This document shows positions 1 to 64,000 of a DNA stretch of 64,000 nucleotides, in pieces. The notes below the pieces were generated by a model. That model was not told where the DNA came from. It was given only the letters and a program-made list of their open reading frames with translations, and did no database searches. This DNA is from Burkholderiales bacterium (lineage in GTDB: Bacteria > Pseudomonadota > Gammaproteobacteria > Burkholderiales > Burkholderiaceae_C), in contig CANGHK010000018.1 of NCBI GenBank assembly GCA_947453625.1, positions 1-64,000 on the forward strand, in the 5' to 3' direction. Position 1 is the stretch's first letter. Each line of letters starts with the position of its first letter. The translations under genes were made by a program, and so were the position numbers.

Positions 1-1013
<1,013 letters not shown>

Positions 1014-1128
1014 AGCGGGCTCCTTCTGTGGATTGCGGATGCGAGTGTGGGGGGGCTTGGCTGACCGCAGGCTGATCGGTGCGGCGCTGAGCCAAACCGA
1101 CCGGACCGCAGCGACGCCGTTGCGGGTT

Positions 1129-1788
1129 TCAACTGGCTGCGGCTTGCAGCCCGTTGTCGAAATGGGCGCGCATCATGCGCGTGGCTTCTTCGCTGTTGCC
1201 GGCCGCGATCGCCGCCATCACGCTTCGGTGCTCGGCCAGCGACTCGGCCAACCGGCCCTGCTTGAACAGCGACAGGTGGCGGTTGAGTTTCATCACCTTG
1301 CGCAGGTCGAGCACGATCTGCTCGCTCCAGCGGTTGCCGGCCAGCGCCAGCAGCCTGAGGTGGAACTGCTCGTTGGTGGCGAAGAAGGCGTCGCGCTGGT
1401 CCACCTGCGCCTCCAGCCTGTCGTGCAGCGCCTGCAGTTCGGCGATCTGTGTCGGCTCGGCCTGGGCCGCCACCCGGCCCGCGGCATCGCTCTCCAGCAA
1501 GGCCATCAGGTGGTAGACCTGGGCCACGTCGGTGCTGGACATCTCGGTGACATAGGCGCCGCGCCGCAGCTTCATCGTCACCAGCCCCTCGACCGCCAGC
1601 ACCTTCAGCGCCTCGCGCAAAGGGGTGCGGCTGATGCCGTACTCGGCGGCGATCTTCTGCTCATCTATCCAGCCGCCGGGCTCCAGTTCGCGGTTGAAGA
1701 TCTGCTGACGCAAGCGCTCGGCCACGTCCTGGTAGAGGGCGCGGTGGTGCAGCGGGGGGCGCTCGGCGAGGGTGACGGTGTCGGGCAA
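1129..1788 (-). CDS. GntR family transcriptional regulator, FCD (FadR-like) subfamily
   Basis: A 219-residue DNA-binding regulator. The N-terminal winged helix-turn-helix (about residues 18-85) shows [18 protein letters not shown] and the wing [13 protein letters not shown], both typical of GntR proteins. The rest is an all-helical FCD effector domain with His residues in HLRLL and EHRSV, which in this family often bind a metal and an organic acid. It is transcribed away from the methylmalonyl-CoA mutase gene across a 176-base gap that contains small dyads. The arrangement suggests it controls the propionyl-CoA operon and senses an acid or acyl-CoA of that pathway; the ligand is inference. 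Confidence 0.9.
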
Positions 1789-1841
1789 GGGCCGGGTTCC
1801 GATGGGTTGGCGGGGTGCTGAATCGGCACAAAGATTTGTCT

Positions 1842-1879
1842 GACTTCAGTCTACCGACGCTTTTGAATTCATAATTATG
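1842..1879. promoter_or_regulatory. Candidate operator/promoter region between GntR gene and mutase operon
   Basis: Two short dyads sit in the divergent gap: GACT-TC-AGTC at 1842-1851 and the perfect palindrome CATAATTATG at 1870-1879, within the only AT-rich stretch of the gap. The second also supplies a possible -10 element. A GntR dimer would bind such a dyad, so this is the most likely control site for both genes. No binding motif was matched; the role is inferred from position and symmetry. Confidence 0.4.
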
Positions 1880-1964
1880 CACCCTGACCCTTGCTGGGCA
1901 AGACGACTGAGCCGGTCTGTCGCCGTGCAAAAGGGGGTCTCGCTCCACGCCTGAGGATAGAAAC

Positions 1965-4145
<2,181 letters not shown>

Positions 4146-4169
4146 CCGGCGTCCAAGACCGCTCACGCC

Positions 4170-4661
4170 ATGACCATGGACACGGCCCAGGGCTCGCCCC
4201 TGCTGGCACTGACGCCCGCCTCCGAGGACGACTTCGAAGCCTTGCTGGCGCTGCGAATGGCCGCGATGCGCGAGAGCCTGCAGCGCCTGGGCCGCTTCGA
4301 CCCGCAGCGCGCGCGCGAGCGGCTGAGCCGGGCTTTCGAGCCGGGCCACACCCGCCACATCCTGCTGGACGGCGATGCGGTGGGCTTCGTGGTGCTGCTG
4401 CCGGTGCCGCCTGTCGATCCCGACCACCTGGTGCTAGACCACCTCTACATCGCCCCGCAGGCGCAACGCCGGGGCGTGGGCAGCTGGGTCATGTCGCAGG
4501 TGCTGGACGAAGCCGACCTGCTGGGGCTGCCGGTGCGGGTGATGGCGCTCAAGCTCAGCGACGCCAATGCCTTTTACCTGCACCACGGCTTCGCGCTGCA
4601 GCACGAGAGCGAATGGGATCTGCACTACCTGCGTCCCGCGCGGGGGCCTGTCCATGGCTGA
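4170..4661 (+). CDS. GNAT family N-acetyltransferase
   Basis: A 163-residue protein with the GNAT fold. The acetyl-CoA pyrophosphate loop is visible as QAQRRGVGS after the beta strand LDHLYIAP, and the C-terminal NAFYLHHGFAL motif is typical. The substrate cannot be told from the sequence. It begins 24 bases after scpA and its last eight bases overlap the start of meaB, so it is translated as part of the mutase operon. A role in acylation control of these acyl-CoA enzymes is possible but only inferred from position. Confidence 0.88.
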   Translation: MTMDTAQGSPLLALTPASEDDFEALLALRMAAMRESLQRLGRFDPQRARERLSRAFEPGHTRHILLDGDAVGFVVLLPVPPVDPDHLVLDHLYIAPQAQRRGVGSWVMSQVLDEADLLGLPVRVMALKLSDANAFYLHHGFALQHESEWDLHYLRPARGPVHG

Positions 4662-5685
4662 GGCCGCGAGCGCCTTGCCCGAGGCCGATCAGGCCTTGTT
4701 CGCCGGGGTGACCGGCGCGCCCGGTGCCGCGCAGCGCCGGGCGGTGGCCAAGAGCATCACGCTGCTCGAGTCGACGCGCCCCGACCACCGCGCCCGCGCC
4801 GACGCGCTGCTCGATGCGCTGTTGCCGGCCAGCGGCAAGTCGTTCCGGCTCGGCATCAGCGGCGTGCCGGGGGTGGGCAAGAGCACCTTCATCGAGGCCC
4901 TGGGCCTGTACCTGATCGCGCTCGGCCACCGGGTGGCCGTGCTGGCGATAGACCCGTCGTCGAGTGTCAGCGGTGGCTCCATCCTGGGCGACAAGACCCG
5001 AATGGAGCGCTTGTCCATGGACGAGCGCGCCTACATCCGCCCCAGCCCGGCCAGCGGCACGCTGGGCGGCGTGGCCGAGAAGACGCGCGAGGCCATGCTG
5101 GTGTGCGAGGCGGCCGGCTTCGATGTCGTGATCGTCGAGACCGTGGGCGTGGGCCAGAGCGAGATCGCGGTGGCCGGCATGGCCGACATGTTCGTGCTGA
5201 TGCAGCTCCCCAACGCCGGCGACGACCTGCAGGCGATCAAGAAGGGCGTGATGGAACTGGCCGACCTGGTGGTGATCAACAAGGCCGACATCGACGAGGC
5301 CGCGGCCACCCGGGCCCGGGCGCAGATCAGCTCGTCGCTGCGGCTGATCGGCCTGCACGGCAACCCGGACCACCTGCACCACGACAAGGCGGTCTGGCAG
5401 CCGCAGGTGATGCAGCTCTCGGCGCTGAAGGGCTCTGGCCTGGCCGAGTTCTGGGCCGCCGTGACCCGCTTCCGCGAACTGCAGGCCGCCAACGGCCGTC
5501 TCGCCGCGCGCCGCCACCGCCAGGACCAGGCCTGGATGTGGGCGCTGATCGACGCCGGCCTGCAGCAGCGCTTCAAGTCCCATCCCGCCGTGCGCGAGGC
5601 GCTGCCGGCGCTGACCCGCGAAGTGCACGCCGGCCGCGTGGCGGCCTCGGTGGCCGCGCGTCGCCTGCTCGACCTGTTTCATTGA
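4654..5685 (+). CDS. meaB: MeaB/ArgK-type G-protein chaperone of methylmalonyl-CoA mutase
   Basis: GTPase that guards and loads the cobalamin cofactor of methylmalonyl-CoA mutase. The 343-residue chain has a P-loop GVPGVGKST, the family segment DPSSSVSGGSILGDKTRM, a switch region ETVGVGQSE and the guanine-specificity motif NKAD, all in the usual order; the C-terminal part carries the dimerisation helices. The chosen ATG lies inside the end of the GNAT gene (8-base overlap), where homology begins (MAEAASALPEADQALF); an upstream in-frame ATG at 4567 would add residues that look like antisense-type noise. Its location two genes after scpA fits the known mutase partnership. Confidence 0.95.
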   Translation: MAEAASALPEADQALFAGVTGAPGAAQRRAVAKSITLLESTRPDHRARADALLDALLPASGKSFRLGISGVPGVGKSTFIEALGLYLIALGHRVAVLAIDPSSSVSGGSILGDKTRMERLSMDERAYIRPSPASGTLGGVAEKTREAMLVCEAAGFDVVIVETVGVGQSEIAVAGMADMFVLMQLPNAGDDLQAIKKGVMELADLVVINKADIDEAAATRARAQISSSLRLIGLHGNPDHLHHDKAVWQPQVMQLSALKGSGLAEFWAAVTRFRELQAANGRLAARRHRQDQAWMWALIDAGLQQRFKSHPAVREALPALTREVHAGRVAASVAARRLLDLFH

Positions 5686-5722
5686 ACCGTCCGATTGAAA
5701 TCCCCAACGAGGAGATCTCCCC

Positions 5723-7255
5723 ATGCATGACATCCAACAAAAGCTCGAGGCGATGCGCGCCGAGGCCCGCCTGGGCGGCGGCGCCAAGCGCATCGCCGCC
5801 CAGCATGGCAAGGGCAAGCTGACGGCGCGTGAGCGGCTCGAACTGCTGCTCGACGAAGGCACTTTCGAAGAGTGGGACATGTTCGTCGAGCACCGCTGCG
5901 CCGACTTCGGCATGCAGGACAACAAGATCCGCGGCGACGGCGTGGTCACCGGCTACGGCATGATCAACGGCCGGCTGGTCTTCGTCTTCAGCCAGGACTT
6001 CACCGTCTTCGGCGGCGCGCTGTCCGAAGCCCATGCCGAGAAGATCTGCAAGGTGATGGACCAGGCGATGAAGGTGGGCGCGCCGGTGATCGGCCTGAAC
6101 GATTCGGGCGGCGCCCGCATCCAGGAGGGTGTCGCCTCACTCGGCGGTTATGCCGACGTGTTCCAGCGCAACGTGATGGCCAGTGGCGTGATCCCGCAGA
6201 TCAGCCTGATCATGGGTCCTTGCGCCGGCGGCGCGGTGTACTCGCCGGCCATGACCGACTTCATCTTCATGGTCAAGGACTCGAGCTACATGTTCGTCAC
6301 CGGCCCCGAGGTGGTCAAGACGGTGACGCACGAGGAGGTGACGGCCGAGGAACTCGGCGGCGCCAGCACCCACACCACCAAGAGCGGCGTGGCCGACCTG
6401 TCGTTCGAGAACGACGTCGAGGCGATCCTGATGCTGCGCCGCTTCTACAACTACCTGCCGCTGAACAACCGCGAGAAGCCGCCTGTGCGCCTGAGCGGCG
6501 ACCGCGCCGACCGGCTCGACTACTCGCTCGACACGCTGGTGCCCGACAACGCCAACAAGCCCTACGACATCAAGGAGTTGATCCACAAGGTGGTCGACGA
6601 CGGCGATTTCTTCGAGTTGCAGCCCGATTACGCCAAGAACATCGTCATCGGCCTGGGCCGGATGGAAGGCCAGACCATAGGCATAGTCGCCAACAATCCG
6701 CAGGTGCTGGCCGGCTGCCTGGACATCAAGAGCAGCATCAAGGCAGCGCGCTTCGTGCGCTTCTGCGATGCCTTCAACATTCCGGTGGTGACCTTTGTCG
6801 ACGTGCCCGGCTTCATGCCCGGCACCAGCCAGGAGTACGGCGGCATCATCAAGCATGGCGCCAAGCTGCTCTACGCCTACGCCGAGTGCACCGTGCCCAA
6901 GGTGACGGTGATCACCCGCAAGGCCTACGGCGGCGCCTACGATGTGATGAGCAGCAAGCACCTGCGCGGCGACGTCAACTTCGCCTGGCCCAACGCCGAG
7001 ATCGCGGTGATGGGCGCCAAGGGCGCGGTCGAGATCATCTTCCGCGAGGACAAGGGCGATCCGGTCAAGCTGGCCGCGCGTGAGGCGGAATACAAAGCGC
7101 AATTTGCCAACCCCTTTGTCGCCGGCAGCCGCGGCTTCATCGACGACGTGATCCAGCCGCATGAGACGCGCAAGCGCATCTGCCGCAGCCTGGTGATGCT
7201 GCGCGACAAGAAGCTGGAAAACCCCTGGCGCAAGCACGGCAACATCCCGTTATGA
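5723..7255 (+). CDS. pccB: Propionyl-CoA carboxylase beta (carboxyltransferase) subunit
   Basis: Carboxyltransferase subunit that moves the carboxyl group from biotin to propionyl-CoA to give (S)-methylmalonyl-CoA. The 510 residues cover the N- and C-terminal crotonase-like domains, with acyl-CoA pocket sequences [11 protein letters not shown] and [12 protein letters not shown] in the first half and the biotin-side segments [17 protein letters not shown] and [12 protein letters not shown] in the second. The strong Shine-Dalgarno GAGGAGAT lies upstream of the ATG. It is followed by a 253-base gap with repeats before its partner pccA. Acyl-CoA specificity is judged from the context with the mutase. 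Confidence 0.95.
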
Positions 7256-7257
7256 CC

Positions 7258-7320
7258 CACCCCCGCAGCGCCTTCGGCGCCTCCCCCTCAAGGGGGCGAC
7301 GCCAGTGGCCCGGCAGAGCC
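7258..7320. repeat. GC-rich intergenic repeat of the CCTCCCCCTC / AGGGGG type
   Basis: Directly after pccB comes a compact series of inverted repeats: GCGCC-TTC-GGCGC followed by TCCCCCT-CA-AGGGGG. The same signature, reversed and slightly diverged, recurs at 50119-50170, and a simpler relative is at 47495-47521. This marks a dispersed palindromic repeat family of this genome, and the hairpins could also end pccB transcription or stabilise its 3' end. Confidence 0.6.
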
Positions 7321-7328
7321 GGATCCAC

Positions 7329-7348
7329 GGCGTCCGCTTGCGGACGCC
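7329..7348. repeat. Perfect 9-2-9 inverted repeat in pccB-pccA gap
   Basis: The arm GGCGTCCGC is followed by TT and its exact reverse complement. It would form a very stable hairpin in RNA. A second hairpin with the same 9-2-9 layout but a different sequence lies at 7426-7445. Together they may limit read-through from pccB to pccA or be remains of mobile palindromic elements. Confidence 0.6.
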
Positions 7349-7390
7349 ACATCCATGTGACGGCGGCATTGCCCGCCAGGGACGACTGAC

Positions 7391-7425
7391 ATGTTTAACA
7401 AGATTCTGATTGCGAACCGCGGCGA
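7391..7425 (+). pseudogene. Second, diverged copy of the pccA start (gene fossil)
   Basis: The bases encode MFNKILIANRG followed by the first bases of the next codon, against MFDKILIANRGE at the true pccA start 118 bases downstream. The two stretches differ almost only at third codon positions and by one Asp/Asn change, so this is a real homologous copy rather than chance. Homology breaks at 7426 where a palindromic element begins. Read on, the frame runs 41 codons to a stop at 7514-7516 that overlaps the real pccA start, so any translation from it would end exactly where pccA begins. Confidence 0.75.
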
Positions 7426-7487
7426 CAACGGCCTTCAGGCCGTTGCGGCGCAGCCAAATCGCCTGTTGCGCGCAGCGCACGCAGGCG
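7426..7487. repeat. Palindromic insertion between fossil and real pccA starts
   Basis: Two hairpins follow each other: CAACGGCCT-TC-AGGCCGTTG at 7426-7445 and an imperfect one at 7460-7487 with arms CGCCTG/CAGGCG around TGCGC-GCA-GCGCA. The first begins exactly where similarity of the upstream copy to pccA stops, which looks like a REP-like element that landed in an older start of the gene. Confidence 0.55.
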
Positions 7488-7508
7488 AGTTCCCCGCGGA
7501 GAACCAGC

Positions 7509-9539
7509 ATGTTTGACAAGATCCTCATCGCCAACCGCGGGGAAATCGCCTGCCGTATCATCCAGGCCGCCAAGAAGATGGGCATCGCGACCGTGGCGGT
7601 GTACTCCGAGGCCGACCGCGACGCACGCCATGTCGAACTCGCCGACGAGGCGGTGTTCATCGGCGCCGCGCCCAGCCGCGAGAGCTATCTGGTGGCCGAC
7701 AAGATCATCGCCGCCTGCAAGGCCACCGGCGCGCAAGCCGTGCATCCGGGCTACGGCTTCCTGTCCGAGAACGCCGAGTTCGCGCGCCGGGTCGAGGAAG
7801 AAGGCATTGTCTTCATCGGCCCCAAGCACCACAGCATCGCGGCGATGGGCGACAAGATCGCGTCCAAGAAGCTGGCGCTGGCGGCCCATGTCAACACCAT
7901 CCCGGGCTGGAACGCGGTGATCGAGGCGCCCGAACGCGCGGTCGAGATCGCCCGCGACATCGGCTATCCGGTGATGATCAAGGCCAGCGCCGGCGGTGGC
8001 GGCAAGGGCCTGCGCGTGGCCTACAACGACAAGGAAGCCTTCGAGGGCTTCACCGCCTGCCGCAACGAGGCGCGCAACAGCTTCGGCGACGACCGCGTCT
8101 TCATCGAGAAGTTCGTCGAGAGCCCGCGCCACATCGAGATCCAGGTGCTGGGCGACGCGTTCGGCAACTGCGTCTACCTGCAAGAGCGTGAATGCTCGAT
8201 CCAGCGCCGGCACCAGAAGGTGATCGAGGAGGCGCCGTCGCCCTTCATCTCGGAGGCGACGCGCCAGGCGATGGGCGAGCAGGCGGTGGCGCTGGCCAAG
8301 GCCGTGAACTACCAGAGCGCCGGCACGGTGGAGTTCGTCGTCGGGCGCGACCAGAGCTTCTTCTTTCTGGAGATGAACACCCGGCTCCAGGTCGAGCACC
8401 CGGTGACCGAATCCATCACCGGCATCGACCTGGTCGAGCAGATGATCCGTGTCGCAGCCGGCGAGAAGCTCAGCTTCACGCAGGACCAGATCCCGCGCCG
8501 CGGCTGGGCCATCGAATGCCGTATCAACGCCGAGGACCCGTTCCGCGGCTTTCTGCCATCGACCGGCCGTCTGGTGCGCTACCAGCCGCCGGCCACGACG
8601 ATGGAGGCCTCGCATCCGGTACCCGAGGGCGGCGGCGTGCGCGTGGACACCGGCGTGGCCGAGGGTGGCGAGATCCCGATGTTCTACGACTCGATGATCG
8701 CCAAGCTGATCGTGCATGGCGTCGACCGGCTCGACGCGATCGCCAAGATGCGCGAGGCCTTGAATGCCTTCGTGATCCGCGGTGTCTCCAGCAACATCCC
8801 GTTCCAGAGCGCGCTGCTGGCCCACCCGAAGTTCATCTCGGGCGACTTCAACACCGGTTTCATCGCCGAGAACTATCCCGCCGGCTTCCGCGCCGAGGAT
8901 GTGCCGCACGACGATCCCGATTTCCTGGTGGCCTTGGCCGCTGCCGCCTACCGGCTCTACCGCGAGCGGGCGGTGGGCATCACCGGCCAGTTGCCTGGCC
9001 ATGGGGTGCAGATCGGCGATTGCTTCGTCGTCGTGATCAAGGGCCAGGCCGGCGCGCACCGCCATGTGCCGGTGAAGGTGCAGACTGGCGGGCGGATGCG
9101 AGTGACGGTCGAGGGCCGTCCGCCCTACGACTTGACGCTCGACTGGAACTTCGGCGGCATCCGGGCGGTCGGCAGCTGCAACGGTTTGCCCTTCACCGCG
9201 CAGGTCGAGCGCCAGGGCCTGTGGTACCGGGTCTCGCACAACGGCCTGGCGATAGAGGCCCAGGTGATGGTCGCGCGCGCGGCCGAGCTGCTGCGGGTGA
9301 TGCCCTTCAAGGCGCCGGCCGACATGAGCAAGTTCCTGCTCTCGCCGATGCCCGGGCTGCTGGTCGACGTGGTGGTCAAGCCCGGCCAGGTGGTGCAGGC
9401 CGGCGAGCGGCTGGCGGTGATCGAGGCGATGAAGATGGAGAACATCCTGACCGCCGCGCAGGATGGCACGGTGGCCGAGGTGTTGGCGGCCAAGGGCGAG
9501 AGCCTGTCGGTCGACCAGCCCATCCTGTCCTTCGCCTGA
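7509..9539 (+). CDS. pccA: Propionyl-CoA/acetyl-CoA carboxylase alpha subunit (biotin carboxylase + biotin carrier)
   Basis: Carboxylates its own biotin with ATP and bicarbonate, then hands the carboxyl group to PccB. The 676 residues comprise the biotin carboxylase start MFDKILIANRGEIACRI, the ATP-grasp loop KASAGGGGKGLRV and the segment FLEMNTRLQVEHPVTE in the first 450 residues, a linker domain, and a C-terminal biotinyl domain with EAMKMEN, where Lys642 carries biotin. The ATG at 7509 matches the conserved family start; a longer frame from 7410 runs through the palindromic insertion and is not needed. Confidence 0.96.
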   Translation: MFDKILIANRGEIACRIIQAAKKMGIATVAVYSEADRDARHVELADEAVFIGAAPSRESYLVADKIIAACKATGAQAVHPGYGFLSENAEFARRVEEEGIVFIGPKHHSIAAMGDKIASKKLALAAHVNTIPGWNAVIEAPERAVEIARDIGYPVMIKASAGGGGKGLRVAYNDKEAFEGFTACRNEARNSFGDDRVFIEKFVESPRHIEIQVLGDAFGNCVYLQERECSIQRRHQKVIEEAPSPFISEATRQAMGEQAVALAKAVNYQSAGTVEFVVGRDQSFFFLEMNTRLQVEHPVTESITGIDLVEQMIRVAAGEKLSFTQDQIPRRGWAIECRINAEDPFRGFLPSTGRLVRYQPPATTMEASHPVPEGGGVRVDTGVAEGGEIPMFYDSMIAKLIVHGVDRLDAIAKMREALNAFVIRGVSSNIPFQSALLAHPKFISGDFNTGFIAENYPAGFRAEDVPHDDPDFLVALAAAAYRLYRERAVGITGQLPGHGVQIGDCFVVVIKGQAGAHRHVPVKVQTGGRMRVTVEGRPPYDLTLDWNFGGIRAVGSCNGLPFTAQVERQGLWYRVSHNGLAIEAQVMVARAAELLRVMPFKAPADMSKFLLSPMPGLLVDVVVKPGQVVQAGERLAVIEAMKMENILTAAQDGTVAEVLAAKGESLSVDQPILSFA

Positions 9540-9545
9540 CACCCT

Positions 9546-10610
9546 ATGGCCATCAACCGACGCAAGGCCTTGCTGGCAGTGGCTTCGCTGGCCACCTTGC
9601 CGGCATGCGCCAGCCTGGCGCCGCAAGCCACGGCCATCCAGCGCATCGCCTTCGGCTCCTGCATCAACCAGGCGCTGCCGCAACCGATCTGGGCCGCGGT
9701 GCTGGCGGCCAGGCCCGAGCTGTTCATCTTCGGCGGCGACAACGTCTACGCCAGCGAACAGCCCTGGTCGCTGGTCAAGTTGCAGGCGGCCTATGCCCAA
9801 CTCGCCGCCGACCCTGGCTTTGCCAGGCTGCGCCAGACCGTGCCGCACCTGGAAATCTGGGATGACAACGACTATGGCCTGAACGACGGCGGGGCCGACT
9901 TTGTCCACCGCCAGGCGTCCAAGGACGCGTTCATGGATTTCTGGCAGTTGCCCGCCGATGACGAGCGCCGCAGCCGCGACGGGCTCTACCACGCGCGCAG
10001 CTTTGGCCCTGCCGGCCGCAGGGTGCAGGTGATCATGCTCGACGTGCGCTGGTCGCGTTCACCTTGGAAGCCCACCGACCGGCGCAACCAGCCCGGCCGC
10101 GAGCGCTACCAGCCCGACGCCGATCCGGCCAAGACCATGCTGGGTGCGGCGCAATGGCAGTGGCTGGAGTCGCAGCTGCGCGAGCCGGCCGACCTGCGGC
10201 TGATCATCTCGGGCATCCAGGTCGTGGCCGACGGCCATGGCTGGGAATGCTGGGCCAACTTTCCACTCGAGCGCCAGCGCCTTTACGACCTGATCGCCAG
10301 CACCGGCGCGCGCGGCGCGGTGTTGCTGTCGGGCGACCGCCATCTCGGCGCTTTCTACCGCGAAGCGGGCAGTGCCGACCGGCGCGTGCCCTACCCGCTG
10401 GTCGACTTCACCGCCAGCGGCATGACCCATGCCTGGAAGGGCGCTGCCGAGGCCGGCCCGAACCGGATCAGTCCGCTCTACGACGAACCCCAGTTCGGCA
10501 CGCTCGAGATCGACTGGCCGGCGCGGCACGTGGCAATGACCTTGCGCGACGTGGCGGGACGCCCGCAGCGCGAACTCACCCTGGCGCTGGACGCCTTGCA
10601 ACCCCATTGA
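9546..10610 (+). CDS. PhoD-like metallophosphatase, lipoprotein
   Basis: A 354-residue alkaline phosphatase D relative. The N-terminus has Arg-Arg (NRRKALL), a hydrophobic stretch and the lipobox LPAC near residue 20, so it is predicted to be exported, possibly by Tat, and lipid-anchored. Metal-site motifs are FGSC, GGDNVYA, WDDNDYG, ISGIQ and SGDRHLGAF, in the order expected for PhoD-type enzymes that cleave phosphodiesters or phosphomonoesters. It starts six bases after pccA, inside the propionyl-CoA operon, with no obvious metabolic link. The substrate is unknown. Confidence 0.88.
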
Positions 10611-10624
10611 AACCGAGCCCCACC

Positions 10625-11089
10625 ATGAGCGCCAAACCTTTCCGCATCCTCGGCATCCAGCAGATCGCCATCGGCGGCCCCGACAAGCAAAAGCTGAAAA
10701 GCCTGTGGGTCGACATGCTGGGCCTGACGGTCAAGAGCACCTTCGTCTCCGAGCGCGAGAACGTCGACGAGGACATCTGCGCGCTCGGCAATGGCCCGAC
10801 GGCGGTCGAGGTCGACCTGATGCAGCCGATCGACCCCGACAAGAAGCCGGCGGTTCACACCACGCCGCTCAACCATGTCGGGCTGTGGGTCGACGACCTG
10901 GCGCTGGCGGTCGAGTGGATGACGGCCAACGGCGTGCGTTTCGCCCCGGGCGGTATACGCAAGGGCGCGGCTGGCCACGACATCACCTTCATCCATCCCA
11001 AGGGCAACGAGGCGTTTCCGCTCAGTGGCGAGGGCGTGCTGATCGAACTGGTGCAGGCGCCGACCGAGGTGATCGCGGCGCTGGGCTGA
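10625..11089 (+). CDS. VOC-fold protein, probable methylmalonyl-CoA epimerase
   Basis: A 154-residue glyoxalase/VOC protein with two beta-alpha-beta-beta-beta repeats. Between the carboxylase, which makes the S epimer, and the mutase, which uses the R epimer, an epimerase is required, and this is the only candidate in the operon. Visible ligand candidates are His in [11 protein letters not shown] and Glu in LIELVQ. The first metal ligand, normally His in the epimerase start, is Gln here (GIQQIAIG), so the assignment is not certain and a dioxygenase/lyase-like VOC protein remains possible. It begins 14 bases after the phosphatase. Confidence 0.75.
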
Positions 11090-11160
11090 GTCGGACGCAA
11101 GGGCCTGCCTGCGCAGCGCCTTGCGCCTGCGAAGGCTCGAGGCCTCCGTGTCGAGGGCTC

Positions 11161-11340
11161 CCCCTGTGCCAATGGGATACTGCAGCAGCGCAGTGCGTGC
11201 TTGAACTTGCGGGTGGCGCCGTCACTGCGCTGGATGGGCAGCAACTGCGTCATGGTTTGGAGCGGCCGATGCTGAACCCCGAGTTCGCCGCGGTGGGTGA
11301 TCCGGCCCTGGCAGCGCTGGCGCTCCGCGCTTTGAAGTGA
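11161..11340 (+). pseudogene. 3' fragment of a CysQ-like 3'(2'),5'-bisphosphate nucleotidase
   Basis: One frame reads CQWDTAAAQCVLELAGGAV, then LDGQQLRHG and PMLNPEFAAVGDP, ending at a TGA at 11338-11340. This is the C-terminal signature of CysQ/inositol monophosphatase enzymes (WDTAA motif, AGG, the LNP strand). No upstream part of the gene is present: the VOC gene ends at 11089 and the 70 bases between show no homology. The enzyme would have recycled PAP in sulfate assimilation; here only about the last 57 codons remain. Confidence 0.75.
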
Positions 11341-11393
11341 CGCGAGTGTGATTCAATAGCGGCGCTTTCGAAGCCACAATCGAGGAACGCAAC

Positions 11394-11597
11394 ATGGCGA
11401 TGATCAAGATCGACGGGCAGGATGACGACTCGGACAATCTCTCCGACGCGGCCAGGCAGCAATTGCAGAGCCTGTAGTTTGTCGAAGGCGAACTGCCGGG
11501 GCAGATCGCCTTGTTTCAGACCGCCAGAATTTCCTATGCGAAAGCACTGACGACAATGCCCTCGCCATTCGTGGGCGACACGATCAAGCTGAATTGA
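11394..11597 (+). pseudogene. DUF6447-like small gene broken by an amber stop
   Basis: The frame starts MAMIKIDGQDDDSDNLSDAA and reaches TAG at 11475-11477, then continues in the same frame with FVEGELPGQIALFQTARISY to a TGA at 11595-11597. Reading Gln at the TAG restores the small-protein pattern that I recall as DUF6447 (QSL-Q-FV then QTAR-x-Y). A single C to T change (CAG to TAG) explains the stop, and a short in-frame deletion after GEL seems likely. The function of the family is unknown to me; it lies just before a protein-methyltransferase-like gene. Confidence 0.65.
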
Positions 11598-11711
11598 TGC
11601 GTGCAGCGCATGTTCCAGGCCCCCGTGATCCGGGAACCGCCGACCAGGCCTGGCGACTTTTTCGGCAGACCGGCGTGCACAAAGCGTCGACAACAGGGCA
11701 GGAGTTGACTG

Positions 11712-13247
11712 ATGAATGACTGGACCGCCGGCTACGTGGCCGATATCGGCTACACCTTTGGCTACTACACCGAACTCAACCCGCTGCGCATCAAGCTCGC
11801 GTTCCTGAATGCCGGACTCGTCTGTCCGGCGGTGGCGGCGGCGTGCGAACTGGGCTTCGGCCAGGGCCTGAGCGCCAACCTGCACGCCGCTGCGTCCCCC
11901 ACGGCGTGGTGCGGCACCGACTTCAATCCGTCGCAGGCGGGCTTTGCCCAGGAACTTGCCAACGCCTCGGGAGCAGACGCCAGACTGTACGACCAGGCTT
12001 TTGCCGAGTTTGCCCAGCGCACCGACCTGCCCGACTTTGACTACATCGGCCTGCACGGCATCTGGAGCTGGATCTCCGACGAAAACCGCAGCGTTATCGT
12101 GGACTTCGTCCGGCGCAAGCTCAAGGTGGGCGGCGTGCTGTACATCAGCTACAACACGCAGCCGGGCTGGGCCTCGTTTGCACCGATGCGCCACCTGATC
12201 ACCGAGCACGCGCAGACCATGGGCGCTTCCGGGGCGGGCATCGTTAACCGCATCGACGGTGCCCTGGACTTCACCGACAAACTGCTGGCCACCAACCCCA
12301 CGTTTGTGCAAGCGAATCCGCAGGCGGGGGAGCGCGTGAAGAAGCTCAGAGAGCAAAACCGCCACTATCTGGCACACGAGTACTTCAACCAGGACTGGCA
12401 TCCCATGCACTTCGCCACCATGGCGCAGTGGCTGGAGCCGGCCAAGCTGGGTTTTGCCTGCTCGGCCAACTACCTGGACCATGTGGAGGCGGTCAATCTC
12501 AACCCGCAGCAATTGGCGCTGCTCGAGGAGATTCCGGACGCGACCTTTCGCGAGACCGTGCGCGACTTCATGGTGAACCAGCAGTTCCGCAAGGACTACT
12601 GGGTCAAGGGCGCGCGCAAGCTCAATCCGGTGGAGCAAGCGCTGGCGCTGCGCGCGCAGCGCGTCATGCTCACAAGCCACCGTGCCGACGTTGCCCTCAA
12701 GGCGGTGGGCGCGCGGGGAGAGGCGACGCTGCAGGAGTCCGTCTATAACCCGATCCTGGACCTGCTGGCCGACCACCAGCCCAGAACGCTGGGCCAGATC
12801 GAGCATGCCGTGAGTGACAAGGGCGTGGCCTTGTCGCAAGTGAATCAGGCCCTCATGGTGCTGATCGCGCTGGGGCACTTGGCCTTGGTGCAGGAAGACG
12901 CGCTGCTGCCCAAGGCGAAGGAGCACACCGACAGGCTCAACGCCCACCTGGTCGAGAAGGCCCGCGGCAGCGGCGACATCAGTTACCTGGCCAGCCCGGT
13001 CACGGGAGGCGGCGTGGCGGTTGGACGCTTTCAGCAACTGTTTGTGCTGGCACTCAGCCAGGGCCGGAAGCAGCCGGGCGAGTGGGTGTCGTTCGCGTGG
13101 CAGACCCTGGCCGTGCAGGGCCAGAAGATCATCAAGGAAGGCAAGACGCTGGACAGCGCCGAGGAAAACCTGGCGGAACTCAGCGCGCAGGCGCAGACGT
13201 TCTCGCTCAAGTTCCTGCCAATACTCAAGGCGCTGCAGATCGCTTGA
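11712..13247 (+). CDS. Class I SAM methyltransferase with methyltransferase-regulatory domain (protein lysine methyltransferase-like)
   Basis: A 511-residue protein. The N-terminal half is a Rossmann methyltransferase: the SAM loop is ELGFGQG, the acidic strand end GTDFNPSQ, and a later segment FDYIGLHGIWSWI takes the catalytic-side position. The middle and C-terminal parts match the all-helical regulatory domain described in Rickettsia outer-membrane protein lysine methyltransferases; the total length is close to those enzymes. The target protein is unknown. The broken DUF6447-like gene precedes it by 115 bases. It converges on the SNF2 helicase. Confidence 0.8.
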   Translation: MNDWTAGYVADIGYTFGYYTELNPLRIKLAFLNAGLVCPAVAAACELGFGQGLSANLHAAASPTAWCGTDFNPSQAGFAQELANASGADARLYDQAFAEFAQRTDLPDFDYIGLHGIWSWISDENRSVIVDFVRRKLKVGGVLYISYNTQPGWASFAPMRHLITEHAQTMGASGAGIVNRIDGALDFTDKLLATNPTFVQANPQAGERVKKLREQNRHYLAHEYFNQDWHPMHFATMAQWLEPAKLGFACSANYLDHVEAVNLNPQQLALLEEIPDATFRETVRDFMVNQQFRKDYWVKGARKLNPVEQALALRAQRVMLTSHRADVALKAVGARGEATLQESVYNPILDLLADHQPRTLGQIEHAVSDKGVALSQVNQALMVLIALGHLALVQEDALLPKAKEHTDRLNAHLVEKARGSGDISYLASPVTGGGVAVGRFQQLFVLALSQGRKQPGEWVSFAWQTLAVQGQKIIKEGKTLDSAEENLAELSAQAQTFSLKFLPILKALQIA

Positions 13248-13510
13248 CGCCGGGGAGAAGTCGCCAGTTCCCGCTATGGCGAGGAATGCAATCGTTTAGA
13301 CCCCGCGCGGTCGGCCGACTGCCGCCACCCATGAACAGCGGCTTCCCGCCGGTCTCATGTGATGGCTGCCGCATGCCAGAAGCTATCCACTCTGGCGCTG
13401 GCACAGGGCGGCAGCAATGAAGCGTGCCGGGCCCGCGCTCCTGGTGCGGCACGGTCAGCGCCCAGTCATTTTCAGCGCTGCGCGCTGAAGCATCGATTCT
13501 GGCCTGCTGC
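13248..13510. other. Convergent intergenic spacer without a recognised gene
   Basis: About 260 bases separate the ends of the methyltransferase and the helicase. I see no frame with homology, no tRNA-like fold and no clear terminator with a T tract. Confidence 0.6.
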
Positions 13511-16500
13511 TCATGTTGCCGCGTCGATGTCGGCGTCATCCCCGCGCAGCAGCGCCAGCATGTCGGCCGCGCCCAGCAGCGCGCCGCCGCCGTCCTGGCC
13601 GGCCAGCACGCCGTCGGCCAGCGCGCGCTTGCTGTGGTGCAACTTGACGATGCGGTCCTCGATCGAGCCTTGCGTGACCAGCCGGTAGACCGTCACCGGC
13701 CGCTGCTGGCCGATGCGGTGGGCGCGGCCGCTGGCCTGGTCCTCGGCGGCCGGGTTCCACCAGGGGTCGGCGATGATCACATAGTCGGCCATCGTCAGGT
13801 TCAGGCCGAAGCCGCCGGCCTTCAGGCTGATCAGGAAGAAGTCGCCCTGGCCGGCCTGGAAGGCGTTCACCCGCTGGGTGCGCTGCGCGGCCGGCGTGCT
13901 GCCGTCGAGGTATTGGTAGCTCAGGCCCGCGCTGTCCAGCCGCTCGCGCAGCAGCGCCAGGAAATCGGTGAACTGGCTGAACACCAGCGCCTTGTGGCGG
14001 CCCGCCACCAGTTCCTGCGCCAGGCGCTCGAACTCGACCACCTTGGCGCCGATCAGGCCCAGCTCGGGTGCGACCAGGCGCGGGTCGCAGGCGGCGCGGC
14101 GCAGCCGGGTCAGCGCGGCCAGCACATGCATCTGGGCCTGGCCTTCGCCGAGGCCTGACCCCCCCGCGTTGCCGGCCGCCAGCACCTGGTTGACGCTGTC
14201 CTCGGCCTGCTGGCGCAGGGCTTCGAGCAGCGCGCGCTCGCGGCTGCCGGGCACCACCTCGTGGACGATCTCGGTGCGCGGCGGCAGGTCGGCCAGCACC
14301 TCGGCCTTGGTGCGCCGCAGCAGGAAGGGCGCGACGAGTCGGCGCAGCCGGCGCCCGGCCTGCGGGTCGCCGTCGCGCTCGATCGGCCCGGCAAAGCGCT
14401 GGTTGAACTGCTCCAGGCTGCCCAGCAGGCCGGGGTTGGCAAAGCCCATGATCGACCACAGCTCGCTCAAGCGGTTCTCGATAGGCGTGCCGGTCAGCGC
14501 CAGCTTGAAGTCGGCTTGCAGCGTCAGCGCGGCCCGCGCCCGCCGCGTGCCGGCGTTCTTGATCGCCTGGGCTTCGTCCAGCACCGCGCTGTGCCAGGCG
14601 CGGCCGGCCAGGATCTCGCCGTCGATCTGCAGCAGGCCGTAGCTGCACACCAGCACCTGGCCGGGGCCCAGCGCGGCCACCTGCTTGCGGCGCGCCGCCT
14701 GGCGGGCGCTGTCGGGCGGCGCATCGCCGCCATCGGCTGGCGTGGGCAATTCGGCGGCGTCGTCGTCGGGCTCGGGCTGGGCCGCCGTGTCGCCGTACAT
14801 CTCGACCTGCAAGCCCGGGGCGAAGCGCGCGGCTTCGGCCAGCCAGTTGCCGCAGACCGAGGTCGGCGCGACCACCAGCGCCGGGCCGCCCGCGGCGCGC
14901 GCGATCAGCAGCGCCAGCGTCTGCAGCGTCTTGCCCAGCCCCATGTCGTCGGCCAGCACCGCGCCGAAGCCGCTGGCGGCCAGGCGCATCAGCCATTGCC
15001 AGCCGCTGGTCTGGTAGTCGCGCAGCTCGGCCAGCAGGCCTGCCGGCAGCGGGTGCACCTGCGCCTGGGCGGCCTCCCAGGCCCGCGTGCGCTTGAGCCA
15101 GGCCGCGTCGCCGCCCAGCGCCGGCGCATGGTCTTGCGCGCTCCAGGCCAGCGCGGCCAGCGGCGACAGGCGCTGCGTCTTGCCCTGGGTCTGCACGACG
15201 GCGCGCAGGTCGGCCAGTTGTTGTCGCAGCGTGTCGGTCAGCGCCAGAAAGCCGCCGTCGCCTAGCGCGACATAGCGGCTCTTGCTCTGGGCCAGCAGTT
15301 CGAGCAACTGGCGCAGCCGCAGCACCTCGCCGCCGTCCATCGCCAGCTCGCCGTCGATCTCCAGCCAGTTGCCCTTGCTCGCGACGCTGAGCTTGAGCTG
15401 CCCCGCGGTGACGGTCTTGACCCGCAGCGACTTGCCCTTGGGCCATTCGCTGACGATGCCGGGTGCCAGGCCGGCCAGCGCCTCGACCACGGCCAGCGCC
15501 AGATCGGGCTCGTTCAGCGACCAGGCATGGTCGCCGTCGTCCAGCCCGTCGACCGCGTTGATCAAGTCCAGCTGGTGCGCGCGCTCGGCGGCCAGGTCGC
15601 GTTGGGTCGACAGCGTCAGGCCCTGGTGCACCGTGGTGACGCGTTCACGGCCCAGCCCCGGGCCCAGCCTGGGGCCGAAGTCGCCGAAGGGCGCGGCCAC
15701 CAGGCGCAGGCTGAGGCCGTCGCCTTGCGGCGTCAGCTCGGCGCGCAGAGTGCTGACGGCCGGCACCTCATGCCCGGCGTCGGCATCGCTGGCGAGCTGG
15801 AAATGGCTGGCCAGCACGCGCAGCGCGGCGTCCATCTCGGTGCGCGCGGCCACCGGCACCTGCCAGCCCTGGCTGACCAGCTCGGCCACCCGCAGTTGCG
15901 CCGGCGTGATGCGCAGCAGGCGGGCGCGCTCGGCGCCATCCCGCATCAGCAGCACCGTCGGCCGGCCGCTGTCGGCAATGCGCCGGCTGACATAGGTGTT
16001 GTCCCAGTCATCCTCGTCGTCGTCGAAATCCAGCGCCTTGTCCAGCGCGGCAGCGGCGGCCTCGGCGGCGGCGTCCGGGTGTATCGGGTCGACCACCTTG
16101 AACAGCAGGTGCTCGCCCCGCGTCAGCACTTCGAGCATCGGCAAGGCCTCTGCCACCTCGATGAACTGCAGCGGCGCCTCGACCCAGGCCACATGCGGGT
16201 GGCGCACCAGCGCCTGCACCGCCTGCTGCTTGTCGATCACCAGCCGGCCGCCGAAGGGCTGTTTTTTCAGCGCGCGCAGCACGGCGGCGTCATGCGCCGG
16301 CAGGTCAGCGCGCTTGGCCAGCCCGGCCAGTGACGCCGGCTTGGGCTTGCCCAGGCCGCGCGCGCCGGCCTTCTGCTCCAGCGGCTCAATCTTGCGCACC
16401 CGGCCCAGCGAGTCGGTCATCACGGTCCAGATCAGCCGGTCGGCTGGCTGGCCTGCCGCGGCACCGGCCGCGCTACTGCCGCCCACCCCGCCCAGCGCGA

Positions 16501-17845
16501 CGATGGCGTTGAGCGCCTCGCGCCAGCGGTCCACCGGCGCGCCGATAGGGAAGGGCAGTGCCGCATCGGCGGGCGCGGGCGCCTGGCCCAGCAGCAGCGC
16601 GCTGGCGCGCCGCGTCATCATCGCCAGCCAGGGCTGGCCGCTGGCCGCGTAGGCCTGCGCCAGACCGGCGGCGTGCTTGGCCAGCACGGCGGGCTGGGCC
16701 GGCTTGTGGTCCAGCCAGGCGGCCAGCAGCAGGTGGCTGAGCTGCTCCAGGCCGTGCAGGCGCATGCTTTGCAGCGGCGCCATCGCGAAGGCGCGCGGCC
16801 GGCGCGGTGCGTCGCCCAAGCGCTGGTCTATCGCCTCCTGCCAGACGCCCCAGAAGCTGAAGACGTCGGCGTCGCGCTTGCCGGCCTCGCCGGCGGCGAA
16901 CTTGCGTGCGCGGGTCCACAGCGCCGGGTCGGGCTGGGCGATCAGTGCCAGCGCGTAGAACCAGGAGGTCGGCGGCGAGAACAGCAGCTTGCGCTTGCCG
17001 CTGAGGTTGGCTTGTTCCTTCCAGGCCAGTTCGAAGGCCAGCGCGCCGGAGGCGTAATGGCCCTCGGCAATGTCGGCCGCCGCGCGCAGTGCCTGGGCTT
17101 CCGGGTGGTCCAGCCCCAGCAGCACCCGGCGCGCCTCGTCGACCTGGCCGGCCAGCACCAGGCGCTCGGCCAGGCGCAGGCGTGGCAGTTCGTGCAGCGC
17201 CTCGGGGTCGGGCCGGGTCTGGGCCAGCAGCCAGTCCCACAGCGGCTGGGTGTGCGACTCGCAGTCGCCGCCCAGGTGGTTGAGCAACAGCACCAGCAAG
17301 CGGTAGCGCAGCTCGGGGTCGATGCGTTCCCACAGCGCCGCATCGAAGGGCCGCAGCAGCGCGGCCGCCAGCATGCCCGGCTGTTGCGGCGCCGAACTGC
17401 GGGCCAGGTTGCACAGCCGGTCGAAATCGGCCGGCGACCCGCTGGCATGCACCACCACCCGCAGCGCGCCGATCAGGGCTTCGTCGGAGAACAGCTCCAG
17501 GTGCCAGCTGTTGTCGAAATGGACCAGCCGGCGCCAGGCGGCCCACCAGCGGGCGCACGCGCTTTCGTCCTGCACCAGCGCCGCGAAGCGTGGCCAGGAG
17601 GTCGCCGGGTCGACCCCCCATTGGCTCTGGGCATTGCAGGTGGCGCGACCGGCCAGGTGCAGTTCACCCAACAGCTTGCGCAACTCGGTCGTGTTGAAGC
17701 CGCTGCCGCGGCTGTTGCGGAAGTCGCTCAGCAGTTCGGCCAGCCGGGTGACGTTGATCGGCGCCTGCATGAAGCACAGGGCGTCGACCACGGTCTGCAG
17801 GTCGGACCGGTGCGGTGGGGGCGGGGCGGCGGGCAGCAGCGGCAT
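13511..17845 (-). CDS. Large SNF2-family DEAD/DEAH-like helicase
   Basis: A 1444-residue Swi2/Snf2-type ATPase. Both RecA-like lobes are in the C-terminal third: motif I DDMGLGKT (966-973), motif II DEAQ (1090-1093), motif III LTGTPIENRLSELWS, and motif VI GRAHRIGQQRP near 1374. The first 900 or so residues form a long non-catalytic region of the bacterial SNF2 N-terminal type. Such proteins remodel nucleic acid-protein complexes; the substrate is not known. I chose the ATG at 17845 because upstream in-frame codons enter the leuC promoter region and are low-complexity Arg-rich; an extension to 18028 would overlap leuC. No good Shine-Dalgarno is visible. Confidence 0.9.
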   Translation of the reverse strand: MPLLPAAPPPPHRSDLQTVVDALCFMQAPINVTRLAELLSDFRNSRGSGFNTTELRKLLGELHLAGRATCNAQSQWGVDPATSWPRFAALVQDESACARWWAAWRRLVHFDNSWHLELFSDEALIGALRVVVHASGSPADFDRLCNLARSSAPQQPGMLAAALLRPFDAALWERIDPELRYRLLVLLLNHLGGDCESHTQPLWDWLLAQTRPDPEALHELPRLRLAERLVLAGQVDEARRVLLGLDHPEAQALRAAADIAEGHYASGALAFELAWKEQANLSGKRKLLFSPPTSWFYALALIAQPDPALWTRARKFAAGEAGKRDADVFSFWGVWQEAIDQRLGDAPRRPRAFAMAPLQSMRLHGLEQLSHLLLAAWLDHKPAQPAVLAKHAAGLAQAYAASGQPWLAMMTRRASALLLGQAPAPADAALPFPIGAPVDRWREALNAIVALGGVGGSSAAGAAAGQPADRLIWTVMTDSLGRVRKIEPLEQKAGARGLGKPKPASLAGLAKRADLPAHDAAVLRALKKQPFGGRLVIDKQQAVQALVRHPHVAWVEAPLQFIEVAEALPMLEVLTRGEHLLFKVVDPIHPDAAAEAAAAALDKALDFDDDEDDWDNTYVSRRIADSGRPTVLLMRDGAERARLLRITPAQLRVAELVSQGWQVPVAARTEMDAALRVLASHFQLASDADAGHEVPAVSTLRAELTPQGDGLSLRLVAAPFGDFGPRLGPGLGRERVTTVHQGLTLSTQRDLAAERAHQLDLINAVDGLDDGDHAWSLNEPDLALAVVEALAGLAPGIVSEWPKGKSLRVKTVTAGQLKLSVASKGNWLEIDGELAMDGGEVLRLRQLLELLAQSKSRYVALGDGGFLALTDTLRQQLADLRAVVQTQGKTQRLSPLAALAWSAQDHAPALGGDAAWLKRTRAWEAAQAQVHPLPAGLLAELRDYQTSGWQWLMRLAASGFGAVLADDMGLGKTLQTLALLIARAAGGPALVVAPTSVCGNWLAEAARFAPGLQVEMYGDTAAQPEPDDDAAELPTPADGGDAPPDSARQAARRKQVAALGPGQVLVCSYGLLQIDGEILAGRAWHSAVLDEAQAIKNAGTRRARAALTLQADFKLALTGTPIENRLSELWSIMGFANPGLLGSLEQFNQRFAGPIERDGDPQAGRRLRRLVAPFLLRRTKAEVLADLPPRTEIVHEVVPGSRERALLEALRQQAEDSVNQVLAAGNAGGSGLGEGQAQMHVLAALTRLRRAACDPRLVAPELGLIGAKVVEFERLAQELVAGRHKALVFSQFTDFLALLRERLDSAGLSYQYLDGSTPAAQRTQRVNAFQAGQGDFFLISLKAGGFGLNLTMADYVIIADPWWNPAAEDQASGRAHRIGQQRPVTVYRLVTQGSIEDRIVKLHHSKRALADGVLAGQDGGGALLGAADMLALLRGDDADIDAAT

Positions 17846-18000
17846 GGGTGGGGCGTTTGGACGGTCGTCAGGGATTGTCAGTGTAGGAGCCGCTGGCGCG
17901 TCGGCGCGTCGAACAATCCGCTCGACAAGGCGCCGAACCCGCATGCCCTCGACAGCGCCGCCGATCGCGCGACAATCCGGGTCCCGCAAGAGGTGACGCC

Positions 18001-19437
18001 ATGACCGCAAACCCCACCGCAAGAACACTCTACGACAAGCTCTGGGACGACCATGTCGTCCACACCGAGGACGATGGCACGGCCACGCTCTACATCGACC
18101 GCCACCTGGTGCACGAGGTGACCAGCCCGCAGGCCTTCGAGGGTCTGCGTCTGGCCGGGCGCAAGGTCTGGCGCGTCAGTTCGATCGTCGCCACCGCCGA
18201 CCACAACACCCCGACCACCGGCTGGAACCAGGGCTACGACGGCATTGCCGACCCGATCAGCAAGCTGCAGATCACGACGCTGGACGCCAACATCGCGGCC
18301 TTCGGCGCGGCGGCCTACTTTCCCTTCCTCGACCGGCGCCAGGGCATCGTCCACGTGATCGGGCCGGAGCAGGGCGCGACGCTGCCGGGCATGACCGTCG
18401 TCTGCGGCGACAGCCATACCAGCACCCACGGCGCTTTCGGCGCGCTGGCCCATGGCATAGGCACCAGCGAGGTCGAGCATGTGATGGCGACGCAGACGCT
18501 GCTGGCCAAGAAGGCCAGGAACCTGCTGGTCAGGGTCGAGGGCAAGACGCCGCGCGGCGTCACGGCCAAGGACATCGTGCTGGCCATCATCGGCAAGATC
18601 GGCACCGCCGGCGGCACCGGCTACACCATCGAGTTCGGCGGCTCGGCGATCCGTGCGCTGAGCATGGAGGGCCGGATGACGGTGTGCAACATGGCGATCG
18701 AGGCTGGCGCCCGCGCCGGCCTGGTGGGCGTGGACGAGACCACGATCAACTATGTCAAGGGCCGGCCGTTCGCGCCCAAGGGCATCGAGTTCGAGCATGC
18801 CGCCGCGCAATGGCGCGGCCTGCGCAGCGACGAGGGCGCGCATTTCGATACGGTGGTCGAGATCGATGCCAGCCAGTTGAAGCCGCAAGTCACCTGGGGC
18901 ACCAGCCCCGAGATGGTGCTGGCCATCGACGATCGCGTGCCCGATCCCGAAAAGGAGCGCGACGACACCAAGCGCGGCGCGATCGAGCGCGCGCTGGTCT
19001 ACATGGGCTTGGAGCCGAATAAGCTGATCGCCGATATCCGGATCGACAAGGTCTTCATCGGCTCCTGCACCAACAGCCGGATCGAGGACATGCGCGAAGC
19101 CGCGGCCGTGGTGCGCCGCATCGGCGGCCGGGTAGCGTCCAACGTCAAGCTGGCGCTGGTGGTGCCGGGCTCGGGCCTGGTCAAGGCGCAGGCCGAGGCC
19201 GAGGGACTGCACGAGATCTTCAAGGCCGCCGGCTTCGACTGGCGCGAGCCGGGCTGCAGCATGTGCCTGGCGATGAACGCCGACCGGCTCGAGCCCGGCG
19301 AGCGTTGCGCCTCCACCAGCAACCGCAATTTCGAAGGCCGCCAGGGTGCGGGTGGCCGCACCCACCTGGTCAGCCCTGCCATGGCCGCCGCCGCCGCGCT
19401 GAGCGGCCACTTCGTCGACATCCGCCGCATCGCCTGA
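18001..19437 (+). CDS. leuC: 3-isopropylmalate dehydratase large subunit
   Basis: With LeuD isomerises 2-isopropylmalate to 3-isopropylmalate in leucine synthesis. The 478 residues show the [4Fe-4S] ligand motifs [27 protein letters not shown] and [10 protein letters not shown] in the usual order. GAGGTGAC lies upstream of the ATG. It opens a leuC-lipoprotein-leuD-leuB-asd block typical of Burkholderiales and is divergent from the helicase. Confidence 0.97.
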
Positions 19438-19450
19438 AAGGCCACACCCC

Positions 19451-19582
19451 ATGTCACGCTTTTTGCTCATCTTTGCCGCCATCACCGCCGTCCTGGGCCT
19501 GTCGGCTTGCAACACCATCCGCGGCATGGGCCAGGACATCCAGAAAACCGGGCAGGTGATCGAAGGCGCTGCCAAGAAATGA
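19451..19582 (+). CDS. Entericidin A/B-like small lipoprotein
   Basis: A 43-residue protein, too small for most gene tracks. It has a signal peptide with the lipobox LSAC (Cys20 becomes the lipidated residue), then a short hydrophilic tail [20 protein letters not shown], the pattern of entericidins: small membrane lipoproteins that in E. coli form a toxin/antidote pair. Only one is present here, so a toxin/antidote role cannot be assumed. The gene lies between leuC and leuD, 13 bases after leuC, a position also seen in related betaproteobacteria. Confidence 0.85.
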
Positions 19583-19626
19583 ACCCAAAGCGTGGCGCCT
19601 ACGGGCGCGCCGCGCAGGAGCCACCT

Positions 19627-20274
19627 ATGCAAGCATTCACCGTGCACAAGGGCCTCGTGGCCCCGATGGACCGTGCCAACGTCGACACCGACGCCATCAT
19701 TCCCAAGCAATTTCTGAAAGCCATCGCCCGTACCGGCTTCGGCCCCAACCTGTTCGACGAATGGCGCTACCTCGACAAGGGCGAGCCGGGCCAGCCCGAG
19801 GTGGTGCGCCGGCCCAATCCCGACTTCGTGCTGAACCAGCCGCGCTATGCCGGTGCGTCGGTGCTGATCGCGCGCGAGAATTTCGGTTGCGGCTCCAGCC
19901 GCGAGCACGCGCCCTGGGCCTTGGAGCAGTACGGCTTCCGGGCCCTGATCGCGCCCAGCTACGCCGACATCTTCTTCAACAACTGCTTCAAGAACGGCAT
20001 CCTGCCGATCGTGCTGCCTGAGTCGGTGGTGGCGCAGTTGTTCGACGCGGTCTTCGGCTTCGTCGGCTACCAGCTCACCATCGACCTGCCTCGGCAAGTG
20101 GTGGTCAGGCCCGATGGCAGCGAGATCGCGTTCGAGGTCCAGCCCTTCCGCAAGTACTGCCTGGTCAACGGCTTCGACGACATCGGTCTGACGCTGCGCC
20201 ATGCCGACAAGATCAAGGCCTTCGAGGCCGAGCGCCTGGCCAGGATGCCCTGGCTGAGCCACCGCGAAATCTGA
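19627..20274 (+). CDS. leuD: 3-isopropylmalate dehydratase small subunit
   Basis: Swivel-domain partner of LeuC. The 215 residues contain the family signatures [14 protein letters not shown] near the start and [16 protein letters not shown] in the middle. The ATG at 19627 follows AGGAGCC and matches the family start [13 protein letters not shown]; the in-frame upstream extension overlaps the lipoprotein gene and shows no homology. Confidence 0.97.
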
Positions 20275-20306
20275 GCCGACTGGCCCATAGACAAGGAAAT
20301 GACAAC

Positions 20307-21431
20307 ATGAAGATCGCCATCCTGCCGGGCGACGGCATAGGCACCGAGATCATGGCCGAGGCCGTCAAGGTCTTGCAAGTGCTCGACCTGGACTTCACGC
20401 TCGAGACCGCGCTGGTCGGCGGCGCGGCCTACGAGGCCCATGGCCACCCGCTGCCCGACAGCACGCTGAACCTGGCCAAGGCCGCCGATGCGGTGCTGTT
20501 CGGCGCGGTGGGCGACTGGAAGTACGACAAGCTGGACCGCCCGCTGCGTCCCGAACAGGCGATTCTGGGCCTGCGCAAACACCTCGGCCTGTTCGCCAAT
20601 TTCCGGCCGGCGATCTGCTACGAGCAGCTGACCCATGCCTCCAGCCTGAAGCCCGAACTGGTGGCCGGCCTGGACATCCTGCTGATCCGCGAGCTCACCG
20701 GCGACATCTACTTCGGCCAGCCGCGCGGCCGCCGGGTCGCGGTCGACGGCCATTTCCCCGGTGCCGAGGAAGCCTTCGACACGATGCGCTACAGCAAGCC
20801 CGAGATCGAGCGCATCGCCCATGTCGCGTTCCAGGCCGCACGCCGGCGCTCGGGTGGCCAAGGCGGCAAGGTGACCTCGGTCGACAAGGCCAACGTGCTG
20901 GAGACTTTCCAGTTCTGGCGCGATGTGGTCACCGAGGTGCATGCCCAGTACCCGGACGTTGCGCTCGACCACATGTATGTCGACAACGCCGCGATGCAAC
21001 TCGTCAAGGCGCCCAAGGCCTTCGACGTGGTGGTCACCGGCAACATGTTCGGCGACATCCTGAGCGACGAGGCGGCGATGCTGACCGGCTCGATCGGCAT
21101 GCTGCCCTCGGCCTCGCTGGACAAGGCCAACAAGGGCTTGTACGAGCCCAGCCATGGCAGCGCGCCCGACATCGCCGGCAAGGGCGTGGCCAACCCGCTG
21201 GCTACAATCTTGTCCGCTGCGATGATGCTGCGCTACACCCTGAACCAAGTTGAGGCCGCCGACCGGATCGAATCCGCGGTGAGCACCGTGTTGTCCGCTG
21301 GTCTGCGCACCGGCGACATCTGGTCCGAGGGCACGCAGCGCGTGGGCACGCGCGAGATGGGCGACGCGGTGGTCGTCGCGCTGTCCGGCAAGACCATCAC
21401 CACGCGCACGTCTGACATTACCAAGAGCTAG
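20307..21431 (+). CDS. leuB: 3-isopropylmalate dehydrogenase
   Basis: NAD-dependent oxidative decarboxylase that yields 2-oxoisocaproate in leucine synthesis. The 374-residue chain begins [18 protein letters not shown] and has [10 protein letters not shown], the dimer-interface segment [11 protein letters not shown] and [20 protein letters not shown], all hallmarks of the beta-decarboxylating dehydrogenase family. AAGGAAAT precedes the start. Near its 3' end the codons GCT-ACA-ATC-TTG form a promoter-like TACAAT at 21203-21208. Confidence 0.97.
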
Positions 21432-21460
21432 TCAGCTCCGATTCGTCTCGCCCCACACCT

Positions 21461-21497
21461 GGACCCCGGCGAAACGAGCCGGAGAACCTGGGGGTCC
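21461..21497 (+). promoter_or_regulatory. Compound inverted repeat in the asd leader
   Basis: Between leuB and asd the outer arms GGACCCC (21461-21467) and GGGGTCC (21491-21497) flank an inner CCGGC/GCCGG pair. The RNA could fold into a stable hairpin just before the asd ribosome site. It has no T tract, so a leader structure or attenuating barrier is as likely as a terminator. Confidence 0.4.
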
Positions 21498-21521
21498 GGA
21501 GATGACTGGAAAGGCAAGAAA

Positions 21522-22649
21522 ATGGCACTCGTAGGATTGGTGGGTTGGCGCGGCATGGTCGGCTCCGTGCTGATGGACCGCATGCAGGCAGAAGGCGATT
21601 TCGGTTTGATCGAGCCGCTGTTCTTCTCGACCAGCGACGCCGGCGGCAAGGCGCCTAGCCAGGCGAAGAACGAGACCACGCTGCAGGACGCGTTCGACAT
21701 CGATGCGCTCAAGCGCTGCGACATCATTCTCACGGCCCAGGGCGGCGAATACACCAGCGCGGTGTTCCCCAAGTTGCGCGCCGCGGGCTGGGGCGGCCAC
21801 TGGATAGACGCCGCCTCGACGCTTCGCATGGAAAGCGACGCGGTGATCGTGCTCGACCCGGTCAACCTGCCGGTGATCCAGCAGGCGTTGGCCAGGGGTG
21901 GCAAGAACTGGATAGGCGGCAACTGCACCGTCAGCTGCATGCTGATGGGCGTTGGCGCGCTCTACAAAGCCGGCCTGGTCGAATGGATGAGCACCCAGAC
22001 CTACCAGGCGGCGTCGGGTGGCGGTGCCCAGCACATGCGCGAGTTGCTGACCCAGTACGGCACGCTCAACGCGTCGGTCAAGTCGCTGCTGGACGATCCC
22101 AAGAGCGCCATCCTCGAGATCGACCGCCAGGTCATCGCGACGCAGCGCGGCCTGTCTGCGGCCGAGACGGCCAATTTCGGTGTGCCGCTGGGTGGCTCGC
22201 TGATCCCCTGGATCGACAAGGACCTCGGCAACGGCATGTCCAAGGAAGAGTGGAAGGGCATGGCCGAGACCAACAAGATCCTCGGCCAGGGCGAGGGCTT
22301 CAGCAGCCCGGCCGTGCCGGTCGACGGTTTCTGCGTTCGCGTGGGCGCGATGCGCTGCCACAGCCAGGCCTTGACCTTCAAGCTCAAGCGCGATGTGCCT
22401 GTGGCCGACATCGAGGCCATGATCGCCGCCGACAACGCCTGGGTGAAGGTGGTGCCCAACACCCGCGAGGCGACGGTTCGCGACCTGACCCCAGTGGCCG
22501 TGACCGGCACGATGACGATCCCGGTCGGTCGCCTCCGCAAACTGGCGATGGGCCCCGAGTACCTTGGCGCCTTCACCATTGGCGACCAGTTGCTGTGGGG
22601 GGCGGCAGAACCCTTGCGCCGCATGCTGCGCCTGCTGGTCGAGGCCTGA
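21522..22649 (+). CDS. asd: Aspartate-semialdehyde dehydrogenase
   Basis: Reduces aspartyl phosphate to aspartate semialdehyde, the branch point to lysine, threonine and methionine. The 375 residues start [20 protein letters not shown] (nucleotide-binding loop), with the active-site Cys in [12 protein letters not shown] and the segment [14 protein letters not shown], as in the proteobacterial E. coli-like form. It follows the leu genes and feeds, with metZ further right, methionine synthesis. Confidence 0.97.
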
Positions 22650-22772
22650 TCGCGCAGTTGTGCACCGCTTCGTGCCGTGCGCGCCCGGCAGGTGGGTTGT
22701 GGCGTGGCAACATCGGGTTCGGCCTTGCGGGTCGGCGCGCGACCCCGTCGGAACATCAGGCAAGGCCTCGGC

Positions 22773-22801
22773 TTGTCAGTCTATATGCTTGATGTTATTG
22801 T
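22773..22801 (+). promoter_or_regulatory. Candidate sigma-70 promoter for fimV
   Basis: TTGTCA at 22773-22778 and TATTGT at 22796-22801 are spaced by 17 bases in the only AT-rich part of the 288-base asd-fimV gap. A small hairpin (TGCCCC-GTC-GGGGCA, 22863-22877) lies in the resulting leader. Confidence 0.5.
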
Positions 22802-22937
22802 GATTTCCATTGTTTTGATGTGAAACGAGGGTGTGGTTGATGCGCCTGACGCTGCCTGCGGGTGCCCCGTCGGGGCATGAAAATTGCCCCCGACAGCGGA
22901 CCTGCCGCGGGCCCGCTGGTGCTGTAGTGGAGACGCC

Positions 22938-25451
22938 TTGAAAACTCGCCCCTTCTTCAACGCCCGAACCGCGCTGGCGCTTGCCGCGCTGGCGGTTTTC
23001 GGCGCCGCGGCGCCCGCTGCGCAGGCATTGGGCGTGGGCCGGCTCGACGTGCAGTCGGCTCTCGGCGAAGGTCTGCGCGCCGAGATCGACATCACCAGCC
23101 TGTCGTCCGACGAGGCGGCTTCGCTGGCCGTGCGAATCGCGTCGCCGGAAGCCTACCGCGCCGCCGGCGTTGACTACAACGCGGTGCTGGCCGGCGCCCA
23201 GGCGGTGGTCGCGCGGCGCGCCGATGGCCGGTCGTTTCTTCGGCTGAGCAGCGACCGTGCGGTGCAGGAGCCGTTCATCGAAGTGATCGTCGAGTTGAAC
23301 TGGGCCTCGGGCAGGCTTGTGCGCGAGTTCACCTTGCTGTTCGATCCGCCGGGCAGCCGCCCGGCGCAGGCCGCCGCGCTGGTGGCGCCCGTGGCGCCGG
23401 TGATGTCTGCCGCATTCGGTCCTGCTGCGTTAGCGCCGCCGGCCTCGGCCGCGTCGGCCCTGCCGGCGGCTCCGTCGCGACCGGTGCCGGTGTTGCGCCA
23501 GACCACGGCAGCGCCTGCGGCCGAGCCCGTCGCCGCGGCGCCCCGGCCCGCGGTGCTGCCGCGGACCCCGTCGTCGGCGGCATGGCCCAACCCGCCTAGC
23601 GCTCCGTCGGCCGCTGCCAAGCGCTACCCGGTACGCCCCGGTGACACCCTGTACGGCGTGGCGGGCAGCACCCAGCATGTCGGTGTGTCGCTCGACCAGA
23701 TGCTGGTCGGCCTGTACCGCGCCAACCCGGATGCATTCATAGAGCACAACGTCAACCGCTTGCGGGCCGGCGTCGTGCTGTCGGTGCCCAGTGCCGACGA
23801 GGTGCGCGACGTCACGCCCGATGACCTGCGGCGCTTGATCACCGCCCAAAGCGTCGATTTCGAGGCCTACCGCAACCGCCTTGCCCAGGGTGCGCCGCAG
23901 GCCCAGTCGCAGGAGCCGATCCGGGCGGTCCAGGGCAAGGTGCAGGCGGCGGTGGACGATCGCAAGCAATCCGGCGCGGCTTCGCCCGACAAGCTCAAGC
24001 TCAGCGGCGGAGCCGGATCGGCTCCGGAGGCGCTGATCGCCCAGGCTGCCGAGCGCAAGGACAACGCGGACCGTGTCGCCGAACTGTCACGCAACGTCGA
24101 GGAACTGAAGCAACTCCGACAAGGCGCTGTGGCGGTGCAAGCCGCGGCCGGTCCAACTGCGGCCTCGGCCAGCCCGCCGCCAGGGTCCGGGCCGACGCCT
24201 GTGGTGGCCAGCAGCGTTGCCGCGGCGTCGCAGCCCGGCAAGCCGGTGGCGCCGCCGGCCGCGCCATCCGGCAGCCTGATTGACAGCGTCAGCGACAGTC
24301 CCTGGTTGTTGCCCGGGGCCGGTGGGCTGGCGCTGCTGCTGGCGGGGATCGCGGCCTGGCGGCTGCGCGGCCGGCTCCACAAGGGTGCCAGCGAGACCTC
24401 GTTCCTGGAGAGCCGGATGCAGCCGGACTCGTTCTTCGGCGCCAGCGGCGGCCAGCATGTCGACACCCGCGATGCCAGCCGCATCGGTGCCGGTTCGGTG
24501 GGCTACTCGTTAAGCCAGCTCGACGCGATCGGCGATGTCGACCCGGTGGCCGAGGCCGATGTCTACCTGGCCTATGGCCGCGACCTGCAGGCCGAGGAAA
24601 TCCTCAAGGAGGCGATGCGCACCACGCCCGAGCGCATGGCGGTGCGCAGCAAACTGCTCGAGGTCTATGCCAAGCGCCGTGACAGCAAGGGCTTCGAGTT
24701 GCTGGCCACCCAACTCTATGCGCTGACCAAGGGCAGCGGCGCTGACTGGAGCAAGGCCCAGGAACTGGGCCGCCAGTTCGACGCCGACAACCCTCTCTAC
24801 CAGCCCGGCGGCCACCCGGAGGAGATCATCCTCGACGGTGAGCGCGTGGTGGTCGAGCCCCTGGGCGCCACCACCCAGCCGCATTCCATCTTGCCGCAGG
24901 TCACCCTGGCAGCAGAGGACTCGCGGCAGCCGCAATTTGGCGATGGCGGCGACGGATTCGACCTCGATCTCGACCTGGGCCAGCCCGATCCCGTTCGGTC
25001 GATGGAAGCCACCCGGCCCATGGTCTCGGGTGCGCAGCGGTCTGTCGATCCCGGGCTGGATTTCGATGTTGACGACCGCGGTGAGGCGGCCCAGCGACCC
25101 GCGCCGCCGCCGTCCAGCCCCGCGCCCCGCACGGTTGCCGTCCGGATTGATTCGAGGGCGATGGGTCTGGTTGGCGCTCAGGCCGGCGCCGGCGATAGCT
25201 TGATGGATTTCAGCGACTTCGCGATGTCCGGAGCAGGCGGCTTGGCCGAAGCCGCGCCCACCGTGTCGGCCCACCTCGACGACTTGGCCATGGATCAAGC
25301 CGACCCGTTGGCGCGCAAGTTCGAACTGGCCGAGGAGTTCCGCCAGATCGGCGACGTCGACGGCGCGCGCGACCTCCTCGAGGAAGTGGTGTCCAAGGCC
25401 ACCGGCACGCTGCGCGGCAAGGCGCAGGCCATGCTCGACGCCCTGAGTTGA
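22938..25451 (+). CDS. fimV: FimV-like peptidoglycan-binding polar/pilus assembly protein
   Basis: Inner-membrane scaffold linked to type IV pili and polar organisation. About 837 residues: signal-like N-terminus ending near AQALGVGRLDV, the FimV N-terminal domain (SALGEGLRAEIDI), a LysM domain (RYPVRPGDTLYGVAG to about residue 280), an Ala/Pro-rich part with a coiled-coil-like segment, one transmembrane helix (WLLPGAGGLALLLAGIAAW), an acidic cytoplasmic region, and the C-terminal TPR-like FimV domain (LARKFELAEEFRQIGD). I chose the TTG at 22938 because GGAG lies five bases upstream and it opens directly into the signal peptide. Confidence 0.9.
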   Translation: MKTRPFFNARTALALAALAVFGAAAPAAQALGVGRLDVQSALGEGLRAEIDITSLSSDEAASLAVRIASPEAYRAAGVDYNAVLAGAQAVVARRADGRSFLRLSSDRAVQEPFIEVIVELNWASGRLVREFTLLFDPPGSRPAQAAALVAPVAPVMSAAFGPAALAPPASAASALPAAPSRPVPVLRQTTAAPAAEPVAAAPRPAVLPRTPSSAAWPNPPSAPSAAAKRYPVRPGDTLYGVAGSTQHVGVSLDQMLVGLYRANPDAFIEHNVNRLRAGVVLSVPSADEVRDVTPDDLRRLITAQSVDFEAYRNRLAQGAPQAQSQEPIRAVQGKVQAAVDDRKQSGAASPDKLKLSGGAGSAPEALIAQAAERKDNADRVAELSRNVEELKQLRQGAVAVQAAAGPTAASASPPPGSGPTPVVASSVAAASQPGKPVAPPAAPSGSLIDSVSDSPWLLPGAGGLALLLAGIAAWRLRGRLHKGASETSFLESRMQPDSFFGASGGQHVDTRDASRIGAGSVGYSLSQLDAIGDVDPVAEADVYLAYGRDLQAEEILKEAMRTTPERMAVRSKLLEVYAKRRDSKGFELLATQLYALTKGSGADWSKAQELGRQFDADNPLYQPGGHPEEIILDGERVVVEPLGATTQPHSILPQVTLAAEDSRQPQFGDGGDGFDLDLDLGQPDPVRSMEATRPMVSGAQRSVDPGLDFDVDDRGEAAQRPAPPPSSPAPRTVAVRIDSRAMGLVGAQAGAGDSLMDFSDFAMSGAGGLAEAAPTVSAHLDDLAMDQADPLARKFELAEEFRQIGDVDGARDLLEEVVSKATGTLRGKAQAMLDALS

Positions 25452-25473
25452 TGCGGGCGGACTGCGGGCCCTC

Positions 25474-26268
25474 GTGGTCATGACCCGGCGTCTGGCGCTG
25501 GGCATCAGCTACCGCGGCGGCGCCTACCAGGGTTGGCAGAGCCAGCGCGGCGGGCGCACGGTGCAGGACCGGGTCGAGCAGGCGCTGTCGGCCTTCGTCG
25601 GCGCGCCGGTCGCCACGGTGTGTGCCGGCCGAACCGATGCTGGCGTCCATGCCTTCAATCAGGTGGTGCACATCGACAGCCCGGTCGAGCGTGAGGTCTT
25701 TTCGTGGCTGCGCGGTACCAACCGCTACCTGCCGTCCGACATCGCGCTGCAGTGGTGCGCCGCGGTGCCGCCCGATTTCCATGCCCGTTACGCGGCCCGG
25801 GGCCGGCGCTACCGTTACCTGCTGCTGCAGTCGGTGGTGCGGCCCGCGCTAGAAGCCGGGGCGGTGGGCTGGGTCTTCCGGCCGCTCGACGTGGATGCGA
25901 TGCGCGCGGCGGCGGCGCAACTGGCCGGTGAGCATGATTTCAGCAGCTTCCGTTCCTCGGAATGCCAGGCTCGCAGCCCGGTGAAGACGCTGCGCTCGAT
26001 CAGCATCGAAGCGCGGGGCGATTACTGGCGTTTCGATTTCGACGGCTCGGCCTTTCTGCACCACATGGTGCGCAACATGATGGGCTGCCTGCTGGCCGTG
26101 GGCAGCGGCCGCCAGGCGCCGGGCTGGATCGCCGAGGTGCTGGCCGCACGCAACCGCGACGCCGCAGCACCCACTTTTTCGGCCGACGGCCTGTATTTCA
26201 CCGGACCGTACTACGATGCCGCGCTCGGGCTTCCCGAGCAGACTGCCGCGATGGGCTGGCTGCCCTGA
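25474..26268 (+). CDS. truA: tRNA pseudouridine(38-40) synthase
   Basis: Converts uridines 38-40 of the tRNA anticodon arm to pseudouridine. The catalytic Asp sits in CAGRTDAGVHA (Asp53 counting from the ATG at 25480). Other family segments are ISYRGGAYQGWQ at the start and FLHHMVRNMMG near residue 190. The frame also opens at a GTG six bases earlier, at 25474; either could be used. It sits between fimV and trpF as in other Burkholderiales. Confidence 0.95.
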   Translation: MVMTRRLALGISYRGGAYQGWQSQRGGRTVQDRVEQALSAFVGAPVATVCAGRTDAGVHAFNQVVHIDSPVEREVFSWLRGTNRYLPSDIALQWCAAVPPDFHARYAARGRRYRYLLLQSVVRPALEAGAVGWVFRPLDVDAMRAAAAQLAGEHDFSSFRSSECQARSPVKTLRSISIEARGDYWRFDFDGSAFLHHMVRNMMGCLLAVGSGRQAPGWIAEVLAARNRDAAAPTFSADGLYFTGPYYDAALGLPEQTAAMGWLP

Positions 26269-26298
26269 GGCCAAGCCGAACTTGCCGAATTTGCCACC

Positions 26299-26949
26299 GT
26301 GACCCAACGAACCCGAATCAAGATCTGCGGCCTGACCCGCGACGCCGATGTCGACGCGGCGGTGGAGGCCGGCGCCGACGCGATAGGCTTCGTGCTCTAT
26401 GCCAGAAGCCCGCGTGCGGTCAGCGTGGCGCGCGCGGCCGAACTGGCGCGCCGGCTGCCGCCCTTCGTCACGCCGGTGTGCCTGTTCGTCAACGCCGAGA
26501 CGGCGCTCGTCACGGCTGCGGTGCAGGCCATCCCCCACACGCTGCTGCAGTTCCACGGCGACGAGACGCCGGCCGACTGCGAAGCGCTTCACCAGGCCAC
26601 CGGCCGGCCCTACCTGCGCGCGGCCCGGATGGCGCCCGGCCTGGCTTTGCTAGACTTCGCGGCTGACTATGCAAGCGCTGCCGGCCTCCTGCTCGACACC
26701 CATGTCGAGGGTTACGGCGGCGGTGGAAAGGTTTTCGATTGGTCACTCGTGCCACGCCACGTGCCCCGTCCAGTCGTTTTGTCTGGTGGGTTGAATCCTG
26801 CAAACGTGATCGATGGGATCACGCATGTTCGGCCCTGGGCCGTTGACGTGAGCTCTGGCGTGGAGATCGCCAAGGGCCTGAAGGATGCAGTGCTGATGCG
26901 CCGGTTCTGCGAAGCGGTTCGCGAGGCGGACGCGCTGATCGCCGACTGA
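26299..26949 (+). CDS. trpF: Phosphoribosylanthranilate isomerase
   Basis: Amadori rearrangement step of tryptophan synthesis. The 216-residue TIM barrel starts at a GTG (TQRTRIKICGLTRDADVDA), with the catalytic Cys in KICGLT, the catalytic Asp expected in LLDTHVEGYGGGG and the phosphate-binding SGGLNPANV. trpB follows after 76 bases. Confidence 0.96.
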   Translation: MTQRTRIKICGLTRDADVDAAVEAGADAIGFVLYARSPRAVSVARAAELARRLPPFVTPVCLFVNAETALVTAAVQAIPHTLLQFHGDETPADCEALHQATGRPYLRAARMAPGLALLDFAADYASAAGLLLDTHVEGYGGGGKVFDWSLVPRHVPRPVVLSGGLNPANVIDGITHVRPWAVDVSSGVEIAKGLKDAVLMRRFCEAVREADALIAD

Positions 26950-27025
26950 TCGCCGACGCACCGCACTGACATCGCCATTTCTTGCCGCGCGCCGGCCCGC
27001 GCGGCGCTGACCACAGGATTGCCCC

Positions 27026-28303
27026 ATGTTCGACTACCAACAACCTGATGCCCGCGGGCACTTCGGGCCTTACGGCGGCACTTTCGTCGCCGAAACCCTG
27101 GTCCATGCGCTCGACGAGCTCAAGGCGGCCTACGCCCACTACAGCCAGGACGCCGAGTTCATGGCCGAGTACCGGCATGAACTGGCGCATTTCGTCGGCC
27201 GGCCCAGCCCGGTCTACCACGCCGCGCGCATGAGCCGCGAGATCGGCGGCGCGCAGATCCACCTCAAGCGCGAGGACCTGAACCACACCGGCGCGCACAA
27301 GATCAACAACACCATAGGCCAGGCGCTGCTGGCCAAGCGCATGGGCAAGCCGCGCGTGATCGCCGAGACCGGCGCGGGCCAGCACGGCGTGGCCACCGCC
27401 ACCATCTGCGCCCGCTACGGCCTCGAATGCGTGGTCTACATGGGCAGTGCGGACGTGCTGCGGCAAAGCCCCAACGTCTACCGCATGCACCTGCTGGGCG
27501 CCAAGGTGGTGCCGGTCGAGAGCGGCAGCAAGACCCTGAAGGACGCGCTCAACGAGGCGCTGCGCGACTGGGTGACGAACGTCGAGAACACCTTCTACAT
27601 CATCGGCACGGTGGCCGGCCCGCACCCCTACCCGATGATGGTGCGCGACTTCCAGCGCGTGATCGGCGACGAGTGCCTGGTGCAGATGCCGGCGCAGATC
27701 GGCCGCCAACCCGATGCGGTGATCGCCTGCGTTGGCGGTGGCAGCAACGCGATGGGCATCTTCTATCCCTATATCCAGCATGAGAACGTGCGCTTGATAG
27801 GCGTCGAGGCCGCCGGCCTGGGCCTGGAGAGCGGCAAGCATTCGGCCAGCCTGATCGCCGGCAGCCCCGGCGTGCTGCACGGCAACCGCACCTACTTGCT
27901 GCAGGACGACAACGGCCAGATCACCGAGACGCACTCGATCTCGGCCGGGCTGGACTACCCCGGCGTCGGCCCCGAGCATGCGTTCCTGAAGGACATCGGC
28001 CGTGCCGAGTATGTCGGCATCACCGACGACGAGGCGTTGAGCGCCTTCCACCGGCTGTGCCGTACCGAGGGCATCATCCCGGCGCTGGAATCCAGCCACG
28101 CGGTGGCCTACGCGATGAAGCTGGCGGCCCAGATGCGGCCCGACCAGCACCTGCTGGTCAACCTGTCGGGCCGCGGCGACAAGGACATCGGCACCGTGGC
28201 CGACCTGTCGGGCGCCGAGTTCTTCTGCCGGCCGTCCTGCAAGGGGCAGGCGGTCAAGGGCGGCCTGCCCAGCGGCACCTTCCCGGTCGAGGTCACACGA
28301 TGA
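27026..28303 (+). CDS. trpB: Tryptophan synthase beta chain
   Basis: PLP enzyme that joins indole and serine. The 425 residues include the PLP lysine in HKINN (Lys92), AETGAGQHG, and the phosphate loop GGGSNAMG. The start [20 protein letters not shown] is typical. Its stop overlaps the trpA start (ATGA), so the two chains of the complex are translationally coupled. Confidence 0.97.
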
Positions 28304-29112
28304 GCCGTATCGCCGCCACGCTGCAAGCGCTGAAAGACCAGGGTCGCAAGGCACTGATTCCCTATGTCACCGCCGGTGATCCCTACCCCGAGGCCACGGC
28401 CGAGATCATGCAGGCGCTGGCCGATGGCGGCGCCGACATCATCGAGCTCGGCGTTCCCTTCTCCGACCCGATGGCCGACGGCCCGGTGATCGCGCAAGCC
28501 AGCGAGCGCGCCCTGGCGCGCGGCGTCGGGCTGACGCAGGTGCTGGGCTATGTCCGGGCCTTCCGCGCCGGCAATGCCAGCACCCCGGTGGTGCTGATGG
28601 GCTACGCCAACCCGGTCGAGCGCTATGACCAGAAGCATGGCACCGGCAGTTTCATCCGCGACGCGGCCACCGCCGGTGTCGACGGCCTGTTGGTGGTCGA
28701 CTACCCGCCCGAGGAATGCGAGGTCTTCGCCGCCGACCTGAAGGCCGCCGGCCTGGACCTGATCTTCCTGCTCGCCCCCACGTCGACCGAGCAGCGCATC
28801 CGCGAGGTCGGCCGCATCGCCAGCGGCTATGTCTACTACGTCTCGCTCAAGGGCGTGACCGGCGCCGGTCACCTCGACACCGACGCGGTGGCCGCCTTCG
28901 TGCCCCGCATCCGGGCCCATGTCAAGGTGCCGGTTGGGGTAGGCTTCGGCATTCGTGACGCATTGACCGCCCAGGCCGTGGCCCGGGTGTCGGACGCGGT
29001 GGTGATCGGGTCGCGGCTGGTGCAGATCCTGCACGCCGAGCCCCGCGAGACCGCCGCGGCCGCGGGCCAGGCGTTCATGGCCGAGATCCGCAGCGCGCTC
29101 GATGCGCTTTGA
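28300..29112 (+). CDS. trpA: Tryptophan synthase alpha chain
   Basis: Cleaves indole-3-glycerol phosphate and passes indole to TrpB. The 270-residue barrel has the catalytic Glu in [16 protein letters not shown] and the catalytic Asp in VDYPPEE, with the phosphate site GVGFGI near residue 211. The ATG lies within the trpB stop region (4-base overlap), which fixes the start. Confidence 0.97.
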
Positions 29113-29129
29113 GTGAAGGAGATCCAGCG

Positions 29130-29239
29130 ATGAAATTTCTGTCAATGCAGCGCGGACGGGCCGAGCGCCGGGCCGCTCCCAAGCCGGCCCGCATCCCCCC
29201 GGGGGATCGTGCGACGCAGGCGTCGGACGAGGGGCTCCA

Positions 29240-29243
<4 letters not shown>
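29130..29243 (+). CDS. Small unknown ORF coupled to accD
   Basis: A 37-residue frame, [20 protein letters not shown] and on, between trpA and accD. It has a near-ideal Shine-Dalgarno (GAAGGAGAT, eight bases before the ATG), stronger than that of accD, and its stop overlaps the accD start as ATGA. The product is very basic in its first half and has no membrane segment or known domain. It could act as a translated leader that sets accD translation, or be a true small protein. No function is claimed. Confidence 0.55.
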
Positions 29244-30112
<869 letters not shown>

Positions 30113-30130
30113 AGCCGCCCCGGCCCTACC

Positions 30131-30154
30131 GACCGGGCCCGCAGGGGCCCGGTC
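30131..30154 (+). terminator. Hairpin terminator after accD
   Basis: Perfect 10-base arms GACCGGGCCC and GGGCCCGGTC around the loop GCAG, followed by TTGTTT. It lies between the accD stop and the folC start, so it would at least attenuate transcription into folC. Confidence 0.75.
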
Positions 30155-30171
30155 TTGTTTCTGAAAGACCG

Positions 30172-31467
30172 ATGACTGCTCCCACCACCCTGCCCGACTG
30201 GCTCGCCCACTGCGAGCGGCTGCACCCCAAGACCATAGACATGACGCTGGACCGGGTGGCCGCCGTGCGCGACCGGCTCGGCCTGCGGTTTGCCGTGCCG
30301 GTGGTCAGCGTGGCTGGCACCAATGGCAAGGGCTCGTCCTGCGCGATGCTCGAGGCGGTGGCGCTGCAGGCCGGTTACCGGGTCGGGCTCTACAGCAAGC
30401 CGCACCTGGTGCACTTCGAGGAGCGCTGCCGGATCAACGGTGAAATGGTTGGCGCCGACGCCTTGCTGCCGCATTTCGCCGCAGTCGAGGCCGCGCGCGG
30501 CGACACCACGCTGACCTGGTTCGAGTTCACCACGCTGGCGATCATGCGGGCGCTGTCCGAGGCGCCGCTCGATCTGGTGATCCTGGAGGTCGGCATGGGC
30601 GGCCGGCTCGACGCGGTCAACGCGGTCGATGCCGACTGCGCGTTGATCACCAGCATCGCGCTCGACCACACCGAATACCTGGGCGCCGACCGCGAGGCGA
30701 TCGCGGGCGAGAAGGCCGGCATCCTGCGGCCCGGCAGGCCGGTGGTGGTCAGCGACCCCGAGCCACCGGCCGCGCTGCAGGCCCGCGCCGATGCGCTGGG
30801 CGCCGACCTGTGGCGGCTGGGCCGCGACTTCAACTGCCAGGGCGACAAACAGCAATGGGCCTGGCGGGGCAGGGCGCAGCGCTTCAACGGCCTGGCCTAC
30901 CCGGCGCTGCGCGGCGCCAACCAGTTGCTCAACGCGGCCGGCGTGCTGGCGGTGTTCGAGGCACTGCGCGACCGGTTGCCGATCAACGCCCAGGCCGTGC
31001 GCAACGGCCTGGCCATGGTCGAACTGCCCGGCCGCTTCCAGATCGTGCCCGGCCAGCCCACGCTGGTGCTGGACGTGGCGCACAACCCGCAGGCGGTGGC
31101 CGCGCTGGCCAACAACCTCGACCAGATGGGTTATTTTCCGCAGACCCACGCGGTGTTCGGCGCGATGCGCGACAAGGACCTGGCCGCGCTGTTGCCGCAT
31201 ATCGCGCCCCTGGTCGACCATTGGCACCTGACCGACCTGCCGCTGGCGCGCGCGGCCAGCGCCGCCGATCTGGCGACGGCAGTGCGGGCTGCCAGCGGCT
31301 CGCGGGCGATCACCACCGCGCTGCACGCCAGCCCCGAATCGGCCTTGCGCGCGGCGGCCGGCAGCGCAGACCCGGCTGATAGAATCGTGGTCTTCGGTTC
31401 GTTCTACACCGTGGGGGGCGTGTTGAAAGACGGACTGCCCCGTCTGTCGGCCCGGCATCTGACCTAA
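30172..31467 (+). CDS. folC: Dihydrofolate synthase / folylpolyglutamate synthase
   Basis: Adds glutamate to dihydropteroate and to folates, a Mur-ligase-fold enzyme of the cytoplasm. The 431 residues include the P-loop VAGTNGKGSSCAML, the segment VILEVGMGGRLDAVNAVD and the Mur-type LDVAHNPQA. Position after accD is the normal order. Near the 3' end the codons GAT-AGA-ATC create a promoter-like TAGAAT (31380-31385), unusual because AGA is rare in this genome. Confidence 0.96.
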   Translation: MTAPTTLPDWLAHCERLHPKTIDMTLDRVAAVRDRLGLRFAVPVVSVAGTNGKGSSCAMLEAVALQAGYRVGLYSKPHLVHFEERCRINGEMVGADALLPHFAAVEAARGDTTLTWFEFTTLAIMRALSEAPLDLVILEVGMGGRLDAVNAVDADCALITSIALDHTEYLGADREAIAGEKAGILRPGRPVVVSDPEPPAALQARADALGADLWRLGRDFNCQGDKQQWAWRGRAQRFNGLAYPALRGANQLLNAAGVLAVFEALRDRLPINAQAVRNGLAMVELPGRFQIVPGQPTLVLDVAHNPQAVAALANNLDQMGYFPQTHAVFGAMRDKDLAALLPHIAPLVDHWHLTDLPLARAASAADLATAVRAASGSRAITTALHASPESALRAAAGSADPADRIVVFGSFYTVGGVLKDGLPRLSARHLT

Positions 31468-31561
31468 CGACTCGGCCCGATCCGGCTGCGGCGCCAGTGC
31501 AACAGGCGCCAACTCCCTCCTCCAACCCGGCTGCGTCCCCAACCCACGCCTGTCATCCCGC

Positions 31562-32344
31562 ATGGGTCTGCTGTCCTACTTTCAGCGCAAGTCCAAGCCC
31601 GCTGCCGAGGCGCAAGTCCCGGCCGAGCCTGACGCCGTGGCCGCCGCGCGCACCCGTGCCCGGCGCCGGCTGATCGGCGCGACCGTGTTGTTGGGCGTGG
31701 GCATCGTAGGATTTCCGTTGCTTTTCGAAACCCAGCCCCGACCGGTGGCGGTCGATATCCCGATCGAGATCCCGCGCAAGGACGGCTTGCCGCCGCTGCA
31801 ACTGCCACCGGCCTCGCTGCCGTTGACGTCGGTCCCTGCCGCCTCGCCCGTCGAGGCGTCGGCGTCGCAGGCGCCAACTGCGTCAGGGCCTGCGGGTGCT
31901 GCCACGCTGCCCGTGGAAATCGTTGAACAGGCGGCCGACCAGGGGCGCGAACTGGCCTCGTCTGGCACTGCACCCGTGCCCGTACCGCGGCCAGCGACGC
32001 TGCCTGCCGCGCCGGTGGCCGCGCCGTCCCGGCCCGCCTTGGCCAAACCGGCGGTCGATGACGGTGCCCGTGTCCGCGCCTTGCTCGATGGTCAGGCTTC
32101 AGCCCCGACACCGGTCGCCCGGACCGTGGTGCAGGTGGGGGCTTACGGTGACGCCGCCAGGCTGGCCGAGGCGCGCCAGAAGGTGGAGAGGCTCGGCCTG
32201 AAGACCTACACCCAGGTGGTGGAGTCCGACGGCGTCAAGCGCACCCGCGTGCGGGTCGGGCCGTTTACCACAAGGGCCGAAGCCGACAAGGCAGCGGCGC
32301 GCCTCAAGGCTGCCGGCCTGCCGGTGGCGATCCTGACGTTGTGA
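31562..32344 (+). CDS. SPOR-domain membrane protein
   Basis: A 260-residue protein anchored by one transmembrane helix (LIGATVLLGVGIVGFPLLF, about residues 38-56), then a long Ala/Pro-rich periplasmic linker and a C-terminal SPOR domain (VQVGAYGDAARLAEARQKVE onward). SPOR domains bind glycan strands stripped of stem peptides at the division septum, so the protein probably acts in cell division or the cell wall (FtsN/DedD-like). It overlaps the next gene by GTGA. Confidence 0.9.
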   Translation: MGLLSYFQRKSKPAAEAQVPAEPDAVAAARTRARRRLIGATVLLGVGIVGFPLLFETQPRPVAVDIPIEIPRKDGLPPLQLPPASLPLTSVPAASPVEASASQAPTASGPAGAATLPVEIVEQAADQGRELASSGTAPVPVPRPATLPAAPVAAPSRPALAKPAVDDGARVRALLDGQASAPTPVARTVVQVGAYGDAARLAEARQKVERLGLKTYTQVVESDGVKRTRVRVGPFTTRAEADKAAARLKAAGLPVAILTL

Positions 32345-32847
32345 GTGCTGCCGCCAACCTGGGCTGGGTCGATTGGGCGCTGCTGGGGCTGCTGGGCCTG
32401 TCGGTGCTGATCGGGCTGGCGCGCGGCCTGGTGTTCGAACTGATGTCGCTGGTCGGCTGGGTGGTCGCCTATGTGGCGGCCCAGGTCGTGTCGCCGCGCC
32501 TGCTGGCCCATGTGCCGGTCGGTGTGCCGGGCTCGGCGCTGCAGGCCGGGGTCGCCTTTGTCGCGGCCTTCGTGGCCGTGCTGATCACCTGGTCGCTGCT
32601 GGCGCGGCTGGTCCGCCTGGGCCTGCACGCCACGCCGCTGACGCTGATCGACCGGATGCTGGGTGCGGGCTTCGGCTTGCTGCGGGGCGGCATGCTGTTG
32701 CTGGCGCTGGCCACCGCGGTGGCCTTCACGCCGGCAGCACGCTCCCAGCCCTGGCAGGACTCACACGCGGCGGTCTGGCTGAGCCTGGCGCTGCAGGGCA
32801 TCAAACCCATGTTGCCGTACGAGGTGGCTCGCCACCTCCCGGCTTGA
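32341..32847 (+). CDS. cvpA: CvpA family inner-membrane protein
   Basis: A 168-residue protein with four predicted membrane helices, from WVDWALLGLLGLSVLIGL through GMLLLALATAVAF. The CvpA family is needed for colicin V export in E. coli and is nearly always found next to purF, as here. It starts with GTG in a GTGA overlap with the SPOR gene, and purF begins 58 bases on. Confidence 0.92.
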   Translation: MSAAANLGWVDWALLGLLGLSVLIGLARGLVFELMSLVGWVVAYVAAQVVSPRLLAHVPVGVPGSALQAGVAFVAAFVAVLITWSLLARLVRLGLHATPLTLIDRMLGAGFGLLRGGMLLLALATAVAFTPAARSQPWQDSHAAVWLSLALQGIKPMLPYEVARHLPA

Positions 32848-32905
32848 CGGGCCCGCAAGTTTCCGCCGGCCTGACCTTTCTTCTCGTTTCCAGGGCTCCC
32901 CCACC

Positions 32906-34441
32906 ATGTGCGGCATCGTTGGCGTGATCTCCAAATCGCCGGTCAACCAACTGATCTACGACGCGCTGCTGCTGCTGCAGCACCGTGGTCAGGATGCGGC
33001 CGGCATCGTCACCATGCAGGGCACGCAGTGCTTCATGCACAAGGCCCGCGGCATGGTCAAGGACGTGTTCCGCACCCGCAACATGCGGGCGCTGCCGGGC
33101 TCCGTCGGCCTGGGCCAGGTTCGCTACCCGACGGCGGGCAACGCCTTCAACGAGGAAGAGGCCCAGCCCTTCTACGTCAACGCGCCCTACGGCATCGTGC
33201 TGGTGCACAACGGCAACCTGACCAACGCCCACGTGCTGAAGAAGGAATTGTTCGACGTCGACCGGCGTCACATCAACACCGGCAGCGACACCGAGGTGCT
33301 GATCAACGTGCTGGCGCATGAGATGGAACTGGCCGGGCGCGACGTGTTGCTGACGCCTGAACTGGTGTTCCGCGCCGTGGCCGCGGTTCACAAGCGCATC
33401 CGGGGGTCGTACGCGGTGATCGCGCTGATCGCCGGCTATGGCCTGCTGGCTTTTCGCGACCCCTACGGCATCCGCCCGCTGGTCTACGGCGAGGCCGACC
33501 TGCCAGCCGCCGAGGGCGGTGGCAAGACGGTGATGCTGGCCAGCGAGACGGTGGCCCTGGAAGGCACCGGCCACCAGGTGGTGCGCGACGTGGCGCCCGG
33601 CGAGGCGATCTTCGTCGACCTGGACGGCCGGCTGCACAGCCAGCAATGCGCCGAGGCGCCGTCGCTACACCCCTGCATGTTCGAGTTCGTCTACCTGGCG
33701 CGGCCCGACTCGGTGATCGACGGCATCTCGGTCTACCAGGCGCGGCTCAACCTGGGCGAGAGCCTGGCCCAGCGCGTGATCAGCACGATGCCTCCGGGCG
33801 ACATCGACGTGGTGATCCCGATCCCGGAATCGAGCCGGCCGTCGGCGATGCAACTGGCGCAGAAGATAGGCAAGCCCTACCGCGAAGGCTTCGTCAAGAA
33901 CCGCTATGTCGGCCGCACCTTCATCATGCCGGGCCAGCAGGCGCGCAAGAAGAGCGTGCGCCAGAAGCTCAACGCCATCGGCGTCGAGTTCAAGGGCCGC
34001 AACGTGCTGCTGGTCGACGACTCGATCGTGCGCGGCACCACCAGCAAGGAGATCGTGCAGATGGCGCGCGAGGCCGGCGCGCGCCGCGTCTACATGGCAT
34101 CGGCCGCGCCGCCGGTGCGCTACCCCAATGTCTATGGCATCGACATGCCCACGCCCGAGGAACTGATCGCCCATGGCCGCACGCAGGAGGAGATCCGCCA
34201 GTTCATCGGCGCCGATGCGCTGATCTACCAGGACGTCGAGGTGATGAAGCGGGTGGTGGGTGCGCTCAACCCGGCGATCCAGGGCTTCGAGGCCAGCTGT
34301 TTCGACGGCCACTACATCACCGGCGACATCAGCGTCGCCGATTTCCAGGCCATCGAAAGCCAGCGCACCGAGGCGCGCCAGCGCGACGAAGGCAGCAACG
34401 ACCGAACCCGCCTGACGCTGCAAAGCCGGGCCGACGCATGA
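32906..34441 (+). CDS. purF: Amidophosphoribosyltransferase
   Basis: First committed step of purine synthesis: PRPP plus glutamine gives phosphoribosylamine. The 511 residues start MCGIVGVI, so Cys2 becomes the N-terminal nucleophile after Met removal, with no propeptide. The glutaminase half shows LGQVRYPTAG, and the PRPP site reads VLLVDDSIVRGTTSKEIV. Its stop overlaps the metZ start. Confidence 0.97.
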   Translation: MCGIVGVISKSPVNQLIYDALLLLQHRGQDAAGIVTMQGTQCFMHKARGMVKDVFRTRNMRALPGSVGLGQVRYPTAGNAFNEEEAQPFYVNAPYGIVLVHNGNLTNAHVLKKELFDVDRRHINTGSDTEVLINVLAHEMELAGRDVLLTPELVFRAVAAVHKRIRGSYAVIALIAGYGLLAFRDPYGIRPLVYGEADLPAAEGGGKTVMLASETVALEGTGHQVVRDVAPGEAIFVDLDGRLHSQQCAEAPSLHPCMFEFVYLARPDSVIDGISVYQARLNLGESLAQRVISTMPPGDIDVVIPIPESSRPSAMQLAQKIGKPYREGFVKNRYVGRTFIMPGQQARKKSVRQKLNAIGVEFKGRNVLLVDDSIVRGTTSKEIVQMAREAGARRVYMASAAPPVRYPNVYGIDMPTPEELIAHGRTQEEIRQFIGADALIYQDVEVMKRVVGALNPAIQGFEASCFDGHYITGDISVADFQAIESQRTEARQRDEGSNDRTRLTLQSRADA

Positions 34442-35709
34442 TGAAACCCGACACCCCCACCAACGATCCGAAGAAGATCCCGCGCGTTCGCTTGCCTGCC
34501 GACGCCCGGCCCGACACCCTGGCGGTGCGCGAGGGCCTGCCGCGCACCGCCTGGGGTGAGAACAGCGAGGCGCTGTTCCTGACCAGCAGTTTCGTCCAGC
34601 CCGACGCGGCCACCGCCGCTGCGCGCTTCGCCAACGAGGAAGAAGCCTTCACCTACAGCCGCTTCTCCAACCCGACGGTGATGATGATGGAGCGCCGGCT
34701 GGCGGCGCTGGAAGGCACCAGCGGCTGCATCGCCACGTCCAGCGGCATGGCCGCGATCCTGCTGCTGGTGATGGGCTTGCTCAAGGCCGGCGACCACATC
34801 GTCTGCTCGCAGAGCGTGTTCGGCTCGACGATCCGGCTGCTGCAGGGCGAGTTCAGCAAGTTCGGCGTGCAGAGCAGCTTCGTCTCTCAGACCGACGTGG
34901 CCGAGTGGCAGGCGGCGATCCGCCCCAACACCCGGCTGCTGTTTGCCGAGTCGCCCACCAACCCGCTGACCGAAGTCTGTGACATCCGCGCGCTGACCGC
35001 CGTGGCCCATGCCCATGGCGCCTGGCTGGCGGTCGACAACTGCTTCTGCTCGCCCGCGCTGCAGCGGCCAGTGGACTACGGCGCCGATTTCATCATCCAC
35101 TCGGGCACCAAGTACCTGGACGGCCAGGGCCGGGTGATCGCCGGGGCGATCTGCGGCGCGGCCGAGCTGGTCGAGCAGAAGTTCGTGCCGGTGATGCGCA
35201 GCTGTGGCATGAGCCTGTCGCCGTTCAACGCCTGGGTCGTGCTAAAGGGCATGGAGACGCTGTCGATCCGGATGCGCGAGCAGAGCGCCCGCGCGCTGCA
35301 ACTGGCTGCTTGGCTGGAAGCCCAGCCCGCGGTGGCGCGGGTCTACTACCCTGGCCTGGCCTCGCACCCGCAGCACGCGCTGGCGATGGCCCAGCAGGGC
35401 GGGATGGGCGGGGCGGTGCTGAGCTTCGTCGTGCGCGGCGGGGCGGCGGCCAACCCGGTCGGCGCCGCGAGCGATGCCCGGGCCCGGGCCTTCGCCGTGA
35501 TCGACCACACCCAGGTCTGCTCGATCACCGCCAACCTGGGCGACACCAAGACCACCATCACCCACCCGGCCAGCACCTCGCATGGCCGGCTGACCGAAGA
35601 CCAGCGTCACGCTGCCGGCATCACGCAGGGACTGATCCGCGTGGCCGTGGGGCTGGACGATGTCGAAGACCTGAAGGCCGATCTGCAACGCGGCCTGGCC
35701 ACACTGTGA
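34438..35709 (+). CDS. metZ: O-succinylhomoserine sulfhydrylase
   Basis: PLP enzyme of the Cys/Met metabolism family that makes homocysteine from O-succinylhomoserine and sulfide. The 423 residues contain YSRFSNPTV, the cofactor segment [13 protein letters not shown] and the PLP lysine in [12 protein letters not shown] (Lys225). Two ATGs stand in tandem at 34438 and 34441; both overlap the purF stop. The purF-metZ pairing is standard in betaproteobacteria. Cystathionine gamma-synthase is a weaker alternative. Confidence 0.93.
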
Positions 35710-37136
35710 TGAACCCAGACAAGCCCGCCCCTGCCATCCCCGGCATCACGCCGGTCCGCACCCGCATCGCCCCGTCGCCGACCGGCTTCCTGCACCTGGG
35801 CACGGCGCGCACCGCGCTCTACTCCTGGGCCTATGCGCGCCATTTCGGCGGCCAGTTCGTGCTGCGCATCGAGGACACCGATGTCGCGCGCTCGACCCAG
35901 GATTCGGTCGATCAGATCCTGGCCGCGATGCAGTGGCTGGGGCTGGACTGCGACGAAGGCCCGATCTACCAGATGCAGCGCCTGGACCGCTATCACGCGG
36001 TGGTCGAGCAGATGCTGGCCGCCGGCACCGCCTACCGCTGCTGGTGCACCCCCGAGGAGCTTGACGCGATGCGCGAAGCCCAGCGCGAGCGCGGCGTCAA
36101 GACCCATTACGACGGCCGCTGGCGCCCGTCGCGGGGCAAGACCCTGCCGTCGCCGCCGGCCGGCGTCAAGCCGGTGGTGCGTTTCGCCAACCCGGTCGAC
36201 GGCATCGTCACCTGGGACGATCTGGTCAAGGGCAGCATCAGCATCTCCAACCACGAGATCGACGACCTGATCATCCTGCGTCCCGACGGTGTGCCGACCT
36301 ACAACTTCGCCGTCGTGGTCGACGACTGGGACATGGCGATCAGCCATGTCTTCCGCGGTGACGAGCACATCAACAACACGCCCTGGCAGATCAACATCTT
36401 CCATGCGCTGGGGGCGCCGCTGCCGCGATTCGGCCACTGCCCGATCATCCTGGGCGACGATGGCCAGAAGCTGTCCAAGCGGCGCGGGGCGGTCAGCGTC
36501 ACCGCCTACCAGGACGCCGGCTACCTGCCCGAGTCCATGCTCAACTACCTGGCGCGCCTGGGCTGGAGCCATGGCGACGAGGAGTTGTTCAGCGCGGCGC
36601 AGATGGTGAAGTGGTTCGACGGAAGCCACCTGGCCAAGAGCCCGGCACAGTGGGATCCGGTCAAGCTGGCCTGGGTCAACGCCCAACACCTGAAGCTGGC
36701 CGATGACGGCCGCCTCGCCGGCCTGGTCGCGGCGCAACTGGCCAGCCGTGGCGTCGGGGTGGCGGCCGACGAGCGCCTGGTCGCGATGTGCGCGCTCTAC
36801 AAGGACCGCTGCAGCACCACGGTGGAACTGGCCGACTGGCTGGCGATGCACTTCGTGCCGGTGGTGCCGCCGGCCGACGAACTGGCCGCCTTGCTGACCG
36901 ATGCGGTCCGCCCGGCGCTGGTGGCCTTGCGCGACAGGCTGGCCGGCTGCGACTGGGACAAGGCGGCGATCGCCGCCGCGCTCAAGGCGGTGCTGGCCGA
37001 ACACAAGCTGAAGATGCCGCAACTGGCGATGCCGCTGCGCCTGCTGCTGTGCGGCCGCGTGCAGACGCCGTCGGTCGATGCGGTGGTGGCCTTGTTCGAG
37101 CGTCAAATTGTGCTTGAGCGCTTGCGGCATCTGTGA
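35709..37136 (+). CDS. gltX: Glutamate--tRNA ligase
   Basis: Charges tRNA-Glu. The 475-residue class I synthetase has the HIGH-type motif in [29 protein letters not shown], and the KMSKS-type loop as KLSKRRG. Its ATG overlaps the metZ stop by one base. A tRNA-Glu gene lies about 220 bases downstream, so enzyme and substrate are neighbours here. Confidence 0.96.
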
Positions 37137-37151
37137 AAGTCATGCTATAGT
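37122..37151 (+). promoter_or_regulatory. Candidate promoter for the tRNA-Ala/tRNA-Glu unit
   Basis: TTGCGG at 37122-37127, inside the end of gltX, and TATAGT at 37146-37151 are spaced by 18 bases, 64 bases ahead of the first tRNA. The -10 is followed by CGTGG, the same bases as after the TAGAAT in folC. Confidence 0.5.
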
Positions 37152-37214
37152 CGTGGACTCGCTTGAACAGCAATTGATTGGGCACTGACAGCAAGTCGTC
37201 AGCGTCTGCTCAAC

Positions 37215-37290
<76 letters not shown>

Positions 37291-37354
37291 TTGATTATTC
37301 GGAAGTTTTTTTCTGAAACTCGCGGTGGCGCTGTTCAAGTCGATGTAGATCAAA

Positions 37355-37430
37355 GTCCCCTTCGTCTAGAGGCCTAGGACACCACCCTTTCACGGTGATT
37401 ACAGGGGTTCGAATCCCCTAGGGGACGCCA
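37355..37430 (+). tRNA. tRNA-Glu (TTC anticodon)
   Basis: A 76-base cloverleaf with encoded CCA: acceptor GTCCCCT pairing with AGGGGAC, anticodon loop CTTTCAC giving TTC, T loop TTCGAAT. It lies 64 bases after tRNA-Ala. Its 3' end is a typical attachment site for tyrosine integrases, and an integrase remnant follows within 200 bases. Confidence 0.96.
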
Positions 37431-37463
37431 TTACAGGCAGTCAGGTTGACGCACAACGAAGCA

Positions 37464-37499
37464 AGCCCCTGGGTGAATCAATCACTCAGGGGCTTTTTT
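37464..37499 (+). terminator. Rho-independent terminator of the tRNA unit
   Basis: Arms AGCCCCTGGGTGA and TCACTCAGGGGCT (one mismatch) around ATCAA... are followed by six T residues at 37494-37499. It ends the tRNA-Ala/tRNA-Glu transcript just before the integrase remnant. Confidence 0.85.
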
Positions 37500-37625
37500 C
37501 TTGTCACGTTGGCGCATGACGGGGCTGTACAGCGCACGGCAAACCGGGGAACGGACCGGGATTCCGGGGTAGAAGCGGGGAACTTTCCCCGGTTCACCCA
37601 GACCGGGACACCTAGAAAGGCCGCC

Positions 37626-38128
37626 GTGCTGACCAATCCAGACTGCAAGAACGCCACCTGTCCCGAGGGCGAGGTTCGCGCTCGACTGACTGATGGCCGT
37701 GGGCTGTACCTCGAGGTTTCTCCTGCCGGGTCGAAGCGCTGATTCTGGAAGTTCTACCCCGACGGCAAGGAATCCCGGCTGGCGCTGGGCAGCTACCCGG
37801 ATGTGACGCCTCAAGGAGGCAAGGGCGGCGCGCGACGAAGCCCGCAAGGTCCGGGCTGCCGGCACGAACCCGGTGCAGCAGCGCAAGGCCGACAAGCTGT
37901 TCAAGACGAACGCCAACGCGACGAACTTCGAGGCGGTGGCCCGAGAGTTCCACGCTTCCAAGGTCGGCGAGTGGTGACCTGGTGGAACTGCGCCTGGCCG
38001 GCCGGTTGTTGACAGGCCGATCAAGGCCCAGTTCGTGGGTAGCGAGGCCGCTACGGCATCCAGACTGCCCGCCGAGAGCGCAACCCGGCCGGCTACCTGT
38101 GCGGAGCGCTGAAGGCGATACAGGTCTT
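37626..38128 (+). pseudogene. Decayed tyrosine-type (P4-like) integrase at tRNA-Glu
   Basis: The N-terminal Arm-binding (DUF4102-type) domain is readable as LTNPDCKNATCPEGEVRARL, a TGA at 37740-37742 in place of a Trp codon, then FWKFYPDGKESRLALGSYPD. A frameshift near 37805 leads to KEARAARDEARKVRAAGTNP and a core-domain start ending HASKVGEW. After an internal deletion one more fragment, RYGIQTARRERNPAGYL (from 38049), is recognisable. The catalytic domain with the Arg-His-Tyr residues is gone. The place after the tRNA 3' end is where such integrases insert. It runs into the truncated PAS gene on the other strand. Confidence 0.85.
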
Positions 38129-38551
38129 CAGCAAGCGGCGCCTGGCGTCGCTGCGGCTTGGCTGGGTCTCTTCGCTCGACGCCACCACGTTCGTGATGTC
38201 GTAGAACACCAGCACATAACCAGTGGGCTGCAGTGCCGCATCGCTGGTGCGCGAAACCTTGATCAGCAGCACCCGCTCGGGGATGTTGATGATCATCGTC
38301 ATCGGCGGCGGCGCTGCCACCGGGCATTGCGCGGCCTGGTCGAGCAGGAACTCCACCTTGGGCCGCGAGCGTTCAGGGTGGAATTCGAGCACCATCTTGT
38401 CGAACGGCAGCTTCTGCTCGACCGGCAGCACGCGCCGGGCGTAGTCGTTCATGCCGATCACATGGCGCCTGTTGTCCAGGTGCACGATGCCCGGCTCGAC
38501 GCGCTCCAGCAGGTAGAGCGGCGAGACCGGTGCGACTCGGTTGTCGATCAC
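38093..38551 (-). pseudogene. PAS-domain sensor resembling RcoM, output domain lost
   Basis: A 152-residue frame that starts at GTG with GGAGG eight bases upstream, so its translation start looks intact. Residues about 10-125 match the PAS domain of the CO-sensing regulator RcoM: VEPGIVHLDNRRHVIGMND, FHPERSRPKVEFLL, CPVAAPPPMTMIINIPERV and VLVFYDIT. His58, Cys76 and Met86 line up with RcoM heme ligands as I recall them (His74, Cys94, Met104); the Cys-Met spacing of ten is kept. RcoM proteins continue into a LytTR DNA-binding domain after an RRLFK-like linker; here homology stops at RRLLK and the frame runs into integrase remnant sequence. The product, if made, would be a sensor without an output domain. 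Confidence 0.7.
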
Positions 38552-38683
38552 GGTGAATGCCTCCAGGGTGTAATCCAGCCAGGTTTGCTGGCCGGCCTGC
38601 AGCGTCGGATCGAATCATGGAACTTGCCGCGTTGGCAGCGCGGCAACCCTCGGAGGTCTGGCCACCCCGCATACTTGCGGACC

Positions 38684-39466
38684 ATGAACCCCAGCCCTAC
38701 TCCCGGCCCGCCCCTGCTGCAATTGCACGACGGCCGCGCCACCCTGACGCTGAACCGCCCGGCCCACCACAACCGCCTGCATCTGGAAGACCTGCTGGCC
38801 TTGCAGCGCCACTTTGCGGCGCTGGCGGCCGACCCGGCGGTGAAACTGCTGGTGCTGACCGGCAGCGGGCGGACCTTCTGCTCGGGCTTCCACATCGGCG
38901 AGTTCGACGGCGCAGCCAACGCCGCCAGTGCCGGTCCCGCTTTGTTCGAGCAGACCGTGGACGCGCTCGAAGCCCTGGCCTTGCCCACGGTCTGCCGCCT
39001 CAACGGCAGCGTCCACGGCGGCGCCACCGACCTGGCGCTGGCCTGCGACTTCCGGGTCGGGGTCAGCACGATGGACTTGCGCATGCCGGCGGCCCGGCTC
39101 GGCCTGCATTACTACCCCAACGGCTTGCGGCGCTATGTGTCGCGGCTGGGGCTGGCCACCGCCAAGCGGCTGTTCCTGCTGGCCGAGAGCGTGCCGGCGG
39201 CCGAACTGCTGGCGCTGGGCTACCTCGACCGGCTCGTCGCGCCCGACCAGCTCGACGCCGAGGTGCAGGCCATCGCCGACGCGCTGGCCGCCGGTGCGCC
39301 TCTGGCGCTGCGCGGCATGAAGGCCTCGCTCAACGAGATCGCCCGCGGCGAGTTCCACCTCGCGGCATTGCGCCAGCGCGAGGCGCTGTGTGCGGCCAGC
39401 GCCGACTTGCAGGAAGGCAAGGCGGCCTTTGCCGAGAAGCGCCCGCCGCGCTTTGCCGGATGCTGA
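38684..39466 (+). CDS. Enoyl-CoA hydratase/isomerase family protein
   Basis: A 260-residue crotonase-fold protein. The two oxyanion-hole segments are CSGFHIGEFDG and GSVHGGATDLALACDFRVG. The usual catalytic Glu positions of true hydratases are not clearly matched: the helix after the second segment reads RMPAARLGLHYYPNG. The exact reaction, hydration, isomerisation or hydrolysis of an acyl-CoA, is unknown. The ATG at 38684 fits the domain start; the frame is open further up but over the integrase scar. A FAD oxidoreductase follows. Confidence 0.85.
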   Translation: MNPSPTPGPPLLQLHDGRATLTLNRPAHHNRLHLEDLLALQRHFAALAADPAVKLLVLTGSGRTFCSGFHIGEFDGAANAASAGPALFEQTVDALEALALPTVCRLNGSVHGGATDLALACDFRVGVSTMDLRMPAARLGLHYYPNGLRRYVSRLGLATAKRLFLLAESVPAAELLALGYLDRLVAPDQLDAEVQAIADALAAGAPLALRGMKASLNEIARGEFHLAALRQREALCAASADLQEGKAAFAEKRPPRFAGC

Positions 39467-39533
39467 GCGCCCGCGCGCGCCGCCCCGTGGTGCCGGCCTG
39501 CGCACCGCATGGGCAAGCCACCGCAGCGCGACC

Positions 39534-40706
39534 ATGAGGGTCGTCGTGATCGGCGGCGGCGCCATCGGCTCGGCGGTGGCGCTGTTTCTCAAGCGCCTGG
39601 GCGGGGCGGCGGTGGATGTCGAGGTGATCGAGCCCGACCCCAGCCTGCGGCAAGCCTCGTCGGCACGGTCGGCCGGCTCGATCCGGCAGCAGTTCAGCAA
39701 CGCGGTCAATGTGCAGATGTCGCGCTTCGGGCACGAGGTGCTGGCCAACGCCGACGACTGGCTGGGCGTGGACGGCGCGCCGGTGCGGCTGGATTTCGTG
39801 CCCGGCGCCTACCTGTTCTGCGCCACCGCGGCCGGCGCCCCGGTGCTGCGCGCCAACCATGCGGTGCAGCGCGCCCAGGCGGTCGACGTGACGCTGCTGA
39901 CACCGGCCGAGGCCGCTGAGCGCTTTGCCTGGCTGCGTACCGACGACCTGGAGCTGACCAGCCTGGGCGGGGCTGGCGAGGGCTGGTTCGACGGCGAGGC
40001 CTGGGCACGCGCGCTGGCGCACAAGGCGCGGTCGCTGGGCGCACGCTGGCGCCAGGCCCGCGTGGTGGCGCTGACGTGCCAGGGCGACCGCTTGCTGGCC
40101 GCCGGCCTGGATGACGGCCAGCGGGTCGAAGCCGATGCCTTCGTCAACGCCGCCGGTCCCTGGGCCGGCGCGGTCGGCCGGCTGGCCGGGCTGGACCTGC
40201 CGGTGCACGCGCGCCGGCGCACCGTGTTCGCGCTGCGCTGCCCGACGCCCCTGCCCCGCCTACCGCTGGTGGTCGATCCGGCGGGGGTCTGGTTTCGCAG
40301 CGAGGGACTGGGCTTCATCGCCGGCTGGTCGCCGGGCGAGGGCGACGCCGACCCCGACGACCTGCCGCTGGACGCACCCGACCTGGCGCAGTTCGAGCGC
40401 CGGGTCTGGCCGGTGCTGGCCAACCGCGTTCCGGCGTTCGAGGCCTTGCGCGTCAGCCACGCCTGGGCCGGCTATTACGAGGTGCATCCGCTCGACCACA
40501 ACGCGCTGATCGGTGCGCACCCCGATTGCCCCAATCTGCTGTTGTGCAACGGCTTCTCGGGCCATGGCCTGCAGCACGCGCCGGCGGCCGGCCGCGGCGT
40601 GGCCGAGTGGCTGTTGCACGGCCGCTTCCAGAGCCTGGACCTGTCGGCGCTGGGTTGCCAGCGGCTGCGCACGCAACAACCGTTCACCGAGCAAGCGGTG
40701 ATCTGA
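39534..40706 (+). CDS. FAD-dependent oxidoreductase, DAO / FOXRED1-like
   Basis: A 390-residue flavoprotein of the D-amino-acid oxidase/sarcosine oxidase superfamily. The dinucleotide loop is MRVVVIGGGAIGSAVALFL, followed by SSARSAGSIRQQFS, a second FAD strand FVNAAGPWAG and the C-terminal GFSGHGLQHAPAAGRGVAEW typical of FOXRED1-like members. The substrate, probably an N-methyl or amino acid, cannot be set. It follows the hydratase by 67 bases and converges on riboflavin synthase, which makes the flavin precursor; whether this link means anything is open. Confidence 0.88.
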   Translation: MRVVVIGGGAIGSAVALFLKRLGGAAVDVEVIEPDPSLRQASSARSAGSIRQQFSNAVNVQMSRFGHEVLANADDWLGVDGAPVRLDFVPGAYLFCATAAGAPVLRANHAVQRAQAVDVTLLTPAEAAERFAWLRTDDLELTSLGGAGEGWFDGEAWARALAHKARSLGARWRQARVVALTCQGDRLLAAGLDDGQRVEADAFVNAAGPWAGAVGRLAGLDLPVHARRRTVFALRCPTPLPRLPLVVDPAGVWFRSEGLGFIAGWSPGEGDADPDDLPLDAPDLAQFERRVWPVLANRVPAFEALRVSHAWAGYYEVHPLDHNALIGAHPDCPNLLLCNGFSGHGLQHAPAAGRGVAEWLLHGRFQSLDLSALGCQRLRTQQPFTEQAVI

Positions 40707-40778
40707 CGCGGGCCGGCGGCGCTGTCGGTGCCGTCACTGCGTCGTTGCGCCAAGGCGCAGGACGCGCCCACCAGCGCC

Positions 40779-40796
40779 GACCGATGGCGATCGGTC
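40779..40796. terminator. Hairpin between convergent oxidoreductase and riboflavin synthase
   Basis: Perfect seven-base arms GACCGAT and ATCGGTC with loop GGCG lie between the two converging stops. There is no T tract, so it may be a bidirectional but weak terminator. Confidence 0.4.
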
Positions 40797-40798
40797 GG

Positions 40799-41506
40799 TC
40801 AGCGGTGCGGCAGCGTCAGCGCAGCACCCAGGTCGTCGATGGCGCTGCCCTGCTGGGCCAGCAAGGCCTCCAGCGCCGGCAGCAAGGGCCCCAGGCGCTC
40901 ATCCAGCGCATCGCGCACGGTGTCGACCAGCACCTGGGTGCTGCGCTCGATCTCGATGTTCAGTGCATCGCCCTCGCGCTTGTCGCCGAATGTCGTCATG
41001 CGCAGCGTCTCGGGGATCAGCCAGACCTCGAACCAGTGTGCACGCCGGTCCGCTTCGGCCACCGTCAGGCTGGCGCCGTTGATCGCGATATAGCCCTTGG
41101 CGAACACATAGCGCATGTGGCTGGCCGGCACGGCGATGCGCAGCACATGGTTGTTCTCGGGCTGGCGCAGCGAGACCAGCGTGCCCTGGCAATCGACATG
41201 GCCGCTGATCGGGTGGCCGCCGATCTCGGCGCCGTCGCGCGCGGCGCGCTCGACGTTGAGCCGGCTGCCTGGGGCCAGGGCTCCCAGCGAGGTCAGCCCC
41301 AGACTCTGCTGCATCACGTCGAAGCGCGCTCGGCCGGGGCCGGGCAGGGCGGTGACGGTCAGGCACACGCCGTCGCAGGCCACGCTGGCGCCTATCTCCA
41401 GGCCGCTGTCGAAACCCGGCGGCATCGCGAGCTCGAAGCTGCGCAGCCCGGGGCGGTCGGTGATGGCGGCCACGCTGGCCACGCCTTGAACAATGCCGGT
41501 GAACAT
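40799..41506 (-). CDS. ribC: Riboflavin synthase alpha chain
   Basis: Dismutates two 6,7-dimethyl-8-ribityllumazines to riboflavin. The 235 residues hold two lumazine-binding barrels: the first opens MFTGIVQGVASV and SVACDGVCLTV, the second has GGHPISGHVDCQGT and YIAINGASLTVAE. It is some 20-30 residues longer than usual at the C-terminus, with a tail LGPLLPALEALLAQQ of unknown role. The gene stands alone on the minus strand, away from a rib operon. Confidence 0.95.
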   Translation of the reverse strand: MFTGIVQGVASVAAITDRPGLRSFELAMPPGFDSGLEIGASVACDGVCLTVTALPGPGRARFDVMQQSLGLTSLGALAPGSRLNVERAARDGAEIGGHPISGHVDCQGTLVSLRQPENNHVLRIAVPASHMRYVFAKGYIAINGASLTVAEADRRAHWFEVWLIPETLRMTTFGDKREGDALNIEIERSTQVLVDTVRDALDERLGPLLPALEALLAQQGSAIDDLGAALTLPHR

Positions 41507-41628
41507 GGGATTCCTGTCTATTCCTGTCGTTTGACCGCCAGATTACCAGCGTGGCGTCCCCACCGGTGCACACTCACGCCCGCTGCAAGCCGTCCCAACC
41601 CCCTCCACCTTGCCCAGGACCCCCGACC

Positions 41629-42417
41629 ATGACCATGGAAGCCGTGCGTACCGACACCGACGGGCCCGTCGCGACCATCACGCTGTACCGCCCGGCGCAG
41701 CGCAACGCGGTGGACGGTCCGACCGCCGACGCGCTGCGTGCGGCTTTCGCGGCCTTCGAGGCCGACCCGGCACTGCGGGTGGCGGTGTTGACGGGCGGCG
41801 GCGGTCAGTTCTGTGCCGGCGCCGACCTGGGCGCCGTGGCCGACCCGGCGCGGCGCAACCGGGTCGTGGCCGACGGCAGCGGCGCCGGGCCGATGGGGCC
41901 GACGCGGATGCGGTTGCGCAAACCGGTGATCGCGGCGGTCGAAGGCCATGCGGTGGCCGGCGGGCTGGAACTGGCGCTGATGTGCGACCTGCGGGTGGCC
42001 GGCCGCAGCGCGGTGTTCGGGGTCTTCTGCCGGCGCTGGGGCGTGCCGCTGATCGACGGCGGCACGGTGCGCTTGCCGCGCTTGATCGGCCAGGCCAGGG
42101 CGCTGGACCTGATCCTGACCGGCCGGGCGGTGGCGGCCGACGAGGCGCTGGCCTTCGGGCTGGTCAACCGCGTGGTCGACGACGGCCTGGCGTTGGCCGA
42201 GGCGCAGGCGCTGGCGCGGCAGATCGCCGCCTTTCCGCAAGCCTGCCTGCAGGCCGACCGGGCCTCGGCGCTGGCGCAGTGGGACTGGCCGCTGGACCAG
42301 GCGCTGCAGCACGAGGGGGCCGGTGGCTATGCCGCGTTGCAGGCCGAAGGCCTGGCCGGCGCGGCGCGCTTCGCGGCTGGCGCCGGGCGGCATGGGCAGC
42401 CGGAAGCGGGTGGGTGA
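41629..42417 (+). CDS. Crotonase/enoyl-CoA hydratase family protein
   Basis: A 262-residue crotonase-fold protein with QFCAGADLGAV and EGHAVAGGLELALMCDLRVA as oxyanion-hole loops and WGVPLIDGGTVRLPRLIG after them, a pattern found in crotonases of unknown acyl-CoA specificity. The ATG at 41629 was chosen at the start of homology; the frame is open to 41551 without support. It is divergent from ribC and followed by an MFS gene. Confidence 0.88.
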   Translation: MTMEAVRTDTDGPVATITLYRPAQRNAVDGPTADALRAAFAAFEADPALRVAVLTGGGGQFCAGADLGAVADPARRNRVVADGSGAGPMGPTRMRLRKPVIAAVEGHAVAGGLELALMCDLRVAGRSAVFGVFCRRWGVPLIDGGTVRLPRLIGQARALDLILTGRAVAADEALAFGLVNRVVDDGLALAEAQALARQIAAFPQACLQADRASALAQWDWPLDQALQHEGAGGYAALQAEGLAGAARFAAGAGRHGQPEAGG

Positions 42418-42515
42418 GTCTTGACGCCGGGGATCTGGCGCCAGTCGGCCAGCATCGCCACCGGGGCGGGTTGACGGCACTGTCGCGCGGCACGCCGGCC
42501 CCCGACAATGGCGCG

Positions 42516-43766
42516 ATGACCGTTCAAGCCCGCCCCGACTCCCCCCAGGCCTGGTTCCGCCTGGGCATCACCCTGCTGCTGATGACCATAGGCTCGGCCG
42601 GCATGTATGTCGTCTCGGTCATGCTGCCGGCGGTGCAGGCAGAATTCGGCGTCACCCGGGCCCAGGCCTCGCTGCCCTACACGCTGCTGATGATCGGCTT
42701 CGGCTTCGGTTGCGTGCTGATGGGCAAACTGGCCGATCGCTTCGGCATCGTGCCGGTGATCCTGATCGGTGCGGCCAGCCTGGGCCTGGGCTTTGTCGCC
42801 TGCGGCTTCGTCGGCAGCATCACCGGCTTCGCAGTCGTTCAGGGCCTGCTGATCGGCCTGTTCGGCAGCAGCGCCACCTTCGTGCCGCTGGTGGCCGACA
42901 CCTCGCTGTGGTTCGTCAAGCGGCGCGGCATCGCGGTGGCGGTGTGCGCCAGCGGCAACTACCTGGCGGGCGCGATCTGGCCGCCGCTGGTGCAGCAATT
43001 CGTCGAGACCTTGGGCTGGCGGCAGACCTATACCGGGCTGGGGGTATTCACTTTCGTCAGCATGGTGTTGCTGGCGCTGGCGATGCGCGGCAAGTCGCCA
43101 GCGGCGCAGACCGCGCCGGTGCGGGTCGGCGGGCCGGTGCCGTCTAGCCGGCCCTTCGGCCTGAGCCTGGGCCAGGCCCAGGCGCTGCTGTGCGTGGCCG
43201 GCACCGCCTGCTGCGTCGCGATGGCGATGCCGCAGGTGCACATCGTGGCCTATTGCGGCGACCTGGGCTTCGGAGCGGCGCGCGGCGCCGAGATGCTGAG
43301 CCTGATGCTGGCCTGCGGCATCGTCAGCAGGCTGGTCTCGGGCGCGATCTGCGACCGCATAGGCGGTGTGCGCACGCTGCTGCTGGGTTCGTTCCTGCAG
43401 GGTGTGGCGCTGCTGCTGTTCATCCCCTTCGACGGCCTGCTGTCGCTGTACCTGATTTCGGCGATGTTCGGCCTGTTCCAGGGCGGCCTCGTGCCGAGCT
43501 ACGCCATCATCGTGCGCGAGCACTTTCCGCCGGCCGAGGCCGGTGCCCGGGTCGGCACGGTGATCATGTGCACGCTGTTCGGCATGGCGCTGGGCGGCTG
43601 GATGAGCGGCAAGGTGTTCGACCTGACCGGCAGCTACCACGCGGCCTTCGTCAACGGCGTGCTGTGGAATGCCTTGAACCTGTCGGTGGCGCTGTTCCTG
43701 CTGTGGCGGGTCAGGCGCGTCGGCGCCGGGCCTCAAATACCGCTGCGCAGCGCGCCTACGGCCTGA
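42516..43766 (+). CDS. MFS transporter (monocarboxylate/oxalate-antiporter-like)
   Basis: A 416-residue protein with twelve predicted membrane helices in two sets of six. The A-motif between helices 2 and 3 reads GKLADRFGIVPV. The fold of the N-half (FGVTRAQASLPYTLLMIGFG) is like MFS carriers of organic acids in proteobacteria. The substrate is unknown. Next gene starts four bases after its stop. Confidence 0.85.
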   Translation: MTVQARPDSPQAWFRLGITLLLMTIGSAGMYVVSVMLPAVQAEFGVTRAQASLPYTLLMIGFGFGCVLMGKLADRFGIVPVILIGAASLGLGFVACGFVGSITGFAVVQGLLIGLFGSSATFVPLVADTSLWFVKRRGIAVAVCASGNYLAGAIWPPLVQQFVETLGWRQTYTGLGVFTFVSMVLLALAMRGKSPAAQTAPVRVGGPVPSSRPFGLSLGQAQALLCVAGTACCVAMAMPQVHIVAYCGDLGFGAARGAEMLSLMLACGIVSRLVSGAICDRIGGVRTLLLGSFLQGVALLLFIPFDGLLSLYLISAMFGLFQGGLVPSYAIIVREHFPPAEAGARVGTVIMCTLFGMALGGWMSGKVFDLTGSYHAAFVNGVLWNALNLSVALFLLWRVRRVGAGPQIPLRSAPTA

Positions 43767-43769
43767 GCG

Positions 43770-45179
43770 ATGGCCTCGGTCGACCCCGCGGGCGCCGCCC
43801 GGGCTGCGCCACCTGCCGCCGCGTTCGCGACTGACGCGGCCGCGGCCCCCATCGACCGACTGGCCCTGGTGGCGGTGCTGATGGGGGTGGCGCTGGCCTC
43901 GCTCGACACCTCGATCGCCAACACCGTGCTGCCGGTGATTGCCGCCGACCTGCGCGCGGCGCCGGCGGCGTCGATCTGGGTCATCACCGCCTACCAGTTG
44001 GCGGTGGTGGCCACGCTGCTGCCCTTTGCCGCGCTGGGCGACCGGCTGGGGCCGCGCCGCATCCACCTGGTCGGACTGGCGCTGTTCACCGCCGCGTCGC
44101 TGGCCTGCGCGCTGGCCGGCAGCCTGGCCGCGCTGACGGCGGCGCGCGTGCTGCAAGGCATAGGCGCCGGGGCGATGATGAGTGTCAACATCGCGCTGAT
44201 CCGCCGTATCTACCCGGCGGCCCGCCTGGGCCGGGGCGTCGGTCTGAACGCGCTGGTGGTGGGGGCCTCGTTCGCGCTCGGGCCCACGGTGGCGTCGCTG
44301 GTGTTGAGCCTGGGCCACTGGCAGGCCTTGTTTGCGATCAACCTGCCGCTGGGCTTGCTGGCCTTCGCCTTCGCCCTGCCGGCGCTGCCGCGCAGCGGGC
44401 GCTCCGGCCATGGTTTCGACCCGCTGACCGCGTTGCTGACGACCGCCACCTTCGCCGCGCTGATCCTGGCGCTGGGCAACGCCGCGCAGCGCGAGCCCTG
44501 GCCTTGGGTGGTGCTGCCGCTGGCGGTGACGGGGGTCTGTGGCGGGCTGCTGCTGCGGCGCCAGGCCGGCCACCCGGCGCCGATGCTGCCGGTCGACCTG
44601 CTGCGCCGGCCGATGTTCGCGCTGTCCACCGGCACCGCGCTGGCCTCGTTCGCGGCCCAGGGCCTGGCTTTTGTGTCGCTGCCCTTCTACTTTCAGAGCG
44701 TGCTGCACCGCGACGCCGTCGCCACCGGCTTCCTGCTGACGCCCTGGCCCATCGTCGTCGCGCTGGCCGCGCCCATCGCCGGCCGGCTGTCCGACCGCTA
44801 CCCGCCGGGGCTGCTGGGCGGCATAGGCCTGGCGGTGCTGAGCGCCGGCATGGCCTCGCTGGCCTGGCTGCCGGCCGACGCCAGCGTGGTCGACATCGCC
44901 TGGCGCATGGCCGTCTGCGGCGCCGGCTTCGGGGGCTTCCAGTCGCCCAACCTGCGCGCGCTGATGTCCGCGGCGCCGCCCGAGCGCAGCGGTGGCGCCA
45001 GCGGCATGATCGCAGTCGCCCGCTTGACCGGCCAGGCCGTCGGCGCGGCGCTGGTCGCACTGTGTTTCGGTCTGGCCGGCGCCCATGTGGCGAACGGGTC
45101 GACCTGGGCGCTGGCGCTGGGCTCCGGGTTCGCCGCCTTGGCGGCGGCGGCCAGCCTGGCCAGACTGTGGGTTCGCTGA
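43770..45179 (+). CDS. MFS transporter, DHA2 (EmrB/QacA) family
   Basis: A 469-residue drug/H+ antiporter-type protein with about fourteen membrane helices. Motif C-like and D1 segments are present: LDTSIANTVLPVIAADL in helix 1, RVLQGIGAGAMMSVN, and a later GRLSDRYPPGLLG loop. These exporters handle hydrophobic compounds; the specific substrate is unknown. No membrane-fusion partner gene is next to it. It starts four bases after the preceding MFS gene, so the pair is likely cotranscribed. Confidence 0.88.
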   Translation: MASVDPAGAARAAPPAAAFATDAAAAPIDRLALVAVLMGVALASLDTSIANTVLPVIAADLRAAPAASIWVITAYQLAVVATLLPFAALGDRLGPRRIHLVGLALFTAASLACALAGSLAALTAARVLQGIGAGAMMSVNIALIRRIYPAARLGRGVGLNALVVGASFALGPTVASLVLSLGHWQALFAINLPLGLLAFAFALPALPRSGRSGHGFDPLTALLTTATFAALILALGNAAQREPWPWVVLPLAVTGVCGGLLLRRQAGHPAPMLPVDLLRRPMFALSTGTALASFAAQGLAFVSLPFYFQSVLHRDAVATGFLLTPWPIVVALAAPIAGRLSDRYPPGLLGGIGLAVLSAGMASLAWLPADASVVDIAWRMAVCGAGFGGFQSPNLRALMSAAPPERSGGASGMIAVARLTGQAVGAALVALCFGLAGAHVANGSTWALALGSGFAALAAAASLARLWVR

Positions 45180-45249
45180 ATCCTTGCCTTGCAGCGCGCC
45201 CGCGCTGACACCTCTCCGTCAATCCAGAACCTCACCTCGAAAGAACAGC

Positions 45250-46053
45250 ATGGATCTTCAACTCAAGGGCAAGCGCGCGATCGTCACCGGCGGCAGCCGC
45301 GGCATAGGCAAGGCCATCGCGCGCGGACTGGCGCTGGAGGGCGCCGACGTCGTGCTGCTGGCGCGCAATGCGCAGGCGCTGACCGCGGCCGCCGCCGAGA
45401 TCGCTAGCGAGACCGGCCGCACGGTGGCCGGCGTTGCGGCCGACACCACCCTCGACGACCAGGTGCGCTCGGCGGTGGCCGAGGCGGCTCGGCTGCTCGG
45501 CGGGCCTATAGACATCCTGGTCAACGCTGCGGCCGAGCCGGCCGGCTTTGCCGGGCCGCCGCAGCTGGCCGACATCAGCGGCGATTTCTTCCACGCCGAG
45601 ATGGACACCAAGGTGATGGGCTACCTGCGCTGCGCGCGCGAGGTCGCGCCTGGCATGCGGGCGTCGGGCTGGGGCCGCATCGTCAACGTCAGCGGCCTGG
45701 CGGCGCGCCAGACCGGCAACGCGGTGGGCAGCATGCGCAATGTGGCGGTGGCCGCGCTGACCAAGAACCTGGCCGATGAACTCGGCCCGGCCGGCATCCA
45801 GGTCACGGTGGTGCACCCCGGTCTGACCCGCACCGAGCGCACCGCGCCGCTGGTGGCTGCCCGCGCCGCGGCTCAGGGCGTGTCGACCGAGGCGGTGGAG
45901 GCGCAGATGGCGGCCGGCAATTCCATCCACCACCTGGTCGATGCCGCCGAGGTGGCCGACGTGGTGGTGTTCCTCTGCTCGCCGCGCTCGCGCGCGATCA
46001 ACGGCGACGCGATCGCCGCGGGCGGCGGCGCGCCGCGCGCCATCCACTACTGA
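45250..46053 (+). CDS. SDR-family protein without the catalytic Tyr-Lys pair
   Basis: A 267-residue Rossmann protein. The cofactor loop TGGSRGIGKAIA and the segment ILVNAAAEPAG are normal, and VNVSGLAARQ keeps the Ser position. The YxxxK site is missing: the aligned stretch reads GSMRN, placing Gly for Tyr and Asn for Lys, with the following AVAALTKNLADELGP intact. It may bind NAD(P) without doing standard SDR chemistry, or use other residues. The ATG has a weak AAAGAA upstream. It ends at a convergent hairpin. Confidence 0.88.
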   Translation: MDLQLKGKRAIVTGGSRGIGKAIARGLALEGADVVLLARNAQALTAAAAEIASETGRTVAGVAADTTLDDQVRSAVAEAARLLGGPIDILVNAAAEPAGFAGPPQLADISGDFFHAEMDTKVMGYLRCAREVAPGMRASGWGRIVNVSGLAARQTGNAVGSMRNVAVAALTKNLADELGPAGIQVTVVHPGLTRTERTAPLVAARAAAQGVSTEAVEAQMAAGNSIHHLVDAAEVADVVVFLCSPRSRAINGDAIAAGGGAPRAIHY

Positions 46054-46060
46054 CGTGCGG

Positions 46061-46088
46061 GCTGACCGTCGCCAGCGCGGCGGTCAGC
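46061..46088. terminator. Inverted repeat between convergent genes
   Basis: Arms GCTGACCG (46061-46068) and CGGTCAGC (46081-46088) lie between the SDR stop and the stop of the gene on the other strand. It has no T tract; probably a bidirectional end signal. Confidence 0.4.
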
Positions 46089-46599
46089 GCAGCGTGTAGC
46101 CGCGCCCGTCCATGCAGGCGGCGGTGGCGCGGTTGAAGACGCTGGCGTCAGCCATCGCCGCTTGCTGGGTGGTGGCCCAGCGGTTGCACGCCTGGCGATC
46201 GGCTTCGGTTTGCGCCGGGCTCTGGCCGTTGCGCGGGTAGATCACCGGCTCGGTGGACGTCAGCGCCGCCGGTGCAGTCGTTGGTGCGGCTGCTGCGGCA
46301 GGCGGGGTCGGCGGCGCCGGGACGGGGTAGTAGACCGGCGGCGGTTCGACCAGCACATAGCCCGGGTAGACCGGGTAGCCCGGCGCCCCGTAGTAGTAGC
46401 TGCCCAGGCCTATGCCCAACCCCAGGCCCACGCCGCCCCAGAACGGGCCCGGACCCCAGTAGCCATGGCCGTAAGCACCACCGCCATGGCGGTAGCCGCC
46501 GTGGCGGCCTTGGGCATCGGCCGGCAGCGGGGCCAGCGCCAGCATCGCGGCAGTCAGGGTAGCGAGGGTCGCGGTCAGGGTTGGGCGGGCGAGTTTCAT
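46084..46599 (-). CDS. Secreted Gly/Tyr/Pro-rich protein of unknown function
   Basis: A 171-residue protein with a signal peptide (LATLTAAMLALAPLPADAQ) and a mature part that starts with a Gly/His/Tyr-rich stretch (GRHGGYRHGGGAYGHGYWG), then a Gly-rich hydrophobic turn, a Tyr/Pro-rich segment, an Ala/Pro linker and a C-terminal helical part with two Cys (ACNRW and ACMDGRGY). It likely acts in the periplasm or outer membrane. The start at 46599 has GGAG upstream; earlier in-frame ATGs lack a signal peptide. It is divergent from a phasin-like gene. Confidence 0.75.
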   Translation of the reverse strand: MKLARPTLTATLATLTAAMLALAPLPADAQGRHGGYRHGGGAYGHGYWGPGPFWGGVGLGLGIGLGSYYYGAPGYPVYPGYVLVEPPPVYYPVPAPPTPPAAAAAPTTAPAALTSTEPVIYPRNGQSPAQTEADRQACNRWATTQQAAMADASVFNRATAACMDGRGYTLR

Positions 46600-46795
46600 C
46601 GTGCATCTCCGGTTCAAGTCGTCATTTTCGCGCCGGCAGGCCGGCCGTTGTGCGGTCTGGTTTGTAAACCTGGGCCGGTCGGTGCCCGGCAGCCGGCAGG
46701 TCCACGCCGTGTTGGGCAGTGTTTTGTCAGCGGGATCGCGCTCAGTCGTGGCACATTCTGCGTTCGCCCCCACTCAAACCCCTCAAGGAGACCGC

Positions 46796-47488
46796 ATGAT
46801 CAAGTCCGGCATCGACCAGCAAGCCCTGATAGACCAGTTCGCCAGCGCCAGCGCGCAACAGACTGCGCAACTGCGCACGACCGTCTTCAACGCCACGTTG
46901 GGGGCCTTGCAAGGCCGCGAGCTGAGCCTGAAGAACATCAAGAGCGTGCTTGGCACGGTGGCCCAGGCCGCCAGTGCCGGCGCGGCCAAGAACCCGCTGA
47001 CCGGCAGCCTGGACCCCGAGGTGCTGCTCGACAACGCGGTGTCGGGCATGGACGACGCCTTGCTGAAGGCGGTCGAGGCCAACCGGGTGGCGCTGCAGCA
47101 GTTCGTCGCCAAGGGCGTCGACCTGCGCGAGACCCAGCTCAAGAAAGCGCTGTCCGAGATGGACAAGTTCGAGGACGCGCTGCTGGGCACGGTCAAGAAG
47201 TCGGCAGCGGCGGCTGGCGACCCGATGGCCGGGCCCTGGGCCCAAGTGCTGGAAAAGCTCAACTTGAGCGGCACCCAGACCGGCCTGAAGGCCAGCGGCG
47301 CGACCGAGCAGCTGAGCGCCCAGGTGGCGCAGATGCACAGCGCGATGCGCGAGACCCGCGCCGCCAGCCTGCGTGCGGCGCAGACCCTGGCCGAGAGCTA
47401 TACCGCGCTGGTCAGTGGCGTGCTGATGGGTTTGTCCGAGGCGATGACCCAGGGCAGTGTCGCCGCCAAGACGACGCGCAAGAAGTAG
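46796..47488 (+). CDS. Helical protein of unknown function (phasin-like / possible DUF6781)
   Basis: A 230-residue, almost wholly helical, soluble protein without a signal peptide. Segments such as ATLGALQGRELSLKNIKSVLG, split here as LQGRELSLKNIKSVL, recur in proteobacterial proteins of unknown role; I recall them as DUF6781 but could not verify this. Amphipathic helices rich in Ala, Lys and Gln resemble phasins, which coat polyhydroxyalkanoate granules. AAGGAG precedes the ATG. A strong hairpin follows directly after the stop. Confidence 0.7.
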   Translation: MIKSGIDQQALIDQFASASAQQTAQLRTTVFNATLGALQGRELSLKNIKSVLGTVAQAASAGAAKNPLTGSLDPEVLLDNAVSGMDDALLKAVEANRVALQQFVAKGVDLRETQLKKALSEMDKFEDALLGTVKKSAAAAGDPMAGPWAQVLEKLNLSGTQTGLKASGATEQLSAQVAQMHSAMRETRAASLRAAQTLAESYTALVSGVLMGLSEAMTQGSVAAKTTRKK

Positions 47489-47494
47489 CCGACG

Positions 47495-47521
47495 GGCCCT
47501 CCCCTCCGAAGGGGGAGGGCC
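47495..47521 (+). terminator. Strong hairpin after the helical protein gene
   Basis: Perfect 10-base arms GGCCCTCCCC and GGGGAGGGCC around the loop TCCGAAG. It shows the same C-run/G-run core as the intergenic repeats at 7258 and 50119, and could serve as a terminator. Confidence 0.55.
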
Positions 47522-47619
47522 TGCACCCCACTTTGGATGGTGCCCGGCCCGCTCCTGCGGGGGATCGCCGCGCAAAGGCAGTCGGCATACGCTGGGGTCT
47601 TCCACAGCCGGAGACCGAC

Positions 47620-48513
47620 ATGACCCACCCGACCGCCCAGATCCTTCCGACCATTCACGCCCCCGGTTTCAACCTGTCGCGGCGTGCGCTGTGCGGCGCC
47701 GGGCTGGCCGCGCTGCTGCCCGGCCTGGCGCGGGCCCGACCCGGCCCCGGCCTGCTGCTGGCGCGTGAATGGCCGGCCGACGCCGACCCGGCCGGTTTCC
47801 TGGTGAGCGAGAAGTTCGACGGTGTGCGCGCGCTGTGGGACGGCCAGACCCTGCGCTTCCGCAGCGGTCGAGCTATCGCCGCGCCGGCCTGGTTTGTCGC
47901 CCGGCTGCCGGCGCGGCCGCTGGACGGCGAGCTCTGGCTGGGCCGCGGCCGCTTCGAGGCGCTGGCCGGCGCGGTGCGCCAGCAGCAGCCCGACGAGGCT
48001 AGCTGGCGCGCGCTGCGCTACCAGGTCTTCGAGCTGCCTGATGCCGGTGGCAGGTTTGCCGACCGCGCCGCCGCGCTGCAGGCGCTGTGCGCCCAGACCG
48101 GCTGGGCTGCGCTGCAGGCCGTGCAACAGCGCGCGGTGGCCAGCCGGGCGGCGTTGCAGCAGCAACTCGACGCGGTGGTGGCTGCGGGTGGCGAGGGCCT
48201 GGTGCTGCACCAGGCCGACGCGCCGCAGGCCACCGGTCGCGGGCCCTGGCTGTGGAAGCACAAGCCGCTGCACGATGCCGAGGCGCTGGTGCTGGCGCAC
48301 CTGCCCGGGCAAGGCCGCTTCGCCGGCCAACTCGGCGCGCTGCAGGTGCGCACCGAGGACGGGGTCGAGCTGGCGATTGGCACGGGTTTTAGCGACGCCA
48401 ACCGCCAGCACCCGCCGGCCGTGGGTCAGCGCATCAGCTTCACCCACCGCGGTTACACCGCCGGCGGCGTGCCGCGCTTCGCCAGCTACCTGCGGCCGGC
48501 GCCGGCGCTGTAA
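47620..48513 (+). CDS. ATP-dependent DNA ligase, LigE-like, exported
   Basis: A 297-residue minimal DNA ligase. The adenylation motif is SEKFDGVRALWDG, with Lys65 as the AMP acceptor; DGELWLG, GEGLVLHQ and WLWKHKP are the later nucleotidyltransferase motifs, and an OB-fold follows. There is no DNA-binding extra domain. A twin-Arg signal-like N-terminus (RRALCGAGLAALLPGLARA) predicts export to the periplasm, as reported for LigE proteins, which are thought to act on incoming or extracellular DNA. Exonuclease I is next downstream. Confidence 0.88.
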   Translation: MTHPTAQILPTIHAPGFNLSRRALCGAGLAALLPGLARARPGPGLLLAREWPADADPAGFLVSEKFDGVRALWDGQTLRFRSGRAIAAPAWFVARLPARPLDGELWLGRGRFEALAGAVRQQQPDEASWRALRYQVFELPDAGGRFADRAAALQALCAQTGWAALQAVQQRAVASRAALQQQLDAVVAAGGEGLVLHQADAPQATGRGPWLWKHKPLHDAEALVLAHLPGQGRFAGQLGALQVRTEDGVELAIGTGFSDANRQHPPAVGQRISFTHRGYTAGGVPRFASYLRPAPAL

Positions 48514-48592
48514 GGCGGTGGCCTGGCGCCGCTGCCGGCGGCACTTCTGGCGTATCGTGCCGAACCGTACCCATCCCCAGCGGACCCTTCGC

Positions 48593-50071
48593 ATGACCGA
48601 CTTCAACTTCTTATGGCACGACTATGAAACCTTCGGCCGGGTGCCCCGCCGCGACCGGCCGGCGCAGTTTGCCGGCCTGCGCACCGATGCCGCGCTCAAC
48701 GAGATTGGCGACCCGGTCGAGCTGTTTTGCCAGCCCGCGTCCGACAGCCTGCCCGACCCCGAGAGCTGCCTGCTCACCGGCATCACGCCGCAGACCTGCC
48801 TGGCGCGCGGCTTGCCCGAGCACCAGTTCGCCGCCGAGGTGCTGGCCGCGCTGGGCCAGCCCGGCACGGTGGGCGTGGGCTACAACTCGATCCGTTTCGA
48901 CGACGAGGTTACGCGCCACCTGTTCTGGCGCAACCTGATCGACCCCTATGGCCGCGAATGGCAGAACGATTGCGGCCGCTGGGACTTGATGGACGTGGTG
49001 CGCTGCGCCTACGCGCTGCGGCCTGAAGGCCTCGAGTGGCCGCGCCATCCGGCGGGGCCGGACGGGGCGCCAGGCCGGCCCTCGTTCAAGCTCGAGCACC
49101 TGACCGCCGCCAACGGCGTGGCCCATGAGGCCGCCCACGACGCGCTGAGCGACGTGCGCGCCACGCTGGCGCTGGCCAGGCGGGTGCGTGATGCCCAACC
49201 CCGGCTGTGGGATTTCTGCCTCAAGCTGCGCAAGAAAGAGGCGGTGTGGCAGGAGATCGGGCCGCTGGGGGACGCCAGGCGCCCGCTGCTGCACATCTCG
49301 GGCATGTACCCGGCCGAGCGCGGCTGTATCGCCCTGGTCTGGCCGCTGGCCGTGCACCCGACCAACAAGAACGAGTTGATCGTCTGGGACCTGGCGCACG
49401 ACCCCGCCGAGTTGCTGGCGCTGGACGCCGACACGCTGCGCCAGCGGATGTTTTCCAAGGCCGAGGACCTGCCCGAAGGCCTGGCCAGGTTGCCGGTCAA
49501 GACCATCCACATCAACAAGAGCCCGGTGGTGATCGGCAACCTGAAGACGCTGTCACCGGCGATGGCCGAGCGCTGGGGCCTGGACATCGCGGCCGGGCTG
49601 GCGCATGCCGCCTGGGCGTCGTCCAACACCCGGGCGCTGGAGGCGCTGCCCTGGCGCCAGGTGTTCGAGCGCCCGGCGCCCGCGGGCACGCCCGATGTCG
49701 ACGAGGACCTCTACGGCGGATTCATCGCGCCGGCCGACCGCCGGATCCTGGAGCGGCTGCGCGGTTTGACGGGGGAACAACTCGGCGCCCAACTCGCCAG
49801 CAAGCCGCCGGTGTTTGCAGACAGCCGGCTGGCCGAACTGCTGTTCCGCTACCGCGCGCGCAACTTCAGCGCCACGCTGGACGCGCAGCAGGCCGAGCGC
49901 TGGCAGCGCCATTGCAGCGAGCGGCTGCACGACGGTGTCGGTGGTGGCTTGACGCTGTCCCGGTTCTTCGAGCGCATCGACGCGCTGAGCGAGGCTGCCG
50001 ACGAGCGTGGCCAGGAGATCCTGGGCGAGCTCTACGACTACGCCGAGCAGATCGCGCCGGACCGGGTTTGA
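48593..50071 (+). CDS. sbcB: Exodeoxyribonuclease I
   Basis: 3'-5' single-strand DNA exonuclease of repair and recombination. The 492 residues begin with the DEDD motif FLWHDYETFG and contain GYNSIRFDDEV and HDALSDVRATLALA for the other metal ligands, then the SH3-like and C-terminal domains that meet SSB. The ATG at 48593 is at the family start. It converges on the nucleotidase gene. Confidence 0.95.
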   Translation: MTDFNFLWHDYETFGRVPRRDRPAQFAGLRTDAALNEIGDPVELFCQPASDSLPDPESCLLTGITPQTCLARGLPEHQFAAEVLAALGQPGTVGVGYNSIRFDDEVTRHLFWRNLIDPYGREWQNDCGRWDLMDVVRCAYALRPEGLEWPRHPAGPDGAPGRPSFKLEHLTAANGVAHEAAHDALSDVRATLALARRVRDAQPRLWDFCLKLRKKEAVWQEIGPLGDARRPLLHISGMYPAERGCIALVWPLAVHPTNKNELIVWDLAHDPAELLALDADTLRQRMFSKAEDLPEGLARLPVKTIHINKSPVVIGNLKTLSPAMAERWGLDIAAGLAHAAWASSNTRALEALPWRQVFERPAPAGTPDVDEDLYGGFIAPADRRILERLRGLTGEQLGAQLASKPPVFADSRLAELLFRYRARNFSATLDAQQAERWQRHCSERLHDGVGGGLTLSRFFERIDALSEAADERGQEILGELYDYAEQIAPDRV

Positions 50072-50118
50072 GCCTGGACGGGCTCTGACAAACAAACGCC
50101 GGGCCGACCCAAGTGTTT

Positions 50119-50170
50119 GTCCTCCCCCTCGGAGCGGGGGGCGGGCGCCGCAAGGCGGTGGCCTTGGGGG
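50119..50170. repeat. Second copy of the GC-rich intergenic repeat
   Basis: On the minus strand it reads CACCGCCTTGCGGCGCC, then a C run, GCTCCGA and GGGGGAGG, closely matching the layout at 7258-7320 (GCGCCTTCGGCGCC, C run, G run). It sits between the convergent ends of sbcB and the nucleotidase gene. Confidence 0.55.
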
Positions 50171-50173
50171 CTC

Positions 50174-52129
50174 TCAGGGAACCAGCTCGAACAACGCCGA
50201 GCCGTCGCCCCGGTCCTGGACCAGCTTGATCTGCGGATAACGCGCCAGATGCGCGACCGCGCCGGCGCCCGACAGGAAGCGCAGCTTGACGCCCGGCACC
50301 GGCTGAACACGCCAGTTGTTGTCGGCGCTGGCGCCCAGCGTGCCGGCGTCGCGCAGGTAGCGCACCAGCGCCTCGCGGGTCTCGTCGGGCGAGTCGACGA
50401 CGATGCTCTTGCCGTCCAGCCCCGGGAATCCGCCGCCGCCCGAGGCCCGGTAGTTGTTGGTCACGACCAGGAACGGTGCCGCGTCGGCTATCGGCTGGCC
50501 CTGGTAGCTCAGGCCCTGGATGCGGTGGGCGGCTTGCGCCACCAGTTTGCCATCGGGGCTGTAGCGGGCAGGCTGGGTGAGGTCGATGCGGTAGCTCACG
50601 CCCTCGATGATGTCGAAGTTGTAGGTCTTGAAAGCGTCGTTGACCAGGTCTTGCTCGGGCGCGCCGCTGGGGTCGATCCGGTTGAACTGGCCGGCCGACA
50701 TCTCCAGCCATTCGCGCACCGCCGCCCCCGTCACTTTCACCACCTTGACGGTGTTGGGGTAGATGTAGAGGTCGGCCACGTTGCGCACGCTGAGCGTGCC
50801 TGCGGGGATGTCGGTGTAGTAGTTCCAGCCCATCCTGCCGCCGGCCTTGAAGGGGGATGCCGCTGACAGCAGCGGCAGGCCTTCGTACTCGGTGCCCTGG
50901 ACGGCACGGCGCGCGTAGGCCAGTTGGGCCTGGGCGACGATCTGCACCGAGGCGTCGTCGGTCACCTGGGCAAAGTAGCTGGTGATCGGTGTGCGGGTGC
51001 TGGCCACCTCGCCGCGCACATAGGCCAGCGTTGCGGCATGTTCGGTGGCGATCAGCTCGGCCACCATCGGGTCGGCGGCCACCCGCGGCTGCCGGCTGGC
51101 GCGTTCGGTGATGGCGCGGATCTCGGCCCGGCTGTCGGCCACCTTCCAGGCGCCCGAGGCGTTGTCCAGCGTCAGGTCGATCACGCCCAGGTGGTCGCCC
51201 CAACGGCCGGGCATCACCGCCGGCACGCCGTTTATCGTGCCGCGCGCAATGTCGACCTTGGGAAACTTGGCGAAGAAGGCGCCCGGAAACTCGCCATGCG
51301 AATGGCCGAACAGGATCGCGTCTATGCCCGGCACCTCGGCCAGCCTGGCCACCGAGTTTTCGGCGAAGCGCGGCGTCTCGCCGCGCTCGAAGCCCGAGTG
51401 CGGGATGGCCACGACGATCTGGGCGCCCTCGGCGCGCATCTTGGGCACCAGTCGGCGCGCGGTTTCCTGGATGTCGCGCACGGTCAGCTTGCCTTCCAGG
51501 CTCTGCTTGTCCCAGACCAGGATCTGCGGCGGCACAAAGCCGATCACGCCGATCTTGAGCGCCTGTTTCGCGCCGGCCTCGTCGGTGAACTGGCGCTCCA
51601 GGATCACATAGGGCGTGAAGGCGTGGACGTCGTTGTCGGGATTGCCGTCGCCGTCGTCGAGATGGACGTTGGCGCTGACATAGGGGAAGGCCGCGCCGGC
51701 GATCGCCTGGCGCAGGAAGGGCAGACCGTAGTTGAACTCGTGGTTGCCGATGTTGGCGGCGTCCACGCCGATCGCGTTGAGCACCTTGTAGGCTGGGTGC
51801 ACCTGGCTGGCGGCCAGCGGCTTGATGCGTGCAGTCCAGTCGCCCAGCGGGCTGCCCTGCAGCAGGTCGCCGTTGTCGAACAGCAGCGAATTCTTCGCCT
51901 CGGCGCGCGCCGCCTTGATCAGCGTGATCGTCTTGGCCAGGCCGTAGTCGTCGGTCGGCTTGTCCTGGTAATAGTCGTAGTTGAGCAGGTTCATGTGCAC
52001 ATCGGTGGTCTCCAGGATGCGCAGGCGGAGTTCGGCGGCCCAGGATGGGAGGGCGCACAGCAGCAAGCAGGCGCAAGTGAGCCGCGCGATGCGCGGCGGC
52101 AGGACAGCAGGGTGGGGGGTCAAAGTCAT
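50174..52129 (-). CDS. cpdB: Periplasmic 2',3'-cyclic-nucleotide 2'-phosphodiesterase / 3'-nucleotidase
   Basis: Salvages nucleotides outside the cytoplasm by opening 2',3'-cyclic nucleotides and removing the 3' phosphate. The 651 residues match CpdB in length: signal peptide ending near LLCALPSWAAE, calcineurin-like metal motifs TTDVHMNLLNYDYY, NIGNHEFNYG and LFGHSHGEFPG, then a 5'-nucleotidase C-terminal domain with GGGGFPGL and SADNNWRVQP. The ATG sits upstream of the signal peptide. Confidence 0.92.
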   Translation of the reverse strand: MTLTPHPAVLPPRIARLTCACLLLCALPSWAAELRLRILETTDVHMNLLNYDYYQDKPTDDYGLAKTITLIKAARAEAKNSLLFDNGDLLQGSPLGDWTARIKPLAASQVHPAYKVLNAIGVDAANIGNHEFNYGLPFLRQAIAGAAFPYVSANVHLDDGDGNPDNDVHAFTPYVILERQFTDEAGAKQALKIGVIGFVPPQILVWDKQSLEGKLTVRDIQETARRLVPKMRAEGAQIVVAIPHSGFERGETPRFAENSVARLAEVPGIDAILFGHSHGEFPGAFFAKFPKVDIARGTINGVPAVMPGRWGDHLGVIDLTLDNASGAWKVADSRAEIRAITERASRQPRVAADPMVAELIATEHAATLAYVRGEVASTRTPITSYFAQVTDDASVQIVAQAQLAYARRAVQGTEYEGLPLLSAASPFKAGGRMGWNYYTDIPAGTLSVRNVADLYIYPNTVKVVKVTGAAVREWLEMSAGQFNRIDPSGAPEQDLVNDAFKTYNFDIIEGVSYRIDLTQPARYSPDGKLVAQAAHRIQGLSYQGQPIADAAPFLVVTNNYRASGGGGFPGLDGKSIVVDSPDETREALVRYLRDAGTLGASADNNWRVQPVPGVKLRFLSGAGAVAHLARYPQIKLVQDRGDGSALFELVP

Positions 52130-52196
52130 CGCAGGAGCTTAGCAAGCGCTGCGCCAGCCCCAGGCAGTCCAGCCCCAAGCCCGCAGCCAAAAGCAC

Positions 52197-52228
52197 AACG
52201 GCCCGCCGGCGAATGCGGGCGGGCCGTT
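52197..52228 (-). terminator. Terminator of acnB
   Basis: Eleven-base arms AACGGCCCGCC and GGCGGGCCGTT around a ten-base loop lie 30 bases past the acnB stop. On the minus strand the hairpin is followed by GTGCTTTT, a partial T tract. Confidence 0.7.
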
Positions 52229-52258
52229 GCAGGGGTGCCGGGCAGCGCCCGGCAGCGT

Positions 52259-54856
52259 TCAGACCGTCACGGCCTTGGCCGTCTCGGCATATTCCGGGAT
52301 GCGGTCGAAGTTGAGGTACTGGTAGATCTGGCCCGCGCTCTTGGTCACCACACCCATGTCGGCCTGGTACTCGGCCAGCGTCGGGATGCGACCGATCTTG
52401 CTGGCGATCGCCGCCAACTCGGCCGAGGCCAGGTAGACAAAGGTGTTCTTGCCCAGCCGGTTCGGGAAGTTGCGTGTGCTGGTCGAGACCACCGTCGCGC
52501 CTTCGCGCACCTGGGCCTGGTTGCCCATGCACAGGCTGCAGCCCGGCATCTCGGTGCGCGCACCGGCGGCGCCGAACACGCCGTAATGGCCTTCCTGCGT
52601 CAGCTGCTGGGCGTCCATCTTGGTCGGCGGGGCCACCCACAGCTTGACCGGGATGTCGCGCTTGCCTTCGAGCAGCTTGGATGCGGCGCGGAAGTGGCCG
52701 ATGTTGGTCATGCACGAGCCGATGAAGACCTCGTCGATCTTGGTGCCGGCCACCGCCGACAGCAGCTTGGCGTCATCGGGGTCGTTCGGGCAGCACAGGA
52801 CGGGCTCGGTCAGCGCGTTCAGGTCGATCTCGATCACCGCGGCGTACTCGGCGTCCCGGTCGGCCTCGAGCAGTTGCGGGTCGGCCAGCCAGGCCTCGAC
52901 CGCCTGGATGCGGCGCTCCAACGTGCGCTTGTCCTGGTAGCCGTCGGCGATCATGTTCTTCATCAGCACGACGTTGCTGGTGAGGTATTCCTTGACCGGC
53001 TCGGGGTTGAGCTTGACCGTGCAGCCGGCGGCGCTGCGCTCGGCGCTGGCGTCCGACAGCTCGAAGGCTTGCTCGACGCGCAGGTCGGGCAGGCCTTCGA
53101 TCTCGAGGATGCGGCCCGAGAAGACGTTGATCTTGCCCTGCTTGGCCACCGTCAGCAGCCCGGCCCTGATCGCGTACAGCGGGATCGCATGCACCAGGTC
53201 GCGCAGCGTGATGCCGGGCTGCATCTGGCCGGTGAAGCGCACCAGCACGGATTCGGGCATGTCCAGCGGCATCACGCCGGTGGCCGCACCGAAGGCCACC
53301 AGACCTGAGCCGGCCGGAAAGCTGATGCCGATCGGGAAGCGGGTGTGGCTGTCGCCGCCGGTGCCCACGGTGTCGGGCAGCAGCAGGCGGTTGAGCCAGC
53401 TGTGGATCACGCCGTCGCCCGGGCGCAGGCTGACGCCGCCGCGGCTGCTGATGAAGGCCGGCAGCTCGCGGTGGGTCTTCACGTCCACCGGCTTGGGGTA
53501 GGCCGCGGTGTGGCAGAAGCTCTGCATCACCAGGTCGGCTGAAAATCCCAGGCAGGCCAGGTCTTTCAGCTCGTCGCGCGTCATCGGGCCGGTGGTGTCC
53601 TGGCTGCCGACGGTGGTCATCCGGGGCTCGCAGTAGGTGCCGGGGCGAACGCCCTGCTGGTTGCCGGCGACGACTGGCAGTCCGACCGCACGGCCGACCA
53701 TCTTCTGCGCCACGGTGAAGCCGGCGTTGGTTGCGATCGGCGGCGTGGGCAGGCGGAACACGGTGGACGCCGGCAGGCCCAGGAACTCACGCGCCCTGGC
53801 GGTGAGCGAGCGGCCGATGATCAGGTTGATGCGGCCACCGGCGCGCACTTCGTCGAACAGCACCTCGCTCTTGAGCTTGAACTCGATAGCCAGCTTGCCG
53901 TCTTTCTCTATCTTGCCGTCGTAGGGGTAGATGTCGATCACGTCGCCCATGTCGAAGGCCGAGACATCGACCTCGATCGGCAGCGCACCCGAGTCCTCCT
54001 GGGTGTTGAAGAAGATCGGCGCGATCTTGCCGCCCAGCGTGACGCCGCCAAAGCGCTTGTTGGGCACGAAAGGGATGTCCTGGCCGGTGGCCCAGATCAC
54101 GCTGTTGGTCGCGCTCTTGCGGCTGGAGCCGGTGCCCACCACGTCGCCGACATAGGCCACCAGGTGGCCTTTGGCCTTGAGGTCCTCGATGAACTGCATC
54201 GGGCCGCGCTTGCCGTCTTCCTCGGGCGTGATGCCGGGGCGGGCGTTCTTGAGCATCGCCAGGTAGTGCAGCGGGATGTCGGGCCGGCTCCAGGCGTCGG
54301 GCGCGGGCGACAGGTCGTCGGTGTTGGTCTCACCGACCACCTTGAACACGGTGACGGTGATCTTCCTGGCCACTTCGGGGCGCGAGGTGAACCACTCGGC
54401 TTCGGACCAGCTCTGCATCACATCCTGGGCGAACGCGTTGCCGGCCCTGGCCTTCTCGGCCACGTCGTTGAAGAAGTCGAACATCAGCAGCGTCTTCTTC
54501 AGCGCGGCGGCAGCCACGCCCGCGACCTCGACGTCGTCGAGCAACTCGATCAGCGGGTGCACGTTGTAGCCGCCCACCATCGTGCCCAGCAACTCGGTCG
54601 CACGGGCCTTGGAGATCAGGTCGACGCCCACCTCGCCATGCGCCACCGCGGCCAGGAAGCTGGCCTTGACCTTGGCCGCGTCGTCCACGCCCGGCGGCAC
54701 GCGGTAGGTGATCAGATCGAGCAGGAAGGACTCTTCGCTGGCCGGCGGGCTCTTGATCAGCTCGATCAGGTCGGCGGTCTGCTGGGCAGACAGCGGCAGC
54801 GGCGGAATGCCGAGGGCGGCACGTTCGGCCACATGTTGGCGATAGGCTTGCAGCAT
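52259..54856 (-). CDS. acnB: Aconitate hydratase B
   Basis: TCA-cycle enzyme that interconverts citrate and isocitrate with a [4Fe-4S] cluster; also handles 2-methyl-cis-aconitate in propionate metabolism in some bacteria. The 865-residue length and domain order (HEAT-like N-terminus [15 protein letters not shown] first, swivel domain, then catalytic domains) are those of AcnB. Cluster Cys residues lie in [12 protein letters not shown] and [10 protein letters not shown]. Upstream is a promoter with a palindrome in its spacer. Confidence 0.97.
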
Positions 54857-54952
54857 CTCGAGGGCTCCTGGAGGACGGTGGAGAAACAGGTGACGGGGAT
54901 GGGCCCCGCTGCTGCGGCGGCAGCCTGCAGCGCATCTACGGGTAAGCCCGAT

Positions 54953-54980
54953 ATTTTATGTCTTATATAAGACTTGCCAA
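54953..54980 (-). promoter_or_regulatory. acnB promoter with a perfect operator-like palindrome in its spacer
   Basis: On the minus strand TTGGCA (54980-54975) and TAAAAT (54958-54953) are spaced by 16 bases. The spacer is nearly filled by the perfect 14-base palindrome GTCTTATATAAGAC (54960-54973). A dimeric repressor there would block RNA polymerase. The leader to the acnB ATG is about 90 bases. Confidence 0.7.
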
Positions 54981-55060
54981 GCGAATTCTTGCGCCGCAGG
55001 CCGCGGCCGCGGCTGATTGTGACCCGGCGCGGCAAGTGCCGGCGCGGTTTCGGCGGGCGC

Positions 55061-55086
55061 AAAAAAGCCCGCGCGTCCGCGGGCTT
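55061..55086 (-). terminator. Rho-independent terminator of the small membrane protein gene
   Basis: Arms AAGCCCGCG and CGCGGGCTT around a short loop; on the minus strand the hairpin is followed by six T residues. It lies 60 bases past the stop at 55147, and supports the reality of that small gene. Confidence 0.8.
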
Positions 55087-55146
55087 GGAGGGGTGGACCG
55101 GGCTGTGCTTGGGGCAATCCCCGGCCGGCCCGGCGCCAGCGCTCGG

Positions 55147-55281
55147 TCAGGCGTTGTCGCGCATCCACTGCGCGGCCCAGGCGTCGGAGCGGGTCTGGGC
55201 TTGTGCGCCGCTGGTCATCAGCCAGACCAGGGAGCCGGTGGCAAACACGAGCGGTACGAGGGCAAGAATCACAGAAATCAT
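55147..55281 (-). CDS. Small single-pass membrane protein of unknown function
   Basis: A 44-residue frame with one hydrophobic helix (MISVILALVPLVFATGSLVW) and a soluble Gln/Trp/Arg-containing tail that ends WAAQWMRDNA. No family was recognised. A clear terminator follows, which argues that the region is transcribed in this direction. The frame is open upstream to 55440 but without hydrophobic or conserved features; no strong Shine-Dalgarno is seen before the chosen ATG. Confidence 0.5.
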   Translation of the reverse strand: MISVILALVPLVFATGSLVWLMTSGAQAQTRSDAWAAQWMRDNA

Positions 55282-55471
55282 GGTGGGGTCGGGTTCGGGA
55301 GTCGGTTGATCGCGCGTCGGCCCGCCAGTCGAACCGAAATGCTGCATCGCAGCATAGTGACTTCGGCCGCCAGGAGCGGTTTGATCAGTAATAACCCTCA
55401 TCCCTGGCCGGCTTGTACGCCGCGGGCTTGACTTGTGCAAGTAGATCGGCAGGGCGGGGCGCGCCCGGTGC

Positions 55472-56119
55472 TCACTGCGCGGCCGACGCCGCGGCGGTCG
55501 GCGCCGCAGAGCGCACGATGCCCAGGCTGTTGGCCGCGCCAGCCACCGCCGCCAAGGCCGCGCGTTGCTCGGAGTGGGTGCAGGCGTCGACCATGCGCTG
55601 GCCTATCCTGGTGTTCATCAGCATCGATTTGGTCGGGATCTGCAGCCAGACGATCCCGGCAGCATTGTCTTCCAGGCGAACCGCGCCGGTCTGGGTCTCC
55701 CGCGGCACCATGCGGTAGTGCTGCTTCTTGTGGCTGACCGAGAAGTGGCCGGGCTGGCCGTCCACCGGCAGCACCGTGATGTGCTGGTCGAATTCGCAAT
55801 CGGCGCTGCCGGTCAGCACCCGGGAGGCAATGTCGAGCTGCACGTCGCTGATCGACTCGACCGTGCTGGTGGCCAGCGCAAGGCTGCTGGCCTCGTTCTT
55901 GAGCTGCTGCCTCGGTGTTGCGGGCTTGGTGGCTTGGGCGGTCTTGACGCCGGTCTTGGGCGTGGCGACCGGTTCGGCCAGGTCGGTTGCGGCCGCGGCG
56001 GGCATCGTGGCCCATCCGGCCAGGCCCAACACCACGGCGAGGGCCGCGGACCGCGCCGCCGCGGCATTGCGGAGACGGCGAGCCGGGTAACAGACGGACA
56101 GCATCAGGATATCGGTCAT
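55472..56119 (-). CDS. Secreted protein of unknown function
   Basis: About 215 residues. A basic N-terminus (CYPARRLRNAAAARS) leads to a hydrophobic stretch and a cleavable signal peptide ending near MPAAAA. The mature part has an Ala/Thr/Pro-rich linker, then a folded domain with VLTGSADCEFDQHITVLPVD and HYRMVPRETQTGAVRLEDN and a helix with a second Cys (VDACTH); the two Cys could form a disulfide in the periplasm. The start is uncertain: ATGs at 56119 and 56104 are both possible and neither has a good ribosome site. It is divergent from the OsmC gene. Confidence 0.7.
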   Translation of the reverse strand: MTDILMLSVCYPARRLRNAAAARSAALAVVLGLAGWATMPAAAATDLAEPVATPKTGVKTAQATKPATPRQQLKNEASSLALATSTVESISDVQLDIASRVLTGSADCEFDQHITVLPVDGQPGHFSVSHKKQHYRMVPRETQTGAVRLEDNAAGIVWLQIPTKSMLMNTRIGQRMVDACTHSEQRAALAAVAGAANSLGIVRSAAPTAAASAAQ

Positions 56120-56244
56120 GGTGTGGGCCAATCCAAGTCGAGAAGCCGATTGTCCCGCAAGCCATGGCGTCGGCACCGCGACGGCCGGGTGGCCGGTCGA
56201 AAACCGTTACCCTTGTCGGCCGACCTCCACCGGCGAGCCGCACC

Positions 56245-56718
56245 ATGACCGACCACTGCGCCACGATCGCCTGGCAGCGCGAAGGCCAGACCTTCATCGA
56301 CCGTCGCTATCACCGCCGCCACGCGTGGATCTTCGACGGCGGTGCGGTGGTTGCGGGCTCGTCCTCGCCCCAGGTCGTGCCCTTGCCGATGTCCGATGCG
56401 TCAGCGGTCGACCCCGAGGAGGCCTTTGTCGCGTCGCTGTCGAGCTGCCACCTGCTGTGGTTTCTCGACATCGCCTGCAACGCCGGCTGGGTGGTGGACG
56501 ATTACCGCGACGACGCCAGCGGCGTGATGGGCCTGAATGCCGACGGCAGGCTGGCGATGACGCGGGTGACGCTGCGACCCTGCGTGCGCTTTGCAGGCGA
56601 GCGCCAGCCCGACGACGCCGAAATCGATCGCCTGCACGGCGCGGCCCACGAGGCCTGTTTCATCGCCAACTCGGTTCGCACCGAACTGCGCTGCGAGCCG
56701 GTGATCGCCGCCGCTTGA
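56245..56718 (+). CDS. OsmC family peroxiredoxin-like protein
   Basis: A 157-residue OsmC/Ohr-fold protein. The two redox Cys of the family are in SLSSCHLLWFLD and HEACFIANSV, the positions used for thiol-based reduction of organic hydroperoxides. It probably protects against peroxides. The ATG at 56245 opens the family start; a PaiB-like gene follows after 52 bases. Confidence 0.9.
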   Translation: MTDHCATIAWQREGQTFIDRRYHRRHAWIFDGGAVVAGSSSPQVVPLPMSDASAVDPEEAFVASLSSCHLLWFLDIACNAGWVVDDYRDDASGVMGLNADGRLAMTRVTLRPCVRFAGERQPDDAEIDRLHGAAHEACFIANSVRTELRCEPVIAAA

Positions 56719-56770
56719 CGCCGCCCCCGCCACCAGCCTCCCGCCAGACACCCCCCCACTGGAGACCGCC

Positions 56771-57427
56771 ATGTACCTGCCCGCCCATTTCGAAGAAACC
56801 CGTCCGTCCGAACTGCACGCCCTGCTGCGCCGGCACCCGCTGGGCCTGCTGATCACCCAGGATGCCCAGGGCGCGCCGGTGGCCAATGCGATTCCGTTCA
56901 TGCTGGAGGCCGGGCGCGGCCCGTTCGGCACGCTGGTCGGCCATGTGGCGCGCGCCAACCCGGTATGGCAGTTGCCGGCCGGCGCGCCGCCGACGCCGCA
57001 GGTGCTGGTGGTGTTCCAGGGCCCGAACGGCTATGTCTCGCCCAACGGCTACCCCAGCAAGGCCGAGCATGGCAAGGTGGTGCCGACCTGGAACTACGCC
57101 GTGGTTCAGGCGCGCGGGCCGCTGCAGGTGCTGGACGACGAGGCGGCCGCGCATGCCCTGGTGTCGCGCCTGACCGACCGCCACGAGGCCACGCAGCGCC
57201 GCCCCTGGGGCGTGGGTGACGCGCCCGCCGACTACATCGCCGGCATGCTCCGCGCCATCGTCTGCATCGAGATCCCGTTGACCGCGCTGGTCGGCAAGTA
57301 CAAGCTGAGCCAGAACCGCAGCGCGGCCGACCGCGCCGGCGTGGTGGCCGCGCTGCAGGCGGGCGATGACAGCGGCAACCACGACCTGGCGCGCTGGATG
57401 CGGGCCGATGGCGCGCCTGGCGCCTGA
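56771..57427 (+). CDS. FMN-binding negative regulator, PaiB family
   Basis: A 218-residue split-barrel flavin-binding protein. It begins MYLPAHFEETRPSELHALLR and contains HVARANPVWQ, FQGPNGYVSPNGYPSK and PTWNYAVVQARG, all conserved in PaiB proteins. B. subtilis PaiB represses sporulation and protease genes, but the molecular role in proteobacteria is unclear. GGAGACC lies before the ATG. It is probably cotranscribed with the OsmC gene. Confidence 0.9.
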   Translation: MYLPAHFEETRPSELHALLRRHPLGLLITQDAQGAPVANAIPFMLEAGRGPFGTLVGHVARANPVWQLPAGAPPTPQVLVVFQGPNGYVSPNGYPSKAEHGKVVPTWNYAVVQARGPLQVLDDEAAAHALVSRLTDRHEATQRRPWGVGDAPADYIAGMLRAIVCIEIPLTALVGKYKLSQNRSAADRAGVVAALQAGDDSGNHDLARWMRADGAPGA

Positions 57428-57556
57428 AGCGGCCCGCCAGGCCAAGCCCGCAGGCCGGTTTAACCCTGGCTTCACCCTGCGCTCACGCAGCCCTCATCCC
57501 GCTCCGCCACATTAGGCCGATAGACAGGGGCATCCCGCCCCGTCCGGAGCACAACC

Positions 57557-59068
57557 ATGCGCAACATCCTCAAACCCCTGGGCTGGGCCCTGCTGGGCGG
57601 CGGCCTGGCCGTGATGACCACGGCGGGCGCCATCGGTTTCCCATGGTTCAACAAGGACAAGCCGGCAGCGCAGGCCGGCGCCGCACCGACCGCGGTGGCA
57701 GCGGCCGTCGCCGCGCTGCCGCCGCTGCCGGCTTTGCCGCCCGGCAGCGCGCCCAACTACCGCGCGATCGTCCAGCAGTACGGGCCGGCGGTGGTGGGCG
57801 TGACGGTCGAGGGGCTGCACAAGACCAGCCCCGAGGAGGCTGCGGCGATGGCCGAGTCGCAGCATAGCGACCCGATGTACCGCTTCTTCCGCGGCGTGCC
57901 CGGCATGCCCGGCCATGGCGCGATGCCCGACCAGCCTTTCCGGGGCCAGGGCTCGGGCTTCATCGTTTCGGCCGACGGGCTGATCCTGACCAACGCCCAT
58001 GTCGTCAAGGACGCCAAGGAGGTGACGGTGCGGCTGGCCGACCGGCGCGAATACGCTGCCCGGGTGCTGGGCAGCGACCCGGCCACCGACATCGCGGTGT
58101 TGCGCATCGCTGCCCAGGGCCTGCCGACGGTGCGGCTGGGCGACCCGAAATCGCTGCAGGTCGGCGACCCGGTGCTGGCCATAGGCGCGCCCTACGGCCT
58201 GGAGCAGACGGCTACCGCCGGTATCGTCAGCGCCAAGGGTCGCTCGCTGCCGGGTGACGCGGCCGTGCCCTTCATCCAGACCGACGCCGCGGTCAACCCC
58301 GGCAACTCGGGCGGGCCGCTGTTCGACGCCGCCGGCAACGTGGTGGGCATCAACGCGCAGATCTATTCGCGCACCGGCGGCTTCCAGGGCGTGAGCTTCG
58401 CGATTCCGGTCGATGTGGCGATGCGGGTGCGCGACCAGATCGTCGCCACCGGCCGCGCCCAGCATGCGCGGCTGGGCGTGATGGTGCAGGACCTGACCCA
58501 GCCGCTGGCAGACAGCTTCGGCCTGCCCAAGCCCGATGGCGCGCTGGTGGCCCAGGTCGAATCCAAGAGCCCGGCGGCCAGCGCCGGCCTGAAGTCGGGC
58601 GACGTTATCCTGCGCATCGACGGCGAGCCCATGGTGCAGGCCGGCAGCCTGTCGGCGCGCATCGCCCAGTCGCAACCCGGTGATCGCATCAAGCTCAGCG
58701 TCTGGCGCGGCCAGAAGCCGCTCGACCTGGAGGTGACGCTGGGCCGCGCCGGCGAGACCGGTGCGGGTCAGGCCGGCGCGGGCGATGATGAGACCGGTGG
58801 CGGGCCCCGGCTCGGCCTGGCGCTGCGTCCGCTGAGCCGCGATGAGCGTGCTCAGGCGCAGATCGAGCATGGCCTGCTCGTGCGGGAGGTGCAGGGCGCG
58901 GCGGCGCGTGCCGGCCTGGCCCAGGGCGACGTCGTGATGGCCATCAACGGCCTGCCAGTGGACACCGTCGACGAATTGAAGCGGGTGCTGGCGGCCAAGC
59001 CCAAGAGCGTGGCGCTGCTGGTGTGGCGCGACGGTGAGCGGCTGTTCGTGCCGGTGCCCCTGGGCTGA
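57557..59068 (+). CDS. degP: Periplasmic serine protease of the Do/DegP (HtrA) family
   Basis: Protease/chaperone that removes misfolded envelope proteins. The 503 residues have an N-terminal export signal (LGWALLGGGLAVMTTAGAIG), the trypsin-like domain with His148 in TNAHVV, Asp178 in ATDIAVLR and Ser251 in GNSGGPL, then two PDZ domains (about 300-385 and 415-500; LGVMVQDLTQPLA and GLALRPLSRDERA). This layout is that of DegP/MucD. No sigma-E or Cpx box was recognised upstream. Confidence 0.94.
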   Translation: MRNILKPLGWALLGGGLAVMTTAGAIGFPWFNKDKPAAQAGAAPTAVAAAVAALPPLPALPPGSAPNYRAIVQQYGPAVVGVTVEGLHKTSPEEAAAMAESQHSDPMYRFFRGVPGMPGHGAMPDQPFRGQGSGFIVSADGLILTNAHVVKDAKEVTVRLADRREYAARVLGSDPATDIAVLRIAAQGLPTVRLGDPKSLQVGDPVLAIGAPYGLEQTATAGIVSAKGRSLPGDAAVPFIQTDAAVNPGNSGGPLFDAAGNVVGINAQIYSRTGGFQGVSFAIPVDVAMRVRDQIVATGRAQHARLGVMVQDLTQPLADSFGLPKPDGALVAQVESKSPAASAGLKSGDVILRIDGEPMVQAGSLSARIAQSQPGDRIKLSVWRGQKPLDLEVTLGRAGETGAGQAGAGDDETGGGPRLGLALRPLSRDERAQAQIEHGLLVREVQGAAARAGLAQGDVVMAINGLPVDTVDELKRVLAAKPKSVALLVWRDGERLFVPVPLG

Positions 59069-59097
59069 GAGGCTGGGGGTTTTTCGATCATGCCCGC

Positions 59098-59178
59098 TCA
59101 CCCCGGCTCGGCCGCCGCCACCGTGATGCTGTCCTTGTGAACGTCCAAGCCCACATGAATCTTGGTAGTCTCTTCCAT
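59098..59178 (-). mobile_element. IS110-family transposase remnant (first 26 codons)
   Basis: The frame encodes MEETTKIHVGLDVHKDSITV and six more residues before a TGA. This is the typical start of IS110 transposases, where the Asp of GLDVHKD begins the DEDD catalytic site. The rest of the transposase is absent. The 200 bases upstream (59179-59388) may hold the old IS left end but show no gene; the element ended just past degP. Confidence 0.8.
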
Positions 59179-59388
59179 GGTCGGTCTCCACACGTTGAGT
59201 TTCTGACGCAAGTCGCAATGTGTAGCTCGGCAGGTCTCGGCCTGCAACCTACGTCGCAGGAGGCCGGCCGCCTGCAGCTCGCGCCGCGACCATGGTGTCT
59301 AGAACGGGCACGTTTTGGCACGTTGCCCGGTCACGCTCGAATTCCTCTCAGCCCCTGAGGTGTCGGCCGCTTCAGTCCCCGCCCGGCC

Positions 59389-60111
59389 TCACCATGTCCA
59401 GCCGCCACGCGGCAGCAGCGTGACCGTGCCGTAACCCAGCGTCAGCCGGCCATCGGCCTGCATCTGGCGCAAGGCCAGGTGGACCCGCTGTCGCGAGGCC
59501 CCGGCAGCGGCCGCCAGTTCGGCTTGGGTCAGCGTCAGGCAAATACCGCCCGCGCCATCGGCTTGCCCCTGGCTGCCGGCCAGGCGCAGCAGCGCAAAAT
59601 TCAGCCGCTCGGCCAAGGTGCGCGAGCCACTCGTCTCGACATACCGGAACAACTCGCCCACCCGGCGCGCCAACTGCACCGCAATGCCGATGGCCCCGGC
59701 GGGATGCTGGTGCAGCACGTCGAGAAACGCCTTGCGCTCGACATGCAGCGTCATGGCTGCACCGTGGGTCACGATGGACACGGGCGACGGCAATTGCGCC
59801 AACACATCGGGCAGGCCAGTGATCTCACCCTCCTCCATCCAGCGCATAAGGGCATCGGTGCCGGTTGCCCGGCCCAACATCACGGCCAGCCGACCTTGCA
59901 GCGCCACCACCACGGCACCCGTTCGCTCACCCTGGCGCAACACCGTCTGGCCAAGCCGCCACTGGCGGCGGGTGCCGGCGGCATGCAGCGCCAGCACCAC
60001 CTCGGGCGGCAGTTCCAGCAAGCGCCCGCCCGCGCCGACCGTTGAAATCGCTGCCGAGTCGGCGGTTTCAGTTGGGCCCGGTGGGCTTGCGGAATGCGGG
60101 ATAGCGATCAT
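59389..60111 (-). CDS. Crp/Fnr family transcriptional regulator
   Basis: A 240-residue regulator with an N-terminal cyclic-nucleotide-binding-like barrel (LGQTVLRQGERTGAVVVALQG), a long dimer helix, and a C-terminal winged HTH (TQAELAAAAGASRQRVHLAL). There is no Fnr-type Cys cluster and the cAMP-contact Arg-Ser pair is not obvious, so the signal is unknown. It is divergent from the ABC transporter and likely its regulator. The ATG at 60111 was chosen at the point where the protein part begins; the frame is open to 60213. Confidence 0.87.
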   Translation of the reverse strand: MIAIPHSASPPGPTETADSAAISTVGAGGRLLELPPEVVLALHAAGTRRQWRLGQTVLRQGERTGAVVVALQGRLAVMLGRATGTDALMRWMEEGEITGLPDVLAQLPSPVSIVTHGAAMTLHVERKAFLDVLHQHPAGAIGIAVQLARRVGELFRYVETSGSRTLAERLNFALLRLAGSQGQADGAGGICLTLTQAELAAAAGASRQRVHLALRQMQADGRLTLGYGTVTLLPRGGWTW

Positions 60112-60345
60112 CTGGTTTGACCTCGGATTGTCACCCAAGTGGAAATCTGCTCCCCGGGCACCGCCTAGCATTCGGGAGGTTGCATGGGAGACGGGCAATC
60201 TCAGCGGCGGCACCAGCGCGCTGGCATCGCCTGGCGCCGGTCCGGCCCCGCCTTGATCGCCTTCCGCCGCCGCACCGACGACGCGTCAACCGGGCTGTCG
60301 TCAGCTTTGTCGAAGTGATTGCTCCATCCCAACCCGAGGTTTCCG

Positions 60346-61356
60346 ATGTACGCCATGACCGTTCAATCCCGCCGTTGGGCTGCCGTCTCGTTGGTCTTGG
60401 TCGGTCTGGGCAGTCAAGCCACCGCGCAAGCCCAGGAACTGGTGCGCGTGCAGGACTATCCCGGCCTGGGCAACCTGATGCTGCGCGTGGCCATCGCCCA
60501 CAAGCTGTGCGAAAAACAGGGCATCAAGTGCGAGTCTCGCACCATCCCTGCAGCCCCGCTGGGCATGCAGACCTTGCTGGCGGGTGATCTGGAGGTGTCG
60601 TTCGGCCCGCCCGAAGTGGTGGCGCAAGCGGCGGCCCGAGGCGCCGACATCCGCATCCTGGGCAATGGCGCGCGCGGCTCCATCTTTTTCGTTGCCGCGG
60701 GCAACCATCTGGACACGCCCAATGCGGCCAAGGGCTATCCGACGGTGATGCAGGACTTCAAGGGCAAGAAGGTCGGCGTCACCGCGCGGGGGTCCGGCGC
60801 CGAGTTCCAGTTTATCGACCTGCTCAAGGGCGCCGGCATGAGTGCCGCCGACGTCACCCTGGTGGCGGTGGGCGCGCCCAACACCGCGCTGCCGGCGCTG
60901 AGCAACAAGCAGGTGGATGCGGTGATGGCCTTCGAGCCCATGGGCGGGTTTTGCGAGGTGCTCAAGGCCTGCCGCGTGGTGGTGGATCCGCGCAAGGGCG
61001 AGGGCCCGCCCGAACTGCTGGCAGTGGCCGGGGCCGGCTCGGTGCTGGTGGTGCGCAATGACTACATCCAGAAGAAGCCGCAGGCCCTGGCCGGCTTCGT
61101 CGCGGCCATGAAGGAGACCGAGGTCTTCATGCAAAACCCTGCCAACCACGACGCGGTATTGAAGGTGGCACAAGACAGCTTCAAGATCGACCTGCCCAGG
61201 GGCGGCGAGGTGGTGGCAGCGGTATTGAAGACCACGCTGACGTCCTACCGCTTCGCGATGGACCCCAAGGCCGTGCAGGCCGCTGCCGACTACCTGCTGG
61301 CCAACAAGCAGTTGGACAAGCCGCTGGACACGCGCCGGCTGATCCACACGCCTTGA
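60346..61356 (+). CDS. ABC transporter substrate-binding protein, NitT/TauT (SsuA/THI5-like)
   Basis: A 336-residue periplasmic binding protein. The signal peptide runs through SLVLVGLGSQATAQAQE; the mature part has the NMT1/SsuA-like fold (GVTARGSGAEFQFIDLLKGA, VDAVMAFEPMGG). Such proteins bind nitrate, sulfonates, taurine or pyrimidine-like compounds. With a TauD-like enzyme in the same operon, a sulfonate or other dioxygenase substrate is likely. GAGG precedes the ATG at 60346; a second ATG lies nine bases on. Confidence 0.9.
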   Translation: MYAMTVQSRRWAAVSLVLVGLGSQATAQAQELVRVQDYPGLGNLMLRVAIAHKLCEKQGIKCESRTIPAAPLGMQTLLAGDLEVSFGPPEVVAQAAARGADIRILGNGARGSIFFVAAGNHLDTPNAAKGYPTVMQDFKGKKVGVTARGSGAEFQFIDLLKGAGMSAADVTLVAVGAPNTALPALSNKQVDAVMAFEPMGGFCEVLKACRVVVDPRKGEGPPELLAVAGAGSVLVVRNDYIQKKPQALAGFVAAMKETEVFMQNPANHDAVLKVAQDSFKIDLPRGGEVVAAVLKTTLTSYRFAMDPKAVQAAADYLLANKQLDKPLDTRRLIHTP

Positions 61357-61453
61357 TGCCATCCGCCATGAGCATCTACCCCACCATGGCGCGCCCCTTG
61401 ACCAATGCCATCGGGACCCTGTCTTGCTCGCCCCATTGACCGAGCTTCAGCGC

Positions 61454-62251
61454 ATGTCGATCCCCAACCAGGACGGGAGCCCGTTGGCGGTTGACGTGCG
61501 TGCGCTCTCGCTCAGTTTCGACGGCGTGCGGCAGGTGCTCGATCGGGTGTCGCTGAGCGTGGCGGCCGGCGAGTTCGTGGCCTTGGTCGGTCCCAGCGGC
61601 TGCGGCAAGACCACCTTGCTGAACCTGTGCGCCGGGTTGGTGAACGCCCGCAGGCAGGGCACGGTGGCGGTGTGCGGCGCGCCGGGGCAACTGGGCAACC
61701 CCCGTGTGGCCTACATGCTGGCGCGCGACAGCCTGCTGCCCTGGGCCACGGCGCTCGACAATGCCGCGTTCGGCCTGAAGGTCCAGGGCCGGCCGCTGAC
61801 TGAGCGCCGCGCGGTGGCGCAACAGATGCTGGACCGGGTGGGCCTGTCCGGCTTCGAGGCCAGCTACCCCAAGGCGCTGTCGCACGGCATGCGCCAACGG
61901 GTGGCGCTGGCACGCACCTTTGCCATCGACGCTGACCTGATGCTGATGGGCGAGCCCTTTGGCGCCCTCGATGCCCAGACCAAGCTGCAACTGCAAGACT
62001 TGCTGCTGTCGCTGTGCGAGGCCTCCAGGCGCAGCGTGGTGTTTGTCACCCATGACTTGTCGGAGGCCGTGGCTGTGGCCGACCGCGTGGTGGTGATGTC
62101 GTCGCGGCCCGGGCGCATCGTGGCCGACGTGGCGGTGGATTTGCCGCGTCCCCGGTCGATCCGGGCCTTGCAGCGCGATCCGCATTTCCACGCGCTGTAC
62201 GCCCGGCTGTGGGCCCACCTCGAACAGGGCTGGAGCAGCCATGAGGGTTGA
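61454..62251 (+). CDS. ABC transporter ATP-binding protein with altered Walker B
   Basis: A 265-residue NitT/TauT-type ATPase. Walker A is intact (GPSGCGKTT, about residue 46), the signature reads LSHGMRQR, and the switch His is in VFVTHDLSEA. The Walker B strand ends LMLMGEP instead of MDEP: the codon at 61949-61951 (residue 166) is GGC, Gly, for the Mg-coordinating Asp; the catalytic Glu167 is kept. The frame also opens at a TTG at 61424. Its end overlaps the permease start by 11 bases. Confidence 0.9.
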   Translation: MSIPNQDGSPLAVDVRALSLSFDGVRQVLDRVSLSVAAGEFVALVGPSGCGKTTLLNLCAGLVNARRQGTVAVCGAPGQLGNPRVAYMLARDSLLPWATALDNAAFGLKVQGRPLTERRAVAQQMLDRVGLSGFEASYPKALSHGMRQRVALARTFAIDADLMLMGEPFGALDAQTKLQLQDLLLSLCEASRRSVVFVTHDLSEAVAVADRVVVMSSRPGRIVADVAVDLPRPRSIRALQRDPHFHALYARLWAHLEQGWSSHEG

Positions 62252-63062
62252 ACCTGCAGTGAACCAAGCAGCCGCCGATCCCGGCACCCTAACCGGCGGC
62301 AGAGCGGGCACCGCCGCGCGCTGGCGCCAGCCGCTGGCGCATCTGGTGTTTCTCGCCATCACGCTGGGCACGTGGGAACATGCCAGCAAGCAGGGCTGGC
62401 TGTCGGCCACCTTCTTTGGTCAGCCCAGCGGCATCGCCCGGTTTCTCTGGGACAACATCGCCGACGGCAAGCTCTGGAGTGATCTGGGTTGGACACTTGC
62501 AGGCACCGGCCTGGCCTTTGCGCTGGGTGCCTGCGCGGCCATCGGCGTCGGGTTGGCCTTTGTGCGGATGCCGGCGCTGGAGCGGTTTCTCGAGCCCTAC
62601 TTCAGCGCCCTCAACGTGATGCCACGCATTGCGCTGGCGCCGTTGTTCATCCTGTGGTTCGGCCTGGGCCTGGGCTCCAAGGTGGCGATAGGCTTCAGCC
62701 TGACGTTTTTCATCGTGCTCTCGGCCACGGTGGCCGGCATGCGCGGGATCAGCGCCGACCATGTCACGCTGTGCCGCACGCTGGGCGCACGTCCGGCCCA
62801 GCTGTTCTTTTCAGTCACCCTGCCGGGCGCGGTGCCGGTGCTGTTCTCGGGCTTGCGCCTGGGCCTGATCTACGCGCTGCTGGGCGTGGTGGGTGGCGAA
62901 ATCATCGCCAGCGAAAAAGGTCTGGGCCAGGCGCTGGCCTACCTCAGCTCCACCTTCAACGTCAACGGCGTGATGGCGCTGCTGCTGGTGCTGGCCCTGC
63001 TGGGCGTGAGCGTGATGCGCAGCATGACCTGGCTCGAAAAGCGCATGCTGCATTGGCAATGA
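62241..63062 (+). CDS. ABC transporter permease, NitT/TauT type
   Basis: A 273-residue inner-membrane subunit with about six helices. The EAA coupling loop is visible as LCRTLGARPAQLFFSVTLPGAVPVLFSG, here quoted as TLGARPAQLFFSVTLPGAVP; helices such as ALAPLFILWFGLGLGSKVAIG fit SsuC/TauC. It overlaps the ATPase gene and is followed by the dioxygenase after 49 bases, so all belong to one import operon. Confidence 0.92.
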   Translation: MRVEPAVNQAAADPGTLTGGRAGTAARWRQPLAHLVFLAITLGTWEHASKQGWLSATFFGQPSGIARFLWDNIADGKLWSDLGWTLAGTGLAFALGACAAIGVGLAFVRMPALERFLEPYFSALNVMPRIALAPLFILWFGLGLGSKVAIGFSLTFFIVLSATVAGMRGISADHVTLCRTLGARPAQLFFSVTLPGAVPVLFSGLRLGLIYALLGVVGGEIIASEKGLGQALAYLSSTFNVNGVMALLLVLALLGVSVMRSMTWLEKRMLHWQ

Positions 63063-63111
63063 TCCAGCGCGTCGAAGCGTTCAACCCCCAAGACCATACC
63101 GGAGAAACTCC

Positions 63112-64000
63112 ATGGCCAACACCGCCGAGCTTGCCCTGATCGACATCGCGCAGCGCTACCAACACATCACGCCCGTGCCCCGCATGCCCAACTTTGCGGC
63201 CTGGATCGACGGCGTCGACCTGACCCAGCCGCTGACCGCGCCGGTGCAAGCCGAGCTGCGCCAGGCGCTGTTCGACTTCGAGGTGATCTTCTTCCGGCCG
63301 CAGATCATCACCCCGGCGCAGCACGTGGCCCTGGCCAATGTGTTCGGGCCGGTGTCAGGGGGCTCGTACTTCGAGCGCAAGCCCGGCGCGCCCGAGCTGG
63401 AGATGATCGTCTCCGACCGCGCGCACCCACCGTCCATCGACAACTGGCACACCGACATCAGCTGGAAGCCCAATCCCCCGCTGGGCACGGCCATCCAGAT
63501 CACCGAGATCCCGCCCGCCGGTGGCAACACATGCTGGAGCAGCACCAGCAAGGCCTATGACTGGCTGTCGCCCGGCCTGCAGCAGTATCTGGAGGGATTG
63601 ACGGCGGTGCACAGCTGGGAGGTGTCGGGCTTTCGCGAGGCGCTGGGCAAGCGCGGCGACGACGCCCTGATCGCTGCCATCAAGGCCTTCAAACCGGTGG
63701 TGCATCCGGTGGTGCGCCGCAACCCGGATTCGGGCCGCAAGTGCATCTACATCAACGCCGATTTCACCCGCAACATCCAGGGCGTCGACCGGCATGAGGC
63801 TGCGGGCATGCTGCGCTTCTTGCTCGACTGGCTGAAGAAGCCCGAGTTCATGGTGCACCACCAATGGCAGGCGAATGAGATCGCGGTGTGGGACAACCGA
63901 TCGACCCAGCATTACGCGGTGGCCGACTATTGGCCGCACCGCCGCGTGAACCAGCGCGTCACCTTCGAGGAGCCGGGCACGCCAGCGGCAGCGGCCACTG
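63112..64000 (+). CDS. TauD/TfdA family 2-oxoglutarate-dependent dioxygenase, cut by right edge
   Basis: Fe(II)/2-oxoglutarate oxygenase; family members release sulfite from taurine or cleave related substrates. About 296 residues are visible without a stop. The first iron ligands are in NWHTDISW, the distal His and 2-oxoglutarate Arg lie in STQHYAVADYWPHRRVNQR. The start MANTAELALIDIAQRYQHIT follows GGAG. Being last in the ABC operon, it probably processes the imported compound; alkylsulfonates or phenoxy acids are equally possible, the substrate is not settled. Confidence 0.92.
   Translation, partial: MANTAELALIDIAQRYQHITPVPRMPNFAAWIDGVDLTQPLTAPVQAELRQALFDFEVIFFRPQIITPAQHVALANVFGPVSGGSYFERKPGAPELEMIVSDRAHPPSIDNWHTDISWKPNPPLGTAIQITEIPPAGGNTCWSSTSKAYDWLSPGLQQYLEGLTAVHSWEVSGFREALGKRGDDALIAAIKAFKPVVHPVVRRNPDSGRKCIYINADFTRNIQGVDRHEAAGMLRFLLDWLKKPEFMVHHQWQANEIAVWDNRSTQHYAVADYWPHRRVNQRVTFEEPGTPAAAAT

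Follow-up and report, generated by a model that had tools for sequence, protein, structure and literature searches.

Behind a pair of tRNA genes in a genome of the Burkholderiales, the remnant of a tyrosine integrase meets, tail to tail, a short gene for the sensor part of an RcoM-like protein. This locus raises the question of how a truncated sensor gene came to adjoin a dead integrase and whether the remaining fragment still serves the cell. It lies in the window, which means here the whole stretch of 64,000 nucleotides that was analysed, and its central features are the following.

37215..37290, plus strand: tRNA-Ala (ggc), found by ARAGORN and Rfam (RF00005)
37355..37430, plus strand: intact tRNA-Glu (ttc), found by ARAGORN and Rfam, with the integrase remnant starting 3' of it
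37463..37495, plus strand: terminator-like hairpin between tRNA-Glu and the integrase
37626..38120, plus strand: tyrosine integrase remnant, its N-terminal half in two frames
38121..38125, no strand assigned: integrase/rcoM junction
38093..38551, minus strand: truncated rcoM-type gene for 152 amino acids, with a GTG start at 38551 and the stop codon at 38093-38095

The integrase remnant has been mapped by tblastn with four intact relatives and by three-frame reading. The first frame runs from GTG at 37626 to about 37806, crossing a TGA (37740-37742) at a position of tryptophan in the relatives. After a frameshift near 37806, the second frame runs from about 37810 to a tryptophan codon (37972-37974), followed by another TGA (37975-37977). 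Then comes an internal gap with respect to the relatives, and the last piece, RYGIQTARRERNPAGYLCGALKAI, is encoded back in the first frame at 38049-38120. Homology stops at about 38120, short of the C-terminal catalytic half, which is absent according to tblastn. The original prediction described a dead integrase behind tRNA-Glu with a TGA, a frameshift and an internal gap, all of which are confirmed; its last fragment was correctly identified, although it runs about 7 residues further than was thought, to 38120.

Intact relatives of this integrase are encoded directly 3' of tRNA-Leu (genome G013, 72% over the searched part), and others adjoin tRNA-His (G019, 62%), tRNA-Gly (G021, 60%) and tRNA-Ser (G020, 51%). 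The spacer between tRNA-Glu and the remnant (37441-37583) is similar to the one that separates tRNA-Leu from its intact integrase in G013 (blastn, 71% over about 150 bases). Since both the relatives and the similar spacer adjoin tRNA genes, the remnant is regarded as a former tRNA-associated integrase. The hairpin in this spacer carries little weight by itself, because three terminator-like sites are seen in the region versus 1.3 expected. With the integrases that we take to be P4-type, which insert at the 3' ends of tRNA genes, the remnant shares the place directly behind a tRNA gene, and its N-terminal pieces are 60-72% identical to the tRNA-Leu, -His and -Gly integrases, whereas its frames are broken, its catalytic half is missing and no attR is found: the tRNA-Glu 3' end (last 25 bases) has no second copy with up to 3 mismatches in the window or in the assembled genome. 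At least three frame lesions are present in about 500 bases of the integrase remnant, in contrast to none in the 426 bases of the PAS frame, and from these several lesions the integrase probably died before the junction event.

Sequences of a similar kind are seen at other places. Contig C34 of G013 terminates exactly at the tRNA-Glu 3' end, and the intact integrase relative behind tRNA-Leu is on contig C272 of this genome (loci L048 and L074 for the two contigs). A 29-base copy of the tRNA-Glu 3' end with 90% identity lies away from the tRNA at 15645-15673 of contig C18 of G015 (L032), which may be where the far end of an element in that genome is attached. Contig C53 of the window's own genome (L073) has at its end, on the minus strand of 1-1106, an integrase-like N-terminus recognized by eye, about 5 kb from an amidohydrolase-like gene.

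The 152-codon frame on the opposite strand starts 8 nt downstream of GGAGG and is made up of 142 codons for the PAS domain and linker followed by 10 codons of antisense integrase DNA. The match to full-length relatives spans residues 2-142 and ends right after RRLLK (138-142), exactly where the loss of homology had been placed. Over up to these residues, the fragment is 57-84% identical to PAS-LytTR proteins, while domain search detects no LytTR domain in the 152-codon frame. PF08448 (PAS_4) matches the fragment with 21.5 bits, slightly below the cut-off of 23.1, and the homologues of G011 and G012 with 23.4 and 20.2 bits, respectively. The last integrase match ends at 38120 and the rcoM DNA match begins at 38125, and thus the junction is blunt within a few bases, by which the exact breakpoint is uncertain; neither an insertion sequence nor a repeat is recognized there by eye.

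RcoM (regulator of CO metabolism), known from Paraburkholderia xenovorans and related bacteria, is a one-component CO sensor built of PAS and LytTR domains, and the ligand positions of the P. xenovorans protein are presumably His74 and Cys94. His58, Cys76 and Met86 of the fragment align with His75, Cys95 and Met105 of a homologue from Paraburkholderia aromaticivorans, the gene of which adjoins CO dehydrogenase genes. These numbers differ by a uniform +1 from the P. xenovorans numbering, the P. xenovorans protein itself being outside the alignment; its Met104 is named in the title of a paper (Bowman 2016) cited in PMC9670170. Each of His58, Cys76, Met84 and Met86 is invariant in 86 of 86 aligned sequences, including two probable duplicates. 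His58, Cys76 and Met86 are therefore candidate heme ligands at the RcoM positions, retained as proposed together with the GTG and the GGAGG.

The nearest relative, G011 of the same genus, has a PAS-LytTR protein of 255 amino acids that is 84% identical to the fragment up to residue 142 and contains PF04397 (75.4 bits) in the LytTR half, which upholds the RcoM-type identity of the truncated gene. A PAS search of 60 genomes, the window's own and 59 others, yields matches in seven, namely the fragment itself and six others. In a scan of genome_contigs, 166 relatives have been found and 80 kept, two of which probably duplicate G005 and G029. LytTR is in frame in all 80 kept homologues (76 by a strict coordinate rule, the other four confirmed separately), and their length counted from the start of the PAS match is 240-269 amino acids. 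A conserved stand-alone gene of 152 residues, which would have spoken against truncation, is ruled out among these homologues, and the PAS homologues keep the heme ligands and LytTR as expected. In the window's family, PAS is found in 36 of 399 sampled genomes, and 34 of the 36 have stop-to-stop frames of at least 251 amino acids, as judged by frame length only. The two short frames, again from stop to stop, are that of the window (173 amino acids) and that of G378 (168 amino acids). As for the literature on RcoM, titles and abstract openings among the matches listed mention no natural stand-alone RcoM heme domain.

The second short frame, in G378 (L163, G378:C252, about 10400-10925, minus strand), is also an rcoM gene without LytTR. 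Homology breaks off within PAS, after about residue 107-110, unlike in the window, where the breakpoint comes after residue 142; with a cut inside the domain, the G378 frame looks broken. coxM starts about 45 bases past the end of PAS homology and coxL, coxG and coxD are also kept, whereas the window has no match to cox genes. The CoxL of G378 has the motif AYRCSLR instead of the AYRCSFR of other relatives.

The surroundings of the full-length genes suggest what else has been lost. Names of cox and mocA genes are given by resemblance and gene order, CoxL alone having been compared with a curated model, and coxS was left out of the query set. coxM, coxL and coxG are located 3' of rcoM on the same strand in all six related genomes with the gene; coxD and coxE are found in five of them (in the sixth, G005, the contig ends) and coxF in four. 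Among the 80 kept loci, coxM is directly downstream in 79 (the sequence of the 80th stops after 231 bases), and coxL follows in 69, the other 11 stretches ending within 1.7 kb of rcoM. For Cupriavidus and Paraburkholderia, PMC11771112 reports an arrangement with rcoM, coxGDEF and mocA.

Within the window, there is no match to the cox genes. CoxL proteins of the six relatives score 1529-1536 bits with the CoxL model TIGR02416, whereas the best protein of the window's genome scores 652, below the cut-off of 991, and no CoxL above the cut-off is found in the assembled genome. The 652-bit protein is 39% identical to the CoxL of G011 and has the motif AYRGAGR, in contrast to AYRCSFR in five of the six relatives and SYRCSFR in the sixth (G012); we take AYRCSFR and SYRCSFR to be the motifs of form I and AYRGAGR that of form II CoxL. 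The window's genome thus appears to have lost the CO dehydrogenase operon, as far as gene content can tell, and from the linkage of rcoM and cox in relatives together with the lack of a CoxL above the cut-off, the lost DNA most likely included this operon. The loss is larger and more specific than 'whatever the element carried', as originally put, a wording that did not foresee this operon.

The look-out for a full PAS-LytTR gene and CO oxidation genes elsewhere in the genome, as originally suggested, yields neither an RcoM-type gene nor a CoxL above the cut-off. No other RcoM PAS is present in it, nor is the LytTR half of rcoM (PF04397), and its three LytTR genes all encode receiver-LytTR response regulators (PF00072 and PF04397). 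A full-length RcoM partner is ruled out in this genome, and the suggested pairing of the fragment with a full-length relative in the same cell is without support.

On the other side of the truncated gene, the window contains the following genes.

38684..39466, plus strand: enoyl-CoA hydratase family gene ECH1 (PF00378, E 1.4e-33)
39540..42417, plus strand: neighbour block of three genes, which G011 likewise has near rcoM-cox, though on the opposite side of it
39540-40706, plus strand: FAD oxidoreductase, named from resemblance
40799-41506, minus strand: riboflavin synthase-like gene, named from resemblance
41551-42417, plus strand: second enoyl-CoA hydratase, named from resemblance

The names of the three genes of the block are presumptive. 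In G011, all three of these genes are upstream of rcoM. G012 has both hydratases and the riboflavin synthase-like gene upstream of rcoM and in the same direction, the ECH1 counterpart being about 19 kb away from it. In contrast to both genomes, rcoM of the window is at the opposite end of the block and points away from it.

tRNA-Glu has no such company in relatives, as rcoM adjoins it in none of the four same-genus genomes carrying both. In G012, an assembly of seven contigs, tRNA-Glu (2,402,003) and rcoM (2,571,988) are 170 kb apart; in G011, G005 and G004 they are on different contigs. The original prediction that one deletion took away the catalytic part of the integrase, the cargo and the DNA-binding half of the sensor is thus right as to the losses but too simple in its single local deletion, which is not the best account. 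About 65-72 kb along contig C18 of the window's genome (L079), beyond the window, there are genes that lie behind cox in G011, in inverted order, which indicates several rearrangement events. These gene orders are most simply read as a junction between regions that used to be apart, plus at least one more rearrangement. Relatives differ in what lies behind tRNA-Glu, and the ancestral order is accordingly uncertain; a very large deletion, in a lineage whose genes were arranged differently, is also conceivable. An amidohydrolase-like gene, for example, is found within 4.6 kb 3' of tRNA-Glu in 5 of 13 same-genus stretches, some of which are short, so that this region varies in the genus anyway. 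A homologue of this gene with 93% identity is on contig C53 of the window's genome, which was considered as proof of a break at tRNA-Glu and set aside as weak, the gene being behind tRNA-Glu in only 5 of 13.

We consider it probable that the short gene is a young pseudogene at a rearrangement junction, left as a fragment without selected function after loss of the cox operon. A chromosomal rearrangement with loss of DNA would have joined two ancestrally separate regions, one with tRNA-Ala and tRNA-Glu and an already decaying tRNA-targeted integrase, the other with rcoM and cox. The catalytic half of the integrase, the LytTR DNA-binding half of rcoM and the CO dehydrogenase operon would all have been lost at the junction. 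That the operon disappeared in the same event as the truncation of rcoM is suggested by the gene order of the relatives. The 152-codon frame would still be translatable into a PAS heme domain with a junk tail of 10 residues. Having neither an output domain nor a target operon, this product most likely has no selected function and would decay, and we infer that the fragment is outside selection.

The alternative that survives best, though unlikely, is a working stand-alone heme/CO-binding domain: the fragment would be expressed and form a PAS dimer with very tight heme and CO binding that switches no gene; it would buffer CO or heme, or sense on behalf of another partner. Its PAS domain and linker are complete, the ligand candidates are invariant, and the conserved columns are undecayed, with no change at the 52 columns conserved in at least 90% of the 86-sequence alignment (two probable duplicates included). 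AlphaFold with 36 sequences predicts a PAS topology for the fragment (mean pLDDT 67.7, pTM 0.58; tail residues 129-152 below 50), and Foldseek with this model finds mostly PAS or LOV sensor domains, several of them heme domains (DosP, Aer2, SrrB and FixL). The full-length G011 protein modelled without an alignment has a mean pLDDT of 34. By sequence, the PAS part has no match in the PDB, and the five chain sequences found there with the PAS-LytTR protein profile are all over the LytTR part.

Substitution patterns have been compared between the window and G011, which differ by a dN of 0.082 and a dS of 0.409. Counted with each of seven outgroups, the window branch carries 12-17.5 synonymous changes and 5-9 replacements, versus 6.5-9 and 1-6.5 on the G011 branch. 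The window branch is thus longer in synonymous and replacement changes alike. Pairwise values to the window and to G011 are, respectively, 0.211 and 0.175 (G012), 0.245 and 0.198 (G005), and 0.138 and 0.130 (L082) for dN, and 0.478 and 0.413 (G012), 0.535 and 0.450 (G005), and 0.512 and 0.325 (L082) for dS. Neither the branch counts, which are small, nor private changes at conserved columns give a clear sign of relaxed selection on the fragment, and the third-position G+C of the PAS frame is of the coding type (0.89). In a neutral simulation with random substitutions, indels being ignored, the conserved columns and the frame remain untouched in 6.4% of runs after 8 substitutions and in 3.1% after 10. 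From this simulation and the undamaged PAS, the truncation either dates back less than about 2% of neutral divergence or has been followed by continued selection. The intact PAS columns, the synonymous excess, the third-position G+C and the GGAGG start fit continued selection and a recent event equally well.

Against a working domain, 8 random substitutions are harmless often enough in the simulation for recency to suffice, and none of the 80 kept homologues stands alone. The other short frame among the 399 family genomes, that of G378, breaks off within PAS and thus seems to be damaged. In the window's fragment, the last 10 residues come from integrase DNA read antisense, and the genome is without a CoxL above the cut-off. 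Still more specifically, a stand-alone RcoM heme domain made by rearrangement and then expressed and selected as a very tight CO/heme trap in a cell with no CO oxidation left is very unlikely.

An assembly artefact, in which unrelated contigs were fused near 38120 while an intact rcoM-cox region stayed unassembled or unbinned, is quite unlikely. As the assembly is a draft of 127 contigs with 95.6% completeness, a cox contig may be missing or have been left unbinned, or the join may be chimeric, and 39 bases across the junction have no exact match in IMG/VR viral contigs. Yet the junction lies well within a contig of 85 kb, and after a chimeric fusion the missing half of rcoM would be expected at the end of some contig, while other contigs contain neither the RcoM LytTR half (PF04397) nor a CoxL above the cut-off. 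Further, the genes 5' of rcoM are also near cox in G011 and G012. Least likely of all is that rcoM-cox was cargo of an element at tRNA-Glu from which one internal deletion removed the integrase core, cox and the LytTR half: the rcoM remnant does come directly after the integrase remnant behind the tRNA, and rcoM with CO dehydrogenase genes can be mobile, for example on a Paraburkholderia plasmid, but no attR is found, rcoM is away from tRNA-Glu in all four same-genus genomes with both, and the window genes beyond rcoM have counterparts close to cox in G011 and G012, which places rcoM near its native surroundings.

As a probable recent pseudogene at a rearrangement junction, the fragment can be compared with known systems. 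Like RcoM, it has a PAS domain in which the positions of the His, Cys and Met ligands are retained, and it is 84% identical to a complete PAS-LytTR gene that precedes cox genes in a member of its genus; unlike RcoM, it lacks LytTR and the cox operon and has a chimeric 10-residue tail. It also resembles the laboratory construct of the RcoM heme domain, in which the heme PAS is kept and the DNA-binding domain removed; that construct has been purified and binds heme and CO, whereas the fragment is known from sequence alone and was apparently born of genome rearrangement. Were it shown to be expressed, it would parallel in nature the RcoM heme domain that is studied as a CO scavenger. With G378 and the window, there are two cases in which rcoM has lost LytTR, the cox operon being kept in the former and apparently lost in the latter. 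The case documents a lineage losing aerobic CO oxidation, in which the regulator has been left with an untouched sensor half, its output half having disappeared and apparently the operon as well, so that either the loss is very recent or the sensor half is still used.
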